Of a stretch of 64,000 bases of DNA, positions 1 through 64,000 are shown piece by piece; the stretch's first letter is position 1, and each line of letters begins with the position of its first letter. A model generated the notes under the pieces. It was given only the letters and a program-made list of their open reading frames with translations, made no database searches and was not told the DNA's origin. The position numbers and the translations under genes were made by a program. The DNA is from Achromobacter xylosoxidans. Lineage in GTDB: Bacteria; Pseudomonadota; Gammaproteobacteria; Burkholderiales; Burkholderiaceae_B. The stretch is from the NCBI RefSeq assembly GCF_014490035.1, contig NZ_CP061008.1, forward strand, positions 744,001-808,000. Direction: 5' to 3'.

Positions 1-1419
1 GATGCAGGCCGCCGCTTCTTCGCCCAGCTTGGGATGAGGGAAGGGGATCACCGCGACTTCCTGTATTTGCGGCAGGCGCTGCAGCGCGTTTTCGATGGCG
101 GCGGACGAGACTTTCAGGCCGCCGCGATTGATCACGTCCTTGCTGCGGTCGACGAAGCGGAACAGCCCGTCCTCGTCCTGGACCACGATGTCGCCGGTGT
201 GTAGCCAGCCGTTGCGAAAGGTGTTTGCGCTTTCCTGCGGGTTTTCGAAGTAGCCTTGGGCCATGCTGGGGCCGCGAAAGCATAGTTCGCCTGGCTCGCC
301 CGGCGGGACTGCTTGACCGTTCTCGTCCACCGCGCGCAATTCGCAGTTGGGCATGGCGGCGCCGATCATTCCCGCCTTGGCGGGCAGCCAGTGAGGCGGC
401 AGGCTCGCGCCCGCAGGTCCGCTTTCGGTCATGCCCCAGATCTGCATCTGGTCTACCCAGGGCCAGGCCTGGGCTATGCGTTCGATGGCGGCCACGGGCA
501 TGGGCGCGCCGCCATAAGCGATCCGCCGCAGGCGCCCCAGGGCGTACGTTCCGCGTTCGCATTCGTCCAGCATGTACTGGATCACGGCGGGCACGCCATG
601 GTAGACGGTGGATTGCTCGGATTCCGCCAGGCGCAACCGGTCAGCGTTGCCGGGCAGATGCTCCAGGACGAAGCCGGCGCCGTGCACCCAGGAGGACATG
701 CATCCAAGATTCAGGCAGGAACTGGTGAAGAATGGAAAGGCGCCCTGGTAGAGGTCGCCGGCGCCCAGCCCGACCGCCTGACCGACGGCGAATCCGGCGG
801 CGATCATGCTCCGATGGCTGTGGATGACGGCCTTGGAGCGGGAGGTCGTGCCCGAAGTAAAGAGCAAGCATGCGGGCGAGTCCGGATCCGGGCCGACGGC
901 CGCGGATAGACCGGCGTCCGTGCCGTGCAAAGGGTCTTGCCATGCGTTCGCGGCATTCGCGGGGGCGTCGATATGCACTTGCCTGGTGCGTGTCAGGCGT
1001 TGCAAACGGGCGGCCGACGCCGTGCCGCAGACCACCAGAGCAGGGGTCACCAAGTCCAGCGCGTGGACGAGATCGTCGTCGGCGGCGCGCGTGTTCATGG
1101 GCACGGCAACCGCGCCTATGGCGAAGCAGCCGAGCGCAGTCAGGATGGCTTCCCGTCCGGCGTCGTTCGCCAGGTAAATGGCGACCCGGTCGCCGGACTC
1201 GATGCCGATGGCGCGCAGCCACCCCCCCATCCGGCGTGAAAAAAGAGCTAGCTGCGCGTAGGTCAGACGATCGCGAAAACCCTGAATCGATTGCGCTGAT
1301 AACGCGACCCGATGGGGCTGCTGTCTGGCCCGCAGTTCAAGCAGTTGTCTCAGGGTTTTGCCGGAGACTGCATCCCACGAGGGCGGGAGCGAATCATCAT
1401 GCGGCGCTTCGGATTCCAT
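1..1419 (-). CDS. AMP-dependent acyl-CoA synthetase (3' end outside window)
   Basis: This is an adenylate-forming acyl-CoA ligase that activates a carboxylic acid with ATP and CoA in the cytoplasm. It is read from the reverse strand, with ATG at 1419 and an open frame running off the window start (473 codons seen). The phosphate-binding motif LLFTSGTTSRSKAV lies near residue 185. WGMTESG follows near 300, and a GDI...FVDRSKDVINRGGLKVSS hinge region near 430. The C-terminal domain with the A10 lysine is outside the window. It starts 33 bp after the preceding ligase gene and is probably the last visible member of the minus-strand catabolic operon. Its acyl substrate cannot be read from sequence; two different ligases in one operon may serve different intermediates. 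Confidence 0.9.
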   Translation of the reverse strand, partial: MESEAPHDDSLPPSWDAVSGKTLRQLLELRARQQPHRVALSAQSIQGFRDRLTYAQLALFSRRMGGWLRAIGIESGDRVAIYLANDAGREAILTALGCFAIGAVAVPMNTRAADDDLVHALDLVTPALVVCGTASAARLQRLTRTRQVHIDAPANAANAWQDPLHGTDAGLSAAVGPDPDSPACLLFTSGTTSRSKAVIHSHRSMIAAGFAVGQAVGLGAGDLYQGAFPFFTSSCLNLGCMSSWVHGAGFVLEHLPGNADRLRLAESEQSTVYHGVPAVIQYMLDECERGTYALGRLRRIAYGGAPMPVAAIERIAQAWPWVDQMQIWGMTESGPAGASLPPHWLPAKAGMIGAAMPNCELRAVDENGQAVPPGEPGELCFRGPSMAQGYFENPQESANTFRNGWLHTGDIVVQDEDGLFRFVDRSKDVINRGGLKVSSAAIENALQRLPQIQEVAVIPFPHPKLGEEAAACI

Positions 1420-1452
1420 GATTTTTGCCTCTGCTGCGATTTAGCGATGGGA

Positions 1453-3114
1453 TCATGCCTGCGCGAGCAGACGGGGCGCATCCTGGCAGTCTTCCGTGGC
1501 GGCCCGGGCTTTGAGGACGTGCTTGAGTACCTTGCCGGTGGCGGTACGCGGCAGGTCGTCCACCACGAACATGCGTTCCGGGAATTTCTGGCGAGCCAGC
1601 CTGGCGCTTTCCAGATAGGCCAGCAGGCCGGGAAAATCCAATTCGCGTCCGGGCCGCAGGACCACGTAGGCGCAGGGTGTTTCTCCCATCCTGGCATGGG
1701 GAAACGCGACCACCGCGGCCTCCTGGATGGCTGGATGCTGATGCAGGAGATCTTCGATCTCCTTGGGACTGATATTCTCGCCTCCGCGGATGATCAGATC
1801 CTTCATGCGGCCGGTGACGGTGATGTAGCCGTTCTCGTCGATGTAGCCGAGATCGCCAGTGTGGAAATAGCCGTCCGCGTCGAAGGCTGCTTCGGTATCG
1901 CTCGGATCGGTGTAGCCCAGCATCACTTCCGGTCCTCGGGCCGTGATTTCGCCGGCCAGGCCAGTCGCGAGCGGCACGCCGCTAGCCGGATCCACGATGC
2001 GGACTTCATGGTTGAAAATCAGGCCGTCGGTCTTGGCGCCCCACTCCGCAGGGTCGCCCTGGGCGATGCCGAGCGAAATGGTGGGCGCCTCGCTGCTTCC
2101 GTAAATGCGGAACGTCTTGCAGTTCGGCAATACGGCATAGGCCCGTTTGACTACCTCGGGCGGCACGGGGGCGCCGCCGCTGCCATAGAGCCGCAGGGAG
2201 GGCAGTTGGATGCCGCGCCGGTCGACTTCGGCCACCAGCTCGACCAGGAAGGGCGTCGCGCCTATGCTGAACGACGCCTGGTGCCGCTGGATTGCGTCCA
2301 GCGCGGCGCTCGCCTCCCAGCGCTCCATCAGCACCGTTTTTGTTCCTTGCAGAAAGGGCAGCTCCAGCGCATACAGATAGCCCGTGATATGGGTAACGGG
2401 AGACGGCATGAGCAGCACATCGTCCCTGGACAACCCCCAGAAGTCGGTGACGGCCTGGACTTCGGCGCGGAGGGTATTGTGGCTATGCAGAACGCCCTTG
2501 GGGTTCCCGGTGGTGCCAGAGGTGTACAGCAAGAGTTTGACGGCGTCGGGATCGGCGCGGGTGAATGGTTCCAGGGGAGCGGGGCGGTCTACCCAGGAAG
2601 CATACGAGGCGACCCCGTCCGCTTCGGCTCGAACCAGGACTACGTGTTCCAGGTGAGGCAGATTCGGGCGCAGCCGCTGGATCATTTCAAGGTAGTCGAT
2701 GCTGCGGAAGCGATCGGGAATGAACAGGACCCTGGCCTTTGAATTGGCAAGGATGAAACTGAGTTCCGCGTCGCGGTAGATAGGGACGATAGGATTGCAG
2801 ACGAACCTGCCGATGGCGCAGGCCAGATTGATGACCAGGGTTTCGCGCCAGTTCGGCAGTTGGAAGCTGACGACGCTGCCAGGCTGCAGGCCATGGTCGC
2901 GCAGCGTCGCCGCGAGGCGCAGCGCTTGATTCCATAGCTGCTGAAACGTCAGTCCGCCGGAATCGTCCGCCACGGCGGTCCGGTCCGGGTAGTCACGTGC
3001 GCACTGGCCCGCGCTCTCGGCCAGGGGGATGTTCTGCCATCGTCCGTCGCCCGCATACCGAGCCGCCATGTCCGGGCCGAGTCGTGTCTGCCAGCCACTC
3101 CCGTCTGTGTGCAT
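1453..3114 (-). CDS. AMP-dependent acyl-CoA ligase, AliA/long-chain fatty-acid ligase type
   Basis: This adenylate-forming acyl-CoA ligase has about 553 residues. All core motifs are visible: LLLYTSGTTGNPKGVLHS near residue 195, YGSSEAP near 335, HTGDLGYIDENGY near 415, MKDLIIRGGENISPKE near 440 and the A10 motif PRTATGKVLKHVLK near 525. The ATG at 3114 is preferred over one 15 bp upstream because a GGGAG sits seven bases before it. It lies between the TetR gene and the second ligase in the operon. The overall pattern resembles cyclohexanecarboxylate-CoA ligase and other medium or cyclic acid ligases. That comparison is from memory, so the substrate (a branched or alicyclic acid) is an inference supported by the neighbouring beta-oxidation genes. 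Confidence 0.9.
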   Translation of the reverse strand: MHTDGSGWQTRLGPDMAARYAGDGRWQNIPLAESAGQCARDYPDRTAVADDSGGLTFQQLWNQALRLAATLRDHGLQPGSVVSFQLPNWRETLVINLACAIGRFVCNPIVPIYRDAELSFILANSKARVLFIPDRFRSIDYLEMIQRLRPNLPHLEHVVLVRAEADGVASYASWVDRPAPLEPFTRADPDAVKLLLYTSGTTGNPKGVLHSHNTLRAEVQAVTDFWGLSRDDVLLMPSPVTHITGYLYALELPFLQGTKTVLMERWEASAALDAIQRHQASFSIGATPFLVELVAEVDRRGIQLPSLRLYGSGGAPVPPEVVKRAYAVLPNCKTFRIYGSSEAPTISLGIAQGDPAEWGAKTDGLIFNHEVRIVDPASGVPLATGLAGEITARGPEVMLGYTDPSDTEAAFDADGYFHTGDLGYIDENGYITVTGRMKDLIIRGGENISPKEIEDLLHQHPAIQEAAVVAFPHARMGETPCAYVVLRPGRELDFPGLLAYLESARLARQKFPERMFVVDDLPRTATGKVLKHVLKARAATEDCQDAPRLLAQA

Positions 3115-3178
3115 TTCTGTCTCCCGCATCGTTTTTCGCCGGCGCCCGTCTGCGTGGACGGGGCCGTGCCGTGGGTGT

Positions 3179-3862
3179 TCAGGTCAAGCCGCCACGCACC
3201 AGCTTCATATAGGTTTCGACCACCGACTCCGGCAGGGTCGCGCCCGCGTCGCCCGCCGCTTCCGCGTCCTTGACATAGCGCAGGTAGAGATAGCTGCGTG
3301 CCGCCATGAACATGTAGGCCAGGGTTTCCAGTTCCTGTTCCCGATAGTTGACGATCTCTCCGGCCTGGACTCCTCTGGAGAGGGCTTCGACGTAGTGCTG
3401 CGTGATCAGCTTGAAGTGCGCCAGGTACGCGACCGGCGCGGCGATTTCGGCCTCATTGAGGATACGGAAGAATCCTGGACGCTCCTGCAGAAACTTAAAA
3501 AACGCGCGGAATCCTCTTTCTTCCATGTCCAGCACGTTCGCCGCGCCCTTCACCTGGTTGCGGATGAAGATCAACATGTCCTGGCCGACATGGGGCAGGA
3601 GCTCGTCGAACAGCGCCTGGCGCGATTCGAAGTAAAGATAGAACGTGCCTTGCGCGATTCCCGCGGCTTCGGTAATGCGGTTGATGGAAGCATCGCCGTA
3701 GCCGTGTTTTCCAACAACCTGCGCCGCAGCGCTGAAGATAGCCGCCCTGGTTTCTTCGGCCCGTTCGTCGCGGGTTTGCTTTTTTCGGGGACGGCTCTTG
3801 GGGCCGGCGGAAAGCGGCGCGGAAGGCGCCGATGCCGATTTACTCGGGTTGCGTACAGTCAT
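3179..3862 (-). CDS. TetR/AcrR family transcriptional regulator
   Basis: This 227-residue regulator has a basic N-terminal tail rich in K and R (residues 1-35). A TetR helix-turn-helix follows (residues 35-85), with the typical core AAGIAQGTFYLYFESRQALFD. The C-terminal ligand-binding domain is divergent, as usual for the family. It is co-transcribed between the liv transporter and the ligase genes, so it probably represses its own operon and responds to an acyl-CoA intermediate. The large palindrome at 11480-11510 upstream of the operon is the best candidate operator. ATG at 3862 has a poor ribosome binding site, which may reflect translation coupled to livF 25 bp upstream. Confidence 0.93.
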   Translation of the reverse strand: MTVRNPSKSASAPSAPLSAGPKSRPRKKQTRDERAEETRAAIFSAAAQVVGKHGYGDASINRITEAAGIAQGTFYLYFESRQALFDELLPHVGQDMLIFIRNQVKGAANVLDMEERGFRAFFKFLQERPGFFRILNEAEIAAPVAYLAHFKLITQHYVEALSRGVQAGEIVNYREQELETLAYMFMAARSYLYLRYVKDAEAAGDAGATLPESVVETYMKLVRGGLT

Positions 3863-3887
3863 GGAGCATCATCAGTGTGTGAAAAGT

Positions 3888-4601
3888 TCAGACCGCCAGA
3901 TAGCGGTCGGCAATTTCAGGGTGGGCGTCGAAGTGATTCCAATCGCCCTCGAATACGATTCTGCCAGTATCTATCACGAATACGTAGTCGGTACACCGTC
4001 GCGAGAACCACAGGTTCTGTTCCGCCAGCAGCAGCGCGGCGCCTTGCTGCTGGCGGGCCCGATTAACCTGCTCGGCCATTTGCTGGACCAGCAAAGGGGC
4101 GACGCCTTCCGTGGGCTCGTCCAGCAGCATGCACTTCGGTCGCGACATCAAGGCTCGCGCGACCGCCAGGATTTGCTGCTGTCCGCCGCTGAGTTGGTTT
4201 CCCATGCGCGTGCGCAGCTCGGCAAGCGCTGGAAAGAGTCCGTAGGCCTCCTGTAGCGGGAGAGTGCCTCGCGGACCGCTGGCATGTCGCGCCAGCAGCA
4301 GATTTTCTTCCACCGTCAGGTGGCTGAATATCCTGCGGTCTTCCGGTACCAGCGCCAGCCCGGAACGCGCGCGCGCATGCGTGCCGATCTGCCTGAGGTC
4401 GCCGCCCATGAATCGCAGCGTGCCGTCGACGGTAGGGCCGCCGCCCACGATGCTCTTGAGCAAAGTCGTCTTGCCCGCGCCGTTGCGGCCCAGCAGGGCG
4501 ACTCCCTGGCCGGCTGCGACCTCGATGCCGACGCCGTCGAGAACGAGGCTGTCCCCGTAGCGTGCGCGCAGGTTTTTCACTTCAAGCACTTTGCACCTCA
4601 T
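3888..4601 (-). CDS. livF: Branched-chain amino acid-type ABC transporter ATPase, LivF
   Basis: This is one of two ATPases of a LivKHMGF-type importer, about 237 residues. Walker A is GRNGAGKTTL, the signature is LSGGQQQILAVARAL and Walker B is MLLDEPTEG. The short length and the IDTGRIVFEG C-terminus fit LivF. I chose ATG 4601, which overlaps the end of livG by 20 bp; a longer frame begins at 4664 but would lie deep inside livG. Family knowledge places it at the inner face of the membrane, energising uptake through LivH and LivM. Because it sits with acyl-CoA metabolism genes, the solute is probably a carboxylic acid rather than an amino acid (inference). Confidence 0.92.
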   Translation of the reverse strand: MRCKVLEVKNLRARYGDSLVLDGVGIEVAAGQGVALLGRNGAGKTTLLKSIVGGGPTVDGTLRFMGGDLRQIGTHARARSGLALVPEDRRIFSHLTVEENLLLARHASGPRGTLPLQEAYGLFPALAELRTRMGNQLSGGQQQILAVARALMSRPKCMLLDEPTEGVAPLLVQQMAEQVNRARQQQGAALLLAEQNLWFSRRCTDYVFVIDTGRIVFEGDWNHFDAHPEIADRYLAV

Positions 4602-5355
4602 GGCCCAGGTAGATTTCCCTGACTTCGGGGGAGGAACGCACGTCCTCGGGCGTTCCGCTGGCAATGATCTCGCCGTAGTTCAGCACGGTGATGCGGTCGG
4701 CCAGCGAAAAGACGACGTCCATGTCGTGCTCGGTTAGCAGGACCGAGATTCCGCGTTCCCGCACCACCGATTTAATGGTTTTCACCGCAGCCGCCCTGTC
4801 TGGCGGAGACATGCCGGCCATCGGCTCGTCGAGCATCAGTAGCTTGGGCCGCAGCGCAAGGCTCATCGCGAGTTCCAGGCGCTTCCGATCGCCGTAGGCC
4901 AGCACCCCCGAGACGTGATTGCGCTGTGAGGCCAGGCCCATTTTCTCCAGGGCGTCCAGGGCTTCGTCATAGACATCGGCGGCGGGCGCTATCCGCAAGC
5001 TGAAGCCGCCACCGGCACCCTGATGGCGGCGGCTCGCCTCGATGGCGACCACCATGTTGTCCAGCACGGTGTCTTCGCCGAAGACGCGGGCGACCTGGAA
5101 GGTCCGCCCCACGCCCAGGCGCACGCGTTGGTATCCGTCGATGCCTTCGACCCTCATGCCCTCAATCGAGATTTCGCCCGCATCTGGCAGAAGTTCGCCG
5201 CTCAAGGTCTTGAACAAGGTGGTCTTGCCCGCGCCATTGGGCCCGATGACGACGTGCGTTTCGCCCTGTTGCATGCGCAGTGTCACATCCTTCAGGACAG
5301 AAATGCTGCCGTAAGCCTTGTAGAGCCCGCGCGCGTCGAGTATGTGCGTAGTCAC
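4582..5355 (-). CDS. livG: Branched-chain amino acid-type ABC transporter ATPase, LivG
   Basis: This is the second ATPase of the Liv-type importer, 257 residues. Walker A is GPNGAGKTTLFKTLSG, the signature region is LAYGDRKRLELAMSL, Walker B is LLMLDEPMAGMSP, and the H-loop is LLTEHDMDVVF. The start is a GTG at 5355 that overlaps the livM stop as GTGA, which indicates translational coupling. A much longer open frame continues upstream, but it is the shadow of livM and was not used. The longer C-terminal arm ending in IYLGHEVQSA is characteristic of LivG. Confidence 0.93.
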   Translation of the reverse strand: MTTHILDARGLYKAYGSISVLKDVTLRMQQGETHVVIGPNGAGKTTLFKTLSGELLPDAGEISIEGMRVEGIDGYQRVRLGVGRTFQVARVFGEDTVLDNMVVAIEASRRHQGAGGGFSLRIAPAADVYDEALDALEKMGLASQRNHVSGVLAYGDRKRLELAMSLALRPKLLMLDEPMAGMSPPDRAAAVKTIKSVVRERGISVLLTEHDMDVVFSLADRITVLNYGEIIASGTPEDVRSSPEVREIYLGHEVQSA

Positions 5356-6380
5356 GATGTCTGTCCTTGAATCTTCGATTCGGAGCTGCCGTTGGCGGAT
5401 GTCCCGCGCCGGCCAGCCGCGAGCAGCCGCTGCGCGCCGCCGATGACGCCGCCCGGGAACGCCAGCACCACGAGCAACAGCACCGCGCCTATCAGGATTT
5501 CGGAAAGACCGACGATGTTGCGGGTCATGTGTTCGAGCCCGATGAAGATCACCGCCCCGGCGACGGGCCCCCAGAAGTAGGCGACTCCGCCCACCAGGCA
5601 AAACAGAATGGGCAGGGCGGAATATCCCCAGTGCGCAATTTCCGGCGTGAGCAGCTGGGCCGCCGGCGCGTACAGGCCGCCGGCCAGGCCGGCGAAGGCG
5701 CCGCTGGCCACAAAGGCCGAGAATCGCATGGCGTGGACATTGATGCCAAGAAAGCGCACTCGCTCGGCATCCTGGCGGATGGCCGCCAGCAGCCTGCCGT
5801 AGCGGTTGTGCCAAAGAATGTACAGAATCAGCGCGAGGAAAGAGACACAGACCAGTGTGACGTAGTAGAGATTGTTGCCTTGCGCGAGGTCGAGTCTGAA
5901 CAGGCCAAAGTCCATCACCGGCCGCTTGATGCCTGTCATGCCATCCTCGCGGCCCAGGAGGTCGGATTTCGAGATCAGGATGTGCACCAGTTCCGCCAAT
6001 GCGAGAGTCAGGATGGCGAAGTAGATGCCGCTCGCGCGGCGCAGGGCGACGACGGCGACGGCCGCGGCGACCAGCCCTCCCGCAATGCCCGCTGCCAGCC
6101 AGGCAAGGGGGAAGGGAACCTGGGAGTAGCTCTGCAGCAGCAGGCCGGTGGTGTAGGCGCCTGCCGCGAAGTACGCCGCATGGCCGAAACTGACCAGGCC
6201 GGTCAGGCCGAAAACGAGGTTGAAGCTCAAGGCGAAGGTTGCGTTGATCAACACCACCGACGCGAGAAACACCAATCCCTTGTCCGCCCACCACGGGACG
6301 CTGGCGAACAGCCCGATCACCACCCCCGCAACCGCGAGGTCGAACGAGCGCCGGCTTGTTGTGCTGGCAAGCTGCTTCAT
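5352..6380 (-). CDS. livM: Branched-chain amino acid-type ABC transporter permease, LivM
   Basis: This is an inner-membrane permease of 342 residues with many hydrophobic segments, e.g. VVIGLFASVPWW and ATFALSFNLVFGLTGLVSFG. The motif GLVSFGHAAYFAAGAY is typical of LivM. The start is ATG 6380, whose first base is the last base of the livH stop (TAATG), so the two permeases are translationally coupled. The stop overlaps the GTG of livG. It pairs with LivH to form the transmembrane channel. Confidence 0.93.
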   Translation of the reverse strand: MKQLASTTSRRSFDLAVAGVVIGLFASVPWWADKGLVFLASVVLINATFALSFNLVFGLTGLVSFGHAAYFAAGAYTTGLLLQSYSQVPFPLAWLAAGIAGGLVAAAVAVVALRRASGIYFAILTLALAELVHILISKSDLLGREDGMTGIKRPVMDFGLFRLDLAQGNNLYYVTLVCVSFLALILYILWHNRYGRLLAAIRQDAERVRFLGINVHAMRFSAFVASGAFAGLAGGLYAPAAQLLTPEIAHWGYSALPILFCLVGGVAYFWGPVAGAVIFIGLEHMTRNIVGLSEILIGAVLLLVVLAFPGGVIGGAQRLLAAGRRGTSANGSSESKIQGQTS

Positions 6381-7255
6381 TACCGTAGCCCCTTCAAAAG
6401 TCCTTGCGGACGCCACATCAAGATGGAAATGAGGGCGACATAGAAGAAAAGCCCCGGTACTTCCGCGAAGACGCGGTCGCCTATCGCGGTGATGAGGCCC
6501 AGGAGGACGGCGGCCAGGAAGGCGCCGCGAATGTTCCCCATGCCGCCGACGATGATCACGCCGAAGGCCTGAATGATCAGGGCGCTGCCCATGTTGGGAG
6601 ACAGGCTTTGGTTGACGGACAGCAGCGCGCCGGCGACTCCAGCCAGCGCGATTCCCACAACCACGGTGCCTGTCAGCACCAGGCGCACGTTCACGCCGAG
6701 CAACGAGGCCATCCAGGGATCGACCGCGACCGACTGGACTGTTTTTCCCAGTTCGGTGCGATGCACCAGATAGTCGAGAAGTAGGAAGGCGAGCACGCCG
6801 CAGCCGATCACGAAGAGGACGAAGTTGGGAGCCAGCATGCCGGCGATCTCGGTGGCGCCGCGCAATACCGGCGGAGGCGGCACGCTCAGAAAGTCGATGC
6901 CCCAGACTACCTTGACAACTCCCTGGCAGAGCAGCAGCAGCGCGTAGGTGGCGATCAACGAATAGGATTCGCCAACGCCTCTGAGCCGCTGGAAAACCAG
7001 CTTGTCCACGGCGGCGCCCAGCACGCCCAGCGCCACGGCGCACACGATGGTGGCGAGCATGAAAGCCCAGAAGGACGGCTCTCCAAGCCTGGCCAGCAGG
7101 CTGTAGGCCAGATAGGCCCCCAGCATGACGAAGCCGCCATGTGCGAAGTTCAGGACGTGCAGTATGCCAAAAACCAGCGTCAGGCCGGCGGCGGTCAGGA
7201 AGACCGTCATGCCCCACGACAGGCCGTTGAGCGTCATCAAACCGTATTGGTCCAT
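6380..7255 (-). CDS. livH: Branched-chain amino acid-type ABC transporter permease, LivH
   Basis: This 291-residue inner-membrane permease has the LivH signature AAGLTLVFGILHVLNFAHGGFVMLG (positions 20-45, split here only for description) and about eight hydrophobic segments. Near the C-terminus, GGMGNIRGAFLAAVLLGL matches the conserved cytoplasmic loop region. It lies 14 bp after the substrate-binding protein gene and overlaps livM by one base. It works with LivM, LivF and LivG to import the solute delivered by the periplasmic protein. Confidence 0.93.
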   Translation of the reverse strand: MDQYGLMTLNGLSWGMTVFLTAAGLTLVFGILHVLNFAHGGFVMLGAYLAYSLLARLGEPSFWAFMLATIVCAVALGVLGAAVDKLVFQRLRGVGESYSLIATYALLLLCQGVVKVVWGIDFLSVPPPPVLRGATEIAGMLAPNFVLFVIGCGVLAFLLLDYLVHRTELGKTVQSVAVDPWMASLLGVNVRLVLTGTVVVGIALAGVAGALLSVNQSLSPNMGSALIIQAFGVIIVGGMGNIRGAFLAAVLLGLITAIGDRVFAEVPGLFFYVALISILMWRPQGLLKGLR

Positions 7256-7269
7256 GATTCCCGGTCCTT

Positions 7270-8544
7270 TCAGACTGTCCGCAAGCTCAAGGCCTTTCCG
7301 GGAGTGGCCGGATCCATCACCTCCTCGCCGGGGATGCGAATGACGTCGACGATTTCGAAGCCGTCCGTTGCCTTGGCCGATCCGCGCAGGCGATACATGA
7401 CAACGGGCTTGATGGCCTGATGGTCTTCCTTGCGGAAGCGGCGCGGACCGGTGGCGGTTTCGAACGTGACCGATTCAAGCGCGTTCAGAACCGCGCCGGT
7501 ATCGGCCGAGCCAGCCGCTTGTAGCGCGCGAGCGTAGGCCATCACCGCGGCATGCCCCTCGGAAATAAAGCCCAGCGTGAGGGGATCCTTGGCGCGGCGC
7601 ACGGCTTCCGCCTGGAGTTCGCGGCTGACCGGGATGTCCTCGAACGCACCCGCGTACCAGTGCGTTCCCACCCACATGTCCGGCAGATCTTGCTTCATGG
7701 CCTTGGCTACGATCAGCTCGTTGGCCGAATCCACGATCAGCTTGGCCTTCTTGAAGAATCCGAACGGTTCGGCCTGTTTGTACAGCGTCACGGCATCGCC
7801 GCCATACACGGAGATCATGAAGCCTTCGGCTGGGACGGACATGGTGGCGGTAATGGCGTTGCGATAGTCCGCGGCGCCGTACTGCGTCTTGATCGGCGGG
7901 GCGATCGCGGGTTGCTTCTGGGCAAGCGCTGGATAGAACTCGCGCAGGCCGTCTTCGAAACAGCCCCAGGTGGTGCGGCCGTACTCATGATCGGGAATGA
8001 CGCCGCCCCAGCGATTGACGTCCGGATAGCGTTGCGCGGCCATTTTGGCGAGGGCGCGCTGACGCATGTAGGGATTGTCCGTGACACGGAAATAGTTTCG
8101 GACAAAGCTCTCCTTGGTGAGCTTTTCGGAGTGCGCGGCGCAGGTTATCAGCAGTGTTTTCTCCTGTTCCAGGACCGCGGCGATCGCTAGGGCGACCGCA
8201 CTGGATACCACGCCGCACAGCATGTTCACGCCGGAACCCGCCAACTCGCGCGCGGCGACGGTCGCCTCGGCCGGTTTGGCCTTGTCGTCCCGGATGACCA
8301 GCTCCAGTTTCCTGCCGAGAACGCCGCCCGCCTGGTTGACCTGGTCAATGGCGATCTGCGCGCCCAGAAGCATGGGCTGCCCGAGTGGCGCCTGGGCGCC
8401 GGAGAGCGATGAAATGAAGCCCAGCTTGATAGACGAATTAGCTTGCGCGAATGCGGTGCGGCTCCACAGGCTGCCGGCGCCGGCTGCGCTTGCGCCGCCC
8501 AGGGCGCCCAGCATCTTGAGGACGTTTCTGCGATCCATGTTCAT
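7270..8544 (-). CDS. livK: Periplasmic substrate-binding protein of the Liv-type ABC transporter
   Basis: This is a type I periplasmic binding protein of about 424 residues. The N-terminus DRRNVLKMLGALGGASAAGA followed by SRTAFAQA looks like a twin-arginine (Tat) signal with cleavage after AFA/AQ. The mature protein begins IKLGFISSLSGAQAPLGQ, the standard start of Liv-type binding proteins. ATG 8538 (MDRRNV) has better spacing from the GGAG than ATG 8544, so the first two residues are uncertain. The ligand-binding residues differ enough from LivK/LivJ that the solute is unknown. With the surrounding acyl-CoA genes, an aliphatic or alicyclic acid is the likeliest ligand (inference). Confidence 0.92.
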   Translation of the reverse strand: MNMDRRNVLKMLGALGGASAAGAGSLWSRTAFAQANSSIKLGFISSLSGAQAPLGQPMLLGAQIAIDQVNQAGGVLGRKLELVIRDDKAKPAEATVAARELAGSGVNMLCGVVSSAVALAIAAVLEQEKTLLITCAAHSEKLTKESFVRNYFRVTDNPYMRQRALAKMAAQRYPDVNRWGGVIPDHEYGRTTWGCFEDGLREFYPALAQKQPAIAPPIKTQYGAADYRNAITATMSVPAEGFMISVYGGDAVTLYKQAEPFGFFKKAKLIVDSANELIVAKAMKQDLPDMWVGTHWYAGAFEDIPVSRELQAEAVRRAKDPLTLGFISEGHAAVMAYARALQAAGSADTGAVLNALESVTFETATGPRRFRKEDHQAIKPVVMYRLRGSAKATDGFEIVDVIRIPGEEVMDPATPGKALSLRTV

Positions 8545-8625
8545 GTCTCCTTTGCTTTGTTCTGTATTGTTCTGCTTTGTTGTGCGGGGCTCGCCCCAGG
8601 GAACTTCAGATCAATCAGGCCTATG

Positions 8626-9402
8626 TCATGCGATGCCGATGTCGCCCGCGCCTCCAAACGCGGACCAGCCGCCATCCACCGGCAGGGTTGCCCCCGTGAT
8701 GAAGGATGACCATTCCGAGGACAGGTACGCCGCGGCATGCGCGATCTCCCTGGGATGGCCGAGGCGGGCCAGCGGTGTCCGCCGTTCTATCTGTCCGGTG
8801 TTCACCTTGTTTTCGCGTATCAGGGTCTCGACCAAGGGCGTGCGGATATAGCCGGGAGCGATGCAGTTCACGCGGATGCCCAGGCTGCCCCACTCGCTGG
8901 CCAGCGATCTGGTAAGCATGATTACGCCAGCCTTGGACGCGCCATAGGCGTTGCGGCGGGGAAAGCCGCCCAGGCCGACGATGGACGAGATGTTGATCAT
9001 CGATCCAGAGCGGCGTTGCGCCATGTGTGCGCCTACGGCCTTGCACATGAGGTAGGTGCCGGTCAGGTCTACATCCACGATCCGCTGCCAGGATTGCGTG
9101 CTTTGCTCCAGGGTCGGGGTGTAGGTGTCGGGTATGCCGGCGCAATTCACGAGCACGTCGATGGCTCCCATGGCGGTCATGGCTTCCGCCGTGGCGCGCA
9201 GGCAGTCTTGTTCCACGCAGACGTCCGCCTGGAGCCGGGTAACGGTGTCCCGTTCCACGGCGTCGAGCGGCTGGAGGTCGGCCGAACTCACTTGCGCGCC
9301 GAGTTCCAGGAACAGATCGACCACCGCCGCTCCGATGCCGCTGGAGCCGCCGGTTACCAACACATTCTTCCCGGTCAGGTCAATTGAGGGCATGTCAGGC
9401 AT
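8626..9402 (-). CDS. Short-chain dehydrogenase/reductase (3-hydroxyacyl-CoA dehydrogenase-like)
   Basis: This is a classical SDR of 258 residues. The cofactor motif TGGSSGIG lies near residue 15 and NCAG near 90. The catalytic serine is in INISSIVG near 142, and YGASK carries the Tyr/Lys pair near 155. The C-terminal TGATLPVDGGW is also typical. An acidic residue at the end of beta 2 (SSADLQ) suggests NAD(H). ATG 9402 overlaps the acyl-CoA dehydrogenase stop by eight bases; ATG 9393 is an alternative. In context it most likely oxidises the 3-hydroxyacyl-CoA made by the hydratase, like BadH in cyclohexanecarboxylate breakdown. This role is inferred from gene order. Confidence 0.88.
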   Translation of the reverse strand: MPDMPSIDLTGKNVLVTGGSSGIGAAVVDLFLELGAQVSSADLQPLDAVERDTVTRLQADVCVEQDCLRATAEAMTAMGAIDVLVNCAGIPDTYTPTLEQSTQSWQRIVDVDLTGTYLMCKAVGAHMAQRRSGSMINISSIVGLGGFPRRNAYGASKAGVIMLTRSLASEWGSLGIRVNCIAPGYIRTPLVETLIRENKVNTGQIERRTPLARLGHPREIAHAAAYLSSEWSSFITGATLPVDGGWSAFGGAGDIGIA

Positions 9403-10555
9403 TGGCTCCGGACCACTTGTAGATGTTGTTGCGCTGGACCGCGGAGGAGCCGCCGATGATGGGCAGCAGCAGGGCGTCCCGGACGTAGCGCTCCGCGTCG
9501 AAATCCTTGACGTAGCCATAGGCGCCGAAGATGGTCTGGCATTCCAGCGCGACCGAGCGGGCGGTTTCCGTGGCAAAGAGCTTCGCCATGGATGTTTCGA
9601 CCCCGCAGCGCTGGTGTTCGTTGGCCATCCAGGCTGCGTGGTAGAGCACGAGGCGCGCGGCGTGCAGTTGCGTCTTCATGTCGGCCAGCTTGTGCTGAAT
9701 GGACTGGTAGTGGTTGATGGTCTTGCCGAATTGCTGGCGTTCGCCCGCGTAGGCCCATGCATCGTCGAGCGCGGCCCGGGCGACGCCGATGCCGATGGCG
9801 GCGACTTCGAGTTTTTCCACGTCCAGTCCCGAACCCACGATCATCTGCCAGCCGTTATTCCAGCCGGCCTCGCCGCCCATCACATTCTCGAATGGCACCT
9901 CCACGTCCTCGAAGATCACGTCCGTGGTCGCGGCTCCTTTCATGCCCAACCCTTCGATGGGCGTGATCGTCACGCCTTTGGTGTCGGGCGGGATCATGAT
10001 CATGGACAGATTCTTGTAGCGCTCGCCCTCGTTGCCGGAGCGCACCAGCGCGTAGATGTAGTCCGATATCGCCGCGCCTGAGCAGAAGCGCTTGGCGCCG
10101 TTGATCCGCACGGAGTCCCCCACACGTTCGGCGCGGGTCTTGACGCTGGCCAGGTCGGCGCCGGCATCCGGTTCCGTCCAGCCGTAGGCAAAGACGAGGG
10201 TACCGTCCACGACCTTGGGCAGAAGTTCGGTCTTCTGCGCCTCGGTGGCGCATTCGACCAGATTCATGCCCGCATAGCAGGCGCTCATGATGTAGGGCAC
10301 CGATACCGCCAGGCTGCGCCTGGACAGTTCTTCGATGACAACCATGGTGGCGAGGATGTCGCGGCCCGCGCCGCCATACGCTTCGGGTACGGTGAGTCCC
10401 ATGACGCCGAGGCGCGCGAGTTTGTCGAAGACCTCGCGCGGGAAGTGGTTGCGCTTGTCCCAGTCGGCGGCGGCGCCGCGCGGCATTTCCTTCTCGACGA
10501 ACCGCTCGAGCGTATCGCGCAACTGCCGGATGTGGTCGGGTTCCGTGAAGTTCAT
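9395..10555 (-). CDS. Acyl-CoA dehydrogenase with isovaleryl-CoA dehydrogenase-type catalytic base
   Basis: This FAD-dependent acyl-CoA dehydrogenase has 386 residues, standard for the family. FAYGWTEPDAGADLAS (about 122-137) is the flavin/substrate signature and FGAYGYVKDF lies near 345. The usual C-terminal catalytic Glu position is replaced, reading IIGGSSAVQR (Gly near 369). The segment SGLDVEKLEV places Glu247 where isovaleryl-CoA dehydrogenase keeps its base. That suggests a short branched or alpha-substituted acyl-CoA substrate (inference from family knowledge). It lies 10 bp after the hydratase gene and overlaps the SDR gene. It probably performs the first oxidation step, donating electrons to ETF. 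Confidence 0.92.
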   Translation of the reverse strand: MNFTEPDHIRQLRDTLERFVEKEMPRGAAADWDKRNHFPREVFDKLARLGVMGLTVPEAYGGAGRDILATMVVIEELSRRSLAVSVPYIMSACYAGMNLVECATEAQKTELLPKVVDGTLVFAYGWTEPDAGADLASVKTRAERVGDSVRINGAKRFCSGAAISDYIYALVRSGNEGERYKNLSMIMIPPDTKGVTITPIEGLGMKGAATTDVIFEDVEVPFENVMGGEAGWNNGWQMIVGSGLDVEKLEVAAIGIGVARAALDDAWAYAGERQQFGKTINHYQSIQHKLADMKTQLHAARLVLYHAAWMANEHQRCGVETSMAKLFATETARSVALECQTIFGAYGYVKDFDAERYVRDALLLPIIGGSSAVQRNNIYKWSGANA

Positions 10556-10565
10556 CAGTGGTTCT

Positions 10566-11360
10566 CTACTTTCCAGAGAAGACCGGGATGCGCTTCTCGC
10601 GGAAGGCGTTTACAGCTTCTTGATGGTCCTGGGTGGCACTGGAGAGCGCCTCGTAGGCCAAGGAGGCGTCCAAGATCGTGTGCGCCAGTTGCTTCAGTCC
10701 GATGTTTGCGGACATCTTGGTCCATCGGATGGCCTTGGTCGCTCCCGCCGCCAGCCTGTCGGCGAACTGTTCGACGCGTTGCTCCAGGTCCGCCGCGGGC
10801 ACCACGTGATTGATCAGGCCGATACGCGCCGCTTCGGTCGCTGTCATCAGGTCGCCCGTCATCAGGTATTCCTTGGCGCGCGCATAGCCGATCAGCTGCG
10901 GCCAGATCACGGCGCCGCCGTCGCCGGCCACGTAGCCGACACTGACGTGCGGATCGCCGATCTTCGCGGCGTCCGAGGCGAAGATCACGTCGCAGAACAG
11001 CGCGAGCGTGGCTCCAAGTCCTGCCGCGTGCCCATTCACTTTCGCGATGACGGGCTTTTCGCAATCCAGCAACGAGAACACGATCTGCTTGCCTTCGCGG
11101 GCCGTCTTTTCGAATGCGCCGGGCTGGTCGATCATTTTCTGCAGCCAGGCCATATCGCCGCCAGAAGAAAAGGCCCGGCCCGCTCCCGTCAGGATCACGA
11201 CGTCACATTCCGGGTCGGCGGAAACATCGACGAAGACCCGGGCCAGTTCTTCGTGCATGGCCTCGTCAACCGCATTGAGCTTCTCGGGCCGGTTCATCGT
11301 GATTTCCAGGACGCGCTTGCGGCGTTCGAACGTCAAGCTCTTGTACTCAGCAAAGTTCAT
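10566..11360 (-). CDS. Enoyl-CoA hydratase/isomerase family protein
   Basis: This is a crotonase-fold enzyme of 264 residues. The oxyanion-hole segments are GRAFSSGGDM near residue 62 and NGHAAGLGATLALFCD near 108; DPHVSVGYVAGDGGA follows near 138. ATG 11360 is preceded by GAGG at good spacing. It is the promoter-proximal gene of the minus-strand operon, followed by the acyl-CoA dehydrogenase and the SDR. The three enzymes together supply dehydrogenation, hydration and alcohol oxidation of an acyl-CoA. No thiolase or ring-cleavage enzyme is visible inside the window. The exact substrate is unknown. Confidence 0.92.
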   Translation of the reverse strand: MNFAEYKSLTFERRKRVLEITMNRPEKLNAVDEAMHEELARVFVDVSADPECDVVILTGAGRAFSSGGDMAWLQKMIDQPGAFEKTAREGKQIVFSLLDCEKPVIAKVNGHAAGLGATLALFCDVIFASDAAKIGDPHVSVGYVAGDGGAVIWPQLIGYARAKEYLMTGDLMTATEAARIGLINHVVPAADLEQRVEQFADRLAAGATKAIRWTKMSANIGLKQLAHTILDASLAYEALSSATQDHQEAVNAFREKRIPVFSGK

Positions 11361-11479
11361 CTAGACCTCGTTTGGAGTAGCAGGAGACGCCAGGTGTCTC
11401 TTGCTTGGGGGGGCGCCTGGAATAGCCGGCGCACGCGCTGCGTTGCGGCTAGCCGTTAGGCGGTTGACTCATTCTGGCA

Positions 11480-11510
11480 AAAAATGAACGATGAGTCATT
11501 ATTCATTTTT
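11480..11510. promoter_or_regulatory. 31-bp palindrome, likely TetR operator of the acyl-CoA/liv operon
   Basis: The left arm AATGAACGATGA and right arm TCATTATTCATT flank a central G at 11495. Extending into the A and T runs gives 13 matching pairs out of 15. A further half-site TGACTCATT lies at 11465-11473 and TGATGAG begins at 11518. The site is 120 bp upstream of the hydratase start, in an A+T-rich island within a GC-rich region. Size and symmetry fit a TetR-family operator, and the only TetR gene nearby is inside this operon. Confidence 0.65.
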
Positions 11511-11624
11511 GTTTTTTTGATGAGTGTTTTCCCTAGGGGCGCGCCGGCGCGGGCCAGACGTCTCCTTGCCGCTGCGGTATGCCCGGCACGGCGCTTTTAG
11601 CGCCTGATTCGCTTGTTCCGTGAT

Positions 11625-13199
11625 TTACGCGGCCGACCAGACCGCCACGCGATTCCGTCCCGAATTCTTCGCCCGGTACAAGGCCTCATCGGCCTTTGCC
11701 ATGACCTTGTCGATGTCGGCATCATCCGACGGCCACAGCGCGATGCCGATGGACACCGTGACATGTCCCACCGCCTGCGGCATGGCGTGGTCCGCCGTCG
11801 CCGCCCGGATGCGTCCGGCCACCCTTTCCGCCGTGTCGCGCGAGGCGTTGGGCATCAGGATCAGGAACTCTTCGCCGCCGACGCGACACGGCGCGTCTTC
11901 TGCCCGCACACAGGTCTTGAGGATGGCGGCCAGCGCGATCAGCACCTGATCGCCGGCCGCGTGCCCGTAGGTGTCGTTCACGCGCTTGAAGTGGTCCAGG
12001 TCTAGCGCGAGCGCGGCGAAAGGCTGCCGGGTCTGGCGCAGCGTGGCGATCTGCAGCGCCAGGCCCCTGCGGTTGAAGAGGCCCGTCATCGGATCGGTGA
12101 TGGTGTCCGTGTTCAGCTTATCGAGCCGCCGGGTCTGGGAGCTTTGGCTCATCGTCACGGCGTTCCGGAGGCGGGCCGCCTCGTAGTACCAGCCCTTGAT
12201 CCGGTGCAGGTCGCCAGCCGACGCGCCGGGCTGATCCCGTTCGATGACCTGGGCCAGCTCCTCCAGCGGCCGCGAGATCCAGCGGCCGAGCAGGTAGATG
12301 GCCAGGAACATGATCAGCCCCACCGGCAAGGCGTAGAGCACGATCCTGCTGGTCAGGCTTTGCAGCGGGCGCAGCGTTTCGTCCAGCGGGCGTTGCGCCA
12401 CGACACCCCAGCCGGCGTTCTTGAGCGCGGCGTAGCCGGCCAACAGGTGCGCGCCGCGGGTGTTGACCACGGGCATCGCACCGGTCTCGCCCCGCAGCAC
12501 GGCTTCGACCACGGCATTGCTTCTTTCGCTGGTGCCGATGCGATCCTTGTCCTTGTGGTAGATGATGGTGCCGTCGCCATCGACGACATACAGGTAGGAG
12601 CCGTCGCGGTAGAAGTGCTCGCCCACGAGTTTGTCGAACTCGTTGCCCTGCCGAAGGTGGATGGCCGCGAGGATGGTGCCGGCATGGTTGCCCTTGGCAT
12701 CACGGAAAGGTTCGGAGAACGCCAGTATCAGCCGGCCCTCCATGCCCACGTAGGGCGTCGATATGTGGCCCTTCAGATGTTGGGCGCCTGTCGTCAGTTG
12801 CTGGCGTACCAGCGTCCTGCCTTCGAAGCCCGCGTCGGCGGGAGCGGTGGCGAGGATGGTGCCGCTACTGTCTGCGATGGCGGCCGTCATGACGCCGTCG
12901 GTCTGCTGCACCAGGCGCGCGAGCTCGTCTTCCATGGCGGGTTTCGAACCCAACAGGCCAGGCGCCCGCTCGGCGGACAGGAGCAATTGCCGCTGTATGG
13001 ATTCGATGTAGATGTCGGTGACTTCCGCCAGCTTGATCGCGTAGGCCCGGTTGGCCTCGAGGGTGTTGGCGATCAACTGCTCGCGCTGCACCAGGTAGGC
13101 CGCGTACAGCGTGTTGACGAAGGCGATGAGTCCGCTCGCGAGCGCCAGCACGGTGACAAGGCGGCGCAGCTTCAGTCTGGGCATCGCGGCAGTGGTCAA
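11625..13199 (-). CDS. Membrane diguanylate cyclase with periplasmic Cache-type sensor and GGDEF domain
   Basis: This 524-residue protein is predicted to make cyclic di-GMP from two GTP. One membrane segment lies near residues 13-32 and a second (IVLYALPVGLIMFLAIYLLG) near 290-310. The region between them resembles a double Cache sensor, with FSEPFRD and YLYVVDGDGTIIYHKD. The GGDEF domain fills the C-terminus: the active site GGEEF is at about 441-445. RAED five residues before it matches the inhibitory I-site (RxxD). The start is TTG 13199 with AAGGAG eight bases upstream; ATG 13184 is an alternative. It appears to be a single-gene unit, and the ligand is unknown. Confidence 0.92.
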   Translation of the reverse strand: MTTAAMPRLKLRRLVTVLALASGLIAFVNTLYAAYLVQREQLIANTLEANRAYAIKLAEVTDIYIESIQRQLLLSAERAPGLLGSKPAMEDELARLVQQTDGVMTAAIADSSGTILATAPADAGFEGRTLVRQQLTTGAQHLKGHISTPYVGMEGRLILAFSEPFRDAKGNHAGTILAAIHLRQGNEFDKLVGEHFYRDGSYLYVVDGDGTIIYHKDKDRIGTSERSNAVVEAVLRGETGAMPVVNTRGAHLLAGYAALKNAGWGVVAQRPLDETLRPLQSLTSRIVLYALPVGLIMFLAIYLLGRWISRPLEELAQVIERDQPGASAGDLHRIKGWYYEAARLRNAVTMSQSSQTRRLDKLNTDTITDPMTGLFNRRGLALQIATLRQTRQPFAALALDLDHFKRVNDTYGHAAGDQVLIALAAILKTCVRAEDAPCRVGGEEFLILMPNASRDTAERVAGRIRAATADHAMPQAVGHVTVSIGIALWPSDDADIDKVMAKADEALYRAKNSGRNRVAVWSAA

Positions 13200-13307
13200 T
13201 GCGGAGCTCCTTCAACCATTCACTCTGACCATTGAATCGGGGCCTTCCGCGCTTGGCCAAGCCTGGGCGCGTGTAGAACTTCAGTTTTGCGGCAAGCCTG
13301 CGGCAAG

Positions 13308-14222
13308 TCAAGAATCGCGTGAACGGGCGCCCGCGGATAGCGCTTCGATCAGGTGCTCGATGAAGGCGGCCGTCGCCTCGGGCAAGCGGGCGTGGCTGGC
13401 GGTCTGCACCTGCAGCGTGCGTTCGGCGAAGACGGCTTGCTGCAAGGACACGGCCACCAGCGCGCCGCTGCGCAGCGGCTCGGCGAGTGTGATCTCGCCG
13501 GCCAGCGTGACAGCATGGCCGGCCTCGACGATGGCGCGGATGACCGATGACGAGTTGCTCGAATAGGCGATGTCGAAAGGCGGCCCGTCGTTGCCTGCCG
13601 CCGAGCTGTCGAACAACAGGCGCACGGTGGTGCCGGAGTCGGTCAGCGCGATCGGGTAGCGGCGCAGGTCGTCCAAGGACACGCTGGCGCGTTTGGCAAG
13701 AGGATGGCCCGGGACCATGATGGCGCGAACGGGCGAGACGATTTCGTAGCGCACGGCGATGCCGTTGCCCGCGTTCAGGCTGAAGGCCAGGCCCACGTCG
13801 ATGCTGTTGTCGCGCAGGCGTTGCGTCACGACGCCGGGCGAAGCGATGTGTACCTGGAACGCCACATCGGGATGCAGGGCGCGGTACGCGCCCAGGATGG
13901 GCGGCAGCACGTTGCGCGCCACGGCTTCGTTGGAGCCTATGCGGATGGTGGTCAGCTCCGCGTGACGCAGGCTGCGGATATCGCGCAGCACGTGCTCGGC
14001 ATCCATGGCGACGCGGCGCGCATAGTCGGCCAGCATTTCGCCGGCGCGGGTCAGCTCCATGCCGTGAGGCCGGCGTTCGAACAGCGCCGCGCCGCAGTCA
14101 TCCTCCAGTTTGGCGACTTGCCGGCTGATTGCCGAAGGCGCCACGTGGAGGGTGGCCGCCGCGTCCTTGATGCTGCCTGCGCGTACGACTTCCAGGAAAT
14201 AGCGGTGCGCGGTGCTGAGCAT
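13308..14222 (-). CDS. LysR family transcriptional regulator
   Basis: This regulator has 304 residues if it starts at ATG 14222 (MLSTAHRYFLEVV). The helix-turn-helix is GSIKDAAATLHVAPSAISRQVAKLE near residues 15-40, followed by a LysR co-inducer-binding domain. A longer frame from 14282 adds an unconvincing 20-residue leader that runs through the likely operator. It is divergent from the Bug/gamma-glutamyltransferase-like pair and probably controls it. CAIBNX-type recognition sequence ATTGCC(N5)GGCAAT lies between them. Confidence 0.92.
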   Translation of the reverse strand: MLSTAHRYFLEVVRAGSIKDAAATLHVAPSAISRQVAKLEDDCGAALFERRPHGMELTRAGEMLADYARRVAMDAEHVLRDIRSLRHAELTTIRIGSNEAVARNVLPPILGAYRALHPDVAFQVHIASPGVVTQRLRDNSIDVGLAFSLNAGNGIAVRYEIVSPVRAIMVPGHPLAKRASVSLDDLRRYPIALTDSGTTVRLLFDSSAAGNDGPPFDIAYSSNSSSVIRAIVEAGHAVTLAGEITLAEPLRSGALVAVSLQQAVFAERTLQVQTASHARLPEATAAFIEHLIEALSAGARSRDS

Positions 14223-14266
14223 ATTGATTCTCAAAATGGCAATTGGCGTGCTAATTATTGATATTG

Positions 14267-14283
14267 ATTGCCGCAAAGGCAAT
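14267..14283. promoter_or_regulatory. Inverted repeat ATTGCC-N5-GGCAAT, likely LysR operator
   Basis: Six-base arms flank GCAAA in the divergent gap between the LysR gene (start 14222) and the Bug gene (start 14364). Another GGCAAT copy lies at 14238-14243. The repeated motif and its position fit LysR recognition and activation sites for this divergent pair. Confidence 0.5.
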
Positions 14284-14363
14284 TCCTAGAATGGGCCGGT
14301 CAGGGCCGCCAGGACACATGGGCAACAGACCCGGCCGACGGCTCTTCAACCAAGGGGAATCGC

Positions 14364-15383
14364 ATGGCTAGTGTTGTATGCAAATCGGGCCGCGCCGCCG
14401 CGCGCCCGCAGGGACTCGGCATCCTGAAGCGCGCCTTTGCCGCGCTGGCGTTATCGGCGGCTACCGGGGCGGGGGCGGCCGATTTTCCGCAGCGCTCGCT
14501 CCAGCTGATCCTGTCGTTTCCACCGGGCGGCGCGACCGACGTGCTCGCTCGCGAACTCAGCCAGAAGCTGGGCGACTCGCTGGGCCAATCGGTGGTGGTG
14601 TTGAACCGCCCCGGCGCGGGCGGCTTGATCGGCATGCAGGCCGCTGCGCGTTCCGAAGCCGACGGCTACACGCTGTACATCTCGTCGGTGATGTCCAACT
14701 CCATTTACGAAGCGCTCAACGGCAAGCAGCAGGTGTCGCTGGACGGCGACTTCGATGCGGTGGGCGCGATAGCCAGCGCCCCGCACATCCTGGTCACGCC
14801 GGCGACGCTGGGCATCAAGGACTATGCCAGCCTGGTGGCCTATCTGAAGGCGGCGCCGGGCAAGTACAACTACGCGTCGATGGGCGCGGGCACCCTGTCC
14901 AACCTGGAGGGCGAGATCTTCAAGGAGCAGGCGGGCGTGGACGCGTTGCAGATCCCGTACAAGGGCAGCAGCCAGGCCTTGCCCGAAGTGATCTCGGGCG
15001 CGTCGGTCTTCATGTTCGATAGCGTGACCAGCTCGCTGCCGCATAAGCAGGGCGGCCGCATCGATGTGCTGGGCGTGGCCTCCGCCAAACGTCTGCCGGT
15101 CATGCCGGACGTGCCCACGCTCAAGGAACTGGGCGTACAGGGCCTGGAGGCAGAGAACCTGTTCGCGTTGATGGCGCCCAAGGGAACGCCCAAGGACCGC
15201 CTGGACATTGTGGCCCGCGCGCTGTCCAAGGCGCAGGGCGATGCAGGATTCCGCAAGGCCATCGAGGCGCAGGGCTTCCAGATCAGCGAGATTCCGGCCC
15301 AGACTCTGCCCAAGTTCATCCTGGACCAGCAGGCGTTCTGGCGCGACAAGGTCAAGGCCTTGAACATTACCGCAGGCAAGTAG
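14364..15383 (+). CDS. Bug/TctC family periplasmic solute-binding protein
   Basis: This 339-residue exported protein has a long N-terminal region and a signal-like core FAALALSAATGAGAA before DFPQRSLQL. The family motifs FPPGGATDVLAREL and ADGYTLYISS are visible. Start ATG 14364 (MASVVCKSG) follows GGGGAA; a longer frame from 14268 is less likely. Bug proteins bind carboxylates, amino acids or related solutes in the periplasm. No TctA/TctB membrane genes are nearby, so it is an orphan binder. It is followed 66 bp downstream by the gamma-glutamyltransferase-like gene, and the two probably share regulation by the LysR. Confidence 0.92.
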   Translation: MASVVCKSGRAAARPQGLGILKRAFAALALSAATGAGAADFPQRSLQLILSFPPGGATDVLARELSQKLGDSLGQSVVVLNRPGAGGLIGMQAAARSEADGYTLYISSVMSNSIYEALNGKQQVSLDGDFDAVGAIASAPHILVTPATLGIKDYASLVAYLKAAPGKYNYASMGAGTLSNLEGEIFKEQAGVDALQIPYKGSSQALPEVISGASVFMFDSVTSSLPHKQGGRIDVLGVASAKRLPVMPDVPTLKELGVQGLEAENLFALMAPKGTPKDRLDIVARALSKAQGDAGFRKAIEAQGFQISEIPAQTLPKFILDQQAFWRDKVKALNITAGK

Positions 15384-15405
15384 CGGCCGCCCCGGCTTTC
15401 TTCCT

Positions 15406-15423
15406 GGCCGCCCGCGGGCGGCC
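15406..15423. repeat. 18-bp perfect GC palindrome between Bug and ggt-like genes
   Basis: GGCCGCCC and GGGCGGCC flank a central GC. It lies in the 66-bp gap after the Bug stop codon. It could form a stem in RNA that reduces downstream expression, but there is no T run, so it is not a classical terminator. Confidence 0.4.
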
Positions 15424-15449
15424 GGTCCCAAACTTCCGACCCGACTCTC

Positions 15450-17054
15450 ATGCCCATTCCGAACGATCCCTTCTGGCAGCTGCCCTACGCATCGCAACGC
15501 ATGCCCTTGCTCGCGGACAACGTGGTCAGCACGTCGCAGCCGCTGGCCAGCGCTGCCGGCCTGCAGATGTACGCAAGGGGCGGCAACGCGATCGACGCGG
15601 CGCTGGCCACGGCCATCGCGCTGACCGTCGTGGAGCCGTGCATGAACGGGATCGGCGGCGACATGTTCGCCATCGTCTGGCATGGCGGGCGCCTGCATGG
15701 GCTGAATGCGTCGGGGCGCGCGCCGGCCGCCTGGGAGACGGCCAGGTTCGCGCATCTGGATGGCATGGACCCGATAGGCTGGGGCAGCGTGACGGTACCC
15801 GGTGTCGTGTCGGGTTGGCGCGCGATCTGGGAGAAATTCGGTTCGCTGCCGTTCGAGGATTTGTTCGAGCCCGCCATACGCTACGCGCGGGACGGCTACC
15901 TGGTTTCGCCCACGGTGCATCGCCAGTGGCAGAAGCAGGTGCCGCGCCTGAGCGGACAGCCGGGCTTTGCCGAGTCCTTTGCGCCCGGGGGCCGCGCGCC
16001 CTTACCCGGAGAGCGCTTCCGCAGCCCCGGCCAGGCCGCCACGCTGGAGAGCATCGCCCGCAGCAAGGGCGAGAGCTTCTACCGCGGCGAGCTGGCCGCG
16101 GCGATTGCCGCCCACGCGCGCAACACGGGCGGCTATATCACCGAGGCCGACATGGCCGGCCATACGGCCGACTGGGTGGAGCCGATAGGCATGCGCTACC
16201 GCGACCTGGAACTCTACGAAATCGGTCCCAACGGCCAGGGCATCGGCGCATTGATGGCCTTGGGCATGTTGGAACGTTTCGACCTGGCGGGCTGCGGGCG
16301 CGACAGCGGCCGTGCGTTGCACCTGCAGATCGAAGCCATGCGCCTGGCGTTCGCGGACCTGTACGAACACGTGGGCGATCCGGCCCACATGCAGGTGTCG
16401 AGTGCGCAGCTGCTGGATCCCGCCTATCTGGCGGAACGGGCGAAACTCATCGATCCGGACCGGGCGGGCGAACCCCGGGCCGGCAATCCGCATAGCGGTG
16501 GAACGGTGTATCTGACGGCGGCAGACCGGCACGGCACCATGGTGTCGTTCATTCAATCCAACTTCAAGGGATTCGGTTCCGGCGTGGTGGTGCCGGGAAC
16601 GGGTATTGCCATGCAGAACCGGGGCTGGGGCTTTTCGACGAAGGCGGGGCATCCCAATGTGGTGGCGCCAGGCAAGCGGCCGTTCCACACCATCATTCCC
16701 GGCTTCCTGATGCAAGGCGGACAGCCTTTGATGAGCTTTGGCGTCATGGGCGGCTCCATGCAGGCGCAGGGCCATCTTCAAGTGACCAGCCGGCTGGCCG
16801 ACTTCGGCCTGAATCCGCAGGCAGCCAGCGATGCGCCGCGTTGGCGCATCAAGGATGACAACGTGGGCGTGGCGGTGGAATGGAACTGCCCGCCTGAAGC
16901 TATCGAGCATCTGCGCGCATGCGGCCACAGGGTCGACGTGGCGCCGCGCTTCGATCTGGAGTTCGGCAGCGCGCAGATGGCCTACCGGCTGGAACAGGGA
17001 GGCTATCTGGCCGCGTCGGATCATCGCAAGGACGGCTACCCCATGGGCTATTGA
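15450..17054 (+). CDS. Gamma-glutamyltransferase family protein, apparently cytoplasmic
   Basis: This 534-residue Ntn-hydrolase of the gamma-glutamyltransferase family is normally made as a proenzyme that cleaves itself before a catalytic threonine. The likely nucleophile is Thr352 in HSGGTVYLTAAD. The N-terminal half carries GGNAIDAALATAIALTVVEP and GGDMFAIVW, and the small subunit carries GKRPFHTIIPG. There is no signal peptide, unlike the periplasmic Ggt of enterics, so it resembles cytosolic YwrD-type members. Its placement after a Bug gene under a LysR suggests that it processes the imported solute, perhaps a gamma-glutamyl amide (inference). Confidence 0.9.
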   Translation: MPIPNDPFWQLPYASQRMPLLADNVVSTSQPLASAAGLQMYARGGNAIDAALATAIALTVVEPCMNGIGGDMFAIVWHGGRLHGLNASGRAPAAWETARFAHLDGMDPIGWGSVTVPGVVSGWRAIWEKFGSLPFEDLFEPAIRYARDGYLVSPTVHRQWQKQVPRLSGQPGFAESFAPGGRAPLPGERFRSPGQAATLESIARSKGESFYRGELAAAIAAHARNTGGYITEADMAGHTADWVEPIGMRYRDLELYEIGPNGQGIGALMALGMLERFDLAGCGRDSGRALHLQIEAMRLAFADLYEHVGDPAHMQVSSAQLLDPAYLAERAKLIDPDRAGEPRAGNPHSGGTVYLTAADRHGTMVSFIQSNFKGFGSGVVVPGTGIAMQNRGWGFSTKAGHPNVVAPGKRPFHTIIPGFLMQGGQPLMSFGVMGGSMQAQGHLQVTSRLADFGLNPQAASDAPRWRIKDDNVGVAVEWNCPPEAIEHLRACGHRVDVAPRFDLEFGSAQMAYRLEQGGYLAASDHRKDGYPMGY

Positions 17055-17201
17055 CGCCGTCTTCCTGGACGATGTTTGGTCGAGGAAAATCCCCGTTTCG
17101 TCGAAAACTGCGTGATGTCTCGGGGCCGGTTGATGACAATCGGCACATTTCCGGCCCGAACCGATGCTACAGCGGTCTTATCCCGGGGCTGGTCCGTCGC
17201 G

Positions 17202-17888
17202 TCAGCGCTGCGCCACCGCGCGCCGCAGGCGCTGCGACGCGACCCGTCCCAGCACGACGGGGGCAACGCCGTTGTTGAACGCGACCTCGGTCTGCGCGCC
17301 GGGCAGTTGCGACAGATGGGAGACATGTTCCAGATTCATGATCACCGAGCGAGACAAGGCGCAGAAGGGCGGACTGGGCAGTTGGGCCGCCAGGCGCTTG
17401 AAGGTGATGTGCATCAGCTCGTTGGCGTGCGCGGCGCTGCAAAGCATCACGTAGTCGCCTTGCGCCTGCGCCATGGTCAGTTCATGGATCTTGATGAGCT
17501 TGGTGCCGTTGCGCGTCCGCAGCGTCAGGTGGCCGCCAGCGCGCGGGCGCAGCCGCGCCAACGCCTGTTCGAGCCGGCCCGGCCGCACGGGCTTGAGCAG
17601 GTAGTCGACGGCCTGGACGTCGAAGGCGCGGGCGGCGTAGTCGCTGTGCGCGGTGACGAAGACGACGGCGGGCGGAGCGTCCAGCTGGTCCAGCAGATCG
17701 AAGCCGGTGGCGGCAGTCAGTTCGATGTCCAGGAACAGGGCATCAGGACGATGCTCGCGGATCAGCGCTCGCGCCTGTTCCAGGCTTTCGGCTTCGCCCG
17801 CGACATGGACGTCGGCCGAGGCTTCCAGCAGCCGGCGCAGGTAGCGCCGCGCCGGGGCTTCATCGTCGATGACAAGCACACGCAGCAT
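17202..17888 (-). CDS. LytTR-type response regulator
   Basis: This is a response regulator of 228 residues from ATG 17888, which has GGAGG just upstream. The receiver domain carries the acidic pair VIDDEAPARR, the phosphorylatable Asp in ALFLDIEL, and YLLKPV with the conserved Lys. The C-terminal LytTR DNA-binding domain (about 125-228) includes ALSRSVIMNLEHVSHL. It is divergent from the histidine kinase gene at 18002, and the two presumably form a two-component system. The target genes are not evident. A longer frame to 18014 overlaps the kinase start and was rejected. Confidence 0.92.
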   Translation of the reverse strand: MLRVLVIDDEAPARRYLRRLLEASADVHVAGEAESLEQARALIREHRPDALFLDIELTAATGFDLLDQLDAPPAVVFVTAHSDYAARAFDVQAVDYLLKPVRPGRLEQALARLRPRAGGHLTLRTRNGTKLIKIHELTMAQAQGDYVMLCSAAHANELMHITFKRLAAQLPSPPFCALSRSVIMNLEHVSHLSQLPGAQTEVAFNNGVAPVVLGRVASQRLRRAVAQR

Positions 17889-18001
17889 TTTCCTCCCTGG
17901 CGCCATGGTGTGGCGGGTATAGTCGTTCGGTCTGGCACGCGGGTAAATATAAGGCCTATGCAGTTTCCAGAGAACCCTTTGCCCGTCCGGGGAGCGCATC
18001 C

Positions 18002-19081
18002 ATGAAGTTCGCATCGATCGGCCAGGGCTTGAGCCCAGGGGAGTCCTCGCTTGGCTTCTGGCGGGCGCAGACGCTGGGTTGGCTCTTTCTTGCGATCGTG
18101 GGTTTCTTCATCCGGCTGGCGGTGTTCGGCAATGCCACCGCGGCCTTTTGGCTTACCGTGGCGCTGGAGCCGCTGGCCTTCGTCCTGACCAGCGGGGCGG
18201 CCGTGCTGCATGGCCGCCGTGCGGGAAAAGGCGATCCTCCCTTGCTGGTGCTGGTTTGCGCGGTGTTGTTCTGCCTGACCGCCTCGGCCTTGCTGGCCTC
18301 GATCGCCTACGGCATCCATAGCCTGTTTCTGCCCGGCGCGATCCGAGTGTTGCCGGGCAACCAGTACCGGCTGGGCTTTCTCTACTACATGGGCATGCTC
18401 TCCATCTGGACGCTGATCTATTTCGGCGTGTCGGCCGAGCTGAACGCGCGCAGTGAGCGCCTGTCCAAGATGAAGGCCGAGACGCGCTCCTTGAGGCTGG
18501 AGCTCGAACATCTGCAGCTGCAGATCGAGCCGCACTTCCTGTTCAACTCGCTCAATACCATCGTGGCCGAGATCGCCGAACGTCCCGCCATCGCGGAGGA
18601 AATGACCCGCAGCCTGGCCGAGTACCTGCGCTATTCGCTGGACCGGCGCGGGCGCGGCCTGTCCATACTGGAGGAGGAGATCGAGGCCGCCGAAGCCTAT
18701 GTGCGCATACAGGCGCTGCGCTTTGACCAGCGGCTTGAACTGCGCAGCCAGATCGATCCGGCCACGCTACGGATCAGTGTTCCGCGCATGACGCTGCAGG
18801 GACTGGTGGAAAATGCGATCAAGCACGGCATGCGTTCGGAACACGCGCATTTTCCGATCTGCATACGCACGCGTCTGCAGGGCGATGAACTGCTCATTGA
18901 AGTGGACAACCCCGGCCGGCTGCACGCGCCCTTCGATCTGGCCAGCGGCGGAGGCGGGCTGGGAAACCTGTGCCGGCGGCTGACGCTGAGGTATCCGGAC
19001 AGGCATCAGTTCGTGCTGGAGCAGCGCGGGGAAAGAACTGTCGCGCAGATCAGGCTGCGGGGCGAGCCGGTGCCGGCCTAG
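18002..19081 (+). CDS. LytS/AlgZ-type sensor histidine kinase
   Basis: This 359-residue membrane kinase has about four hydrophobic segments in residues 20-145, e.g. GWLFLAIVGFFIRLAVFG and LGFLYYMGMLSIWTLIYFGV. A short coiled coil follows, then the His_kinase (PF06580-like) box QIEPHFLFNSLNTIVAEI with the phospho-accepting His near residue 178. The ATP-binding parts are LVENAIKHG and GGGGLGNLCRRL. There is no periplasmic sensor domain, so it likely senses a membrane or intramembrane cue. Its partner is the divergent LytTR regulator, and the arrangement resembles the AlgZ/AlgR class (inference). Confidence 0.92.
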   Translation: MKFASIGQGLSPGESSLGFWRAQTLGWLFLAIVGFFIRLAVFGNATAAFWLTVALEPLAFVLTSGAAVLHGRRAGKGDPPLLVLVCAVLFCLTASALLASIAYGIHSLFLPGAIRVLPGNQYRLGFLYYMGMLSIWTLIYFGVSAELNARSERLSKMKAETRSLRLELEHLQLQIEPHFLFNSLNTIVAEIAERPAIAEEMTRSLAEYLRYSLDRRGRGLSILEEEIEAAEAYVRIQALRFDQRLELRSQIDPATLRISVPRMTLQGLVENAIKHGMRSEHAHFPICIRTRLQGDELLIEVDNPGRLHAPFDLASGGGGLGNLCRRLTLRYPDRHQFVLEQRGERTVAQIRLRGEPVPA

Positions 19082-19091
19082 CGCGCAGGCT

Positions 19092-19511
19092 TCAGCGGTA
19101 CGTCGCGAGCAGGATGCTGGTTTCGGTGGCCGCGATGCCCTTGATCAGGCGCACGCGCTCCAGCACCTTGGACAGATCGGCGGTGGAATCTGCGCGTATT
19201 TCGGCCAGCAGGTCCCAGCGGCCGTTGGTGTCGTGCAGCTGCTCTACGCTCGGCTCGCCCAGCAGGCTGGCCAGCACGGCGCGCGTCTGGTTGCCGTCGA
19301 CGGTAATGCCCATCCAGGCGCGCAGGCCGCCTTGATCGGAGTCGGGACGCAGCTTGAGCGTGTAGCCGGCGATGAGCCCGTCCGCCTCCAGCTTGCGCAG
19401 ACGGTTGGAGACCGTGCCGCGCGACACGCCGGCCTTGCTGGCCAAAACGGAAAGCGGCGTGCGCGCGTCGCGCCGCAGGATGCCGATCAGTCGGGTATCG
19501 ATTTCATCCAT
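19092..19511 (-). CDS. Lrp/AsnC family transcriptional regulator
   Basis: This is a short regulator of about 139 residues starting MDEIDTRLIGILRRDARTPL at ATG 19511. The winged helix-turn-helix contains LASKAGVSRGTVSNRLRKLE, and the C-terminal RAM/AsnC domain contains GRWDLLAEIRADS. A longer frame from 19598 would run into the racemase gene and is not used. It lies 14 bp after the racemase-family gene, at the end of the transporter/hydrolase operon. It may sense an amino-acid-like product of that pathway. AsnC-type regulators also accompany M24 hydrolases in ectoine degradation, which gives weak contextual support. Confidence 0.92.
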   Translation of the reverse strand: MDEIDTRLIGILRRDARTPLSVLASKAGVSRGTVSNRLRKLEADGLIAGYTLKLRPDSDQGGLRAWMGITVDGNQTRAVLASLLGEPSVEQLHDTNGRWDLLAEIRADSTADLSKVLERVRLIKGIAATETSILLATYR

Positions 19512-19525
19512 GACAGGTCCCGCTT

Positions 19526-20266
19526 TCAATGCTCCCGGAACAGCCGGCCGTAGCCGTCCATCCGGTCGTGGATCCCCGCCAGCCGCAGGCAATGCCACAT
19601 GCTGGCCTGATTGCTGCCGATCACGGGCTTGCCCAGCCTGTCCTCCAGACGCTCGATGACGGCGGTGGAGCGCAGCGCGCCGCAGCTGATGAAGACGGCG
19701 TCGGCATCGGGGCGATCCACGGCGCAGGCGAATTCGTACAGATAGTCAGGCGAAACCCGGTTCATGGTCTCGTCATCGGGCAGGGCCAGCCCCTGTAGCG
19801 AGACGACTTCGTGGCCGATGCTTTCGAAGTAAGCGCGCTCCAATTGGTTGACGGCATCGTCATAGGCGGTGGCAACCGCCAGGCGGCGCGCGCCGACCGC
19901 GGCCAGCGCCTGCGTGACGCCGTCCAGCAACGTGGCCACGGCCGCGCCGGGGCGGGCCTGCGCGAGCAGCGCGCGCACTTTGTCGTTGCCGATCACGAAG
20001 CTGCCCGCGGTGCAGTTGTAGCAGACCACGTCGATATCGCGGCGTCCCGGCGCCAGGCCGCCCAGGGCCTGAAGCAGTCCGTCTTCCATGCCGGCCAGGC
20101 TTTGCACGGTGCAGGCCGTTGCCATGGGCACGCGGGCAAAGCTCAGGCCCACGCCCTCGGGCGTCATGGCGTGCATCTCGCCCTCGGTCAGGCCGGCGTT
20201 GGCCACGCACAGAAAGGCGAGACGCGCGCGGGGGTAGGGGCCGGCGTCGTAGCGCACGGGATTCAT
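19526..20266 (-). CDS. Asp/Glu racemase superfamily enzyme (maleate isomerase/arylmalonate decarboxylase-like)
   Basis: This is a 246-residue enzyme of the Asp/Glu/hydantoin racemase fold. Two cysteine-centred motifs are visible: CYNCTAGSFVIGN near residue 82 and FISCGALRS near 190. LAVATAYDDAVNQLE and a C-terminal GYGRLF also resemble maleate cis-trans isomerase and arylmalonate decarboxylase. Two candidate catalytic cysteines favour racemisation or isomerisation over decarboxylation, which needs only one (family knowledge). ATG 20266 overlaps the ABC ATPase stop as ATGA, so the two are coupled. The substrate is unknown, but is probably what the ABC system imports or the M24 enzyme releases. 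Confidence 0.85.
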   Translation of the reverse strand: MNPVRYDAGPYPRARLAFLCVANAGLTEGEMHAMTPEGVGLSFARVPMATACTVQSLAGMEDGLLQALGGLAPGRRDIDVVCYNCTAGSFVIGNDKVRALLAQARPGAAVATLLDGVTQALAAVGARRLAVATAYDDAVNQLERAYFESIGHEVVSLQGLALPDDETMNRVSPDYLYEFACAVDRPDADAVFISCGALRSTAVIERLEDRLGKPVIGSNQASMWHCLRLAGIHDRMDGYGRLFREH

Positions 20267-21066
20267 TCCGTCATCCCCGCGGCGTCGAAGCATTCGCGTA
20301 TGACGGTGGCCGCCTTGACGAAGTTGGGGTGTCCGACCATGGCGTAGTTGCGCGGGCGCGGCAGATCGATGTCGACGGTCAGCGCCACGCGGCCCGGCCG
20401 CTTGCTCATCACCACCACGCGGTCGGACAGGAACACGGCTTCGGAGATGCTGTGGGTAATGAACATGACGGTCTTCTTGCTTTCCAGCCATACCCGCTGC
20501 AGCTCCAGGTTCATGGCTTCGCGCGTCATCGCGTCCAGGGCGCCGAAGGGCTCGTCCATCAGCAGGATGTCGGGGTCGTGGATGAGCGCGCGGCACAGCG
20601 CCACGCGTTGCTGCATGCCGCCGGACAACTGGTGCGGCAGGCATTTTTCAAAGCCCTCCAGTCCGCTCAGCTTGATCAGTTCGCGCAGCCGGGTCTCATG
20701 GCGCGCGGCCGGAAGTTTGCGCATCTCCAGCTGCAGCGAGATGTTCCCGACGACGTCGCGCCACGGCAGGAGCGCCGCACGCTGGAACACGATCCCCACG
20801 TTGGCGCCCGGCTCGGTCACGCGCTCGCCCAGCACGCGGATCTCGCCGGCAGTGGGCGGCGTCAGGCCGGCGACCGCTCGCATCAAGGTGCTCTTGCCGC
20901 AGCCGGACGGGCCGAGCACGGAGAGGAACTGGCCTTCGGGTATGGCAAGGTCGATGCCGTCGACCGCGACATAGGAACCGAAGCGCTGGACCATGCCGCG
21001 GATGTCGATCGTGGTATCGGGCGCGCCCGCTGCGGGAGCGAGCGCCAGGGCTGCGTGCTGTGCCAT
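20263..21066 (-). CDS. NitT/TauT family ABC transporter ATPase
   Basis: This ATPase of 267 residues has Walker A GPSGCGKSTLMRAVAG, signature QLSGGMQQRVALCRAL, Walker B ILLMDEPFGALD, and a switch region MFITHSISEAVFLSDRV. The sequence is typical of the SsuB/TauB/NrtD group that imports sulfonates, nitrate or small organic molecules. Start ATG 21066 is two bases before the end of the upstream binding-protein gene's frame, so spacing is tight. It is coupled downstream to the racemase-family gene. Confidence 0.93.
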   Translation of the reverse strand: MAQHAALALAPAAGAPDTTIDIRGMVQRFGSYVAVDGIDLAIPEGQFLSVLGPSGCGKSTLMRAVAGLTPPTAGEIRVLGERVTEPGANVGIVFQRAALLPWRDVVGNISLQLEMRKLPAARHETRLRELIKLSGLEGFEKCLPHQLSGGMQQRVALCRALIHDPDILLMDEPFGALDAMTREAMNLELQRVWLESKKTVMFITHSISEAVFLSDRVVVMSKRPGRVALTVDIDLPRPRNYAMVGHPNFVKAATVIRECFDAAGMTE

Positions 21067-21068
21067 GT

Positions 21069-22046
21069 CTATTCCCTGTTGTAGTCGTTGGTGTAGAGCG
21101 TGCTGGTCGGCACCGGGCTGGCGATCTGGTTCGATTGCACGAACTGATCGACCATGGCCTGCCAGTCCTTTTCCGCGGAGACGCCGAACGGCAGTCCCTT
21201 GGTGTTGGGCGTGCCTGCGGCCTGCAGTGAGAGCTGCAGCTGGCGCACCAGCTGATCGCGGTTGCGCGCCTGTTCCGGCCGTTGGCGTACCAGGGCGTCG
21301 ACCGAGGCGGCCGGATCGGCCTGGGCGGCCTCGTAGGCCTTGCGCGTGGCGCGCAGGAAGCGCCGCGCGGTGTCGGGATTGGCCTCCAGCCATTTGGTAT
21401 TGGCTGCCAGCCCGCCTTCCAGCGCGTTGACGCCAAAGTCGGCATAGAAGAAGTAATGCACCTTTGCGCCCTGCGCTTCCAGCGGAGGGATATGGAAGTA
21501 GGTCACGCCGGTGATGGCGTCCGCGCGGCGTTGCAGGAACAAGGCGGTCTTGGTGCCCACGGCGGGGGCGATGACATTGATCTTCTTCTGGTCCACGCCG
21601 TTCAGGGCGGCCAGCACCGGGAACATCTGCGCCGTCGACTCGGATGCGCTCATGCCCAGCACCTTGCCTTCCAGGTCCTTGGGCGCGCGCACCGGGGCGT
21701 CCGCGTGGCTGATGATGACCATGGGCGAGCGCTGGTGCACGGCGAAGATGGCCTTCAGCGGCATGCCCGCGGCGACGCCCTTGAGCATGGTGCCGTAGTC
21801 CATGAAGCCGATGGGATCGATGCCCTGCGCCACCAGCTTCGCGGTGTTGCTGGAGCCGCTGCCTTCGCCGATGCTCAGGTCTATGCCTTCGGCCTTGTAG
21901 AGGCCTTTTTCTATGCCGTAGTAGAGTGGTGCGTGCGTGCCGTAGATGCTGTAGTCCAGGCGCAGGCTCAGTTTTTCCTGGGCGCTGGCCGCGCCTGCGG
22001 CCAGCAGGCAAGCCAGGGTCCAGCCAAGTCGGGTGGTGAATTTCAT
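21069..22046 (-). CDS. NitT/TauT family periplasmic substrate-binding protein
   Basis: This 325-residue binding protein has a clear Sec signal peptide, MKFTTRLGWTLACLLAAG followed by AASAQ. The mature start LSLRLDYSIYGTHAPLYYGI is characteristic of the SsuA/ThiY (NMT1-like) family. APVRAPKDLEGKVLGMSASE lies in the hinge region. It delivers its ligand to the permease at 22070 and the ATPase at 20263. The ligand is not known; members bind sulfonates, pyrimidines, riboflavin and aromatic acids. Confidence 0.92.
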   Translation of the reverse strand: MKFTTRLGWTLACLLAAGAASAQEKLSLRLDYSIYGTHAPLYYGIEKGLYKAEGIDLSIGEGSGSSNTAKLVAQGIDPIGFMDYGTMLKGVAAGMPLKAIFAVHQRSPMVIISHADAPVRAPKDLEGKVLGMSASESTAQMFPVLAALNGVDQKKINVIAPAVGTKTALFLQRRADAITGVTYFHIPPLEAQGAKVHYFFYADFGVNALEGGLAANTKWLEANPDTARRFLRATRKAYEAAQADPAASVDALVRQRPEQARNRDQLVRQLQLSLQAAGTPNTKGLPFGVSAEKDWQAMVDQFVQSNQIASPVPTSTLYTNDYNRE

Positions 22047-22069
22047 GGTGGTGTCTCCGGAGGGCGGGG

Positions 22070-22840
22070 TCAGACAGAGGGCAGGGCGTCGCTGCGCACG
22101 CTGATGTGCCAGGGAATGAGGAAGCGTTCGGAAAACTCGACCAGGTAGTAGAAGACCAGGCCGATGAGCATGAGCGCGACCAGCACGGCGAACAGCAACG
22201 TGGTGTCGAGGTTGGCATTGGCGGACAGCAGCACGTAGCCCAGGCCGCTTTCGGCGCCCACCCATTCCCCCACCACCGCGCCGACCGTGGCGAAGGCTAT
22301 GGCGACCTTCAGGCCGGAGAAGATCTGCGGCAGCGCATAGGGCAGCCGGATCCGTAGAAAGGTCCGCAGGGCGCCCGCCCGCATCGAGCGGGCCAGGTCG
22401 TTGAGGTCCGCGTCCACTGAACGCATGCCCGCCACCGTGCTGACCACGATGGGGAAGAAGGCCACCGAGAATGCGATCAGGATCTTGGGAAACAGACCCA
22501 GGCCGAACCAGATGATGATCAGCGGCGCGACCGCCACCTTCGGAAACGCCTGCGACACCACCAGCAGCGGCATGATGGCGCGCTCCAGCGGGCGCGACCA
22601 CACCAGCAGGATGCCCAGCGGTATGCCGACGGCGATGCTCAGCAGAAAGCCGCCCAGGGTTTCGACGGACGTGACCCAGGAGTGATGGCCCAGGAATGCC
22701 CAGTCCGTCCACAGCCGTTCGAGCACGCTCAGCGGCGGCGGCAGCAGGTAGGCCGGCAGGCCGAACAGCGGTATCGCGAAATGCCACAGAAGCAGCACTC
22801 CCATGACCGCGGTGGTTGGATACATCCAGTTCTTCAACAC
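22070..22840 (-). CDS. NitT/TauT family ABC transporter permease
   Basis: This inner-membrane permease has 256 residues and about six hydrophobic segments. The EAA-type cytoplasmic loop is visible in ALRTFLRIRLPYALPQIFSG, followed by IAFATVGAVVGEWVGAESGL. The start is GTG 22840 (reading MLKNWMYP) with GGGAA upstream. It is one of three genes of the importer, 23 bp before the binding-protein gene. Confidence 0.92.
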   Translation of the reverse strand: MLKNWMYPTTAVMGVLLLWHFAIPLFGLPAYLLPPPLSVLERLWTDWAFLGHHSWVTSVETLGGFLLSIAVGIPLGILLVWSRPLERAIMPLLVVSQAFPKVAVAPLIIIWFGLGLFPKILIAFSVAFFPIVVSTVAGMRSVDADLNDLARSMRAGALRTFLRIRLPYALPQIFSGLKVAIAFATVGAVVGEWVGAESGLGYVLLSANANLDTTLLFAVLVALMLIGLVFYYLVEFSERFLIPWHISVRSDALPSV

Positions 22841-22881
22841 GGCAATTCCCCTTGTATGTTGTTGGCGCGCCGGTCTTGTTG

Positions 22882-24042
22882 TCAGGCGTCGATTTCGATC
22901 AGCTCTCGCGGATAGCGGGTGAGCACCTCGCAGCCGTCCTCGGAGACGGCCACGCTTTCGCTGGCCATGAAGCCGCCTTCGGGCATGAATAGCGACGGCA
23001 CCAGGTGAAAGGTCATGCCGGGCTCAAGCACCGTGGGGTCGCCCGGACGCAGCGCCAGGAAGCGGCCTTCGGCCCAGTTGGGAGGAAAGCCGATGCCGAT
23101 GCCGTAGGCGGTGCGGTGATCGAAGTACTGCCCCAGCCCGGCCCGTTCGAAGACCGCGCGGCAGGCCTGGTCCACCTGGGCTGAGGTGACGCCGGGTCGG
23201 ATGGCGTCGATGGCGGCGTCCAGCGCGGCGATGACGGTGCCGGCCAGGAAGCGCTGCCGCTCGGTGGCGCGGCCCACCACGCAATTGCGCGAGATCATGG
23301 CGTGATAGCGGTTGATGTTGGCGGCGGCCTCCAGGAACACCAGGTCGCCCCGCTTGATCTCGCGGCGCTGCCAGGTGGTGAAGCAGACGCCGCTGGCGCG
23401 GCCCACGGCCACCAGCGGCACGCGGGTGTATTCGCTGCCGGCCATGGTGGCGCCGTGCAGCATGGCGGCGGCGAGGTCGTTTTCGGTGGCGCCGACTGCG
23501 ATCGCGCGCACCGCCGCGTCGATGCCGGCGACCGCCGCGTCCGCGGCCTGGCGCATGAAGCCCAGCTGCGCCGGGGTCTTGATCTTGCGCGCTTCTTCCA
23601 TCGGACCTTGCCAGTCGGCCAGGCGTGCCCCCAGACGGGCTTGCAGCTGTTTGTAGGCGGCCACGCTGAGGTAGCCCGAGGCGGTTTCCAGGCCGACGCG
23701 GCCGCTGGGCAGGATGTCCTTCAGATAGCTTGCCAGCACCTCGACCGGATCGCTGATGTCATCGATGGCGACAAAGCGCGCGATGTTGCGGTTGCCGGTC
23801 GCCACGGCGTGGTTGACCTGGCGCGAGACCATGGCAATGCCGCCGTCGGCCGAGACCACCAGGCACTGGAAGGTGAAGTAGCCGATGGAGCGGTAGCCGG
23901 TCAGCCAGTAGATGTTCTCAGGGTCGAACAGGATGGCCGCCGACAGGCCCTGGGCCTGGATGTCCCGTGCCAGCAGCGAGAGGTTCGCGGCATAGGTTTC
24001 CGGGCCGAACGGCAATTCCATGGGTGCGTAGTTTTCCGACAC
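22882..24042 (-). CDS. M24 family (creatinase/ectoine hydrolase-like) enzyme lacking usual metal ligands
   Basis: This pita-bread-fold protein of 386 residues has a creatinase N-terminal domain (about 1-150, with AILFDPENIYWLTGY) and an M24 catalytic domain. The aminopeptidase metal sites look substituted: DLVFLEAAANINRYHAMISRN replaces the usual Asp-Asp segment, YGIGIGFPPNWAEG replaces the His motif, and PGMTFHLVPS lacks the usual Glu. This is the pattern of metal-free members such as creatinase. The start is GTG 24042 with AGGA six bases upstream. It heads an operon with the ABC transporter and the racemase-family gene, so it probably hydrolyses an imported C-N bond compound. Confidence 0.87.
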   Translation of the reverse strand: MSENYAPMELPFGPETYAANLSLLARDIQAQGLSAAILFDPENIYWLTGYRSIGYFTFQCLVVSADGGIAMVSRQVNHAVATGNRNIARFVAIDDISDPVEVLASYLKDILPSGRVGLETASGYLSVAAYKQLQARLGARLADWQGPMEEARKIKTPAQLGFMRQAADAAVAGIDAAVRAIAVGATENDLAAAMLHGATMAGSEYTRVPLVAVGRASGVCFTTWQRREIKRGDLVFLEAAANINRYHAMISRNCVVGRATERQRFLAGTVIAALDAAIDAIRPGVTSAQVDQACRAVFERAGLGQYFDHRTAYGIGIGFPPNWAEGRFLALRPGDPTVLEPGMTFHLVPSLFMPEGGFMASESVAVSEDGCEVLTRYPRELIEIDA

Positions 24043-24119
24043 GATGGGTCCTGGATGAAAGTCGAGCGTTCATCCTAGGAACAATCTACATAACTGCCTA
24101 ATACCAATAATTGCCATGT

Positions 24120-24139
24120 CTATAGCTAAATAGTTATAG
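24120..24139. promoter_or_regulatory. 20-bp imperfect palindrome in the M24/LysR divergent promoter
   Basis: CTATAGCTAAATAGTTATAG has 8 of 10 matching pairs. It lies 7 bp before the LysR start and 78 bp before the M24 start in an A+T-rich gap. It is a reasonable operator for LysR autoregulation and control of the divergent M24/ABC operon. The neighbouring AATAATTGCC may be a second contact. Confidence 0.5.
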
Positions 24140-24146
24140 TCTGCGC

Positions 24147-25037
24147 ATGAACGTGCGAGAGATAGAGATCTTCAGGGCGGTGATGCGCGAAGGCTCGGTG
24201 TCGCGGGCGGCGCAGGTGCTGCTGATTTCACAGCCCGCGGCCAGCAAGTACATCGCCCAGCTGGAGCGCCGCGTGGGCGTGGCCCTGTTCGTGCGCAAGG
24301 GCGGGCGTCTGCTGCCCACGCCCGAAGGCCGGGCGCTTTACGGCCAGGTCGACCGGCTTTTTTCTGGCCTTTCGCAGCTGGATAGCTTCATCAAGGACCT
24401 GGGCAGCGAAAAGCAGGGCCACCTGACCGTCGCGTCCTTGCCCTTGCTGTCCTTGACCGTCATGCCGGACGTGCTCGCCAGTTTCATGGCGGACCGGCCG
24501 AATATCTCCGTGGCTTTGCAGACGCGCAGTTCGGCGCGCATCGTCGAATGGGTGGCGGCGCGCCAGGTGGATATGGGCGTGTGCTTCTACGGGGGGCAGC
24601 ATCCGGGCGTCGTGGCCGAGCCGCTGGTGAGCCTGCAGCTATATTGCGCCATTCCTCCCGGCGACCCTCTGGAAAAGTTCGACACCATCCGCGTGGAACA
24701 ACTGGCAGGCCGCGATCTCATCATCTACGACAACCTGGACCACACCCGCTTCTGGCTGGAAGCGCTGCTGGAGCAGCAGAAGGTCTACGCGCGGCGGCGC
24801 GTGCAGGTGTTCTGGACCTCGGTGGCGATGGAGCTGGTGATGCGCGGCGTGGGCATCGCGCTGGTAGACCGGTTGACCGCCGCGCGCATTCCGGGCGGAC
24901 TGGATCAACTGCGGCCGCTGGAGCCGGGCGCCTCGTTCGACCTCAGCCTGGTATGGCCCGAACATTGGCCGTCTTCGGTTATCGCGCTTTCATTCGCTGA
25001 CGCGTTGCGCGAGCATCTGCGCGATCACGCGGTCTAG
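24147..25037 (+). CDS. LysR family transcriptional regulator
   Basis: This 296-residue LysR regulator begins MNVREIEIFRAVMREGSVSR, with helix-turn-helix AAQVLLISQPAASKYIAQLE, and then has a standard effector domain. It is transcribed divergently from the M24 hydrolase/ABC transporter operon and most likely regulates it. The short distance between start and palindrome suggests autoregulation. Confidence 0.93.
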   Translation: MNVREIEIFRAVMREGSVSRAAQVLLISQPAASKYIAQLERRVGVALFVRKGGRLLPTPEGRALYGQVDRLFSGLSQLDSFIKDLGSEKQGHLTVASLPLLSLTVMPDVLASFMADRPNISVALQTRSSARIVEWVAARQVDMGVCFYGGQHPGVVAEPLVSLQLYCAIPPGDPLEKFDTIRVEQLAGRDLIIYDNLDHTRFWLEALLEQQKVYARRRVQVFWTSVAMELVMRGVGIALVDRLTAARIPGGLDQLRPLEPGASFDLSLVWPEHWPSSVIALSFADALREHLRDHAV

Positions 25038-25063
25038 CGCGCCGCGCCCGCGGCCAGGAAAAC

Positions 25064-25138
25064 TGGAGGCGCGGGCTGGAATCGAACCAACCTCTGCGGA
25101 TTTGCAATCCTGCTGCATAGCCACTCTGCCACCGCGCC
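25064..25138 (-). tRNA. tRNA-Cys (anticodon GCA) with one extra base in the anticodon stem
   Basis: Read on the reverse strand, the acceptor stem GGCGCGG pairs with CCGCGCC, followed by discriminator T and an encoded CCA. The anticodon loop is TTGCAAA (GCA, cysteine). The T arm is GTTGG-TTCGATT-CCAGC. The 5' side of the anticodon stem reads GCAGGA, six bases, against TCCGC on the 3' side, which leaves one bulged A. With CCA it is 75 nt, one more than my recollection of the E. coli tRNA-Cys. The D arm has normal size. Identity is clear; functionality is probable but the bulge deserves a check. Confidence 0.9.
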
Positions 25139-25141
25139 GTT

Positions 25142-25167
25142 TGTTTTGTCCTAGGACAGATATAATT
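25142..25167 (+). promoter_or_regulatory. Promoter of the decarboxylase with TGTCCTAGGACA operator
   Basis: A consensus TATAAT lies at 25162-25167, and a perfect 12-bp palindrome TGTCCTAGGACA at 25148-25159 directly before it. The -35 is weak, somewhere in GTTTTG/TTTTGT around 25139-25147. A site between -35 and -10 suits repression or MerR-like control. Close variants lie before the MocR gene and in the psd/hisC gap, which points to the MocR protein as the binder. The 5' end of tRNA-Cys is only 9 bp from the palindrome. Confidence 0.6.
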
Positions 25168-25220
25168 ATGTTCGAGTACATACTAAAGCGCAAGCGGCAA
25201 CCCATAGACAGAGGACAGCA

Positions 25221-27485
25221 ATGCAGTTCCAGTTTCCCATCGTCATCATCGACGAGGACTTCCGCTCGGAAAACACGTCCGGCCTGAGCATCCGGGTATT
25301 GGCCGAGGCCATCAAGGCCGAGGGCTTCGATGTGCTGGGAACGACCAGTTACGGCGATCTCAGCCTGTTCGCGCAGCAGCAGAGCCGCGCCAGCGCCTTC
25401 ATCCTGTCCATCGACGACGAGGAACTCGCCCATGGAGAGGGGGTTGCGCCTGCGCTGCTGGCGTTGCGGGAGTTCATCAGCGAAGTGCGGCGGCGCAATG
25501 CCGACGTGCCGATCTACGTGTACGGCGAAACCAAGACCGCGCGGCACATTCCGAACGACATCCTGCGCGAACTGCAGGGCGTGATCCATATGTACGAGGA
25601 CACGCCGGAATTCGTGGCGCGACATTTGATCCGCGAGGCCCGGGCCTATCTGGAAGGCGTCAAGCCGCCGTTCCTGAAGGCGTTGCTGGACTACGCCGAG
25701 GACGGTTCCTATTCCTGGCACTGCCCGGGCCATTCGGGCGGCGTGGCGTTCCTGAAAAGTCCGGTGGGCCAGATGTTCCATCAGTTCTTCGGCGAGAACA
25801 TGTTGCGCGCGGACGTCTGCAATGCGGTGGAGGAACTGGGGCAGCTGCTGGACCACAATGGCGCCATCGGCGCGAGCGAGCGCAATGCCGCGCGCATCTT
25901 CAATGCGGACCACTGCTATTTCGTGACGAACGGGACCAGCACCAGCAACAAGATCGTGTGGCACCACATGGTGGCGCCGGGCGACGTGGTGCTGGTGGAC
26001 CGCAACTGCCACAAGTCCATCCTGCACAGCATCGTCATGACGGGGGCGATTCCCGTCTTCCTGCGTCCCACGCGCAACCATTTCGGCATCATCGGTCCGA
26101 TTCCGCGCAGCGAGTTCGACGTCCAGGCGATCCGCGAGAAGATCCGCGCCCATCCGCTGCTCAAGCACCTGGACGCCGATGAGGTCCGCCCGCGGGTGAT
26201 GGCGCTGACGCAGTCGACCTACGACGGCATCATCTACCAGACCGAGGAGATCAAGGCGGCGCTGGATGGCTACGTGGACGCCTTGCACTTTGACGAAGCC
26301 TGGATGCCGCATGCGGTGTTCCATCCGTTCTATGGCGCCTACCACTGCATGGGCAAGCAGCGCGCGCGGCCCAGGGAATCACTGGTTTTCTCCACGCAAT
26401 CCACGCACAAGCTGCTGGCCGGGATCAGCCAGGCCAGCCACGTGCTGGCGCAGGACTCCCTGACGCGGCAGCTGGACCGGCATCTTTTCAACGAAGCCTA
26501 TCTGATGCATACCAGCACCAGTCCCCAGTACGCCATCATTGCCAGCTGCGACGTGGCGGCGGCCATGATGGAGCCGCCCGGCGGAACGGTGCTGGTGGAG
26601 GAGAGCATCGCCGAGGCCTTGGACTTCCGGCGTGCGATGCAGGAGGTCGGCACGCATTTCGCCGACGGCGACTGGTGGTTCAAGGTCTGGGGGCCGGAGA
26701 CGCTGGCGCCGGAGGGCATAGGCTCGCCCGAGGACTGGATCATCCGCGGCGGCGATGGCGATTCGTCCTGGCACGGATTCGGCGCGCTGGCGGATGGTTT
26801 CAACATGCTGGATCCGATCAAGTCCACCATCGTGACGCCCGGGCTGGACCTGGATGGCAACTTCGCGGACAGCGGCATTCCGGCCTCCATCGTCACCAAG
26901 TTCCTGGCCGAGCATGGCGTGATCGTGGAGAAGACCGGGCTGTACAGCTTCTTCATCATGTTCACGATAGGGATCACCAAGGGCCGCTGGAGTTCGCTCC
27001 TGACGGCGTTGCAGCAATTCAAGGACGACTACGGGCGCAACCAGCCCATGTGGCGGATCCTGCCGGAGTTCTGCCGCAAGTATCCCCGCTACGAGAACAT
27101 TGGCTTGCGCGATCTGTGCCAGCATGTTCATGCGACCTATGCCAGGCATGACATCGCCCGGCTGACCACGGACATGTACCTGACCGACGTCACTCCCGCG
27201 ATGAAGCCCTGCGATGCCTATGCCTGCATCGCCCAGCGGCGCACCGAGAGGGTGGAGATCGACCATCTGGAAGGCCGCATCACCACCAGCCTGATCACAC
27301 CCTATCCCCCGGGCATACCTTTGCTGGTCCCGGGCGAGGCATTCAACCGGACCATCGTCGATTACCTGAAGTTCTCGCGCGAGCTGAACCGGGAGTGTCC
27401 CGGGTTCGGCACGGACATCCATGGCTTCGTGGAGCTGCGCGACGCGGACGGAAACCTGCGCTATTACGTGGATTGCGTGCGGTAG
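25221..27485 (+). CDS. Orn/Lys/Arg decarboxylase (fold I, biodegradative type)
   Basis: This large PLP-dependent amino acid decarboxylase has 754 residues, close to the length of arginine decarboxylase AdiA. An N-terminal response-regulator-like wing (residues 1-130, starting MQFQFPIVIIDEDFRSEN) is followed by the catalytic domain. The Schiff-base lysine is about Lys397 in STQSTHKLLAGISQASH. HFDEAWMPHAVFHPFYGAYH is closest to the arginine-specific members as I recall them, but substrate choice among Arg, Lys and Orn cannot be settled by eye. It yields agmatine, cadaverine or putrescine plus CO2, giving acid resistance or polyamines. The start has AGAGGA upstream. It is probably controlled by the MocR at 27648. 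Confidence 0.93.
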   Translation: MQFQFPIVIIDEDFRSENTSGLSIRVLAEAIKAEGFDVLGTTSYGDLSLFAQQQSRASAFILSIDDEELAHGEGVAPALLALREFISEVRRRNADVPIYVYGETKTARHIPNDILRELQGVIHMYEDTPEFVARHLIREARAYLEGVKPPFLKALLDYAEDGSYSWHCPGHSGGVAFLKSPVGQMFHQFFGENMLRADVCNAVEELGQLLDHNGAIGASERNAARIFNADHCYFVTNGTSTSNKIVWHHMVAPGDVVLVDRNCHKSILHSIVMTGAIPVFLRPTRNHFGIIGPIPRSEFDVQAIREKIRAHPLLKHLDADEVRPRVMALTQSTYDGIIYQTEEIKAALDGYVDALHFDEAWMPHAVFHPFYGAYHCMGKQRARPRESLVFSTQSTHKLLAGISQASHVLAQDSLTRQLDRHLFNEAYLMHTSTSPQYAIIASCDVAAAMMEPPGGTVLVEESIAEALDFRRAMQEVGTHFADGDWWFKVWGPETLAPEGIGSPEDWIIRGGDGDSSWHGFGALADGFNMLDPIKSTIVTPGLDLDGNFADSGIPASIVTKFLAEHGVIVEKTGLYSFFIMFTIGITKGRWSSLLTALQQFKDDYGRNQPMWRILPEFCRKYPRYENIGLRDLCQHVHATYARHDIARLTTDMYLTDVTPAMKPCDAYACIAQRRTERVEIDHLEGRITTSLITPYPPGIPLLVPGEAFNRTIVDYLKFSRELNRECPGFGTDIHGFVELRDADGNLRYYVDCVR

Positions 27486-27528
27486 GCACGCTTTATGCGG
27501 ACCGGGAATCCATGTCAAACTTACGCGG

Positions 27529-27588
27529 GGAGTTGGCCCGGCCAGGAGTTGGCCCGGCCAGGAGTCGGCCCGGCCGGGAGTCGGCCCC
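27529..27588 (+). repeat. Tandem 16-bp repeat, 3.75 copies
   Basis: The unit GGAGTTGGCCCGGCCA is repeated at 27529, 27545 and 27561, and as a partial copy at 27577. T-to-C and A-to-G changes mark the later units. Each unit contains a GGCCCGGCC/GGCCGGGCC core that can pair within or between units. The array lies in the 162-bp gap between the decarboxylase stop and the MocR start, where it could act as a terminator-like structure or a slippage-prone spacer. Confidence 0.85.
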
Positions 27589-27633
27589 ATTGACTTGACG
27601 CGGCCCGGCCGCTGTCCGTGCCAGGAACGGAAT

Positions 27634-27645
27634 TGTCTTAGGACG
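27634..27645. promoter_or_regulatory. TGTCTTAGGACG, operator overlapping the MocR ribosome binding site
   Basis: This site differs at two positions from the palindrome before the decarboxylase. Its AGGA (27640-27643) is also the only plausible Shine-Dalgarno sequence for the ATG at 27648. Binding here would block expression of the regulator itself, which fits autoregulation. Confidence 0.5.
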
Positions 27646-27647
27646 CT

Positions 27648-28943
27648 ATGAAAATACAAGGAAAGACCGCCGCTGAGATCTTCGATTGCGTGCGCGGGCT
27701 GGCTCAATCGGGCCAGCTGCCGCCGGGCCAGGCATTGCCGCCGGTGCGCGATCTGGCGGTCGAACTGGATATCAACCGTAATACGGTTGCCGCGGCCTAC
27801 AAGCGGTTGGTGACGGCGGGCATCGCGCTGACCCAAGGCCGCCTGGGCACCATCATCCGCGACCAGTCCGGCCCGGGCGAACAGGAAGGCGCGCTGTCGG
27901 ACTCGCCGTTGGCCGACCTGGCCAGCGGCAATCCCAATCCGGCCTGGCTGCCGGATCTGAGCGCCGCCCTCGCCATCCGGCCCTATCAGCCGCGTCTCTA
28001 TGGCGAACCCACAGTCAACGCGGGGCTGGAAAGCTATGCCCGCGCCTGGTTCGCGCGAGACTGCCCGTCGCCTTTCGAGATCAACCTGACCCACGGCGCG
28101 GTGGACGCCATCGAACGGCTGCTCAGCTCGCACCTGGTGGCTGGGGATAAGGTGGCGGTGGAGAATCCCTGCTTCCTGAGCAGCATCAACATGCTGCGCA
28201 TCGCCGGCCTGCAGGCGCTGGGCGTGCAGGTCGACGCCGAAGGCATGCAGGCGGCAGCGCTGGAAGCGGCGCTGGCCAAGGGCGCGCAGGCCGTGATCCT
28301 GACGCCGCGCGCCCACAACCCCACGGGCTGCAGCCTGAGCGAAAAGCGGGCGAAGGCGCTGGCGCGGGTGCTGGCCAAGTATCCCCATGCCATGGTCATC
28401 GTGGACGACCACTACGCTTTGCTGTCGGGCAAGGAATACCACTCGGTGTTGCCTGCGGGAACGCAGCGGTGGGCGCTGGTGCGCTCGTTCTCCAAGACGC
28501 TGGGTCCCGATGTGCGCTTGGCCATGGTGGCCAGCGATGCGGCGACGTCGCGCCAGTTGCGCCTGCGGCTGGCTTCCGGCACCAGCTGGGTCAGCCATCT
28601 GCTGCAGGACATGGTCGAGGCCACGCTGGGCCGGCCCGAGGTGGCCAAGCAGATGGCCCAGGCCCGCAAGGATTACGCGCAGCGGCGCAAGGCCCTGGAA
28701 AGCGCCTTGCTGGAGCAAGGCGTGCCGTGCGCCGCGGACGGCGACGGCTTGAACCTGTGGGTGCCGCTGGATACCGACGACCAGGCGGTTGCGCTGGCTC
28801 TGGCCCATCGCGGCTGGCTGGTGCGCCACGGCGATGCCTTCGGGGTCCAGGAGCCGGTCAGGGGCCTGCGCATCACCATCTCGGCGATCGAACCCGGCCA
28901 GTGCCGCAAGCTGGCGCGGGATATCCGGGAAAGCATGCTCTAG
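27648..28943 (+). CDS. MocR-type regulator (GntR helix-turn-helix fused to aminotransferase-like domain)
   Basis: This 431-residue protein has a GntR winged helix (residues 1-70, with PPVRDLAVELDINRNTVAAAYK) joined to a fold I aminotransferase domain. The PLP lysine lies in VRSFSKTLGPDVRLAMV. MocR proteins sense PLP, amino acids or amines and act as activators or repressors. It sits between the decarboxylase and psd, and variants of one palindrome lie before all three transcription units, so it is the prime candidate regulator. Catalytic activity of the aminotransferase part is usually lost in this family. Confidence 0.93.
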   Translation: MKIQGKTAAEIFDCVRGLAQSGQLPPGQALPPVRDLAVELDINRNTVAAAYKRLVTAGIALTQGRLGTIIRDQSGPGEQEGALSDSPLADLASGNPNPAWLPDLSAALAIRPYQPRLYGEPTVNAGLESYARAWFARDCPSPFEINLTHGAVDAIERLLSSHLVAGDKVAVENPCFLSSINMLRIAGLQALGVQVDAEGMQAAALEAALAKGAQAVILTPRAHNPTGCSLSEKRAKALARVLAKYPHAMVIVDDHYALLSGKEYHSVLPAGTQRWALVRSFSKTLGPDVRLAMVASDAATSRQLRLRLASGTSWVSHLLQDMVEATLGRPEVAKQMAQARKDYAQRRKALESALLEQGVPCAADGDGLNLWVPLDTDDQAVALALAHRGWLVRHGDAFGVQEPVRGLRITISAIEPGQCRKLARDIRESML

Positions 28944-28955
28944 CCACGGCCGGGG

Positions 28956-29801
28956 TCAACGCCGGTCGGCCATGGCTTGTCCCAATCTGACGGCGCGCCC
29001 TGTCTTCCAGCCGGGATGGAAGCGCCAGGCGCTGCCCGGCATCAGCACCACCACGGTCGACCCCAACTGGAAATGTCCCATCTCGGCGCCTTGCGGCAAG
29101 CGCAAGGGAGCCAGGCTGCCGTAGTCCCATTGCTGGATGCGCCGGCCATGCGGCGCCACTTGGCCATGCCAGGCCGTGGCGATGCTGCCGACGATGGCGG
29201 CCCCCACCAGCACCATGGCGTAGACGCCATGGAGGGGATGCTCGAACCAGCAAACCAGCCGCTCATTGCGCGCCAGCAGGCCATCCATGCCCTGCACGAT
29301 GTCCGGCCGGACGGAGTACAGCGTCCCTGGCACATGGCGCATGCCCAGCAGGCGTCCCTCGCAGGGCATGTGCACCCGGTGATAGTCGCGCGGACTCAGG
29401 TAGATCGTGGTGAACCAGCCGCCTCCCAACGCGCGCGCCAGGTCCGCATCGGCCAGCAGCGCGGCCGCGCTGTATCGGCGCTGCTTGGCCTGGATCAGCT
29501 GTCCCAGGCTGATGCGGCCGAACTGGCTGACGGTGCCGTCCGCGGGGCTGGTCCAGTCCGCATCGGCCAGCTTGCGCGCGCCCGGGCGCAGCGCGCGCGT
29601 GAAGAAGGCATTGAAGCTGGCATAGGCCTTCGGGTCGGCGTGCAGCGCTTCGTTCAGATCGATGCCGTACCACTTGGCGTAGCCGCGTATCAGCGGCTGG
29701 GCTACCCATGGCTGGCGGCATGAGGCCAGCCGGCCGGCGCAACGCGTCAGCCAGCGCTTGGGCGCGATGCGTTGGACAAACAGGGAAAGAGAGGTCGACA
29801 T
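28956..29801 (-). CDS. psd: Phosphatidylserine decarboxylase
   Basis: This 281-residue enzyme converts phosphatidylserine to phosphatidylethanolamine at the inner membrane. The self-cleavage motif LGST is present (QLGSTVVVL), with Ser248 becoming the pyruvoyl group. Upstream catalytic features include DGTVSQFG, and YLSPRDYHRVHMP with the conserved His. Length fits proteobacterial Psd with LGST rather than the short archaetidylserine type. It is convergent with mocR (13-bp gap) and divergent from the HisC-like gene. Its upstream region carries TTGTCC/AGGACA half-sites shared with the decarboxylase, an unusual link between phospholipid and amine metabolism. Confidence 0.95.
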   Translation of the reverse strand: MSTSLSLFVQRIAPKRWLTRCAGRLASCRQPWVAQPLIRGYAKWYGIDLNEALHADPKAYASFNAFFTRALRPGARKLADADWTSPADGTVSQFGRISLGQLIQAKQRRYSAAALLADADLARALGGGWFTTIYLSPRDYHRVHMPCEGRLLGMRHVPGTLYSVRPDIVQGMDGLLARNERLVCWFEHPLHGVYAMVLVGAAIVGSIATAWHGQVAPHGRRIQQWDYGSLAPLRLPQGAEMGHFQLGSTVVVLMPGSAWRFHPGWKTGRAVRLGQAMADRR

Positions 29802-29831
29802 GAAACTCGCGGCTGTGCGTGATGGCGGCTA

Positions 29832-29867
29832 TTGTCCTGAATCATAGTGTAGTATGGCATAGGACAA
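29832..29867. promoter_or_regulatory. Divergent promoter region with inverted TTGTCCT / AGGACAA half-sites
   Basis: TTGTCCT (29832-29838) and AGGACAA (29861-29867) are separated by 22 bp in the gap between psd and the hisC-like gene. They are the same half-sites that abut in the palindrome at 25148. Each could also serve as a -35 (TTGTCC): on the minus strand TATGAT lies 15 bp away, on the plus strand TATGGC. Common control of both genes by the MocR protein is inferred. Confidence 0.5.
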
Positions 29868-29922
29868 AATTCACAGTAAGAATCCCGTCGATCGCTTACC
29901 GAGAGGCCGCTGCCGCAACAAC

Positions 29923-31005
29923 ATGGTTTCCCTACACAGCCCGCGCGTTGAAACCTTGTCGCCCTATGTGCCTGGAGAGCAGGCTCCAGGCAACGGATGG
30001 ATCAAGCTCAACACCAACGAGAATCCCTATCCGCCGTCACCGGCCGCGATAGCGGCCATCGCCGCGGCGGCTGCCGATGGCCTGGAGCGCTATCCGGACC
30101 CGCAGGCCGCGCATTTGCGCGCGGCCATCGCGCAGTACCACGGAGTGCCGCTGGAGCAAGTCTTCGCCGGCAACGGTTCCGACGAAGTGCTGGCGCTGGC
30201 GTTCTGCGCGTTCTTCCAGCACGGTGTTCAGCCCTTGCTGATGGCGGACGTGACCTACGGCTTTTATGAGGTGTATTGCCGCCTGTTCGGCATACGCTGC
30301 GCGCAGATCGCGGTGGACGAGCGCTTGAGGCTGGACCTGGACGGATTCGCGGCGCTGGGCGCCGCGGATGCCGGCATAGCCGGCATTGTGATCGCCAACC
30401 CGAACGCGCCCACGGGAGAGTGCCTGCCGCTGGATCGCGTGCAGCGGCTGCTGGAGATCCAGCCTCGCCGGCTGGTGCTGGTGGACGAGGCCTATGTGGA
30501 CTTCGGCGGGCAATCCGCCATTGCGTTGGTGGAGCAATATCCTAATCTGCTGGTGGTTCAGACGCTGTCGAAGTCCAGGGCGCTGGCCGGCCTGCGCGTG
30601 GGGTTCGCCATGGGACAGGCGCCGTTGATCGCCGCGCTGGAGCGGGTGAAGAACAGCTTCAATTCCTATCCGCTCGGGCGGCTGGCCCAGGCGGGCGCCG
30701 CAGCGGCGTTTCAGGACCGTGCCTATTTCGAGGAGACGCGGCAGGCCATCATCGGCACCCGTACCTTGCTCTGCGCGCATTTGCGGCTGATGGGCTTCGA
30801 CGTCTTGCCGTCACAGGCGAACTTTCTGTTCGTCCGCCATCCGCGTTTCGACGCGCGGTCGCTCGCGGCCGGCCTGCGGGACGCGAAAATACTGGTGCGC
30901 CATTTTCCGCGGCCGCGCGTGGAGCAATACCTGCGCATTTCCGTGGGTACCGAGGAGCAGGCGGCCTGTCTGGTGCGCGCGCTGCGCACCCAGGTCCAGC
31001 CATAG
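29923..31005 (+). CDS. hisC: HisC-type histidinol-phosphate/aromatic aminotransferase
   Basis: This fold I aminotransferase has 360 residues, the usual HisC length. LNTNENPYPPSP is the N-terminal HisC signature, FAGNGSDEVLALAFCAF follows near residue 85, and the PLP lysine is in VVQTLSKSRALAGLRVGFAMG near 210. The family transfers amino groups to imidazole-acetol phosphate, and paralogues also act on Phe/Tyr. It is not in a histidine operon here, so it is probably a second copy. A different role, linked to the divergent psd and the MocR-type sites, is possible. Confidence 0.9.
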   Translation: MVSLHSPRVETLSPYVPGEQAPGNGWIKLNTNENPYPPSPAAIAAIAAAAADGLERYPDPQAAHLRAAIAQYHGVPLEQVFAGNGSDEVLALAFCAFFQHGVQPLLMADVTYGFYEVYCRLFGIRCAQIAVDERLRLDLDGFAALGAADAGIAGIVIANPNAPTGECLPLDRVQRLLEIQPRRLVLVDEAYVDFGGQSAIALVEQYPNLLVVQTLSKSRALAGLRVGFAMGQAPLIAALERVKNSFNSYPLGRLAQAGAAAAFQDRAYFEETRQAIIGTRTLLCAHLRLMGFDVLPSQANFLFVRHPRFDARSLAAGLRDAKILVRHFPRPRVEQYLRISVGTEEQAACLVRALRTQVQP

Positions 31006-31029
31006 CCGCACGGGCTGGGCCCGCGGCGC

Positions 31030-31602
31030 CTATTGCGGACGCGGCGCGGGGCAGCTTTCCGCGTTGCACTCGCCGCGGGCGGGATCATCTGATGCGGCCG
31101 CATGTTCCGCAGGAGCATCGTGCTCCGCCAGCAGCCTGCCGATGGCCGCGCCCAGGGCCAGGTCTTCGATGCTGCCAAAGTGCTGCAAGCGCACGCGTCC
31201 CTGGCGGTCCAACAGGACCAGGCTGGGCGTGCCGCGCAAGCCGTAGGCTTGCATGGTCATTGGGATGGAGCTCGCCGCCGCTGGCCGGTCGATGCCGATG
31301 GGAAAGCTCCAGCGGTACTCGTGATTGAAGGCCCGCAACGCGGCCGGACCCATGACGTCGTGGTGTTCGAACACGGTATGCAGGCCGATGACCGCGACAT
31401 CCTGGCCGCGGAACAGCCGGTGCACGCGTTCGGCTTGGGGCAGCCCATGCGACAGGCACCCGGGGCATAGCATCTGGAACGCATGCAGCAGCACGACCTT
31501 GCCGCGCAGGGCGGCGAGGTCGATGGGACCATCCGCATTCAGCCATTCGTCCGCTTGCAAGGGCGGGGGCAGTACGTCGGTGTGGGTGTCGGATCGTGGC
31601 AT
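31030..31602 (-). CDS. Thioredoxin-like (TlpA/redoxin family) protein
   Basis: This predicted thioredoxin-fold protein has about 190 residues from ATG 31602, which has AGGAG eight bases upstream. The redox motif CPGC is in HAFQMLCPGCLSHGL near residue 49, and the cis-proline region is YGLRGTPSLVLLD. A Cys/Ala-rich tail (ECNAESCPAPRPQ) adds two further cysteines. There is no signal peptide or membrane anchor, so it is cytoplasmic or exported by an unseen route. Its substrate is unknown, and it is not obviously co-transcribed with neighbours. Confidence 0.85.
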   Translation of the reverse strand: MPRSDTHTDVLPPPLQADEWLNADGPIDLAALRGKVVLLHAFQMLCPGCLSHGLPQAERVHRLFRGQDVAVIGLHTVFEHHDVMGPAALRAFNHEYRWSFPIGIDRPAAASSIPMTMQAYGLRGTPSLVLLDRQGRVRLQHFGSIEDLALGAAIGRLLAEHDAPAEHAAASDDPARGECNAESCPAPRPQ

Positions 31603-31663
31603 CAGAAGACTCCTGTGAGGCGGCCGGCGGAGCAATCACGCGCCGCCGGCCGCGGTTGCCTTG

Positions 31664-32209
31664 CTACGCGGCGCGGCGCAGTTTCACGGCCGGGAAATCC
31701 ACCGGCACGGCAAACGCCACGTTGACGTAGTTGGTGAACAGGTTGAGCGCAACGTGCGCCAGAATCTCGACGATCTCCTGGTCGCTGTAGCCTGCCGCGC
31801 GCACGGCCTGCACGTCACCGTCGCTTACTTGCCCGCGCGCTTCCACCAGCTTGAGCGCAAAGCGCAGCGCCGCGGCGGTCTTGGGATCAGCGGCGTCGCC
31901 GCCTTGCGCGGCCGCCATTTCTTCGGCGCTGGCGCCGGCCTTGCGGCCCAGGGCCGTATGGGCCGCAAGGCAGTATTCGCAAGCGTTGCGGTCGGCTACC
32001 GCCACCGCGATCTGTTCGCCCAGCTTGGCGGGAATGACGCCGCCGCCCAGCGCGCCGAAGGCGCCCCACATGCTCTGCAGCGCCGCCGGCGAATTGGCCA
32101 CGGCCCTGAACATGTTCGGCGTTGCGCCAAAGGCGCCGTGGATCTGCGTGAGCAGCGCCTTGCGGTCCGCGCTGGCGCTGCTGGCATCGATAAGAGGGAC
32201 TCGGGACAT
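31664..32209 (-). CDS. Carboxymuconolactone decarboxylase/AhpD-family peroxidase-like protein
   Basis: This 181-residue protein has the AhpD core, CEYCLAAHTALGRKAG, with the CxxC pair and following His near residue 78. Family members are alkylhydroperoxidases or carboxymuconolactone decarboxylases; the CxxC favours a peroxidase. ATG 32209 is preceded by CAGGAG at good spacing. It is divergent from an AraC regulator and likely its target. A longer upstream frame is spurious. Confidence 0.9.
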   Translation of the reverse strand: MSRVPLIDASSASADRKALLTQIHGAFGATPNMFRAVANSPAALQSMWGAFGALGGGVIPAKLGEQIAVAVADRNACEYCLAAHTALGRKAGASAEEMAAAQGGDAADPKTAAALRFALKLVEARGQVSDGDVQAVRAAGYSDQEIVEILAHVALNLFTNYVNVAFAVPVDFPAVKLRRAA

Positions 32210-32331
32210 GTCGGTAACTCCTGGAAATGAAAAAAAGGCCGCCGGTTTCGGACGGGCTGGAGAAATCGTACGTAGAATGCCTGGACGCAAGGTGTTTTTT
32301 AATCCTGAAAAATTGTCATTTCGTCCAAGAT

Positions 32332-33198
32332 ATGAGCGATCCTCTTCCTCTCCAGGTTGACCGGCTGTCGGCGCTGCTGGACCGTTTCCGGGTGCGTGCC
32401 ACGCTGTTCCACACCGGTGCGCTATGCGGCACCCAGGCCTTCGAAGCCGTGCCGGGACGCGGCTTTCTGCACGTGCTGCGCCGGGGCGAGATGGAGGTAC
32501 GGCATCGGCCGGGCGAGACCGCCACGCCACGCCTGCGCCTGGCCGAGCCGACCCTGCTGTTCTACCCGCGCGCCGTGCATCACGAGTTCGTGAACCCGCC
32601 GCGGGACGGTTCCGATTTCACCTGCGCGGCGTTGGATTTCGACGGCGGCGAACGCAATCCCATCGTCCAGTCCTTGCCGTCCGTGGTGCGGATCCCGCTG
32701 GACGCGGTCGAAGGCTTGCGGCCCGCGCTGGACCTGCTGTTCGCCGAGGCGGATCACGTGCGCTGCGGCTCGCGCCTGTTGGCCGACCGCCTGTTCGAGG
32801 TGGTCCTGATCCAGCTGCTCCGGTGGATACTCGACCATCCGGAGGAGGTGGGCGTGACCAGCGGCCTGGTGATGGGCCTGTCGGATCCCCGTCTGGCCAG
32901 GGCGCTGGTGGCGTTGCACCGCTCGCCGTATGAAGACTGGTCCCTGGCCAGGATGGCGGCGATGGCGGGCATGTCGCGCAGCGCCTTTGCGGCAGCCTTC
33001 AAGGACGCTACCGGCGCCACGCCTGCGGCCTACCTGACCGACTGGCGCCTGAGCCTTGCGGCGTCCATGATGCGGTCTGGCCGCGCGGTCAAGCTGGTGG
33101 CGGCGGAACTGGGGTTTGCCAGCGCCTCGTCCCTGTCCAAGGCGTTCCGGCAGCGGATGGGGGTTTCACCGCGCGAGTGGCTGGCCGCCAACGCGTAG
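32332..33198 (+). CDS. AraC family transcriptional regulator (cupin N-terminus)
   Basis: This regulator has 288 residues from ATG 32332 (MSDPLPLQVDRL). The N-terminal half is a cupin sensor (FHTGALCG...LLFYPRAVHHEF). The C-terminal AraC double helix-turn-helix includes LARMAAMAGMSRSAFAAAFK and VAAELGFASASSLSKAFRQR. It is divergent from the AhpD-like gene and probably activates it, a common pairing in proteobacteria. The signal is unknown. Confidence 0.92.
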   Translation: MSDPLPLQVDRLSALLDRFRVRATLFHTGALCGTQAFEAVPGRGFLHVLRRGEMEVRHRPGETATPRLRLAEPTLLFYPRAVHHEFVNPPRDGSDFTCAALDFDGGERNPIVQSLPSVVRIPLDAVEGLRPALDLLFAEADHVRCGSRLLADRLFEVVLIQLLRWILDHPEEVGVTSGLVMGLSDPRLARALVALHRSPYEDWSLARMAAMAGMSRSAFAAAFKDATGATPAAYLTDWRLSLAASMMRSGRAVKLVAAELGFASASSLSKAFRQRMGVSPREWLAANA

Positions 33199-33203
33199 CA
33201 TCA

Positions 33204-33220
33204 GCCGGCTTCGCGCCGGC
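33204..33220. terminator. Small hairpin after the AraC gene
   Basis: GCCGGC-TTCGC-GCCGGC forms a six-pair stem with a five-base loop, five bases after the AraC stop codon. No T tract follows, so it is at best a weak or Rho-assisted terminator. Confidence 0.35.
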
Positions 33221-33305
33221 GTGATAATATTGACCTATGACAAAACTTCAGACGGCATAAGCGTAATGGAAAACGCCTGCCGTTGTTCCTCCGCGAGGTT
33301 CAGGC

Positions 33306-34148
33306 ATGAGCGAGCAAGACCCTGGGCAAGACAAGGACACCCAGACACAGCATGACCAGCATGGCCGCTGGCCGCAGGCGCAGTCGGTCGAGGACTTTCG
33401 CCGCAATCTGGCCACGGTCAACGGACGCATCGCCGATGCTGCGCGCCGCGCCGGCCGCGATCCGGCCGCGGTGCGGCTGCTGCCCGTGAGCAAGACGGTG
33501 GAGGAAGCGCGCATTCGGCTGGCCTACGAGGCCGGCTGCCGCTATCTGGGGGAGAACAAGCTGCAGGAAGTGTCGAGGAAATGGGAAGCCATGGCCGACC
33601 TGACCGATCTGCGATGGTCTGTCATCGGCCACCTGCAAACCAACAAGGCCAAGCTCGTGGCCCGCTATGCGGCCGAGTTCCAGGCGCTCGACAGCCTGCG
33701 GGTCGCCGAAGCGCTGGACCGCCGGCTGCAAGCGGAAGGCCGCCAGCTGGACGTGTTCGTGCAGGTCAACACCTCGGGCGAAGCCAGCAAGTATGGGTTG
33801 CAGCCGGACGAGACCGCGGCCTTCCTGCGCGAACTGCCTGCATTCTCGGGACTGCGGGTGCGCGGCCTGATGACCCTGGCGCTGTTCTCGGCCGAAGCCG
33901 CGCGCGTGCGCGAGTGCTTCGTGCTGTTGCGCACGCTGCGCGACCAATTGCGCCAGGACGCGCCGGCGGGCATCGGCCTGGATGATTTGTCCATGGGCAT
34001 GTCGGGCGATTACGAGATCGCCATCGAGGAAGGGGCCACGGTGGTCCGCGTCGGTCAAGCCATCTTCGGCGCGCGCAACACGCCCGATTCCTACTACTGG
34101 CCGACCGACAACGGCGCGGAATCGCGCGCGTCCGGCTCCCAGGAGTAG
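33306..34148 (+). CDS. yggS: YggS/PROSC family PLP-binding protein
   Basis: This single-domain alanine-racemase-like barrel binds PLP and helps PLP homeostasis. The PLP lysine is in LLPVSKTVEEAR near residue 62. Other family landmarks are YLGENKLQEV, WSVIGHLQTNKAK, VNTSGEASKYG and LSMGMSGDYEIAI. At 280 residues it is longer than the usual 230 because of a polar Q/D-rich N-terminal extension (about 25 residues) and a short tail. The ATG is followed downstream by a small unknown gene and an amidotransferase in the same direction. Confidence 0.92.
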   Translation: MSEQDPGQDKDTQTQHDQHGRWPQAQSVEDFRRNLATVNGRIADAARRAGRDPAAVRLLPVSKTVEEARIRLAYEAGCRYLGENKLQEVSRKWEAMADLTDLRWSVIGHLQTNKAKLVARYAAEFQALDSLRVAEALDRRLQAEGRQLDVFVQVNTSGEASKYGLQPDETAAFLRELPAFSGLRVRGLMTLALFSAEAARVRECFVLLRTLRDQLRQDAPAGIGLDDLSMGMSGDYEIAIEEGATVVRVGQAIFGARNTPDSYYWPTDNGAESRASGSQE

Positions 34149-34153
34149 CGCGC

Positions 34154-34426
34154 ATGCCGGTGTACCGACTCATCATCAAGCGTGACGGCCGCCTGATCGG
34201 CCATTTCGAGTCCACTGCGGCGTCCGCGCTGGACGACAGCCGCGACATCGCGGCGCGCCTGCCGGCCAAGGACGGCTATCAGCTCAGCTTGCAGGTTGCC
34301 GAAGGCGAACGGCGCCTGCTGGAAAGCACGCCGCAAGGCATACGGCTGCTGGCGTCGGAAAACCTGTTCGTCTCAACCCCCGAAGGCTTGCTGGGCGGGC
34401 TGGACCGCCATCCGAGCCCGCAATAG
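34154..34426 (+). CDS. Small protein of unknown function
   Basis: This 90-residue protein starts MPVYRLIIKRDGRLIGHFES, five bases after the yggS-like stop. It looks like a compact beta-rich domain with no signal peptide, membrane segment or cysteine. Coding potential is supported by tight spacing between yggS and the amidotransferase gene (11 bp) and by typical codon use. I do not recognise the family and assign no function. Confidence 0.65.
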   Translation: MPVYRLIIKRDGRLIGHFESTAASALDDSRDIAARLPAKDGYQLSLQVAEGERRLLESTPQGIRLLASENLFVSTPEGLLGGLDRHPSPQ

Positions 34427-34437
34427 GAGTCCCTGGA

Positions 34438-35133
34438 ATGAGCCTCAGCGCTTTGGCGATCCGCCACGTTCCCTTTGAAGACCTGGGCATATTGGCGCCG
34501 GTCCTGGCTGATCGCGGCTATAGCGTGCGATACCTGGAGGCCGGCGTCGACGCCATTGACGCCGCCACCCTGGCCAACGCTGACCTCGTCGTGATCCTGG
34601 GCGGCCCCATCGGCGTCTATGAAACCGGCCGCTATCCCTTCCTGGAGCAGGAGCTGCGCGCCATCGCGCAGCGTCTGCGCCAGGACAAACCGACCCTGGG
34701 CATCTGTCTGGGCGCGCAACTCATGGCGGCGGCGCTGGGCGCGGACGTGGTGTCCACCGGCCGCGCCGAGATCGGCTATGCGCCGTTGACGCTTACGCCG
34801 CAAGGGCAGGATTCCGTGCTGAGCGCGGTCGAGTCCGTGCCTGTGCTGCATTGGCATGGGGACCAGTTCGCCATCCCCGAAGGCGCGGCGCGCCTGGCCG
34901 AAACGCCGGGTTTTCCGAACCAGGCGTTCGCGCTGGGACCCAGGATACTGGGCCTGCAGTTCCACCTGGAGGCGGATTCCGCGCAGATCGAGCGTTGGCT
35001 GATCGGCCATGCCTGCGAACTCAGCCTGCGCCAGATCGATCCCGCGGTCATCCGCGAGGACGCGCGGCGTTATGGTCCGCAGCTTGAACACGTCGCGCGC
35101 CAGGCGATGGAGCAGTGGCTGGACCTGCTCTGA
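34438..35133 (+). CDS. Class I glutamine amidotransferase-like protein (GMP synthase-like)
   Basis: This 231-residue protein of the class I amidotransferase (GATase1) fold has its nucleophile at about Cys90 in LGICLGAQLMAAALG. The His is in ILGLQFHLEAD, with Glu two residues later completing the triad. LHWHGDQFAIPEGA is typical of stand-alone GuaA-like amidotransferases such as YfeJ or gamma-glutamyl hydrolase relatives. No synthetase partner is adjacent. Substrate is unknown; hydrolysis of a gamma-glutamyl amide is plausible. Confidence 0.88.
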   Translation: MSLSALAIRHVPFEDLGILAPVLADRGYSVRYLEAGVDAIDAATLANADLVVILGGPIGVYETGRYPFLEQELRAIAQRLRQDKPTLGICLGAQLMAAALGADVVSTGRAEIGYAPLTLTPQGQDSVLSAVESVPVLHWHGDQFAIPEGAARLAETPGFPNQAFALGPRILGLQFHLEADSAQIERWLIGHACELSLRQIDPAVIREDARRYGPQLEHVARQAMEQWLDLL

Positions 35134-35340
35134 GTCCGTCCCATGCCCTGGCGCCTGCCGGCGGCCAGGGCGTTTCGCAACCGTAGCCTTGCATAGGCGC
35201 AAGGGCCGCGCCGCGCCCCGTTCCAACCCGCCGCGGCCTGCGGCTCTCGGCGTTTCTTCCGCTCGCCATCTCTCCCGCTGAATCTAAGGGTTAAACCCAG
35301 TAGCCGCTTTGGCATGAGATCAATAGGATCCCGTTTTATG

Positions 35341-35358
35341 CAAATGGGATCCCATTTG
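35341..35358. promoter_or_regulatory. Perfect 18-bp palindrome, likely GntR operator
   Basis: CAAATGGGATCCCATTTG is a perfect palindrome, 37 bp before the cupin start at 35395. A related imperfect copy, AATAGGATCCCGTTTT, begins at about 35322. Core TGGGATCCCA resembles operators of FCD-type GntR regulators, two of which are encoded nearby (37233 and 38055). It probably overlaps the promoter of the cupin-MFS operon. Confidence 0.6.
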
Positions 35359-35394
35359 TGTTTGTCACTTTTCTTTCTTCAGGACGGACAGCAC

Positions 35395-35880
35395 ATGAGC
35401 AGCATCGACACCATCACAGGCAAGCAGATCATCAACGAGGGCGGCCGCGGCGGTCCGCTGACCGAGGACCATCAGGGCATGCGCGCCCGCCACGAGGACG
35501 ACCTCGAGTGGACCAACCTGCGCTACGAAGGCCAGTTCGCGAAGATGATGTTCCATCCGACGGCGGAGGATCCGACCATTCCGAACGCCGGCATCGTGCG
35601 CTACGAAAAGGGATCGGGACACCCGCTGCACAACCATTACTTCGCGCAGATCTGGTACATCCTGGACGGCAAGTTCCTCATCGAAGGCAAGCTCCACGGC
35701 AAGGGTTCGATGATCTTCCATCCGGATCCCCATTTCGAAAGCAAGCTGGAAACCATCGAGGCCGGCACGATCCTGTACGTGCAGTACGTCGGCCCGCACA
35801 CCCGCCAGGGCGCGATCTACGAAGGCCGCTTCAACGTCAGCGAGCGCAAGAGCCTGGCGGAAGAGACCACCGCCGTGTAG
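35395..35880 (+). CDS. Cupin-domain protein (paralogue of the 39921 cupin)
   Basis: This cupin has 161 residues from ATG 35395. The metal-binding motif is GSGHPLHNHYFAQIWYILDG (two His and Gln), followed by FHPDPHFE. The second cupin at 39921 shares RYE, LH-H-FAQ-WY and FHPDPH at matching positions, so the two are paralogues. Bicupin-like enzymes of this type act in oxygenase, isomerase or sugar-acid reactions, but no specific activity can be assigned. It is the first gene of an operon with the MFS transporter at 35915, under a palindromic operator. Confidence 0.88.
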   Translation: MSSIDTITGKQIINEGGRGGPLTEDHQGMRARHEDDLEWTNLRYEGQFAKMMFHPTAEDPTIPNAGIVRYEKGSGHPLHNHYFAQIWYILDGKFLIEGKLHGKGSMIFHPDPHFESKLETIEAGTILYVQYVGPHTRQGAIYEGRFNVSERKSLAEETTAV

Positions 35881-35914
35881 TCGGGCGCAAAAAAAGAAAA
35901 CAAGGGAGACCGGG

Positions 35915-37261
35915 ATGAACGCCATCTCACAACAGCCGTCCTCGCGCTCGAAGAAGCATTACGTGACCGCGGGACTGTCCAGCATGATCGGGACCACCAT
36001 CGAGTGGTATGACTTCTTTCTTTACGGCATTGCGGCTGCGCTGATTTTCAACAAGATCTACTTTCCCGCGATCGATCCCATCAGCGGGACGCTGGCGGCC
36101 TTTGGAACCTATGCCGTCGGTTTCATTGCGCGCCCGCTGGGCGGCATCGTCTTCGGGCATTTCGGCGACCGCGTCGGCCGCAAGTCGATGCTGATGATCA
36201 GCCTGATGCTGATGGGCGTGCCCACCATCCTGATCGGACTTACGCCCAGCTATGAGACGATCGGCTACTGGGGCGCGGTGGCCCTGGTCTTCTTCCGTTT
36301 CCTGCAAGGCCTGGCGGTGGGCGGCGAGTGGGGCGGAGCCGTGCTGATGGCGGTGGAGCACGCGCCCGAAGGCAAGAAGGGCCTGTTCGGCAGCCTGCCG
36401 CAGGTCGGGGTCGCGCCCGGCCTGATCCTCTCGTCGCTGGCGATGGGCGCGGTCTCCAGGTTGCCGGAGGCGGACATGTTGAGCTGGGGCTGGCGGCTGC
36501 CATTCCTTGCAAGCGTGTTCCTGCTGCTGGTCGGTTGGTACATCCGGGCCAAAGTCAGCGAATCGCCGGAATTCAAGCAGGCGCAGGCCCAGCCGAAACA
36601 GGACGCGCTGCCCTTGAAGACGGTGCTCCGAGAGCACAAGGTTCCCGTGTTGACCGCGCTGGTGGCCTGCATCTCCGAAAAGACCTGGTTCTATACGCTG
36701 GCGACGTTCTCATTGACCTATGCCGTGGGTACGCTGGGGCTGCCGCGTGAAACCATCTTGACGGGTGTCATTTGGGGAGCGGTCGGGGCCTTGTTCACCA
36801 TCCCGCTGTTCGGGCTGCTGGGCGACATGATCAGCAAGCGGGCGATATTCATCGCCGGCGCGCTGGGAATCTCGCTGTTCAGCGCGACGTTCTTCTCGCT
36901 GCTGGATGAGAAGACGGCCTATCACACGAACATCGCGATGCTGGTGGCGTTCGGCTTGGTATACGCCGCGATGTATGCGCAGGAATCCAGCCTCTTTTCC
37001 AGCATGTTCCCGCCGGACGTCCGCTATACCGGCATCTCGCTGGCCGTGCAGATAGGTGGGGCGATAGGCGGTGGCACCGCGCCGTTGGTGGCGACGTACC
37101 TGCTGTCCCTGGGCGGAGGATCGCCGCGGTTCATCGTGCTGTATCTGGCGGGACTGGGATTGGTCGCGGCGGCGTGCGGCGTGTTGATGCGTCCCTATGG
37201 GAAGCCGCAAGGCGCGAGCGGCGCAAAGCTGGCTAGCGCCGCGACTCCATCCATTCGATGA
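35915..37261 (+). CDS. MFS transporter, metabolite:H+ symporter family
   Basis: This 448-residue permease has twelve predicted membrane segments. The metabolite:proton symporter signature is GTTIEWYDFFLYGIAAALIF near residue 27, followed by GHFGDRVGRKSMLM and GLAVGGEWGGAVLMAVEHAP. The family imports carboxylates, betaines and shikimate-type acids. It is co-transcribed with the upstream cupin (34-bp gap), suggesting that it imports that enzyme's substrate. Its 3' end overlaps the convergent GntR gene by 29 bp. Confidence 0.93.
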   Translation: MNAISQQPSSRSKKHYVTAGLSSMIGTTIEWYDFFLYGIAAALIFNKIYFPAIDPISGTLAAFGTYAVGFIARPLGGIVFGHFGDRVGRKSMLMISLMLMGVPTILIGLTPSYETIGYWGAVALVFFRFLQGLAVGGEWGGAVLMAVEHAPEGKKGLFGSLPQVGVAPGLILSSLAMGAVSRLPEADMLSWGWRLPFLASVFLLLVGWYIRAKVSESPEFKQAQAQPKQDALPLKTVLREHKVPVLTALVACISEKTWFYTLATFSLTYAVGTLGLPRETILTGVIWGAVGALFTIPLFGLLGDMISKRAIFIAGALGISLFSATFFSLLDEKTAYHTNIAMLVAFGLVYAAMYAQESSLFSSMFPPDVRYTGISLAVQIGGAIGGGTAPLVATYLLSLGGGSPRFIVLYLAGLGLVAAACGVLMRPYGKPQGASGAKLASAATPSIR

Positions 37262-37910
37262 CGAGTTCGGTCGTCCGGGATATGTGCGTGGCCATCGCTT
37301 CGCGAGCGGCGGGGCCATTGCGCAGGGTCAGCGCCGCGATGATGTCCTCGTGCTGCTTGATGTTCTCTTCCATCAGGCGGGGCGGCATCTTCGAGGCGAA
37401 CCCCAGCACGTTGGAAACGATGCTGCCCTGCAACTCGGCGACCAGCTCGTGCAGACGTTCGTTGTGGCTGGCCTGGGTGATCAGGCTGTGGAATTTGGCG
37501 TTGAACTTCAGCCAGTCGGAACCGCTTTCGCTGCGCACGCGCGAACGCAGGGCATCGGCGTAGTGCTTTTGGTGCTGCGCCAGCAGTTCCAGGTCATGGT
37601 CGTCGATCCAGTCCACCGCCAGTTGCGCGGCCAGCCCTTCGAGTTCGGCGCGGATCTGGAAGGCTTCGCGGATGGCGCGGATGGATGGCACGGTGACCAC
37701 GGCGCGGCCGGTACTGGTCAGCGTGATGGCGCGCCGCGCTTCGAGAAACCGCAAGGCTTCGCGGATCGGGGTGCGGCTGGTTTCGAACTCGGTCGCCAGC
37801 TCGTATTGGCTCAAGGCATCGCCGGGCAGGTATTGCCCGTTCCTGATCCGCCGCAGAATTTCTTCCGAAATCTCGATCGAGGATCTAGACGTGTTCCTGG
37901 TCTCGCTCAT
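37233..37910 (-). CDS. GntR family regulator with FCD domain (first)
   Basis: This regulator has about 225 residues from ATG 37910 (MSETRNTSRSS). The winged helix contains LSQYELATEFETSRTPIREALRFLE (residues 35-60), and the C-terminal FCD domain carries metal-type ligands in NAKFHSLI and EENIKQHEDIIAAL. It is the last gene of the minus-strand cupin-Bug-GntR-GntR run and overlaps the MFS gene. It is a paralogue of the GntR at 38055. Confidence 0.92.
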   Translation of the reverse strand: MSETRNTSRSSIEISEEILRRIRNGQYLPGDALSQYELATEFETSRTPIREALRFLEARRAITLTSTGRAVVTVPSIRAIREAFQIRAELEGLAAQLAVDWIDDHDLELLAQHQKHYADALRSRVRSESGSDWLKFNAKFHSLITQASHNERLHELVAELQGSIVSNVLGFASKMPPRLMEENIKQHEDIIAALTLRNGPAAREAMATHISRTTELVIEWMESRR

Positions 37911-38054
37911 GCTCGAATCCGTGTCGCTTCCTGTGCGGGTCGGCAGGCGCTCCACGGCTTGCGGGTGGCCAGGCTGATCCGTGTCCCTGGCGTCTGCGTT
38001 GCGCCCTTCCGCCGGCATGGTAGCACGTGGCTTTCGGCCGAATCGAGGGCGCAG

Positions 38055-38798
38055 CTACCGTGGCGGCTTGCGGCCTGCGGGACGCTTTTGCAGCCAGTCC
38101 ACCACGAACTCGCCGGACTCATGGATATGCGTGCGCATGGCTGCGCGCGACGCTGCGGTGTCGCGCGCCGTCAGCGCCTCGACGATGGTGGCATGATGTT
38201 CGACGTTCTTCTTCATGCGGGTCTCGTACATGCCCAGCACGGTCATGTTGAGGATGTTCTTGGTGTAGTCCGTGTGCAGGTCCTTGATGATGCGCTCCAG
38301 CGACGGATTGCCGGCGGCGCGGAAGATCAGGGCATGGAACTCATGGTTCTTGACCACCCAATGCCGCATGGGCGCGGCGGCCTGGCGCGGCGCGGCCGCG
38401 CCGCCGGCGTTGACCTCGGCATACAGCGCGGCGACCGCCTCGGCGCATTCGGCGTGCGCGGCCTGCAGTCTTTGCAGATCGGCGTCGGATATCCAGCGCG
38501 CCGCCAGCTCGGCCGCCATGCCCTCCAGTTCGCCACGCAGCCAGTAATTCGCGCCTATGTCCTTGAGGGTCGGCGCCACCACCGTGGCGCCGTAGCGCGG
38601 CTGCTGCACGATCAGGCCCTTGGTCTCCAGCTGCCGGAACGCTTCGCGCACCGGCGTGCGGCTGACGTCGTATTCTTCTGCCAGGGTCTCCTGCCGCAGC
38701 TTCTGCCCAGGCGCGTAGGCGCCATTGAAGATCTTCGCGGAGATCGACTCCACCAGATGCTGCACCAGTTCTTCCGCGGCGGGATATATGCGATCCAT
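38055..38798 (-). CDS. GntR family regulator with FCD domain (second)
   Basis: This 247-residue regulator has a winged helix with LRQETLAEEYDVSRTPVREAFRQLE near residues 30-60 and an FCD effector domain (WVVKNHEFHALIFRAAGN and KKNVEHHATIVEAL). It lies 45 bp after the Bug gene and is probably co-transcribed with it and the cupin at 39921. With the neighbouring GntR it may control the facing operons through the 18-bp palindrome or the site near 40421. Confidence 0.93.
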   Translation of the reverse strand: MDRIYPAAEELVQHLVESISAKIFNGAYAPGQKLRQETLAEEYDVSRTPVREAFRQLETKGLIVQQPRYGATVVAPTLKDIGANYWLRGELEGMAAELAARWISDADLQRLQAAHAECAEAVAALYAEVNAGGAAAPRQAAAPMRHWVVKNHEFHALIFRAAGNPSLERIIKDLHTDYTKNILNMTVLGMYETRMKKNVEHHATIVEALTARDTAASRAAMRTHIHESGEFVVDWLQKRPAGRKPPR

Positions 38799-38843
38799 GG
38801 CCCGACTCCCCTGTTCTTGACGGCTGCGGCTATTCTCCGCGGG

Positions 38844-39815
38844 CTACTTCCCGGGCTCCGCGGAGAATACCAGCCGCCACTTCTGCTGTTCCTGGCGCAT
38901 GCGCTCCAGAAAGACCTGCGATCCCGCAGGCATGGGCTGGCTGCCTTGCGCATGGAGCTGCGCCATGCCCTCGCTTTGCGCCACCGCCTGCATCGCCTGT
39001 TCCAGCTTGTCGAGGATGCTCTGCGGCGTGGCGGCGGGGGCTACCAGTCCGGATATCGAGCCTACATCGAAATCGCCGCCCAGGGCTTCGCGGGCCGCGG
39101 GCACGTCAGCCAGGTTCGACACCCGTTGTGCCGAGGTCACGCCCAGCGCGCGCATCCTTCCGGACTGGATGAACGGCCCGACCACCACGGTCTCGACCGC
39201 CGTCACGTCCACCACCCCCGAAAGCAGGGCGGTGGCGGCTTCCGCGCCGCTCTTGTAGGGCACGTGCATGAGCGTGGCGCCGGTCTGCTGCTGCATCAGG
39301 GCGAATACCTGGTGTATCGAGGTGCCTTGTCCGGCGCTGGCGAAGGAGACGGCATCCGGCCGGCTGCGGGCCCGCGCCACCAGCGCCGGCAGGTCCTGGA
39401 TCGGCGAGCTTTGGGGCACGACCAGGGCCAGCGGTGTATTGGCGATCATGGAGACGTAGGCGAAATCCTTGAGCGCGTCGTAGTTCAGCTGCTTGTGGAT
39501 GAGCGGATTGACCGCGACCATGCCGTTGGTGATCACCATCAACGTGTAGCCGTCGGGCTTGGCCCGGGCCACGATGTCGGCGGCGATGTTGCCGCCGGCG
39601 CCGGGCTTGTTCTCCACGACTACCGGCTTGCCGAGCTCGGCCTGCAGCTGTTTGGCCACGGTGCGGGCGGTGAGGTCGGTGATGCCGCCGGCGCCGAACG
39701 GCACGACCAGCGTGATGGGGCGCTCGGGCCAGTCGACTACTGCCTGGGCCTGAGCCTGAGCGGCAAGCGAAAACGTCAACGACGCGAGGCTGGCGCGCAG
39801 AAATCGTGCGTGCAT
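38844..39815 (-). CDS. Bug/TctC family periplasmic solute-binding protein
   Basis: This 323-residue binding protein has a signal peptide (MHARFLRASLASLTFSLA, then AQAQAQA). Motifs are LVVPFGAGGITDLTART, KPDGYTLMVITNGMVAVNPL and LMHVPYKSG. It is closely related to the Bug at 41419, which shares VITNGMVAVNPLI and HVPYKSG. There are no TctA/B genes nearby. It is sandwiched between a cupin and a GntR gene, and is likely the receptor for the substrate handled by this cluster. Confidence 0.93.
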   Translation of the reverse strand: MHARFLRASLASLTFSLAAQAQAQAVVDWPERPITLVVPFGAGGITDLTARTVAKQLQAELGKPVVVENKPGAGGNIAADIVARAKPDGYTLMVITNGMVAVNPLIHKQLNYDALKDFAYVSMIANTPLALVVPQSSPIQDLPALVARARSRPDAVSFASAGQGTSIHQVFALMQQQTGATLMHVPYKSGAEAATALLSGVVDVTAVETVVVGPFIQSGRMRALGVTSAQRVSNLADVPAAREALGGDFDVGSISGLVAPAATPQSILDKLEQAMQAVAQSEGMAQLHAQGSQPMPAGSQVFLERMRQEQQKWRLVFSAEPGK

Positions 39816-39920
39816 GAGGGTTGTCTCCTTGGAATGTTCTATTTCTTGGTGGGCGGGCCGGTCTTGACAGTCCTGCCGTGGGCGGCTGCCAGTCCTGGCT
39901 GCCGCCCGGGGAACCGCGTA

Positions 39921-40367
39921 TCAGTGCTCCAGATCCTGCGCGGTGATCGCGGGCGGCTCGCCCTTGATGTTCATGCGGCCTTCGTACACCGGCCGGCCGC
40001 CGGTCGTGGGACCCTGATACTGGACGAAGAACAAGGTGCCGCCCGTCTCGGTGCTGAGGGCCTCCTCGATGTGCGGGTCCGGATGGAACACCACGGTGCC
40101 GGGGCCGTACATCTTTCCGCCCATGTTGAATTCCCCTTCGATCACGTACCAGACCTGGGCGAAGTCATGCTTGTGCAGACGGAAGCCCGCGCCCGGTTCA
40201 TAGCGCAGAAATCCCGCGTTGGGTTCGGTGGGGCGTTCTGCCCGCGTGCGGAAGAGGAACTTCGTCTTGTTCTTGAACCGGCCCATTTCCCATTCCATGT
40301 CCTCCGGCCTGCGGTACTCCGGCATGTGGTGGGCCTGCGCGTGGTCGAGAACGTCATTGCTGCTCAT
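39921..40367 (-). CDS. Cupin-domain protein (paralogue of the 35395 cupin)
   Basis: This 148-residue cupin has metal motif GFRLHKHDFAQVWYVIEG near residues 61-78 and FHPDPHIE near 93. It shares PNAG..RYE and FHPDPH with the cupin at 35395. It is the first gene of a minus-strand operon with the Bug and GntR genes. A GntR-like sequence, CTTGTATCCAGT on the reverse strand, lies in its upstream region. Exact reaction unknown. Confidence 0.88.
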   Translation of the reverse strand: MSSNDVLDHAQAHHMPEYRRPEDMEWEMGRFKNKTKFLFRTRAERPTEPNAGFLRYEPGAGFRLHKHDFAQVWYVIEGEFNMGGKMYGPGTVVFHPDPHIEEALSTETGGTLFFVQYQGPTTGGRPVYEGRMNIKGEPPAITAQDLEH

Positions 40368-40435
40368 GGCTTGCTCCTTGGTGAGTGGCCGGGAAAGTCT
40401 ATCGGCCTTGCGCGGGAATTACTGGATACAAGATT

Positions 40436-40457
40436 CGCCCGCGCGGCAGCGCGGGCG
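40436..40457. promoter_or_regulatory. 9-bp perfect hairpin in the cupin/DapA divergent gap
   Basis: CGCCCGCGC-GGCA-GCGCGGGCG can form a nine-pair stem with a four-base loop. It lies 69 bp before the cupin start and 84 bp before the DapA-like gene, so it may be in a 5' leader. The candidate operator ACTGGATACAAG (40421-40432) lies just beside it. Confidence 0.4.
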
Positions 40458-40540
40458 GGAGCTATCAGGCGCCCTGGAAATAGGTATTGGACCGGCCGGG
40501 GCGGCCTCCCTAGACTGCAAGCGGACATGGAGAACGAGCG

Positions 40541-41422
40541 ATGCACTTGAAGGGAATCATCGGCTACCTGCTGACGCCTTGCGATGAACGCGGGCGGGTG
40601 GACCACGCGCTCTTGGAAGCGCACGTAGAGCGCCTGATCGGCGAGGGCGTGCATGCGCTGGCGCCGCTGGGCAGCGTCGGCTGCCTGCCTTACCTGGACG
40701 ACGGCGAGCGCGAGGCCGTCATCGACACCGTTATCCAGGCGGCGCGCGGGCGGCTGCCCGTGCTCGCGGGCGTGTCCAGCCTGAGTACCGCCAGCACGGT
40801 GCGCCACGCGCGCTACGCCGAACGCGCGGGCGCCGCAGCCTTGCAGCTATTGCCCAGCACCTACTGGAAGCTGACCCAGGACGAAATCCACGCCTACTAC
40901 CGCGAGGTCTGCGTATCGGTCTCCACACCGGTGATGGTCTACAACAATCCGTTCACCACGGGCATGGACCTGCCCGTGGAGTTCCTGGCCCGGCTGGCCG
41001 AGCTGCCCAACGTCACCATGATCAAGGAAAGCAGTCCGGATCCGACCAAGATCGCGCGGCTGCGCGCGGCCTGCCCGGACCGGACAGCGGTGTACATCGG
41101 CCTGAATTGCATGGCGCGGACCGGGTTCGCGGAGGGGGCGGCGGGCTGGTGCACGGCGTCGGCCAACGTCAGCGCGTCATTCGCCCTGAACCTGTATCGC
41201 TGCGCCATGGCCGGCGACGCGCGTGGCGCGGACGAGTGGTTCGGCCGCCAGATCGATCTCTTGAACTTTCTCATGGACCACGGTCTGCCGCGGACGGTGG
41301 CCGCAGGCCTGCGCTTGCGCGGCCTGGACAGCGGCCATCTGCGCGCGCCGCTGGCGCCGCTGGCCCCGGACCTGGAACGACGGCTTCTTGAAATCCTCAA
41401 AAAAATGGAGATAACGCGATGA
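40541..41422 (+). CDS. DapA/dihydrodipicolinate synthase-family aldolase
   Basis: This is a class I aldolase of 293 residues in the DHDPS/N-acetylneuraminate lyase family. The Schiff-base lysine is about Lys162 in VTMIKESSPDPTK, and the Tyr is in MVYNNPFTTG near 133. The pyruvate-binding region near residue 45 reads LGSVGCLPYL instead of the usual GTTGE. That deviation suggests a substrate other than aspartate semialdehyde. It is coupled by ATGA overlap to the Bug gene downstream. Context suggests retro-aldol cleavage of an imported keto acid (inference). Confidence 0.9.
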   Translation: MHLKGIIGYLLTPCDERGRVDHALLEAHVERLIGEGVHALAPLGSVGCLPYLDDGEREAVIDTVIQAARGRLPVLAGVSSLSTASTVRHARYAERAGAAALQLLPSTYWKLTQDEIHAYYREVCVSVSTPVMVYNNPFTTGMDLPVEFLARLAELPNVTMIKESSPDPTKIARLRAACPDRTAVYIGLNCMARTGFAEGAAGWCTASANVSASFALNLYRCAMAGDARGADEWFGRQIDLLNFLMDHGLPRTVAAGLRLRGLDSGHLRAPLAPLAPDLERRLLEILKKMEITR

Positions 41423-42381
41423 ACAAGGGATTGCGCCGCTGCATGGCGGCTGTGTTGGGTGTAATGCTTCCGGCTGCGGCATGGGCGGGGCCATATCCCG
41501 ACCAGCCCATACGCCTGATCGTGCCGTTCGGCGCGGGCGGCGTGACCGACACCACGGCGCGGGTCTTCGCCGAGGGGCTGACGCGCGAACTGGGCCAGCC
41601 GGTGGTGGTGGAGAACCGCGGCGGCGCGGGCGGTTCCATCGCCGCGGGCGCGGTGGCGAAGTCGCCCGCCGACGGCTACACGCTGCTGGTGATCACCAAC
41701 GGCATGGTCGCGGTCAATCCGTTGATCTACAAGAAGCTGCCCTACGATCCGAACCAGGACTTCACCTACGTCGCCATGCTGGCCAATACGCCCACGGTGC
41801 TGGCCGTGGGCGCGGACAGCCCGTATGCGTCGCTGCCGGAAATCATCAAGGCCGCATCGGCGCAGGCCGACAAGATCGCGTTTTCGACGGCGGGTGAAGG
41901 TTCCGACAACTATCAAGTCCTGGAGCTGCTGCAACAGGCGACCGGAGTGAGGATGCTGCATGTGCCTTACAAGAGCGGATCGGAGTCCATGACGGCGGTG
42001 ATGAGCCGCAACACGGATCTGACGGCCGTTTCCGCCGTCACCGCGGTGGGATTCGTCGAGGCCAAGCAGATTCGGCCCTACGCGGTGACTTCGTCGCGAC
42101 GCCTGGCCAACCTGCCTGACATTCCTACGGTCAAGGAGGTGCTGGGCAAGGACGTGGAAGGCGGATCGCTGTCGGGCATTGCCGTTCCCAAAGGCACGCC
42201 GGCCGATGTGGTTGCGCGCCTGAACACGGCCATCGCCGCGGTGGCAAAAAGCCCGTCTGTGCAGGACAAGATCTACGCGCGCGGCAGCGAACCCGTGGAT
42301 GGATCGCAGGCGGCGTTCGAGCAGCGGGTCGTGGCTGAACAGAAAAAGTGGGCGGGCATTCTTTCGCGACCGGCGCAGTAA
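41419..42381 (+). CDS. Bug/TctC family periplasmic solute-binding protein
   Basis: This 320-residue binding protein has a signal peptide (CMAAVLGVMLPAAAWAG, cleavage near residue 24). Motifs are LIVPFGAGGVTDTTARV, ADGYTLLVITNGMVAVNPL and MLHVPYKSGSE. It overlaps the DapA-like gene by four bases and is a paralogue of the Bug at 38844. The LysR gene at 42395 is convergent and close, and may control this pair. Confidence 0.93.
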   Translation: MNKGLRRCMAAVLGVMLPAAAWAGPYPDQPIRLIVPFGAGGVTDTTARVFAEGLTRELGQPVVVENRGGAGGSIAAGAVAKSPADGYTLLVITNGMVAVNPLIYKKLPYDPNQDFTYVAMLANTPTVLAVGADSPYASLPEIIKAASAQADKIAFSTAGEGSDNYQVLELLQQATGVRMLHVPYKSGSESMTAVMSRNTDLTAVSAVTAVGFVEAKQIRPYAVTSSRRLANLPDIPTVKEVLGKDVEGGSLSGIAVPKGTPADVVARLNTAIAAVAKSPSVQDKIYARGSEPVDGSQAAFEQRVVAEQKKWAGILSRPAQ

Positions 42382-42394
42382 GCCCCGGGGGGCC

Positions 42395-43300
42395 TCAGGC
42401 TGATTGCGCGCCCAGCACCTCGTGGGCCATGTCGATGAACCAGCGGACCGCCGGATTCATGGACTCGGCGGGCGCCGCCAGCGCCATGGCGTAGGTCAAG
42501 GGCGCGCCGGCCACGTCCATGAGGTCCACATAAGCCACGTTGTCGATGGCGATCCGGCGCAGCGCCGCCGGGACGATGGCGACGCCCAGGCCCGCGGCGA
42601 TGAGCGGCAGGCTGATGAGGGCGTGGGACGATTCCTGCAGGACTCGGGGATGGAATCCCGCACGCTGGCAGGCCGCGACGATCTCTCCCGCGAATCCCGG
42701 GCTGTCGGAGTGCGCCAGGGTCACCAGCGTTTCGTCCGCCAGGTCCGAGAGCCTGGCGCTATTCATGCCCGCCATCCGATGGCCGGCAGGCACGGCCAGC
42801 GTCAGCCTCTCCCGCCTCAAGGCCGTGATTGCGATGCCCGGCACCCCGGACGCGGGCGGCACCAGGAATGCCGCGTCCAGCTCGCCGCGCTGCAGTCCCG
42901 CCAGGATGCCGACGGTGCTGCCGCTGGTCAGTCGCAGGCGTATGTGCGGAAAGCGCTGTGCGAATTCGGGCAGGATGCGCGGCAGCAGGTTCAACGCGGC
43001 GCTGGGCACCGCGCATACCCGCAGCGTACCCATGCGTCCTTCGGCCGCATCGCGTGCGGCCTGCAGTGCGGCGTCGGCGCCTTCCAGCAGGCGCTTCGCT
43101 TCGCGCAGAAAGGCGCCGCCAGCGACGGTGAGGCGCACGCCCAGGCGGTCCCGCTCGAAGAGGTCCGCGCCGATCTCGGTTTCGAGCCGCTTGATGGCGA
43201 CGCTGAGCGGAGGCTGGGTCATGTGCAGCCGGGCGGCCGCCTTGCGATAGTTCAATTCCGTGGCCAGAACCACGAACTGCCTGAGCTGCCTGAAATCCAT
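42395..43300 (-). CDS. LysR family transcriptional regulator
   Basis: This 301-residue regulator begins MDFRQLRQFVVLATELNYRK, with helix-turn-helix AAARLHMTQPPLSVAIKRLE near residues 20-40 and a LysR effector domain. It ends 13 bp from the convergent Bug gene. The upstream serC gene is in the same orientation 42 bp away, so read-through is possible. Target is uncertain; CbbR/BenM-like start sequences suggest control of a catabolic operon. Confidence 0.92.
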   Translation of the reverse strand: MDFRQLRQFVVLATELNYRKAAARLHMTQPPLSVAIKRLETEIGADLFERDRLGVRLTVAGGAFLREAKRLLEGADAALQAARDAAEGRMGTLRVCAVPSAALNLLPRILPEFAQRFPHIRLRLTSGSTVGILAGLQRGELDAAFLVPPASGVPGIAITALRRERLTLAVPAGHRMAGMNSARLSDLADETLVTLAHSDSPGFAGEIVAACQRAGFHPRVLQESSHALISLPLIAAGLGVAIVPAALRRIAIDNVAYVDLMDVAGAPLTYAMALAAPAESMNPAVRWFIDMAHEVLGAQSA

Positions 43301-43342
43301 GCCGGTCTTCCCGTGTCTTTTTTTAGGGCTGCCGCGCCGGCT

Positions 43343-44425
43343 TCAGCCTCGCGTGCGCTGGAAGTCCGTCATGAAATCGGCCAGCGCGGCCGCCGCCGGC
43401 AGGTCGACCGCGTTGTAGAGACTGGCTCGGACGCCGCCGGTGTGGGAGTGTCCCTTCAACCCCATCAGCCCGGCGCTCTCGGCCTGGCGCAGAAACAGGG
43501 GCTCCAGGGTGGAATCGGCCAGGAAGAACGGCACGTTGTTGATGGACCGGAATTCCGGCCGGACCTTGTTGAGGTAGAAGCCGCCGCTGGCGTCGATGGC
43601 GCGGTACAGCAGCCCGGCCTTGGCCTGGTTGGCCTGATGGATGCGTTCCATGCCGCCGGTCCGGCGGATCCAACGCAGCGTCAGCCCGGTCAGATACCAG
43701 GAGAAGGTGGCGGGCGTGTTGAGCATCGAGTCCGCCCGCGCGGCGTGCGCATAGTTCAGCACATCGGGCGTAATGGGCAGCGCGCCGTCCAGCAAGGCTT
43801 CGTCCACCACCACGACCGTGACGCCCGCCGGCCCCATGTTTTTCTGCGCGGCGGCGTAGATGAGACCATGCCGGGACACGTCAATCGGCTTGGACAGCAG
43901 GCTGGAGCAGGCATCGCACACCAGCGGGACGGATGCGTCCGGCGCGGCCTGGAACTGCACGCCATGCACCGTCTCGTTCTCCGTGTAGTGCAGATAGGCC
44001 GCGTCGGCGTCAAGCCGCCATTCGCCGGGCGCGGGGATGCGGTCGAAGTCCGATGGCTCGCTGCTGGCCGCGACGCGGACCTTGCAGTAGCGCCGCGCCG
44101 CCTCGATGGCCTTGCCGGACCAGAGTCCAGTGTGCAGATAGTCCGCCGACGCCTTGCCGCGCAGCAGGTTCATCGGCACCTGCGAGAACTGCAGCGAAGC
44201 TCCGCCTTGCAGGAACAGCACCTTGTAGCGGTCGGGGATTTGCAGGATGGCCCGCAGGTCCAATTCCGCCTGGCGCGCGATATCGATGAACACGCGCGAG
44301 CGGTGGCTGATTTCCATCACCGACATGCCGGTGCCCGCGAAATCGAAGAACTCTTCGTGCGCTTCCTGCAGCACTTCCAGCGGCAGCGCCGCCGGACCTG
44401 CGCTGAAGTTGTATGACCTTGCCAT
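43343..44425 (-). CDS. serC: Phosphoserine aminotransferase
   Basis: This PLP enzyme of 360 residues from ATG 44425 begins MARSYNFSAGPAALPLEVLQ, the standard SerC start. Other landmarks are FLQGGASLQFSQVPMNL, the PLP lysine in YAAAQKNMGPAGVTVV, and GVRASLYNAV near the C-terminus. It transfers an amino group between glutamate and 3-phosphohydroxypyruvate. It is not in the usual serC-pheA-aroA cluster, so it may be a second copy. It is divergent from a MocR regulator and near a serine hydroxymethyltransferase gene. Confidence 0.93.
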   Translation of the reverse strand: MARSYNFSAGPAALPLEVLQEAHEEFFDFAGTGMSVMEISHRSRVFIDIARQAELDLRAILQIPDRYKVLFLQGGASLQFSQVPMNLLRGKASADYLHTGLWSGKAIEAARRYCKVRVAASSEPSDFDRIPAPGEWRLDADAAYLHYTENETVHGVQFQAAPDASVPLVCDACSSLLSKPIDVSRHGLIYAAAQKNMGPAGVTVVVVDEALLDGALPITPDVLNYAHAARADSMLNTPATFSWYLTGLTLRWIRRTGGMERIHQANQAKAGLLYRAIDASGGFYLNKVRPEFRSINNVPFFLADSTLEPLFLRQAESAGLMGLKGHSHTGGVRASLYNAVDLPAAAALADFMTDFQRTRG

Positions 44426-44556
44426 GTTTCCCGATCCTGCCCCGCCTGGCGCGGGCTCCTGCATGGTTGCGCCCGCGGTTGCCGTGGCGAAGGGGTGAGT
44501 CTACGGATAGAATGGCCGGCCCGGACAGGCCAGTTTTCTTCTTGTGAGCAGACCGC

Positions 44557-46050
44557 ATGCCTAAGACCTTCGAGCTGGATACGCTGAAGATGCGCATGAA
44601 CGATGCGGAGCTCCAGCGCCTGGAGCTGCATCAGAGGATCCAGCGGGCGCTGCGCGCCCTGATCCTGGACGGCGCGCTGGAGCCGGGCCTCAGGCTGCCC
44701 GCGACCCGCGGATTGGCCAAATCGCTGGGGGTGGCGCGCGATACGGTGGAGAACGCCTATGTGCAGTTGCATCGCGACGGCTACATCGTGCGGCGCGAGG
44801 GCTCGGGCAGCTACGTGTCGCAGACCGTGAGCACCGAACTGCGCGGCGCCGCGCGCAGGCGTGCGAAGTTGGATGGCAAGCTGGGCGCGCTACCGCCTGG
44901 GGCGGGGCTGAGCCGGCGCGGGCGCATGATCCTGGACAGCGGCGGTGTGGCGGACCAGCAGGTCATCAAGGCGTTCGCCACGGGCCTGCCGGAAACCCGC
45001 ACCTTTCCCACCGACGTTTGGGAACGGTTGCAGCGCCAGGTCCTGAAGGACTACCGCAGCCATGTGCTGCTGCATGGCGACCCGCAGGGCGCCGAGCCCT
45101 TGCGCCGCGCCATCGCCGCCTACCTGAACCTGGAGCGCGGGGCCAAGGTCTTGCCCGAGCAGGTGCTGGTGTTGAGCAGCACCCGCCAGGCCCTGTTCCT
45201 GTGCGCGCAATTGCTGGCGGACGCCGGCAAGCCCATCCTGATGGAAAACCCCGGCTACTTCGGCGCCCGCAAGGCCTTCGAATCCGCGGAAACGCGCATC
45301 GTGCCCATTGACGTCGACGCGCAGGGCATACGCATGGACCTGCTGCGCGCGGACCGCAGCGGCGCCAACTGCGTGTACGTGACGCCGTCGCACCAATACC
45401 CCACCGGTGTAACGTTGTCGCTTGAGCGCAGGCTGGATCTGATCGGCTGGGCGGCGGAACACGGCAAGTGGATCATCGAGGACGACTACGACAGCGAATT
45501 CCACTACGACGGCCTGCCTACAGCCTGCGTGCAGGGGCTGGACATGCACCAGCGCACCCTCTACCTGGGTACGTTCAGCAAGACGCTGTATCCGGGCCTC
45601 AGGATGGGATACATGGCGCTGCCGCCCGGCCTGGTCGATGCCTTTGCCCGCGCGCGCAGCATCATGGACGGGCATACGCCGCAGATCCTGCAGCTGACGC
45701 TGGCGCGCTTCATGGACGACGGCCATTACAACTCGCACGTGCGGGCCATGCGAAAACTGTACGCGGGACGGCGGCAGGTGTTGCTGGAGTCGCTGGGCAA
45801 GCAGCTCGGCGGAGTCGTGCAGGCCTACAGGCCTCCCGGAGGGTTGCAGATTCCATGCCTGCTCGAGCGCGGATGGTCCGAGGAACAGACCATCCGCCAG
45901 GCCGAGGCCGCAGGCCTGCGGCTGCCCGGACTGAGCCGGCTCTATGCGGGCGATCACAAGCAGCAGGGCTGGCTGCTGGGCTATGCCTCGCTGACGGCCT
46001 ACGAGATCGAAGCCGCGGTGCTGCGGCTGTCGAATGCACTGAAGCGCTAG
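44557..46050 (+). CDS. MocR-type regulator (GntR plus aminotransferase-like domain)
   Basis: This 497-residue protein has a GntR winged helix (residues 20-90, RLPATRGLAKSLGVARDTVENAY) fused to an aminotransferase-like domain. The PLP lysine is in YLGTFSKTLYPGLRMGYM. It is divergent from serC and convergent with glyA. It is of the PdxR-like long type rather than the shorter MocR at 27648. It may coordinate serine/glycine genes here, but no clear operator was found. Confidence 0.92.
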   Translation: MPKTFELDTLKMRMNDAELQRLELHQRIQRALRALILDGALEPGLRLPATRGLAKSLGVARDTVENAYVQLHRDGYIVRREGSGSYVSQTVSTELRGAARRRAKLDGKLGALPPGAGLSRRGRMILDSGGVADQQVIKAFATGLPETRTFPTDVWERLQRQVLKDYRSHVLLHGDPQGAEPLRRAIAAYLNLERGAKVLPEQVLVLSSTRQALFLCAQLLADAGKPILMENPGYFGARKAFESAETRIVPIDVDAQGIRMDLLRADRSGANCVYVTPSHQYPTGVTLSLERRLDLIGWAAEHGKWIIEDDYDSEFHYDGLPTACVQGLDMHQRTLYLGTFSKTLYPGLRMGYMALPPGLVDAFARARSIMDGHTPQILQLTLARFMDDGHYNSHVRAMRKLYAGRRQVLLESLGKQLGGVVQAYRPPGGLQIPCLLERGWSEEQTIRQAEAAGLRLPGLSRLYAGDHKQQGWLLGYASLTAYEIEAAVLRLSNALKR

Positions 46051-46056
46051 GGCGCT

Positions 46057-47355
46057 TCAGTACGGCAGCGGGAAGCGCCTGGCCAGCCCGGCCACGCCTT
46101 CGCGGATGGCGCTTTCCGTGCGGGCGTCGACGGCCCCGGCGCGTACGCCGCCCAGCAAGGCCAGGATCATGTCGCCGATTTCCTGGAATTCGGCGGGCCC
46201 CATGCCGCGCGACGTGCAGGCGGCGCTGCCCACGCGTATGCCGGAGGTGACGGCAGGCTTGGCGGCATCGTTGGGGACGGCGTTCTTGTTCAAGGTGATG
46301 CCAACCTGTTCCAGCGCTTGCTCCGCGGTATTGCCGGCCAACCCCCAGGGCCGCAGATCGACCACGCCCAGATGGCAGTCCGTGCCGCCAGACACGATGG
46401 ACAGGCCGCCTTCGGCCAGCCGGCGGCACAGAACGCGCGCATTCTCGACCACGGCGTGGGCGTAGGTGCGGAAGGCGGGCTGCAGCGCTTCACCCAGGGC
46501 CACGGCCTTGGCGGCGATGATGTGCATCAGCGGACCGCCCTGCAGGCCCGGGAATACGGCCGCATCGATCTTGCGGGCGAGCTCGCTGTCGTTGGTCAGG
46601 ATCATGCCGCCGCGCGGACCGCGCAAGGTCTTGTGGGTGGTGGTGGTCGTGACGTGCGCATGCGGCACCGGCGAGGGATACGCGCCGGCCGCGGCCAGGC
46701 CGGCGAAATGGGCCATGTCCGCCATGAAGATCGCGCCCACCTCATCGGCAATGGCGCGAAAGCGTGCGAAGTCCAGCGTGCGCGAGTAGGCCGAGCCGCC
46801 GGCGATGATGAGCTTGGGTCTTTCCTGGCGCGCGATGCGCTCGACCTCGTCCATGTCCACCCGGTGCGTGGCGGGATCGACGCTGTAGCTCAGCGCCTGC
46901 AGCCAGCGTCCCGACATGTTGACCTTGGAGCCATGGGTCAGGTGTCCGCCCGCCTTCAGGTCCAGGCCCAGGATCTTGTCGCCGGGCGCCAGCAGCGCCA
47001 GGTAGACCGCCTGGTTGGCTTGGCTGCCGGAGTGGGGCTGTACGTTGGCGTAGCGGGCGCCGAACAGACGCGTGGCGCGCTCGATTGCGATTTCCTCGGC
47101 CACGTCGGCGTTGACGCAGCCGCCGTAATAGCGGCGGCCGGGGTAGCCTTCGGCGTACTTGTTCGTCAGCACGGAGCCCTGGACTTCCAGCACCGCGCGG
47201 CTGACGAAGTTCTCGGAGGCGATGAGTTCTATCGAGTGCCTCTGCCGGCGCCGTTCGGCGTCGATGGCGCCCCAGATGCCGGGATCGGCCTGCGCCAGGG
47301 GCTGGGCGTTGACACTAGGCAGCGCGAGGCTGTCGGGAAGATCGGTGTTCGTCAC
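46057..47355 (-). CDS. glyA: Serine hydroxymethyltransferase
   Basis: This PLP enzyme of 432 residues interconverts serine and glycine with tetrahydrofolate. [20 protein letters not shown] is the N-terminal landmark, and [14 protein letters not shown] carries the PLP lysine. The start is GTG 47355 with AGGA six bases before; the longer open frame upstream is a shadow of the transporter gene. It is followed by the BenE-like transporter upstream in the same orientation (38-bp gap), so the two probably form an operon. It may be a paralogue of a housekeeping glyA elsewhere. Confidence 0.95.
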
Positions 47356-47393
47356 GGTGGTTCCTGTTTCGATTGGCAAGTGGCGACGGGAGG

Positions 47394-48593
47394 TCAAGAA
47401 TTGGCGGCCAGCGCTCGCTGGCCCCCATGGATCAGCAGGTGCGCGGTCAGGCCGGCGACCAGGCCCCAGAACGCGCCGCCCACGCCCAGCAGCGTGACGT
47501 TGGCGGCAGTGGCCAGAAAGGTGATGAGCGCGGTTTCGCGGGTGCGGGCGTCGGCCATGGCGTTGGCCAGGCTGCCGCCGATCGCGCCCAGCAGGGCAAG
47601 GCCGGCCAGCGTGGTGATGAACGCCTTGGGCAGCACCATGAACAAGGTCGCCAGCGTGACGCCGAAGGTGCCCACCAGGATGTAGAACACGCCGCAGGCC
47701 AGGCCCGCGAGGTAACGCTTGGCCGGATCCGGATGCGCATCCCGGCCGGTGCAGATCGCGGCGGTGATCGCCGCGACGTTGAAGGCGTGCGCGCCGAAGG
47801 GCGCCATGATGAGCGAGCCCAGGCCCGTGACGGTGAGGATGGGATTCGCGCTGGTCTGGTAGCCGTCGTTGCGCAACACCAGCATGCCGGGCATGTATTG
47901 CCCTGTCAGCGTGATGATGAAAAGCGGCAAGGCGACGCCCAGCAGCGCCTGCAGCGAGAACCGCGGCATCTCGAATACCGGCGCGGCCAGACTGAGGTGG
48001 ACCGCCGAGAAGTCGATGCGGCCTTGCGCGATGAGCAGTCCCAGGCCGATGACCAGGATGCCGACCACCGCGAAGCGCGAGGTGTAGCGCTTGAGCAGGG
48101 CGTAGGAGATGACCAGCACGATCACCAGCAGCGGATCGGCGCTGGCCCCGCCGAAGGCATTGACGCCGAATTGCAGCAGGATGCCGGCCAGCAGGCCGGC
48201 GGCGATGCCGCCCGGAATCATGCGCACCAGCTTCTCGAATGCGCCGGACAGGCCGAGCACGATGAAGCCCAGCGCCGACAGGATGTAGGCGCCGATGACC
48301 TCGCCGTAGGGCGTGAACGGCATCACGGTCGCCAGGAACGCCACGCCGGGCGTGGACCAGGCCGTGATGACGGGCGCCTTGTAGCGCCAGCTCAGCAGCG
48401 CGCCGGTGATGCCGACGCCGATGGAAACCGCCCACACCCAGGACGCGGTCTGGGCCGGCGTCAGCCTGGCCAGCTCCGCCGCCTGGAACACCAGCACGAA
48501 GGTGCCACCGTAGTTCACCAGCACCGAGATCAGGGCTGCGACGGTGGGGGAAAAGAAATCGGCGGGTCTAAGGCCAGCCGGTGATGCGTTCAT
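47394..48593 (-). CDS. BenE-family membrane transporter
   Basis: This 399-residue integral membrane protein has about 11-12 hydrophobic segments. [14 protein letters not shown] and [18 protein letters not shown] are characteristic of the benzoate:H+ symporter BenE family. No aromatic-degradation genes are adjacent, so benzoate is not supported as the substrate here. It starts ATG 48593 and runs into glyA. Transport of a compound feeding serine/glycine metabolism is a guess. Confidence 0.9.
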
Positions 48594-48749
48594 GGTTCAC
48601 TCCGCGTTCGTGGTGGGGCCAGGCCGCGTGGCGGCCGGGCTTGAACGGGGAGTCTAGGGTGCTGGCGGTATGTCGATACCTGCCACATTCAGGAAAGTGA
48701 GCAGACCGCTTTCTGACGGGAACAGCGCTGCGCGGAATGCGGGACAGGA

Positions 48750-49610
48750 TCAGCGCCAGGCTTGCCGCAGGGCTTGCGCGATCGCCGATGCCTGGCGCAG
48801 CCCGGCCTCGGCGGCGTCGGCGCGCCGCGCAGGGTCCAGCACGTTGTCGCCGATGGCCTGTACGCTGGCCGCGTCGGGCAGCACGGCGTGGACCAGGCTG
48901 CCGGCCTCGCACAGGGTCTGCAGTTCGCGCCGCAGATGGCCGCTGACAGGATTTCCTTCCCGATAACCCAGCGGCGCCAGCACCACGACCTGCTGGTAGC
49001 CGGCCGCCATATCGGCATTGGTCATGGAACGGATGCCGCCGTCCATGTAGGTCGCGCCGCCGATGGGCACGGCTGGCCAGGCGCCCGGCACGGCGCAGCT
49101 GGCGGCGATGGCATCGATGAAATCGACCTGGTCGGCGGCGCTGAAACTGCGCCCTTCGCCGGTGGCCGTGTCGACCGCGACCACCAGCAATGGACGGGAG
49201 GGCCAGTTGCTTGCGCCCAGACGGGAGGCGATGATGGCGCGGCGTTCTGCCAGTGTGGGCGTGGCGGAGCGCCGCGCATAGGCGCCGATGCGCCGGCGCG
49301 CCTGCCCCAGGTCAGCGCCCACTTTGCCGTACAGCTCGCGGTTCTTGTCGTCAGCCGCCTGTTGCGAGTACGGACGGTATTGTTCGGCGCCTGTCCCGCA
49401 CAGCTGCGTCGCCAGCAGCTGCATGGGCGGGACGCCCAGCGCCAGTTGCGCGCCGGCGACGGAACCGGCGGAGCAACCGATGAACAAGTCCGCGCAGCAG
49501 AGGTCGACGTCGTGGCGCTCCAGGCCCGCCAGAATGCCGATCTCCCAGGCCAGCCCTGTCACGCCGCCGCAGCCCAGCACCAGGCAACGCTTCTTCTGCG
49601 CTTGTGGCAT
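48750..49610 (-). CDS. Patatin-like phospholipase/esterase
   Basis: This patatin-fold hydrolase has 286 residues. The oxyanion-hole segment is LGCGGVTGLAWEIGI near residue 12, the nucleophile elbow is FIGCSAGSVAGAQ (GxSxG, Ser near 47), and the dyad Asp is in YMDGGIRS near 195. Its ATG immediately follows the BVMO stop codon (TGAATG), showing translational coupling. An esterase directly after a Baeyer-Villiger monooxygenase would cleave the ester or lactone product, so a joint pathway role is likely (inference). No signal peptide. Confidence 0.9.
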   Translation of the reverse strand: MPQAQKKRCLVLGCGGVTGLAWEIGILAGLERHDVDLCCADLFIGCSAGSVAGAQLALGVPPMQLLATQLCGTGAEQYRPYSQQAADDKNRELYGKVGADLGQARRRIGAYARRSATPTLAERRAIIASRLGASNWPSRPLLVVAVDTATGEGRSFSAADQVDFIDAIAASCAVPGAWPAVPIGGATYMDGGIRSMTNADMAAGYQQVVVLAPLGYREGNPVSGHLRRELQTLCEAGSLVHAVLPDAASVQAIGDNVLDPARRADAAEAGLRQASAIAQALRQAWR

Positions 49611-51608
49611 TCAGGCAATCTCGACGCGGTCGGATGCGGACGGCTTGGCTTCGCCCACGCGAGACGCCGGGCGGTAGTGGTAGTCGCCCATGTCCGTCTT
49701 GCGCAGCATGTGCCAGTAGTCGTCGTTGCGGAACGGGGTGGGCGCCACCACCTTGCCATGCGCGTTGCGATACCAGTTGCTCATGCCTTTGTGGGTCCAG
49801 ATCATGCGGTCGTGGGCGGCCTGGACGCGGGCGTTATAGGCGTCGTGCCTGTCCCTGCGGACTTCAATCTCGAAGCGTCCGCCGGCCTTGTCCAGTCCTT
49901 GCTGCAATAGGCCCATGACATAGCGCACCTGGGTCTCCAGCAGGGCGACGACGCTGCCGCCATGGCCCAGGGCGGTGTTGGGACCGGCCAGGATGAACAG
50001 GTTGGGAAAGCCGGGCGCCGCGACTCCCATGAAGGCCTCGGCTCCCTTTTCGTCCCAGGCCTCGCGGATCGAGCGTCCGCCGCGGCCATAGAGCTTGAAC
50101 GAGGACAGCAGATTGATCGCGTCGAAACCGGTGGCGACCACCAGCACGTCCAGTTCGTGCGCCTGGCCGTTGTCGCTCACCACTGCGTTTTCCGTGACCC
50201 GCGCGATGCCGCCAGTGACCAACTCGACATGGTCCCGCGCCATGGTTCGGAACCAGCCGTTGTCCATCAGCATGCGTTTGCCGAAGGGCGGGTAGTCGGG
50301 CAGAACGTCGGGCAGCAGATCCTGGCGTTCGCCGAGTTCCGCCTTGATGTAGCTGGTGAAGTGTTCGCGGTGCTTGTCGTTGATCTCATTGATGGCGCGC
50401 TCGGGGTGCGGCCATTGCGGATCGATTTGCAGCGTCGCGTGGACCCGGTCGTTGAAGATCCAGGCCAGGCGTTGGCGATACCACTCCTGGTAATACGGTA
50501 CCTCGCGCAGCAGGAAGCGGACGTCCTCTGGCACGGGCTTCTGGAATTTCTCGAACGGCGCGGCCCATTGCTTGGAGCGCTGGAACACGGTCAGGGAGCG
50601 GACCTGGTCGGCGATGGCGGGCACGACCTGCATGGAGCTGGCGCCGTTGCCGATGATGCCCACGTTCTTGCCGCGCAGGTCCAGGCCTTCCGGCCAGTTC
50701 GCCGTATGGAAGCAGGGGCCCTTGAAACTCTCCAGGCCGGGTATGGGGGGCAGCTTGGGTACGTTCAACAGACCGACCGCGCTGATGACGATGTCCGCCA
50801 CATAGTCCTGGACCTGGCCGTCCTGCCCGACCGTGCGTACGTTCCAACACAGTGCGGCTTCGTCGTAGCGGGCGGACTCCACGCGCGTGTTGAAGCGGAT
50901 GTTGGAGCGCACGCCATGCTGGTCGGCGACGCTTTCGAAATAGCCCTGGATCTCGCCTTGCAGGGCGAAGTAGCGCGACCAGTCGTGCTTGGCGAACGAG
51001 TACGAGTAGATGTGGTTGGGGGTGTCCACGCCCGCGCCGGGGTAGCGGTTCTCGTACCAGGTGCCGCCGACTTCGGCGTTCTTCTCGATCACGACATAAG
51101 GAATGCCCGCGCCTTGCAGGCGGATCGCGGCGCACAGGCCGGCCACGCCGGCGCCGATGACCAGGACCCGATAGCCTCGCGGCACCCGGAACGCATTGCG
51201 TTGCTCCAGCGCGAAGTCCGGATCCAGTCCCAGCCAGGCGGCGATCATGGGGCCGTACGAGTCGGGAACGGTTTCCCCGATGCTGGTGCGCAGCATCGCG
51301 ACCAGCTGTTCGTGCGTGGGGGCGGGCAGTCTGGGCGGGTGGCCGCTGCGGCTGCGCAGGATGGCCGAGTACGCGGCTTCACGGATTTCCTCCTGCACGG
51401 CTTGCGGCAGCCCGCCGGGGTCGTTGTCTTCGAGGCCACGGATGCGCGAACACTGGTAGCGTTCGGACAGCCACTGCGTGTCGCCCGTCAGGTGCACCAG
51501 CACCATGAGCAAGGTGGGGATGTTGGCGCTGGCCAGCGCGCGCTTGAGCGTGGCCTCCCACACGTCGTTGCCGAGCGGTTTTGCCGGGGCCGGAGTATCG
51601 CGATGCAT
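49611..51608 (-). CDS. Baeyer-Villiger flavin monooxygenase
   Basis: This FAD/NADPH monooxygenase has 665 residues from ATG 51608. The FAD motif is VIGAGVAGLCAAIRLQGAG near residue 145, followed by GGTWYENRYPGAGVDTP. The BVMO fingerprint FKGPCFHTANWPEG (FxGxxxHxxxWP) lies near 310, and the NADPH motif is GIIGNGASSMQ. The roughly 130-residue N-terminal extension is typical of long BVMOs acting on bulky ketones. It inserts oxygen next to a carbonyl to give an ester or lactone. It is in the five-gene operon between Bug and patatin genes. Confidence 0.93.
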   Translation of the reverse strand: MHRDTPAPAKPLGNDVWEATLKRALASANIPTLLMVLVHLTGDTQWLSERYQCSRIRGLEDNDPGGLPQAVQEEIREAAYSAILRSRSGHPPRLPAPTHEQLVAMLRTSIGETVPDSYGPMIAAWLGLDPDFALEQRNAFRVPRGYRVLVIGAGVAGLCAAIRLQGAGIPYVVIEKNAEVGGTWYENRYPGAGVDTPNHIYSYSFAKHDWSRYFALQGEIQGYFESVADQHGVRSNIRFNTRVESARYDEAALCWNVRTVGQDGQVQDYVADIVISAVGLLNVPKLPPIPGLESFKGPCFHTANWPEGLDLRGKNVGIIGNGASSMQVVPAIADQVRSLTVFQRSKQWAAPFEKFQKPVPEDVRFLLREVPYYQEWYRQRLAWIFNDRVHATLQIDPQWPHPERAINEINDKHREHFTSYIKAELGERQDLLPDVLPDYPPFGKRMLMDNGWFRTMARDHVELVTGGIARVTENAVVSDNGQAHELDVLVVATGFDAINLLSSFKLYGRGGRSIREAWDEKGAEAFMGVAAPGFPNLFILAGPNTALGHGGSVVALLETQVRYVMGLLQQGLDKAGGRFEIEVRRDRHDAYNARVQAAHDRMIWTHKGMSNWYRNAHGKVVAPTPFRNDDYWHMLRKTDMGDYHYRPASRVGEAKPSASDRVEIA

Positions 51609-51652
51609 GTAAGGGTCCTTCCTGGAATGGCGTGGGGGTTGGGGGTGTCGGC

Positions 51653-52618
51653 CTACTCGGCGGTTGCGCCGGACTTCTTGATCAACTCGGCCCATTTGGC
51701 GCTGTCGCTGACGATGAAGGCGCCGAAATCGCCCGGCTTGGTGAACAGGGCGTCCAGGCCCATTTTCTTGAACTGCTCCTGCACGTCGGGCGCCGCCTTC
51801 ATCTTCTGCAGGGATGCTTGCAGCCTCGCGACGACCGCGGGCGGCGTGCCGGCCGGGGCCACGATCCCCAGCCAGGGCATGGCGTCGTAGCCGGGCAGGC
51901 CGGATTCCTCGACCGTGGGCAGGTCGGGCAGCACCGAGGACCGCGTCTTGGTGGTGACGGCGAGCGGCCGTACCTTGCCGCTGTCGAGAAAGGGCTGCGC
52001 GGCCGCGATGTCCACGAACAGCATGTCGACTTCACCGCCTGCCAAGGAGGTCAGCGCCGGAACGCTGCCCTTGTAGGGGATGTGGGTCATCTTCAGGCCG
52101 GTCAGCGCGGCAAATAGCTCGCCCTCCAGGTGGTTGGACGTGCCGTTGCCGGAAGAGGCGAAGGTCGCCGACTTGCCGTCTTTCTTGAGCGTGGCGATCA
52201 ATTCCTTCACGCTGGACGCCTGCACCTGCTTGCCCGTCACCAGCACGTGAGGCACGCTGGCGATTAGCGAAACGGGCTGGAAATCCTTGACCGGGTCATA
52301 GTTCGCGGTGTTCTTGTACAGGCTGGGAGCGATGCCCAGGGACGATGCCGCCATCAGCAGCGTATAGCCGTCGGCCGGCGCCTTGGCCACATAGGCCGAG
52401 GCGATCATGGTGCCGGCGCCGGGCTTGTTGACCACTACCACCGGTTGGCCCAGATCTGCCTGCAGCTTGGCTGCGACCTGCCGGGTCATCACGTCGGTGA
52501 CGCCGCCCGGCGTGAAGGGCACCACGATGTTGATGGGCTTGTTGGGATAGTCCTGGGCGTGGGCGGCTGCGCCCGTGCAGATCAGGGTTGCGGCCAGGCA
52601 ATGCGATAGCCATTTCAT
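51653..52618 (-). CDS. Bug/TctC family periplasmic solute-binding protein
   Basis: This 321-residue binding protein has a signal peptide (MKWLSHCLAATLICTGAAA, HAQ). Family motifs are IVVPFTPGGVTDVMTRQVA, ADGYTLLMAASSLG and THIPYKGSVPAL. It lies between the PanE-like gene (33 bp) and the BVMO gene (44 bp) and is likely the uptake receptor of this operon. No TctA/B partner is present. Confidence 0.93.
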   Translation of the reverse strand: MKWLSHCLAATLICTGAAAHAQDYPNKPINIVVPFTPGGVTDVMTRQVAAKLQADLGQPVVVVNKPGAGTMIASAYVAKAPADGYTLLMAASSLGIAPSLYKNTANYDPVKDFQPVSLIASVPHVLVTGKQVQASSVKELIATLKKDGKSATFASSGNGTSNHLEGELFAALTGLKMTHIPYKGSVPALTSLAGGEVDMLFVDIAAAQPFLDSGKVRPLAVTTKTRSSVLPDLPTVEESGLPGYDAMPWLGIVAPAGTPPAVVARLQASLQKMKAAPDVQEQFKKMGLDALFTKPGDFGAFIVSDSAKWAELIKKSGATAE

Positions 52619-52651
52619 GGATTGTCTCCTGTGGTTTTCTAGGTGGGGTGT

Positions 52652-53644
52652 TCAGATGGCGCCTGCGCTGAGGTTCCGGTGCCGGATCAATCCCCAGACC
52701 GTGTTGGCGTGGGGCATGTCCAGGTTCAGCTTTGCTGCGATCTCGATCATGGCGCCGACGATGGCGTCGATTTCCAACGGCTTGTTTTGCAGCGCGTCCT
52801 GCAACATCGAGGTCTGGGCGGCGCCCGCGCTGGCGGCTGCCTGCATGCGTTGCTCGACCGTCACCGGCAGCGCAAGCCCGAGCGCCTGGCCCAGCGCCAG
52901 GTACTCGCCCAGCATGGCGCGCGCCAGTTTGCCGAGATGGGGATCGCGAACCATGGCCTCCATGGTGGCGTGGGCCAGCACGCTCAAGGGGTTAAAGGTG
53001 GCATTGCCCATCGCCTTGACCCAGACCGCTTGGTGGATGTCGCCGCTGACCTCGCATTGCAGGCCTGAAGCTTGCAACAGTCCGGCGAGCCGGTCGGCCC
53101 GCGCAGACCTGGAGCCGTCCGGTTCGCCGAGTATGAGAGTGTTGCGTGCGTTCTGGGCCGCGATGCCAGGCGCGGTGGCGTTCGCTGCGATGTACACCAC
53201 GGCGCCCAGCACCCGCTCCAATGGCAGCGCTTGCCTGAGGGCACCGCGGCCATCTACCGTTTGCAGCGGCATGTTGCCCAGCGGGCTGTCCAACGTGGGC
53301 AGATACCACCAGGGGATGCCGTTTACGGCCGGCACCACGACGCCTTGCGGCGCCAGCATCGGCGCCAGGTGCGCGGCGATATCGTCCAGCGCCTGTTGCT
53401 TGACCGCAAGAATCAGGTAGTCCGCGCCGCGCACCTGACGCGGATCGTCGGTGGCGCGCACCGGGTAGTGGCGCGTGGCGCCGTCAGCCGTCAAGCCGAC
53501 GCCATGTTGCCGCAGGGCGGCCAGCGTTTGTCCGCGGGCGATCATGGTCACCTCGCAGCCAGCCTGGGCCAGGCGCGCGGCGAGCAGACAGCCGATCGCG
53601 CCCGCACCATATACCGCGACGCGGCATTGATGAGCATCTTCCAT
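52652..53644 (-). CDS. PanE/ApbA family 2-dehydropantoate 2-reductase-like protein
   Basis: This NADP-dependent alpha-keto reductase family member has 330 residues. The Rossmann motif is AVYGAGAIGCLLAARLAQAG near residue 9. VWVKAMGNATFNPLSVL contains the catalytic Lys, followed by EIDAIVGAMIEIA. It may be a genuine PanE, but its place in a catabolic operon with aldolase, Bug and BVMO genes suggests another 2-keto or 2-hydroxy acid. The start is ATG 53644. Confidence 0.9.
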   Translation of the reverse strand: MEDAHQCRVAVYGAGAIGCLLAARLAQAGCEVTMIARGQTLAALRQHGVGLTADGATRHYPVRATDDPRQVRGADYLILAVKQQALDDIAAHLAPMLAPQGVVVPAVNGIPWWYLPTLDSPLGNMPLQTVDGRGALRQALPLERVLGAVVYIAANATAPGIAAQNARNTLILGEPDGSRSARADRLAGLLQASGLQCEVSGDIHQAVWVKAMGNATFNPLSVLAHATMEAMVRDPHLGKLARAMLGEYLALGQALGLALPVTVEQRMQAAASAGAAQTSMLQDALQNKPLEIDAIVGAMIEIAAKLNLDMPHANTVWGLIRHRNLSAGAI

Positions 53645-53689
53645 TTCTACTCTACGAAAAGTGGCCGCCAGGGGGCGGCGCGGTTGCCG

Positions 53690-54448
53690 CTATTCCTGGT
53701 ATTCGGGCCGGATGCGTTGCAGCAGCCGGAGCAGGGGAGGCCAGTGCTTGTGGCGGGACGGACGGTCGAGGCGGTCGAACTGGCGGCCGACCTTCTCGGC
53801 AACTGCGGCGGAGGGTGTTACAAGCGGCAGGCCGCCGGCCAGCGCCGCGACCTGCGCCTGGCAGGCGCGCTCCAGATAGAACATGGCGTCGAAGGCGTCT
53901 GGCACGCTGGCGCCGCAGACCAGCAGGCCGTGATTGCGCAGGATCATCGCGCTGTGGGGGCCGAGATCGGCGATCAGGCGCTGCTGTTCGTCCATGTCGA
54001 GCGCGACGCCTTCGTAGTCGTGGTAGCCGATGCGGTTATGAAAGCGCATGGCATGCTGCGAAATCATGAGCAGGCCGGCCTCTTGCGCGGATACCGCGAT
54101 GCCGGCCGCGGTATGCGTATGCATGACGCAGGCCGCGTCGTGGCGGACGCGATGGATGGCGCTATGGATGACGAAGCCGGCGGGGTTGATGCCCAGGCCG
54201 GTCTGGTCAAGCAGGATGCCGCCGTCTATGTCCACCTTGACCAGGTTGGACGCGGTGATTTCGTTGAACATCAGCCCGTAGGCATTGATCAGGAAGTGCG
54301 GCTGGGCGCCGGGAACCCTCGCCGAGATATGCGTATAGATGTGGTCGGTCATACGCATTTCGACAGCCAGGTTATAGGCTGCGGCGAGGTCTACGCGCAC
54401 TGCCCATTCCTCGGCCGAAACCTGGTCCTTGATCGATGCCTCTTGCAC
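53690..54448 (-). CDS. Class II aldolase/adducin family protein
   Basis: This 252-residue protein has the class II aldolase domain. The metal-binding His pair is in CVMHTHTAAGIAVS and the third His is in MILRNHGLLVCG. Start GTG 54448 has GGAGGAG seven bases upstream. It is the promoter-proximal gene of the five-gene minus-strand operon. Family members cleave or form sugar-phosphate or hydroxy-acid C-C bonds, and some are decarboxylases or epimerases. Substrate unknown. Confidence 0.92.
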   Translation of the reverse strand: MQEASIKDQVSAEEWAVRVDLAAAYNLAVEMRMTDHIYTHISARVPGAQPHFLINAYGLMFNEITASNLVKVDIDGGILLDQTGLGINPAGFVIHSAIHRVRHDAACVMHTHTAAGIAVSAQEAGLLMISQHAMRFHNRIGYHDYEGVALDMDEQQRLIADLGPHSAMILRNHGLLVCGASVPDAFDAMFYLERACQAQVAALAGGLPLVTPSAAVAEKVGRQFDRLDRPSRHKHWPPLLRLLQRIRPEYQE

Positions 54449-54550
54449 GGCAGCTCCTCCAGTTTTGCATTCTTCTTGGTCTGGCCGGCGCTTCTGCTGC
54501 GTGGCCTCTTTGAACCGGAGTATAGGTTTTCCGACTGCTGGCGACTAAGC

Positions 54551-54641
54551 AAACGTTTTGATGGAAAAGCATAAATCCCATCAATCATTCAGCCTTGCCG
54601 GCATGCATGAAAAACCTTGATGGATATGCATAAAAACGTTT
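54551..54641. promoter_or_regulatory. Repeated operator-like elements in the aldolase/acyl-CoA ligase divergent gap
   Basis: Two AAACGTTT palindromes (54551-54558 and 54634-54641) flank two direct copies of TTGATGGA followed by GCATAAA (54558 and 54617, 59 bp apart). TTGATGG/CCATCAA also forms an inverted repeat at 54558-54584, and ATGCAT occurs at 54603 and 54626. The cluster lies between genes starting at 54448 and 54746. It probably binds the LysR encoded at 56301 or another regulator. The rest of the 297-bp gap shows no gene. Confidence 0.55.
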
Positions 54642-54745
54642 AGCTAGTGCCGCGAAATGCCGCTACCTATACTGATTTTCCTACTCATGGGCGCAGCCGC
54701 AAGGAGCCGGCGCGCCGTTGAAAAATCAGAATAGCCGGAGGCTGG

Positions 54746-56284
54746 ATGGACGCAGCAGGAAACCGCGGGATCACGGATTTGCTCGATGAACAGGCGCTGT
54801 GCCACGGGCATAAGCTGGCGATCGTGCATGAGTACCAGAACGGCGACATCAGCCAGTTGAGCTTCATCCAGTTGCGCGAGGCGGCCCGCGCATTCGCCGC
54901 GGGCTTGCAGGCGCGCGGCGTGCAGCCGGGCGACCGCGTATTCGTTTTCATGGGCAACACCGCAGAGTACGTGCCGCTGTGGATGGGCCTGATGCTGGCG
55001 GGCGCCGTTATCGTGGCCGGCAACATCCATCTCACTGCGCCGGAAGTAGCCTATCAGCTTGAGCATTGTCAGCCCGCGCTGGCGCTGGTCGAGCCCGCGC
55101 ACGAAGCGTTGATCCGCGAAGTCCGCGACGCGATGGATCAAGGCCCGGAAATCGTGCCGGTGGCGCGCGGCAGCCTGGGGCCGGAAGGAGTGAGCGGCGC
55201 GTTGGCGGCGACGTCCGCGGATTACCGCGAGCCCGAGCTATGCAGCGACGACCTTGCGCAGATCCTGTACACGTCGGGTACTTCGGCGCGGCCCAAGGGG
55301 GTGATGCTCACGCACGCCAACCTGCTCTGGTGTGGCCAGGCGGGCGCGGCCAACAGCGGCATAGGCCGCGCTGACCGCGTGTTCAACAACAAGCCGCTGT
55401 TCCACGCCAACTGCCAGGAAACCGTGCTGTCCTGCCTGACCGCGGGCGCCACCGCGGTGATCGGGGAACGCTATAGCGCCACGCGCTACCTGCGCCAGCT
55501 CATCGAACACCGCATCACGATATGCAGCCTGTCCGGCATGCTGTGCCGAACCTTGTTGAACCAGCCGCCCACGCCTTTCGATACGGCGCATCAGGTGCGG
55601 TACGCGGGCTATGCCATCAATATTTCGGAAGCCGAGATCGCGGCGTTCATCGAGCGTTTCCGTATCCCGTTGCGCAACGGCTACGGGCAGTCCGAGACCA
55701 TGCTTTACATCACCTTGCAGCCGCATGCCTCGCCCTCGGCCTATCCGTCCATCGGGCGCGCCACGCCCGACCGCGAAGTGTTCGTGGTCGACGACGACAA
55801 CCGGCCGGTGGCCGTGGGCGCAGTCGGCGAGATCGTGGTGCGCGGACGTCCTGGGCGCACGCTGACCCTGGGCTACTACCGCGACCCGGCGGCGACGCAG
55901 GCGGTGTTCGAGGGCGGCTGGCTGCACACGGGGGACCTCGGCTACCAGGATGCCAAGGGCAACTTCTTTTTCTTCGGCCGCAAGAAGGAAGTGATAAAGC
56001 GGGCTGGCGAGAACATCTCGGCGGCGGAGGTGGAAGAGGCCTTGATGGGGCATCCCGCCGTGCGCGACGTGGCCGTGGTGGGCATACCCGATCCGGTGCG
56101 CGACCAGTCGGTCAAGGCTTTCGTCGTGCTGCACGCCGGGCACCAGGCGGATGCGGATGCCATCAAGACCTATTGCGCCGGGCGGCTCGCATATTTCAAG
56201 GTACCCGAGCACGTGCAGTTCATGACTGAGTTGCCGCGCAACGCCAGCGGCAAAGTGCAGAAGCGCGCGCTGCTCGACGCCTGA
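54746..56284 (+). CDS. AMP-dependent acyl-CoA synthetase (CaiC-like)
   Basis: This adenylate-forming acyl-CoA ligase has 512 residues. The phosphate loop is ILYTSGTSARPKGVMLTH near residue 175, with SARPKG replacing the usual TGxPKG. GYGQSETM lies near 315, WLHTGDLGYQDAKGNFF near 395, VIKRAGENIS near 415 and the A10 motif PRNASGKVQKRALL near 500. The size and pattern resemble crotonobetaine/carnitine-CoA ligase. It is divergent from the BVMO operon and shares its control region, so it may activate an acid released by that pathway. Confidence 0.92.
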   Translation: MDAAGNRGITDLLDEQALCHGHKLAIVHEYQNGDISQLSFIQLREAARAFAAGLQARGVQPGDRVFVFMGNTAEYVPLWMGLMLAGAVIVAGNIHLTAPEVAYQLEHCQPALALVEPAHEALIREVRDAMDQGPEIVPVARGSLGPEGVSGALAATSADYREPELCSDDLAQILYTSGTSARPKGVMLTHANLLWCGQAGAANSGIGRADRVFNNKPLFHANCQETVLSCLTAGATAVIGERYSATRYLRQLIEHRITICSLSGMLCRTLLNQPPTPFDTAHQVRYAGYAINISEAEIAAFIERFRIPLRNGYGQSETMLYITLQPHASPSAYPSIGRATPDREVFVVDDDNRPVAVGAVGEIVVRGRPGRTLTLGYYRDPAATQAVFEGGWLHTGDLGYQDAKGNFFFFGRKKEVIKRAGENISAAEVEEALMGHPAVRDVAVVGIPDPVRDQSVKAFVVLHAGHQADADAIKTYCAGRLAYFKVPEHVQFMTELPRNASGKVQKRALLDA

Positions 56285-56300
56285 GCGCGGCCGCAAGTCA

Positions 56301-57209
56301 TCAGGCGTGGCCGGTAGCCGCCTTGCCCAGGCGGGCAAGGGCTTCGGCGACCTGATGGACGACGGACTGGCCCTGGTTGCGGTGGATGGCGATGGTGAAC
56401 TCCAGCGTCAGCGGCGTCTGCGCCGGGTCCACCAGCACCAGAGTGCCGGCGCGAACTTGTTCGGCCACCATCATTTCCGGCAACTGCGCGATGCCGCCGC
56501 CGGCCTCGACGACTTCGATCAGGCTGTTCAGGCGATTGCAGCTGCAGATGTTGTCCAGGTTGGCGCCCATATCGCGCAGCTCGTCCTGCGCCGGTCCGAA
56601 GAAACCCGACGGGCGCGATACGCACCACAGCGGCTCGGTTTGCAGTAGCGATTGCATGGTGCGAGGCTGGCCTTCAGCGTTGCTCAGCAGCCGGGACGAG
56701 ACCATCCACGACATGCGGGTCGTACCCAGCGACTCGCAAATGAACTGGTCGTCGCGCAGATGATTGGCCATGATCGCGATGTCCAGCGCGCCGGACGTCA
56801 GGTGCTCCTGCAGCTTGACCGCGAGGTCCAGCTCGATCTCGTAGGAAACGCGCGGCAGGGCGCGGCGCAGCTCGGGCACTACGCGTGAAAACCAGGTCAT
56901 GGAAATCTCGCCCATGCCGATGCGCACCGTGCCGGCAGCGTTATTGACGGCCTCCGCGTCGGTGAAGGCGTCTTCCACTGCCAGCAGCAGCGGTTCCACG
57001 CGTTCGACGAAACGGCGCGCGGGCACCGTAAGTTCCAGCCGGCGACCGCGCTTCTCGAAGAGAGGAAAGCCCAGCGACTGCTCCAGCTCCTTCATGCGCG
57101 CCGAGACGGCGGGTTGGGAAGTGTGCAGCCGTTCGGCTGCGGCGCGGAAACTGCCCAGCTTGGCGATCTGGCACAGGGTTTCGGCGTTGGTCAGATTCGG
57201 ACGGGGCAT
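56301..57209 (-). CDS. LysR family transcriptional regulator
   Basis: This 302-residue LysR protein has helix-turn-helix SFRAAAERLHTSQPAVSARMKELE near residues 20-44 and a standard effector domain. It is convergent with the acyl-CoA ligase (16-bp gap) and is the nearest regulator to the BVMO/ligase divergent promoter. It may control that promoter from its position behind the ligase. Confidence 0.93.
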   Translation of the reverse strand: MPRPNLTNAETLCQIAKLGSFRAAAERLHTSQPAVSARMKELEQSLGFPLFEKRGRRLELTVPARRFVERVEPLLLAVEDAFTDAEAVNNAAGTVRIGMGEISMTWFSRVVPELRRALPRVSYEIELDLAVKLQEHLTSGALDIAIMANHLRDDQFICESLGTTRMSWMVSSRLLSNAEGQPRTMQSLLQTEPLWCVSRPSGFFGPAQDELRDMGANLDNICSCNRLNSLIEVVEAGGGIAQLPEMMVAEQVRAGTLVLVDPAQTPLTLEFTIAIHRNQGQSVVHQVAEALARLGKAATGHA

Positions 57210-57280
57210 GGGCGCATGGTGTGGTTTTTGGGCGGTATGTTAAGGCCAAAGGACGCGGACGGGCTGTCCGCGCCGCGGTT

Positions 57281-58174
57281 TCATTCGGATTTCTGGCTCT
57301 CTTCGCGCAGTATCTGGCCCAGGCGGCGCGCGCCAGGTCCTGCTGCGTCGGGATCGGGGTAGACCAGGTACAGCGCGCCCCAGCGCTGCGCGCCATCCAG
57401 CAGCGGCAGCGGCTTCAATTCGCCCGAGGCCAACTGTTCGCGGATCCAGTCCTGCGGATACCACGCGAAGCCCATGCCCATGCACGCCGCGCGTATCGAC
57501 GTGCTCTTGTGACTGACGGTGATGCGCTGCTCGGCGACGTCCCAGACGCTGGGCCGCACGCGCTGGCGGCCGCTGTCGCGGATCACCAGATGGCGATGCG
57601 CCTTGAGGTCTTCGAGCGACAGCGGACGGTTCATCTGGTGCAGGGGATGCGACGGCGCGGCCGCGGCGATCGCGCAATAGCGCAGCAGCGCGTCGCCGAC
57701 ATGGCCGGCCGGAATGTGATCGGCGCAGATGGCGAGGTCGGCCTCGCCCGAGAGCAACAGTTCATCCGTGCCGCCGACCACTGATTCGTGAAGTTCGATG
57801 CGTGTCTCGGGGAACTCGCCGGCAATCCTGTCCAGGCAGCGCAACAGCAGGTCCGTCGGGAACAGGCTTTCCACGGCCAGCGTCAGCATCTGCTCCCGTC
57901 CCTTGGCCAGATTGGCCGCCGCCCGTTCCAGGCGTTGGGCCTCGCCCACCAGCGACTTGCCGCGCCGGTAGAGGATCTTGCCGTCGTCCGTGAGCAAGGC
58001 CTTGCGCCCGTCCATGGCGAACACGGCCACGCCCAGCCGCTCCTCGATCTGGCGGATCGCGTAGCTGATGGTCGACTGCGATTTGCTGAGCGCGTCGGCG
58101 GCCTGGGCATAGCCGCCCGCGTCCACCACGGCGACCAGGGCCTGCCATTGCTCCAGCGAAATCCGAGGCGGCAT
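57281..58174 (-). CDS. LysR family transcriptional regulator
   Basis: This 297-residue LysR begins MPPRISLEQWQALVAVVDAGG, with helix-turn-helix AADALSKSQSTISYAIRQIE near residues 24-43. It is divergent from the flavodoxin-fold reductase at 58277. Two 15-bp ATCT-AGAT inverted repeats lie between them, the first only five bases from its own start, consistent with autorepression and control of the reductase. Confidence 0.93.
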   Translation of the reverse strand: MPPRISLEQWQALVAVVDAGGYAQAADALSKSQSTISYAIRQIEERLGVAVFAMDGRKALLTDDGKILYRRGKSLVGEAQRLERAAANLAKGREQMLTLAVESLFPTDLLLRCLDRIAGEFPETRIELHESVVGGTDELLLSGEADLAICADHIPAGHVGDALLRYCAIAAAAPSHPLHQMNRPLSLEDLKAHRHLVIRDSGRQRVRPSVWDVAEQRITVSHKSTSIRAACMGMGFAWYPQDWIREQLASGELKPLPLLDGAQRWGALYLVYPDPDAAGPGARRLGQILREESQKSE

Positions 58175-58178
58175 ATAT

Positions 58179-58236
58179 ATCTACCAGTTAGATAGGTTTT
58201 AACGAAATATTGAACTATTTTATCTGATGGGTAGAT
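58179..58236. promoter_or_regulatory. Paired ATCT-AGAT operators in a LysR/reductase divergent gap
   Basis: ATCTACCAGTTAGAT (58179-58193) and ATCTGATGGGTAGAT (58222-58236) are both 15 bp with matching outer arms and centres 43 bp apart. A LysR tetramer binding both could bend the DNA between them. The A+T-rich stretch between contains the likely promoter. Confidence 0.6.
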
Positions 58237-58276
58237 GATTCAATGGCTCATCGTCATCGCGACACAAAGGGCCGAC

Positions 58277-58885
58277 ATGAACATCCTGGTTATCGCCGCC
58301 AGCGCGCCTGCTGGCTCTTACTCCGCCACGCTTGCCGAGCGCTACGTGGCCGGCGTCCTGGCTGGCGGCCGGGCCCGCGTCGTCTGGGCGGACCTGGACG
58401 CGGAGTCCTTCGACCCGCGCATGACCGCGGCCGACCTGGCCTTCTATCGCGGCAACGGCAACTTGCCCGGCGACGCGCGGCGTGAGCAATTGCGGGTGGA
58501 GGCCGCCGACCTGATCGTGCTGGCGTTCCCGGTCTACTGGTGGAGCATGCCGGCGCTGGTCAAGGGCTGGATCGATCGCGTGTTCACCAAGGGATGGGCT
58601 TTCGGCGTCGGCGACGGGCAGCCCGGCCGGCTGGCCGGAAAGCGCGTGCGCCTGATCGCGACCGGCGGCGCCGGCGCGCAAGCCTATGACGGACACGGCT
58701 ACCGCGCCGCGATTGCCACGCAGATCGAACACGGGGTCTTCCATTACAGCGGCGTGAGCGATGTGCGCACGCACCTGTTTCTTGATGTCGAGAGCGGTGA
58801 CGACGAGGCGCGCGTGCGCGGCCTGTCGGATGCGCACGCGCTCGGCTTGTCGTACGCGGCGCCTGGCTCACGAGCCGCGCGCTGA
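58277..58885 (+). CDS. Flavodoxin-fold NAD(P)H oxidoreductase
   Basis: This 202-residue flavoprotein of the NAD(P)H:quinone reductase family begins MNILVIAASAPAGSYSATLA at ATG 58277 and carries FPVYWWSMPALVKGWIDRVF, typical of MdaB/KefF-like reductases. It reduces quinones or similar electrophiles, protecting against redox stress. It is divergent from its likely LysR regulator and is followed 36 bp later by the MDR oxidoreductase. Confidence 0.9.
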   Translation: MNILVIAASAPAGSYSATLAERYVAGVLAGGRARVVWADLDAESFDPRMTAADLAFYRGNGNLPGDARREQLRVEAADLIVLAFPVYWWSMPALVKGWIDRVFTKGWAFGVGDGQPGRLAGKRVRLIATGGAGAQAYDGHGYRAAIATQIEHGVFHYSGVSDVRTHLFLDVESGDDEARVRGLSDAHALGLSYAAPGSRAAR

Positions 58886-58921
58886 CCCTTTCTCTTCCTA
58901 CTCTTTTCAATGAGGTCCGCC

Positions 58922-59935
58922 ATGTCTATCGCCACCCGGGAAATCCACTTGAAGCATCGCCCCACGGGGCTGCCCACGCCAGCCGACTTCGCGCTGGTCG
59001 AAACAACGCTGCCCGCGCCCAAGCCGGGGCAGATCCTGGTCCGCAATCTGTGGATGTCGGTAGATCCGTACATGCGCGGCCGCATGGATGAACGCAAGAG
59101 CTACATCGATCCGTTCGCGCTGGATCAGGTGATGGACGGCGCGGCGGTCGGCGTGGTCGAGCAGAGCGCCGATCCGCGCTTCGCCGCAGGCGACCGCGTG
59201 GTGCATTTCGCCGGGTGGCGCGAGCACGCGCTGATCGACGCGGCGCACGCCACCCCTGTCGCCGACGACGGCATTCCCTTGCAGACCTATCTGGGCGCGC
59301 TGGGCTTTCCGGGCTTGACGGCCTACGTGGGGCTGACGCGGATCGCCAACGCGCAAGCAGGCGAGACCATTTTCGTGTCCGCAGCCAGCGGCGCGGTCGG
59401 CAGCGTGGTGGTCCAGATGGCCAAGCAGATGGGGTTGCGCGTGGTGGCGTCCGCGGGGTCGGAGGACAAGGCGCGCTGGCTGCGCGACGTGGCCGGGGCC
59501 GACGCGGTCATCGACTACCGCAACGCGCCTGACCTGACCGCGGCGCTGGCGCAGGCCGCGCCGCAGGGCATCGACATCTACTTCGACAACGTTGGCGGCG
59601 ACCACCTGGACAGCGCGCTGGCGCTGGCTCGCGATCATGCGCGTTTCGTGTTGTGCGGCATGATCTCGGGTTACAACGAGGGCAAGCCGGCCGTCGGCGT
59701 GCGCAACCTGTTTTCGGCCATTGAAAAGCGCATCAAGCTGCAGGGCCTGATCGCATCCGATCACATTGACGTACTGCCGGAATTCGTCCCCCGGATGAGC
59801 GCGTGGATCAAGGCCGGACAGGTGCAGCTGCGGGAAACGGTGGTGGATGGGCTGGAGCGTGCGCCCGAGGCTTTCATCGGGTTGTTCAAGGGCGCCAACA
59901 CGGGAAAGATGCTGGTCAGGCTGACCAAGTCCTGA
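58922..59935 (+). CDS. MDR-family NADP-dependent oxidoreductase (CurA/YncB-like)
   Basis: This zinc-independent medium-chain reductase has 337 residues. The start is ATG 58922 with GAGG seven bases upstream. SVDPYMRGRMDERKSY and ASGAVGSVVVQMAKQMGLRV (cofactor loop) are typical of NADPH-dependent alkenal/alkenone reductases, and YFDNVGGDHLDSAL follows. It reduces activated double bonds of enals and enones, complementing the quinone reductase upstream as a detoxification pair under the same LysR (inference). Confidence 0.92.
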   Translation: MSIATREIHLKHRPTGLPTPADFALVETTLPAPKPGQILVRNLWMSVDPYMRGRMDERKSYIDPFALDQVMDGAAVGVVEQSADPRFAAGDRVVHFAGWREHALIDAAHATPVADDGIPLQTYLGALGFPGLTAYVGLTRIANAQAGETIFVSAASGAVGSVVVQMAKQMGLRVVASAGSEDKARWLRDVAGADAVIDYRNAPDLTAALAQAAPQGIDIYFDNVGGDHLDSALALARDHARFVLCGMISGYNEGKPAVGVRNLFSAIEKRIKLQGLIASDHIDVLPEFVPRMSAWIKAGQVQLRETVVDGLERAPEAFIGLFKGANTGKMLVRLTKS

Positions 59936-59955
59936 AGATCCAGCCGGCACATGCG

Positions 59956-59980
59956 GGCGGATGGCTCGGTGAAATCCGCC
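59956..59980. terminator. Weak hairpin after the MDR oxidoreductase gene
   Basis: GGCGGAT and ATCCGCC form a seven-pair stem with an eleven-base loop, followed by ATTT. It lies 20 bp after the stop codon. Strength is doubtful because of the loop and the short T run. Confidence 0.35.
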
Positions 59981-60038
59981 ATTTCCCGCCGCCAGGCCTG
60001 CCGATACACTGGCCGCTCGCCATCCTAACGAGACAGCC

Positions 60039-61565
60039 ATGAGACATCTACTTCCCGCCCTGGGCGCCGCGCTTGCCTTTACGTTCGGCGCGCAGGCATC
60101 GGCCCAGCAAGCCCAGCCCGCGGCCTCCGTGCCGCGCGATCCGTTCTTCTGGCTGGGCGAGATCAACAAGGCCACCGCCGTCATCAACACGGACGAGGGG
60201 CTGCTGGACAAGTCCATGGCGCCGCGACTGGCGGCCGGCGTGGCCAAGGTGATCAACGACGGCAACCAGCCCGGCGCCAAGCGGCCGGCCAGCGTCATTA
60301 CCTTCGAGCCGCTGCTGATCAAGGCGGCGGGCGAGGACGTGACGCTGCTGCACGCGGGGCGCTCCAGCCAGGACATGCACGCGACCTACCGCAGCGCCAT
60401 CCTGCGCGACAAGCTGCTGGACCTCGCGGCCCAGTTGAACGCCACCTCCACCACTCTGGTGGAACTGGCGGGCAAGCATGCCGCGACCATCGTGCCGAAC
60501 TACACCAACGGCGTGGCCGCGCAGCCCAACAGCTATGGCCACTATCTGCTGGGGCAGGCCGCCGGCCTGGCGCGCGACGCCCAACGCATCCGCGAGGCCT
60601 ACGTGCGCATCGACCGTTCGCCCATGGGCACGACGGTGCTCAACGGCACCAGCTGGCCGCTGGACCGCAAGCGCATGGCGCAATACCTGGGCTTTGCCGC
60701 GCTGGTCGACAACGCCTATGACGCCTCGCAGATCTCGTCCATGGATCAGCCCGTCGAAGTCGCGTCCATCGTCACCAGCATCGCGCTGCGCACGGGCAAT
60801 TTCGTCGAGGACGTGATGACGCAGTACGCCCAGCCGCGTCCCTGGATCCTGCTGGAAGAGGGCGGCGGCAATACCTACGTGTCCAGCGCCATGCCGCAGA
60901 AGCGTAATCCCGGCTTGCTCAACGACACCCGCAGCGATGCGTCCACCGCCGTGACACTGGCCATGGGGCCGGTGGTGCAGACGCACAACATCACGCCCGG
61001 CATGAGCGACCCGAAGGACGTGAAGCAGAATTCCGCCATGGTGGACGCCGGCATTTCGGCGCTCAAGCGCTGGGACCGGGTGCTGAAAGCGATGGTTCTC
61101 AGCCCCGAGCGGGCGCTGGAGGAACTGAACAGCGACTGGACCGCCTCGCAGGAACTGGCCGACGTGCTGATGCGCAAGTACAAGCTGCCGTTCCGCGACG
61201 GCCACCACTTCGCGTCCGAGGTCGTCAGCTACGCCAAGACCAACAACATCAAGCCGCTGGACTTTCCGTACGAACAGGCGCGCCGCATCTATGCGGATGC
61301 CATGAAGGACTCGAAGTACGGCAACGAACTGCCGATGAGCGAGGCGGAGTTCCGCTCGACGCTGGACCCCGTGGCCATCGTCAAGAACCGCGCCACTTCG
61401 GGCGGTCCGCAACCGGCGGAAATGGACCGCATGCTGAAGGAAGCGCGCGCGCAGCTGGCCGAGCAGGACGCCTGGATCAAGGCGCGCCGCGCCTACATCA
61501 ATGATGCGCTGGCGGAGCTGGACAAGAAATTCGGCGCGCTGGTGGCCAGCACGCCGAAGCAGTAG
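60039..61565 (+). CDS. Exported lyase of the argininosuccinate lyase/fumarase superfamily
   Basis: This 508-residue protein has a Sec signal peptide (MRHLLPALGAALAFTFG, AQASAQQ) in front of a lyase domain. The superfamily signature appears as SSAMPQKRNPG near residue 285, and the upstream SMDQPVEVAS and HNITPGMSD contribute to the active site. Cytosolic argininosuccinate lyase is about 460 residues with no signal peptide, so this is an exported relative. It should eliminate a substituent beta to a carboxylate, releasing fumarate or a related enoate, in the periplasm. Substrate unknown. Confidence 0.85.
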   Translation: MRHLLPALGAALAFTFGAQASAQQAQPAASVPRDPFFWLGEINKATAVINTDEGLLDKSMAPRLAAGVAKVINDGNQPGAKRPASVITFEPLLIKAAGEDVTLLHAGRSSQDMHATYRSAILRDKLLDLAAQLNATSTTLVELAGKHAATIVPNYTNGVAAQPNSYGHYLLGQAAGLARDAQRIREAYVRIDRSPMGTTVLNGTSWPLDRKRMAQYLGFAALVDNAYDASQISSMDQPVEVASIVTSIALRTGNFVEDVMTQYAQPRPWILLEEGGGNTYVSSAMPQKRNPGLLNDTRSDASTAVTLAMGPVVQTHNITPGMSDPKDVKQNSAMVDAGISALKRWDRVLKAMVLSPERALEELNSDWTASQELADVLMRKYKLPFRDGHHFASEVVSYAKTNNIKPLDFPYEQARRIYADAMKDSKYGNELPMSEAEFRSTLDPVAIVKNRATSGGPQPAEMDRMLKEARAQLAEQDAWIKARRAYINDALAELDKKFGALVASTPKQ

Positions 61566-61582
61566 AACCAGCAGGAAGGGCG

Positions 61583-61604
61583 CTTCCCGGCGTCTGCCGG
61601 GAAG
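61583..61604. terminator. Hairpin between convergent lyase and copper ATPase genes
   Basis: CTTCCCGGC-GTCT-GCCGGGAAG is a perfect nine-pair stem with a four-base loop in the 45-bp convergent gap. It can act in both directions, although flanking T runs are short. Confidence 0.7.
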
Positions 61605-61610
61605 TCCCGC

Positions 61611-64000
61611 TCAGCCGCGGGCCGGGAAGGGCGCCGCGAAGCGGCGCAGCCGCAGCGCGTTGCTCAGGACGAACACGCTGGACAGGGCCATCGCGCCCGC
61701 CGCGAACACCGGCGACAGCAGGCTGCCATTGACCGGGTACAGCAGGCCCGCCGCTACCGGGATCAGCGCCACGTTGTAGGCGAAGGCCCAGAACAGGTTC
61801 TGCTTGATGTTGCGGATGGTGGCCTTGGACAGGGCGATGGCGTTGGGCACGCCGCCCAGGTCGCCCGACATCAGCACCACGTCGGCGGCTTCGATGGCGA
61901 TGTCCGTGCCGGTGCCGATGGCCAGGCCCACGTCCGCTTCGGCCAGGGCCGGCGCGTCGTTGATGCCGTCGCCCACGTAGGCGATGGGGCCGTACTGCTG
62001 CTTCAGGCGCTGCACCGCCGCGACCTTGCCGTCGGGCAGCACTTCGGCGACGACTTCGTCGATGCCGAGCTGGCGGGCGATGGCTTCGCCGGTGCGGCGG
62101 TTGTCGCCGGTGATCATGGCGACCTTCAGGCCCAGGTCATGCAGGGCGCGAATGGCGGCGGCCGTGGTTTCCTTGATGGGGTCGGCCACGGCGATCATGG
62201 CGGCCAGCTTGCCGTTGACGGCAGCGTACAGCGGCGTCTTGCCTTCGTCGCCCAGGCGCGCGGCGTCCGAGCCGAAGGATTCGACGCTCAGGCCCAGTTC
62301 GCGCATGAAACGGTCGGCGCCGATCTCGACCAGGTCGCCGTCGACACGGGCGCTGACGCCAAAGCCGGTGATCGATTCGAATTGCGAGATCGTGCCCAGC
62401 GCGATGTCCTCGGCGCGCGCCGCGTCCACGATGGCTTGCGCGATCGGGTGTTCGGACTTGGCTTCGACGGTGGCGACCTTGCCCAGCACGGCGGCGCGTT
62501 CGAAGCCCGGCGCGACGATCAGGTCGGTCAGCTCGGGGCGGCCCTTGGTCAGCGTGCCGGTCTTGTCCACGGCCACGACCTGGGCGTCCTTCAGCGACTG
62601 CAGCGCTTCACCCTTGCGGAACAGCACGCCCATCTGCGCGGCGCGGCCCGTGCCCACCATGATGGAGGTCGGCGTTGCCAGGCCCATGGCGCAGGGGCAG
62701 GCGATGATCAGCACGGCCACGGCATTGACCAGCGCGAAGGTCAGGGCGGGTTCGGGGCCGAACGTCAGCCAGATGATGAAGGTCAGGACGGCGGCCGCCA
62801 TGACGGCAGGCACGAACCACATCGTGATGCGGTCCACCAAGGCCTGGATCGGCAGCTTGGAGCCTTGCGCCTGTTCGACCATGCGGATGATTTGCGCCAG
62901 CAGCGTGTCGCCGCCGACCTTGGTGGCGCGGAACGTCAGCGCGCCATTCTGGTTGACGGTGCCGCCGACCACTTCGGAGCCGGGCTGCTTTTCGACCGGC
63001 ACGGGTTCGCCGCTGATCATGGACTCGTCGATGTAGCTGTTGCCTTCCACGACCTCTCCGTCCACCGGGATGCGCTCGCCGGGGCGGACTTCGATCAGGT
63101 CGCCCGCCACCACTTCCTCGATGGCGAGTTCCAGCGTCGTGCCGTTACGCACGACGCGCGCGGTCTTGGCTTGCAGCCCGAGCAGGCGCTTGATGGCTTC
63201 GGACGTATTGCCCTTGGCGCGCGCCTCCATGTAGCGGCCCAGCAGGATCAGCGCCACGATGACCGCGGCGGCCTCGTAATAGACGTTGACGGTGCCGGCG
63301 GGCAGCAGCCCGGCCGCGAAGGTGGCGACCACCGAATAGGCATAGGCGGCGGAGGTGCCCACCGCGACCAGCGAGTTCATGTCGGGCGCGCCGCGCAGCA
63401 GCGCGGGGATGCCCTTCTTGAAGAAGCGCAGGCCGGGGCCGAACAGCACGATGCTGGACAGCACGAATTGCAGGTACCAGCTGTTCTGCGTGCCAATGGT
63501 TTCGGCGATGACGTGGTGGAACGCCGGCACGATGTGCGCGCCCATTTCCAGGATGAACACGGGCAGCGCGAAGATCGTGGCCACGGTCAGGGCGCGCTTG
63601 AGCGACTTCAGTTCCGCGGCCTGGCGTTCGGCCACGGCGTCGGTGTCGCTGGCTTCGGCGGCCAGCGGCTTCGCTTCGTAGCCAGCCTTGGCCACGGCCT
63701 GGATCAGGGCGCTGGCGGGCACGCCGCCGGCTGCGGTGATGCTGGCGCGCTCGGTGGCGAGGTTGACGCTGGCGCTGCTGACGCCGGGCACCGCCTTCAG
63801 GGCTTTTTCGACGCGGCCCACGCAGGAGGCGCAGGTCATGCCGGTGACCGACAGTTCGATCGTGGTTTCGGCGACGGCATAACCCGCCTTCTGCACCGCC
63901 TGCACGGCGGCGGCAACGTCCGGCGTGCCTGCAAACGTGATGTCGGCGCGTTCGGTCGCCAGGTTGACGCTGGCCTGGTTGACGCCCGGCACGGCCTTCA
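61611..64000 (-). CDS. copA: Copper-translocating P-type ATPase CopA (5' end outside window)
   Basis: This P1B-type ATPase exports Cu(I) from the cytoplasm. The frame is open to the window end, so the N-terminus is missing. Parts of two heavy-metal-associated domains are visible; the complete one has [20 protein letters not shown], and the first is cut. Then come the membrane CPC motif [16 protein letters not shown], phosphorylation site [14 protein letters not shown], and [20 protein letters not shown]. The HP motif is present (EHPIAQAI). Tandem metal-binding domains and CPC are those of CopA. Confidence 0.95.

Follow-up and report, generated by a model that had tools for sequence, protein, structure and literature searches.

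The closest described relative of the regulator treated here is PtsJ of Salmonella, which, in the accessible part of its published description, represses pdxK and its own gene, with an effect enhanced by PLP and a de-repression of about 80-fold. More broadly, the main text of Suvorova and Rodionov (2016; PMC5320631) contains predictions that MocR regulators control pdxK, COG325 (YggS) and a GuaA-family amidotransferase, and gives two direct boxes plus one inverted box as the commonest MocR motif type. Here, we compare these systems with a locus in a 64-kb stretch of Achromobacter DNA, the whole of which is termed the window. A sequence-only reading had proposed that one MocR-type site joins an amino acid decarboxylase, the regulator's own gene, psd and hisC. 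The notion of a single regulator for these genes holds up, in that the sites persist in relatives, co-occur with ptsJ from genome to genome and are missing upstream of those housekeeping paralogues that were examined. As judged by sequence comparison, the sites very probably serve as operators for PtsJ, a MocR-type repressor expected to bind PLP, with a predicted regulon made up of second gene copies.

The regulator and its predicted operator

The regulator had been called MocR, an assignment that is correct at the level of the MocR/GntR family and can be narrowed to PtsJ: the protein scores 708 bits against the equivalog model NF012025 (cut-off 573, residues 1-429), and falls short of the PdxR model NF052282 (152.7 vs 320 bits). 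It combines a GntR helix-turn-helix (PF00392) with an aminotransferase fold (PF00155), and K283 (SFSKTLGP), which from general knowledge of this fold we take to be the PLP lysine, is unchanged in 6/6 aligned proteins. Salmonella PtsJ is 55% identical and shares NRNTVAAAYKRL exactly. By sequence likeness, the Salmonella pdxK/ptsJ gap carries the same motif twice, as TTGTCATATGCTAA and TTGTCATAGGTCAA (12/14 and 13/14, 22 bp apart), and a glutamine amidotransferase-type gene, annotated there as 'GMP synthase', adjoins ptsJ, as one lies near yggS2 here. The features of the locus are as follows (no strand is assigned to operators and boxes).

25064-25138, minus strand: tRNA-Cys2 (GCA), a variant extra gene (ARAGORN), 5' end 7 nt from the operator
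25146-25159: odc2/tRNA-Cys2 predicted operator, boxes 1-2, TTGTCCTAGGACAG, 13/14
25161-25166, plus strand: probable -10 box TATAAT of odc2, conserved in the alignment
25175-25180: odc2 third box, AGTACA, 22 bp from box 2
25221-27485, plus strand: odc2, Orn/Lys/Arg decarboxylase (PF01276), second copy, probably lysine-type
27612-27617: ptsJ third box, CTGTCC, 21 bp upstream of the left half
27633-27646: ptsJ predicted operator, TTGTCTTAGGACGC, 11/14, overlapping the ribosome binding site, -15 from the start
27648-28943, plus strand: ptsJ, MocR/GntR-family regulator (NF012025)
28956-29801, minus strand: psd2, phosphatidylserine decarboxylase (PF02666), second copy
29833-29838: psd2/hisC2 third box, TGTCCT
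29854-29867: psd2/hisC2 predicted operator, boxes 1-2, ATGGCATAGGACAA (minus strand TTGTCCTATGCCAT)
29923-31005, plus strand: hisC2, histidinol-phosphate aminotransferase family, second copy (TIGR01141, 304 bits, cut-off 277)
33225-33230, plus strand: probable extended -10 (TG-A-TAATAT) of yggS2, from an alignment of 17
33230-33243: yggS2 predicted operator, TTGACCTATGACAA, 13/14
33306-34148, plus strand: yggS2, PLP homeostasis protein family, second copy (TIGR00044, 186 bits, cut-off 106)
34438-35133, plus strand: glutamine amidotransferase near yggS2 (NF005458, 320 bits, cut-off 250)

The individual elements reported earlier are present. The palindrome TGTCCTAGGACA of the decarboxylase promoter, which occurs as a single exact copy within the window, lies at 25147-25158 rather than one position further on (25148-25159); the two-mismatch copy TGTCTTAGGACG is at 27634-27645 as claimed; and the inverted half-sites of the psd/hisC gap are TGTCCT at 29833-29838 and AGGACA at 29861-29866 (previously placed at 29832 and 29861). 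The set of three sites was incomplete, however, since a fourth, before yggS2 (33230-33243), had been overlooked, as had yggS2 itself, tRNA-Cys2, the third operator box and the status of odc, psd and hisC as second copies.

We define the predicted PtsJ operator as a 14-bp inverted repeat, TTGTCmTAkGACAA, joined by a third box at a distance of about 22 bp. When the window is scored with this motif, 12/14 is reached by three 14-mers (starting at 25146, 29854 and 33230), and the ptsJ copy scores 11. The three-box MocR layout, two direct and one inverted, is found at odc2 and psd2/hisC2 with 22-bp spacing and at ptsJ with 21 bp. Mean agreement of the third box with AGGACA is 5.42/6 at +22 for odc2 (12 sequences), and third-box means are 5.75/6 at 22 bp for psd2 (8 sequences, G030 omitted), 3.83/6 at -21 for ptsJ (18 sequences) and a weak 2.41/6 for yggS2 (G040 omitted). 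At ptsJ the operator is the best site in 16/18 genomes and scores 10-12/14, lower than elsewhere, which the overlapping ribosome binding site explains in part; conservation of that binding site as the whole explanation is ruled out, as conservation extends to the left half and to the third box. Because a sigma-70 consensus scan of the region returned no promoter, and no -35 was identified, both -10 boxes were assigned by eye.

With up to two mismatches, the palindrome has 7 matches in the window against 0.87 expected, and 0/100 shuffles reach 7; two of the 7 lie at 13670 and 61820, and another (25591) falls within the odc2 reading frame. Genome-wide, a loose threshold of 3 mismatches gives no excess (187 vs 282 for the reversed pattern), and an excess emerges with stricter patterns (33 vs 19 and 5 vs 0), these patterns and the motif having been derived after, and from, the same sites. 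The sites are real, and the signal shows with the stricter patterns and through conservation. Two TTGACATAGGGCAT matches in G000 were set aside as lying inside long reading frames. We do not claim the recurrent TTGACCTAGGTCAA as an operator; by our own reading of frames at the three placements inspected, it lies between photolyase-like and sensor-like genes in G000 and G041 and elsewhere in G002 (copies also occur in G001, G016 and G042).

Conservation of the sites and their co-distribution with ptsJ

The motif, its architecture, its conservation and its co-distribution with ptsJ can all be read from the genomes compared. The check for conservation in relatives that the sequence-only reading had called for shows that sites are retained and follow ptsJ. 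The gene is found in 18/43 genomes of the genus, and odc2 (12/43), hisC2 (6/43), psd2 (9/43) and the variant tRNA-Cys gene (an extra copy in 11/43) are, among the 43, confined to those 18. More distant or paralogous copies are nearly universal: a 70-71% paralogue of odc2 in 43/43, a 55-57% paralogue of hisC2 in 42/43, any psd in 42/43, and a more distant yggS in 43/43, with yggS2 in 30/43. The probable lysine-type assignment of odc2 goes with a score of 614 bits against the LdcC model, under its cut-off of 968, and a nearest solved chain of 6q6i (753 bits).

All 12 odc2 genes are preceded by a site of 12/14 or better, and sites of 11/14 or better precede hisC2 in 6/6 and psd2 in 8/9 genomes, counts that are not independent because one site is shared in 6 genomes. 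A site precedes yggS2 in 17/18 genomes with ptsJ vs 0/12 without it, an imperfect control in that yggS2 of the latter may sit at another locus. Among the housekeeping loci returned by our searches (odc1 in 18/43, hisC1 in 24/42 and psd1 in 11/42 genomes), none exceeds 10/14 (0/18, 0/24 and 0/11, respectively). Conservation is higher in the operator columns than in their flanks, for example 0.98 vs about 0.5 at yggS2 (samples: odc2 11/12 and yggS2 17/18, both without G040; psd2 8/9, without G030). Genome-wide, the strict pattern yields 51 sites in the 18 genomes with ptsJ vs 12 in the 25 without (reversed control, 6 and 12); 10/51 lie at a PdxR-type paralogue, discussed below, and p-values for the association ignore shared ancestry.

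In G019, where ptsJ, yggS2 and psd2 occupy three contigs, both targets retain the site. Since psd2 keeps its site there and in G041, where hisC2 was not found, psd2 is a predicted regulon member in its own right. In addition, psd2 adjoins ptsJ in Cupriavidus metallidurans and lies directly downstream of odc2 in L010. In G040, ptsJ is present and yggS2 is without a site, and a protein 54% identical to the window's glutamine amidotransferase carries its own (L281 site 4809); G177 (L217) has ptsJ, odc2, hisC2 and psd2 without any 12/14 site. Outside the genus, 27/28 ptsJ loci from 6 further genera have a site of 12/14 or better, and 39 ptsJ loci hold 47 matches of 13/14 or better vs 0 for the reversed pattern (L011 and L199, one genome, count once in the 28 and twice in the 39). 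The commonest neighbour of ptsJ at the 28 loci is yggS (25/28), and pdxK occurs at 11/28; no pdxK was noticed at the window locus.

PLP status as the probable regulon theme

PLP status is the best theme for the regulon. In the mechanism that we infer, a PtsJ dimer would read the inverted repeat together with a further, third half-site at a distance of two helical turns (22 bp, or 21 bp at ptsJ). At odc2, yggS2, psd2 and hisC2 the operator appears to overlap the -10/+1 region, such that bound PtsJ should block RNA polymerase, and at ptsJ it covers the start-codon region, which would result in autorepression. If Salmonella is a guide, PtsJ carrying PLP would repress and PLP shortage would free the genes. 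The ancestral targets were probably the PLP carrier YggS and pyridoxal kinase PdxK, from which the regulon may have expanded, in Achromobacter and part of its relatives, to take in YggS2, HisC2, Psd2, the lysine-type decarboxylase and variant tRNA-Cys genes.

The earlier functional interpretation, in which a single regulon balances amine production and membrane headgroup charge in acid stress and B6 is incidental, strikes us as unlikely. It can draw on an operator common to a lysine-type decarboxylase and a phosphatidylethanolamine-forming decarboxylase and on the positions of psd2 beside ptsJ and odc2, but neighbours of ptsJ in relatives are mostly yggS and pdxK, the Salmonella regulator acts, in the published part cited above, on pdxK, and nothing pointing to pH was found. 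With the regulator being PtsJ and most members PLP-linked, neither headgroup charge nor polyamine level gains support; psd2 itself is not a PLP enzyme. That a different MocR-family protein reads the sites is very unlikely, as judged from the one such protein compared, the PdxR-type paralogue at G000:5.458 Mb (NF052282, 385 bits, cut-off 320), even though sites of 14/14 and 13/14 flank that gene in 5/5 genomes: the paralogue occurs in only 5/43 genomes (E 1e-120), on which ground we reject it as cognate regulator, whereas a site precedes yggS2 in 17 genomes and odc2 in 12, every one of which has ptsJ. The motif also adjoins ptsJ in Salmonella and at loci outside the genus. That the matches merely reflect promoter, tRNA or ribosome-binding-site conservation plus chance is most improbable, for although a ribosome binding site coincides in part with the ptsJ copy, TATAAT and the 5' end of a tRNA border the odc2 copy, and loose matches show no genome-wide excess, the examined paralogue promoters lack the site, operator columns exceed flanks in conservation, counts differ with ptsJ status and the 22-bp third box recurs.

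Within the preferred reading of PtsJ as a PLP-responsive repressor, the tRNA genes form a more tentative extension. The palindrome abuts tRNA-Cys2, whose Rfam score is 47.3 bits vs 63.2 for housekeeping copies (two scored), and an unlinked cluster of tRNA-Cys3, a CxxC protein and a catalase-like gene also has the palindrome (5/5); upstream regions of housekeeping tRNA-Cys genes in 3/43 genomes reach only 8/14 at best in each. tRNA-Cys2 diverges from the decarboxylase gene, and tRNA-Cys3 heads its cluster. Possibly, PtsJ, as a ligand-sensing, PLP-dependent factor, directly represses both variant genes, such that cysteine decoding capacity (or a regulatory tRNA) would increase alongside the spare PLP enzymes and their carrier when PLP is scarce or oxidative damage occurs.

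Comparison with known systems

Open-licence literature, a scope that leaves aside most subscription papers, yielded no description of this PtsJ regulon, and nothing on tRNA promoters with pyridoxal or on a pdxK/yggS regulon in Bordetella. The main text of PMC5320631 has 0 occurrences of PtsJ, phosphatidylserine, HisC, lysine decarboxylase or Achromobacter, and its supplements may name these regulators otherwise. The PdxR-type paralogue (L034, 8584-10107) shares the MocR architecture and has flanking sites nearly identical to those of PtsJ, but is 24% identical to PtsJ, belongs to a different family model and is present in 5/43 genomes. The B6 repressor PtsJ gains a predicted, defined operator and, beyond Enterobacteria, a conserved predicted regulon whose core target is YggS, which makes it possible to test how cells adjust PLP delivery to their needs. 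It also appears as a regulator that gathers second copies of housekeeping genes, among them a non-PLP lipid-synthesis gene and apparently tRNA-Cys genes. In the accessible part of the published Salmonella work the PtsJ targets are pdxK and ptsJ, whereas here the site also stands at yggS2, the decarboxylase, hisC2, psd2 and the tRNA-Cys genes.

PtsJ and its predicted sites in the window

By its sequence, the MocR-type regulator encoded in the window is PtsJ: the protein scores 708 bits (cut-off 573) against NCBIfam NF012025, "MocR-like B6 salvage transcription factor PtsJ", and shares 55% identity with Salmonella PtsJ, the NRNTVAAAYKRL stretch of the DNA-binding domain being unchanged. An identity as PdxR was rejected (153 bits vs a cut-off of 320). 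The features considered here are as follows.

25064..25138, minus strand: tRNA-Cys2, an extra tRNA-Cys gene
25221..27485, plus strand: odc2, second-copy decarboxylase gene
27648..28943, plus strand: ptsJ, the MocR-type regulator gene
28956..29801, minus strand: psd2, second copy
29923..31005, plus strand: hisC2, second copy
33306..34148, plus strand: yggS2, second copy

The sequence-only reading had proposed that one site links the decarboxylase, the MocR gene, psd and hisC, and this is borne out, the site being conserved in relatives. The palindrome TGTCCTAGGACA, of which the 64-kb window holds a single exact copy, does lie in the probable decarboxylase promoter, but at 25147-25158, one base to the left of the position first reported, while the site over the regulator start region, at 27634-27645, as well as the inverted half-sites in the psd/hisC gap (29833-29838 and 29861-29866) are as described. 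With up to two mismatches to the palindrome, the window yields 7 matches vs 0.87 expected, and matches of at least 12/14 to TTGTCmTAkGACAA, the predicted PtsJ operator, occur at three window positions, 25146, 29854 and 33230. The last of these, missed in the original list of otherwise genuine sites, precedes the 33306-34148 reading frame, which encodes a YggS/PLP homeostasis family protein (TIGR00044, 186 bits against a cut-off of 106). Between hisC2 and yggS2 (31033-33195) lie a redoxin-family gene, a carboxymuconolactone-decarboxylase-like gene with a CxxC motif and an AraC-like gene (the latter two frames read by eye); no 12/14 site was found in this interval. The core of the regulon is probably PLP homeostasis, with PtsJ as the predicted regulator, and the acid-stress and membrane interpretation offered earlier is without support. 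Psd is not a PLP enzyme, and thus not every member fits a regulon made up of PLP enzymes alone.

Co-occurrence of ptsJ, second gene copies and sites

Among 43 genomes of the genus, ptsJ (called at E 1e-100) is present in 18. YggS of the yggS2 type (71% identity or more) occurs in 30, including all 18 with ptsJ, and a more distant YggS (53-58%) in all 43. The window-type decarboxylase (82% or more) is found in 12, hisC2 in 6 and psd2 in 9, in every case together with ptsJ; the corresponding paralogues are carried by 43 (decarboxylase, 70-71%), 42 (HisC, 55-57%) and 42 (Psd, 45-50%) genomes. The odc2 product likely acts on lysine, because the closest protein of solved structure is 6q6i (753 bits), deposited as an arginine decarboxylase, which we take to be P. 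aeruginosa lysine decarboxylase LdcA, and the best NCBIfam model for odc2, at a score below the model cut-off, is LdcC.

For each gene we took the best score within -300..+10; as the consensus is palindromic, scoring one strand is enough. Sites of at least 12/14 precede yggS2 in 17 of 18 genomes with ptsJ, and no score exceeds 10 in 12 genomes without it, in which the gene may occupy another locus. The conservation search proposed for related genomes likewise recovered sites before odc2 (at least 12/14 in 12/12), hisC2 (at least 11/14 in 6/6) and psd2 (at least 11/14 in 8/9), the exception being G030, whose psd2 lies directly downstream of odc2. No upstream region scored above 10 among 18 examined for odc1 and 24 for hisC1, or above 9 among 11 for psd1. 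In six genomes psd2 and hisC2 have one site in common, and the site of ptsJ itself, at -15, is weaker (10-12) and top-scoring there in 16 of 18. Fisher tests, which ignore shared ancestry, give 1.5e-7 for yggS2 and 1.2e-8 for odc2. Conservation is 0.93-0.98 in the operator columns, compared with 0.49-0.78 in the upstream flank and 0.52-0.65 in the downstream flank. In G040, where ptsJ and an odc2 site are present, the YggS2 gene lacks a site and the amidotransferase gene possesses one.

Genome-wide, the strict pattern WTGWCMTAKGWCAW, designed once the sites were known, occurs 51 times in the 18 genomes with ptsJ (10 of them at a PdxR-type paralogue) and 12 times in the 25 without; the reversed control pattern gives 6 and 12. 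Loose matching over the 6.76-Mb replicon showed no excess of sites. The PdxR-type MocR paralogue (5 of 43 genomes) has matching sites on either side, which PtsJ or the paralogue's own product may bind:

L034 7052-11900 (extracted locus; G000:C1:5457051-5461899): PdxR-type MocR gene with 14/14 and 13/14 flanking sites

This gene adjoins genes for a cytochrome c/beta-propeller-like protein and a cytochrome c assembly-like protein. In G019, TTGTCCT followed by TTGACCTAGGACAT (L279 1978-2014; C15 near 20650) stands ahead of a frame resembling an MFS transporter gene, some 26 kb from psd2.

Beyond the genus, NF012025 has matches in 7 genera of the family (45 of 268 genomes), in none of 14 control genomes, and in one further genome (G541) among 369 of the class sample. 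The 28 ptsJ loci outside the genus have YggS (25) and pdxK (11) as neighbours, and 27 carry one or more sites scoring 12/14 or above; L217, from G177, has no 12/14 site at its ptsJ locus. Genes resembling odc2, hisC2 and psd2 lie close to ptsJ in G092 and G177, and G182 has such genes resembling odc2 and hisC2. In Cupriavidus metallidurans, psd2 comes after ptsJ, as do yggS/pdxK with a 14/14 site. In G541, yggS-like and amidotransferase-like frames (named from translated frames) lie on the strand opposite to ptsJ, which is preceded by two AGGACAA boxes 22 bp apart.

tRNA-Cys genes and catalase-like neighbours

A 7-nt gap separates the odc2 operator from the 5' end of tRNA-Cys2, which is on the opposite strand. 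All 43 genomes carry a different tRNA-Cys (83-84% identical to that of the window), and 11, all with ptsJ, have a window-type gene (89% or more) as an extra copy beside odc2 or ptsJ; G038, without ptsJ, has a partial, 50-base second match. The gap from site to tRNA is 7 nt in 8 of 9 odc2-linked cases and 35 nt in the ninth, G040; in G030 it is 3 nt, and in G039 no site was found at the extra tRNA-Cys, which was called without a CCA end. Where tRNA-Cys adjoins odc2 or ptsJ outside the genus, a 13/14 site lies 19 nt away in G092 and 5 nt away in G182, and the best site in G177 scores 10/14. An unlinked third copy, tRNA-Cys3, occurs in five genomes, all with ptsJ; in all five, ACGTCCTAGGACAA (12/14) lies 4-7 nt upstream, invariant though the leader varies, and downstream come a short CxxC-containing frame, which we read as thioredoxin-like, and a catalase-like gene (HPII model, 470 bits, below cut-off).

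L243 3967-5915 (extracted locus; G000:C1:5571966 onward): tRNA-Cys3, CxxC frame and catalase-like gene; same in L244-L247

A separate catalase-like gene in G030, which has ptsJ (L278 1991-3511, C4), is preceded by TTGACCTATGACAA (13/14), ending 37 nt before its start. Upstream of three housekeeping tRNA-Cys genes examined, the best score was 8/14. Ten variant tRNA-Cys genes score 34-57 bits with Rfam vs 63 for two housekeeping genes, and inspection by eye shows mismatches in the anticodon stem of some; the variants may therefore be weak, specialised or decaying. The 75-nt tRNA-Cys2 has an unusual anticodon stem in the group of G000, G001, G016, G041 and G042. The possible link between tRNA-Cys genes and PtsJ-type sites is the most surprising part of these results and the least proven.

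Predicted operator architecture and the Salmonella system

A third half-site lies 22 bp from the matching half at odc2 (mean 5.42/6 matches, 12 sequences) and psd2/hisC2 (5.75/6, 8 sequences) and 21 bp away at ptsJ (3.83/6, 18 sequences), and is weak at yggS2 (2.41/6, 17 sequences). The predicted operator in the psd/hisC gap thus has three boxes, of which the inverted pair represents boxes 1 and 3: both half-sites were real, and the middle box had been overlooked. The odc2 palindrome corresponds to boxes 1 and 2 in that same layout. PMC5320631 gives two direct boxes plus one inverted as the commonest MocR layout. By eye, the palindrome lies directly 5' of TATAAT at odc2 and directly after an extended -10 at yggS2, positions compatible with repression; no -35 was recognised for either gene, and a consensus scan of the region returned no promoter.

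The Salmonella pdxK/ptsJ gap contains TTGTCATATGCTAA and TTGTCATAGGTCAA at a spacing of exactly 22 bp, and the Rahnella yggS/ptsJ gap has weaker boxes, also spaced by 22 bp. One sequence labelled a Salmonella plasmid (L284, NZ_OU015330.1) carries a ptsI-crr-pdxK-ptsJ-cysM stretch, for which a chromosomal location is expected. In published work, Salmonella PtsJ is reported to repress pdxK and ptsJ, PLP to strengthen this repression, and loss of PtsJ to raise pdxK about 80-fold. Because motif and spacing recur in a gap for which repression is thus published, the assignment of the sites as predicted PtsJ operators rests, by analogy, on an experimentally supported system.
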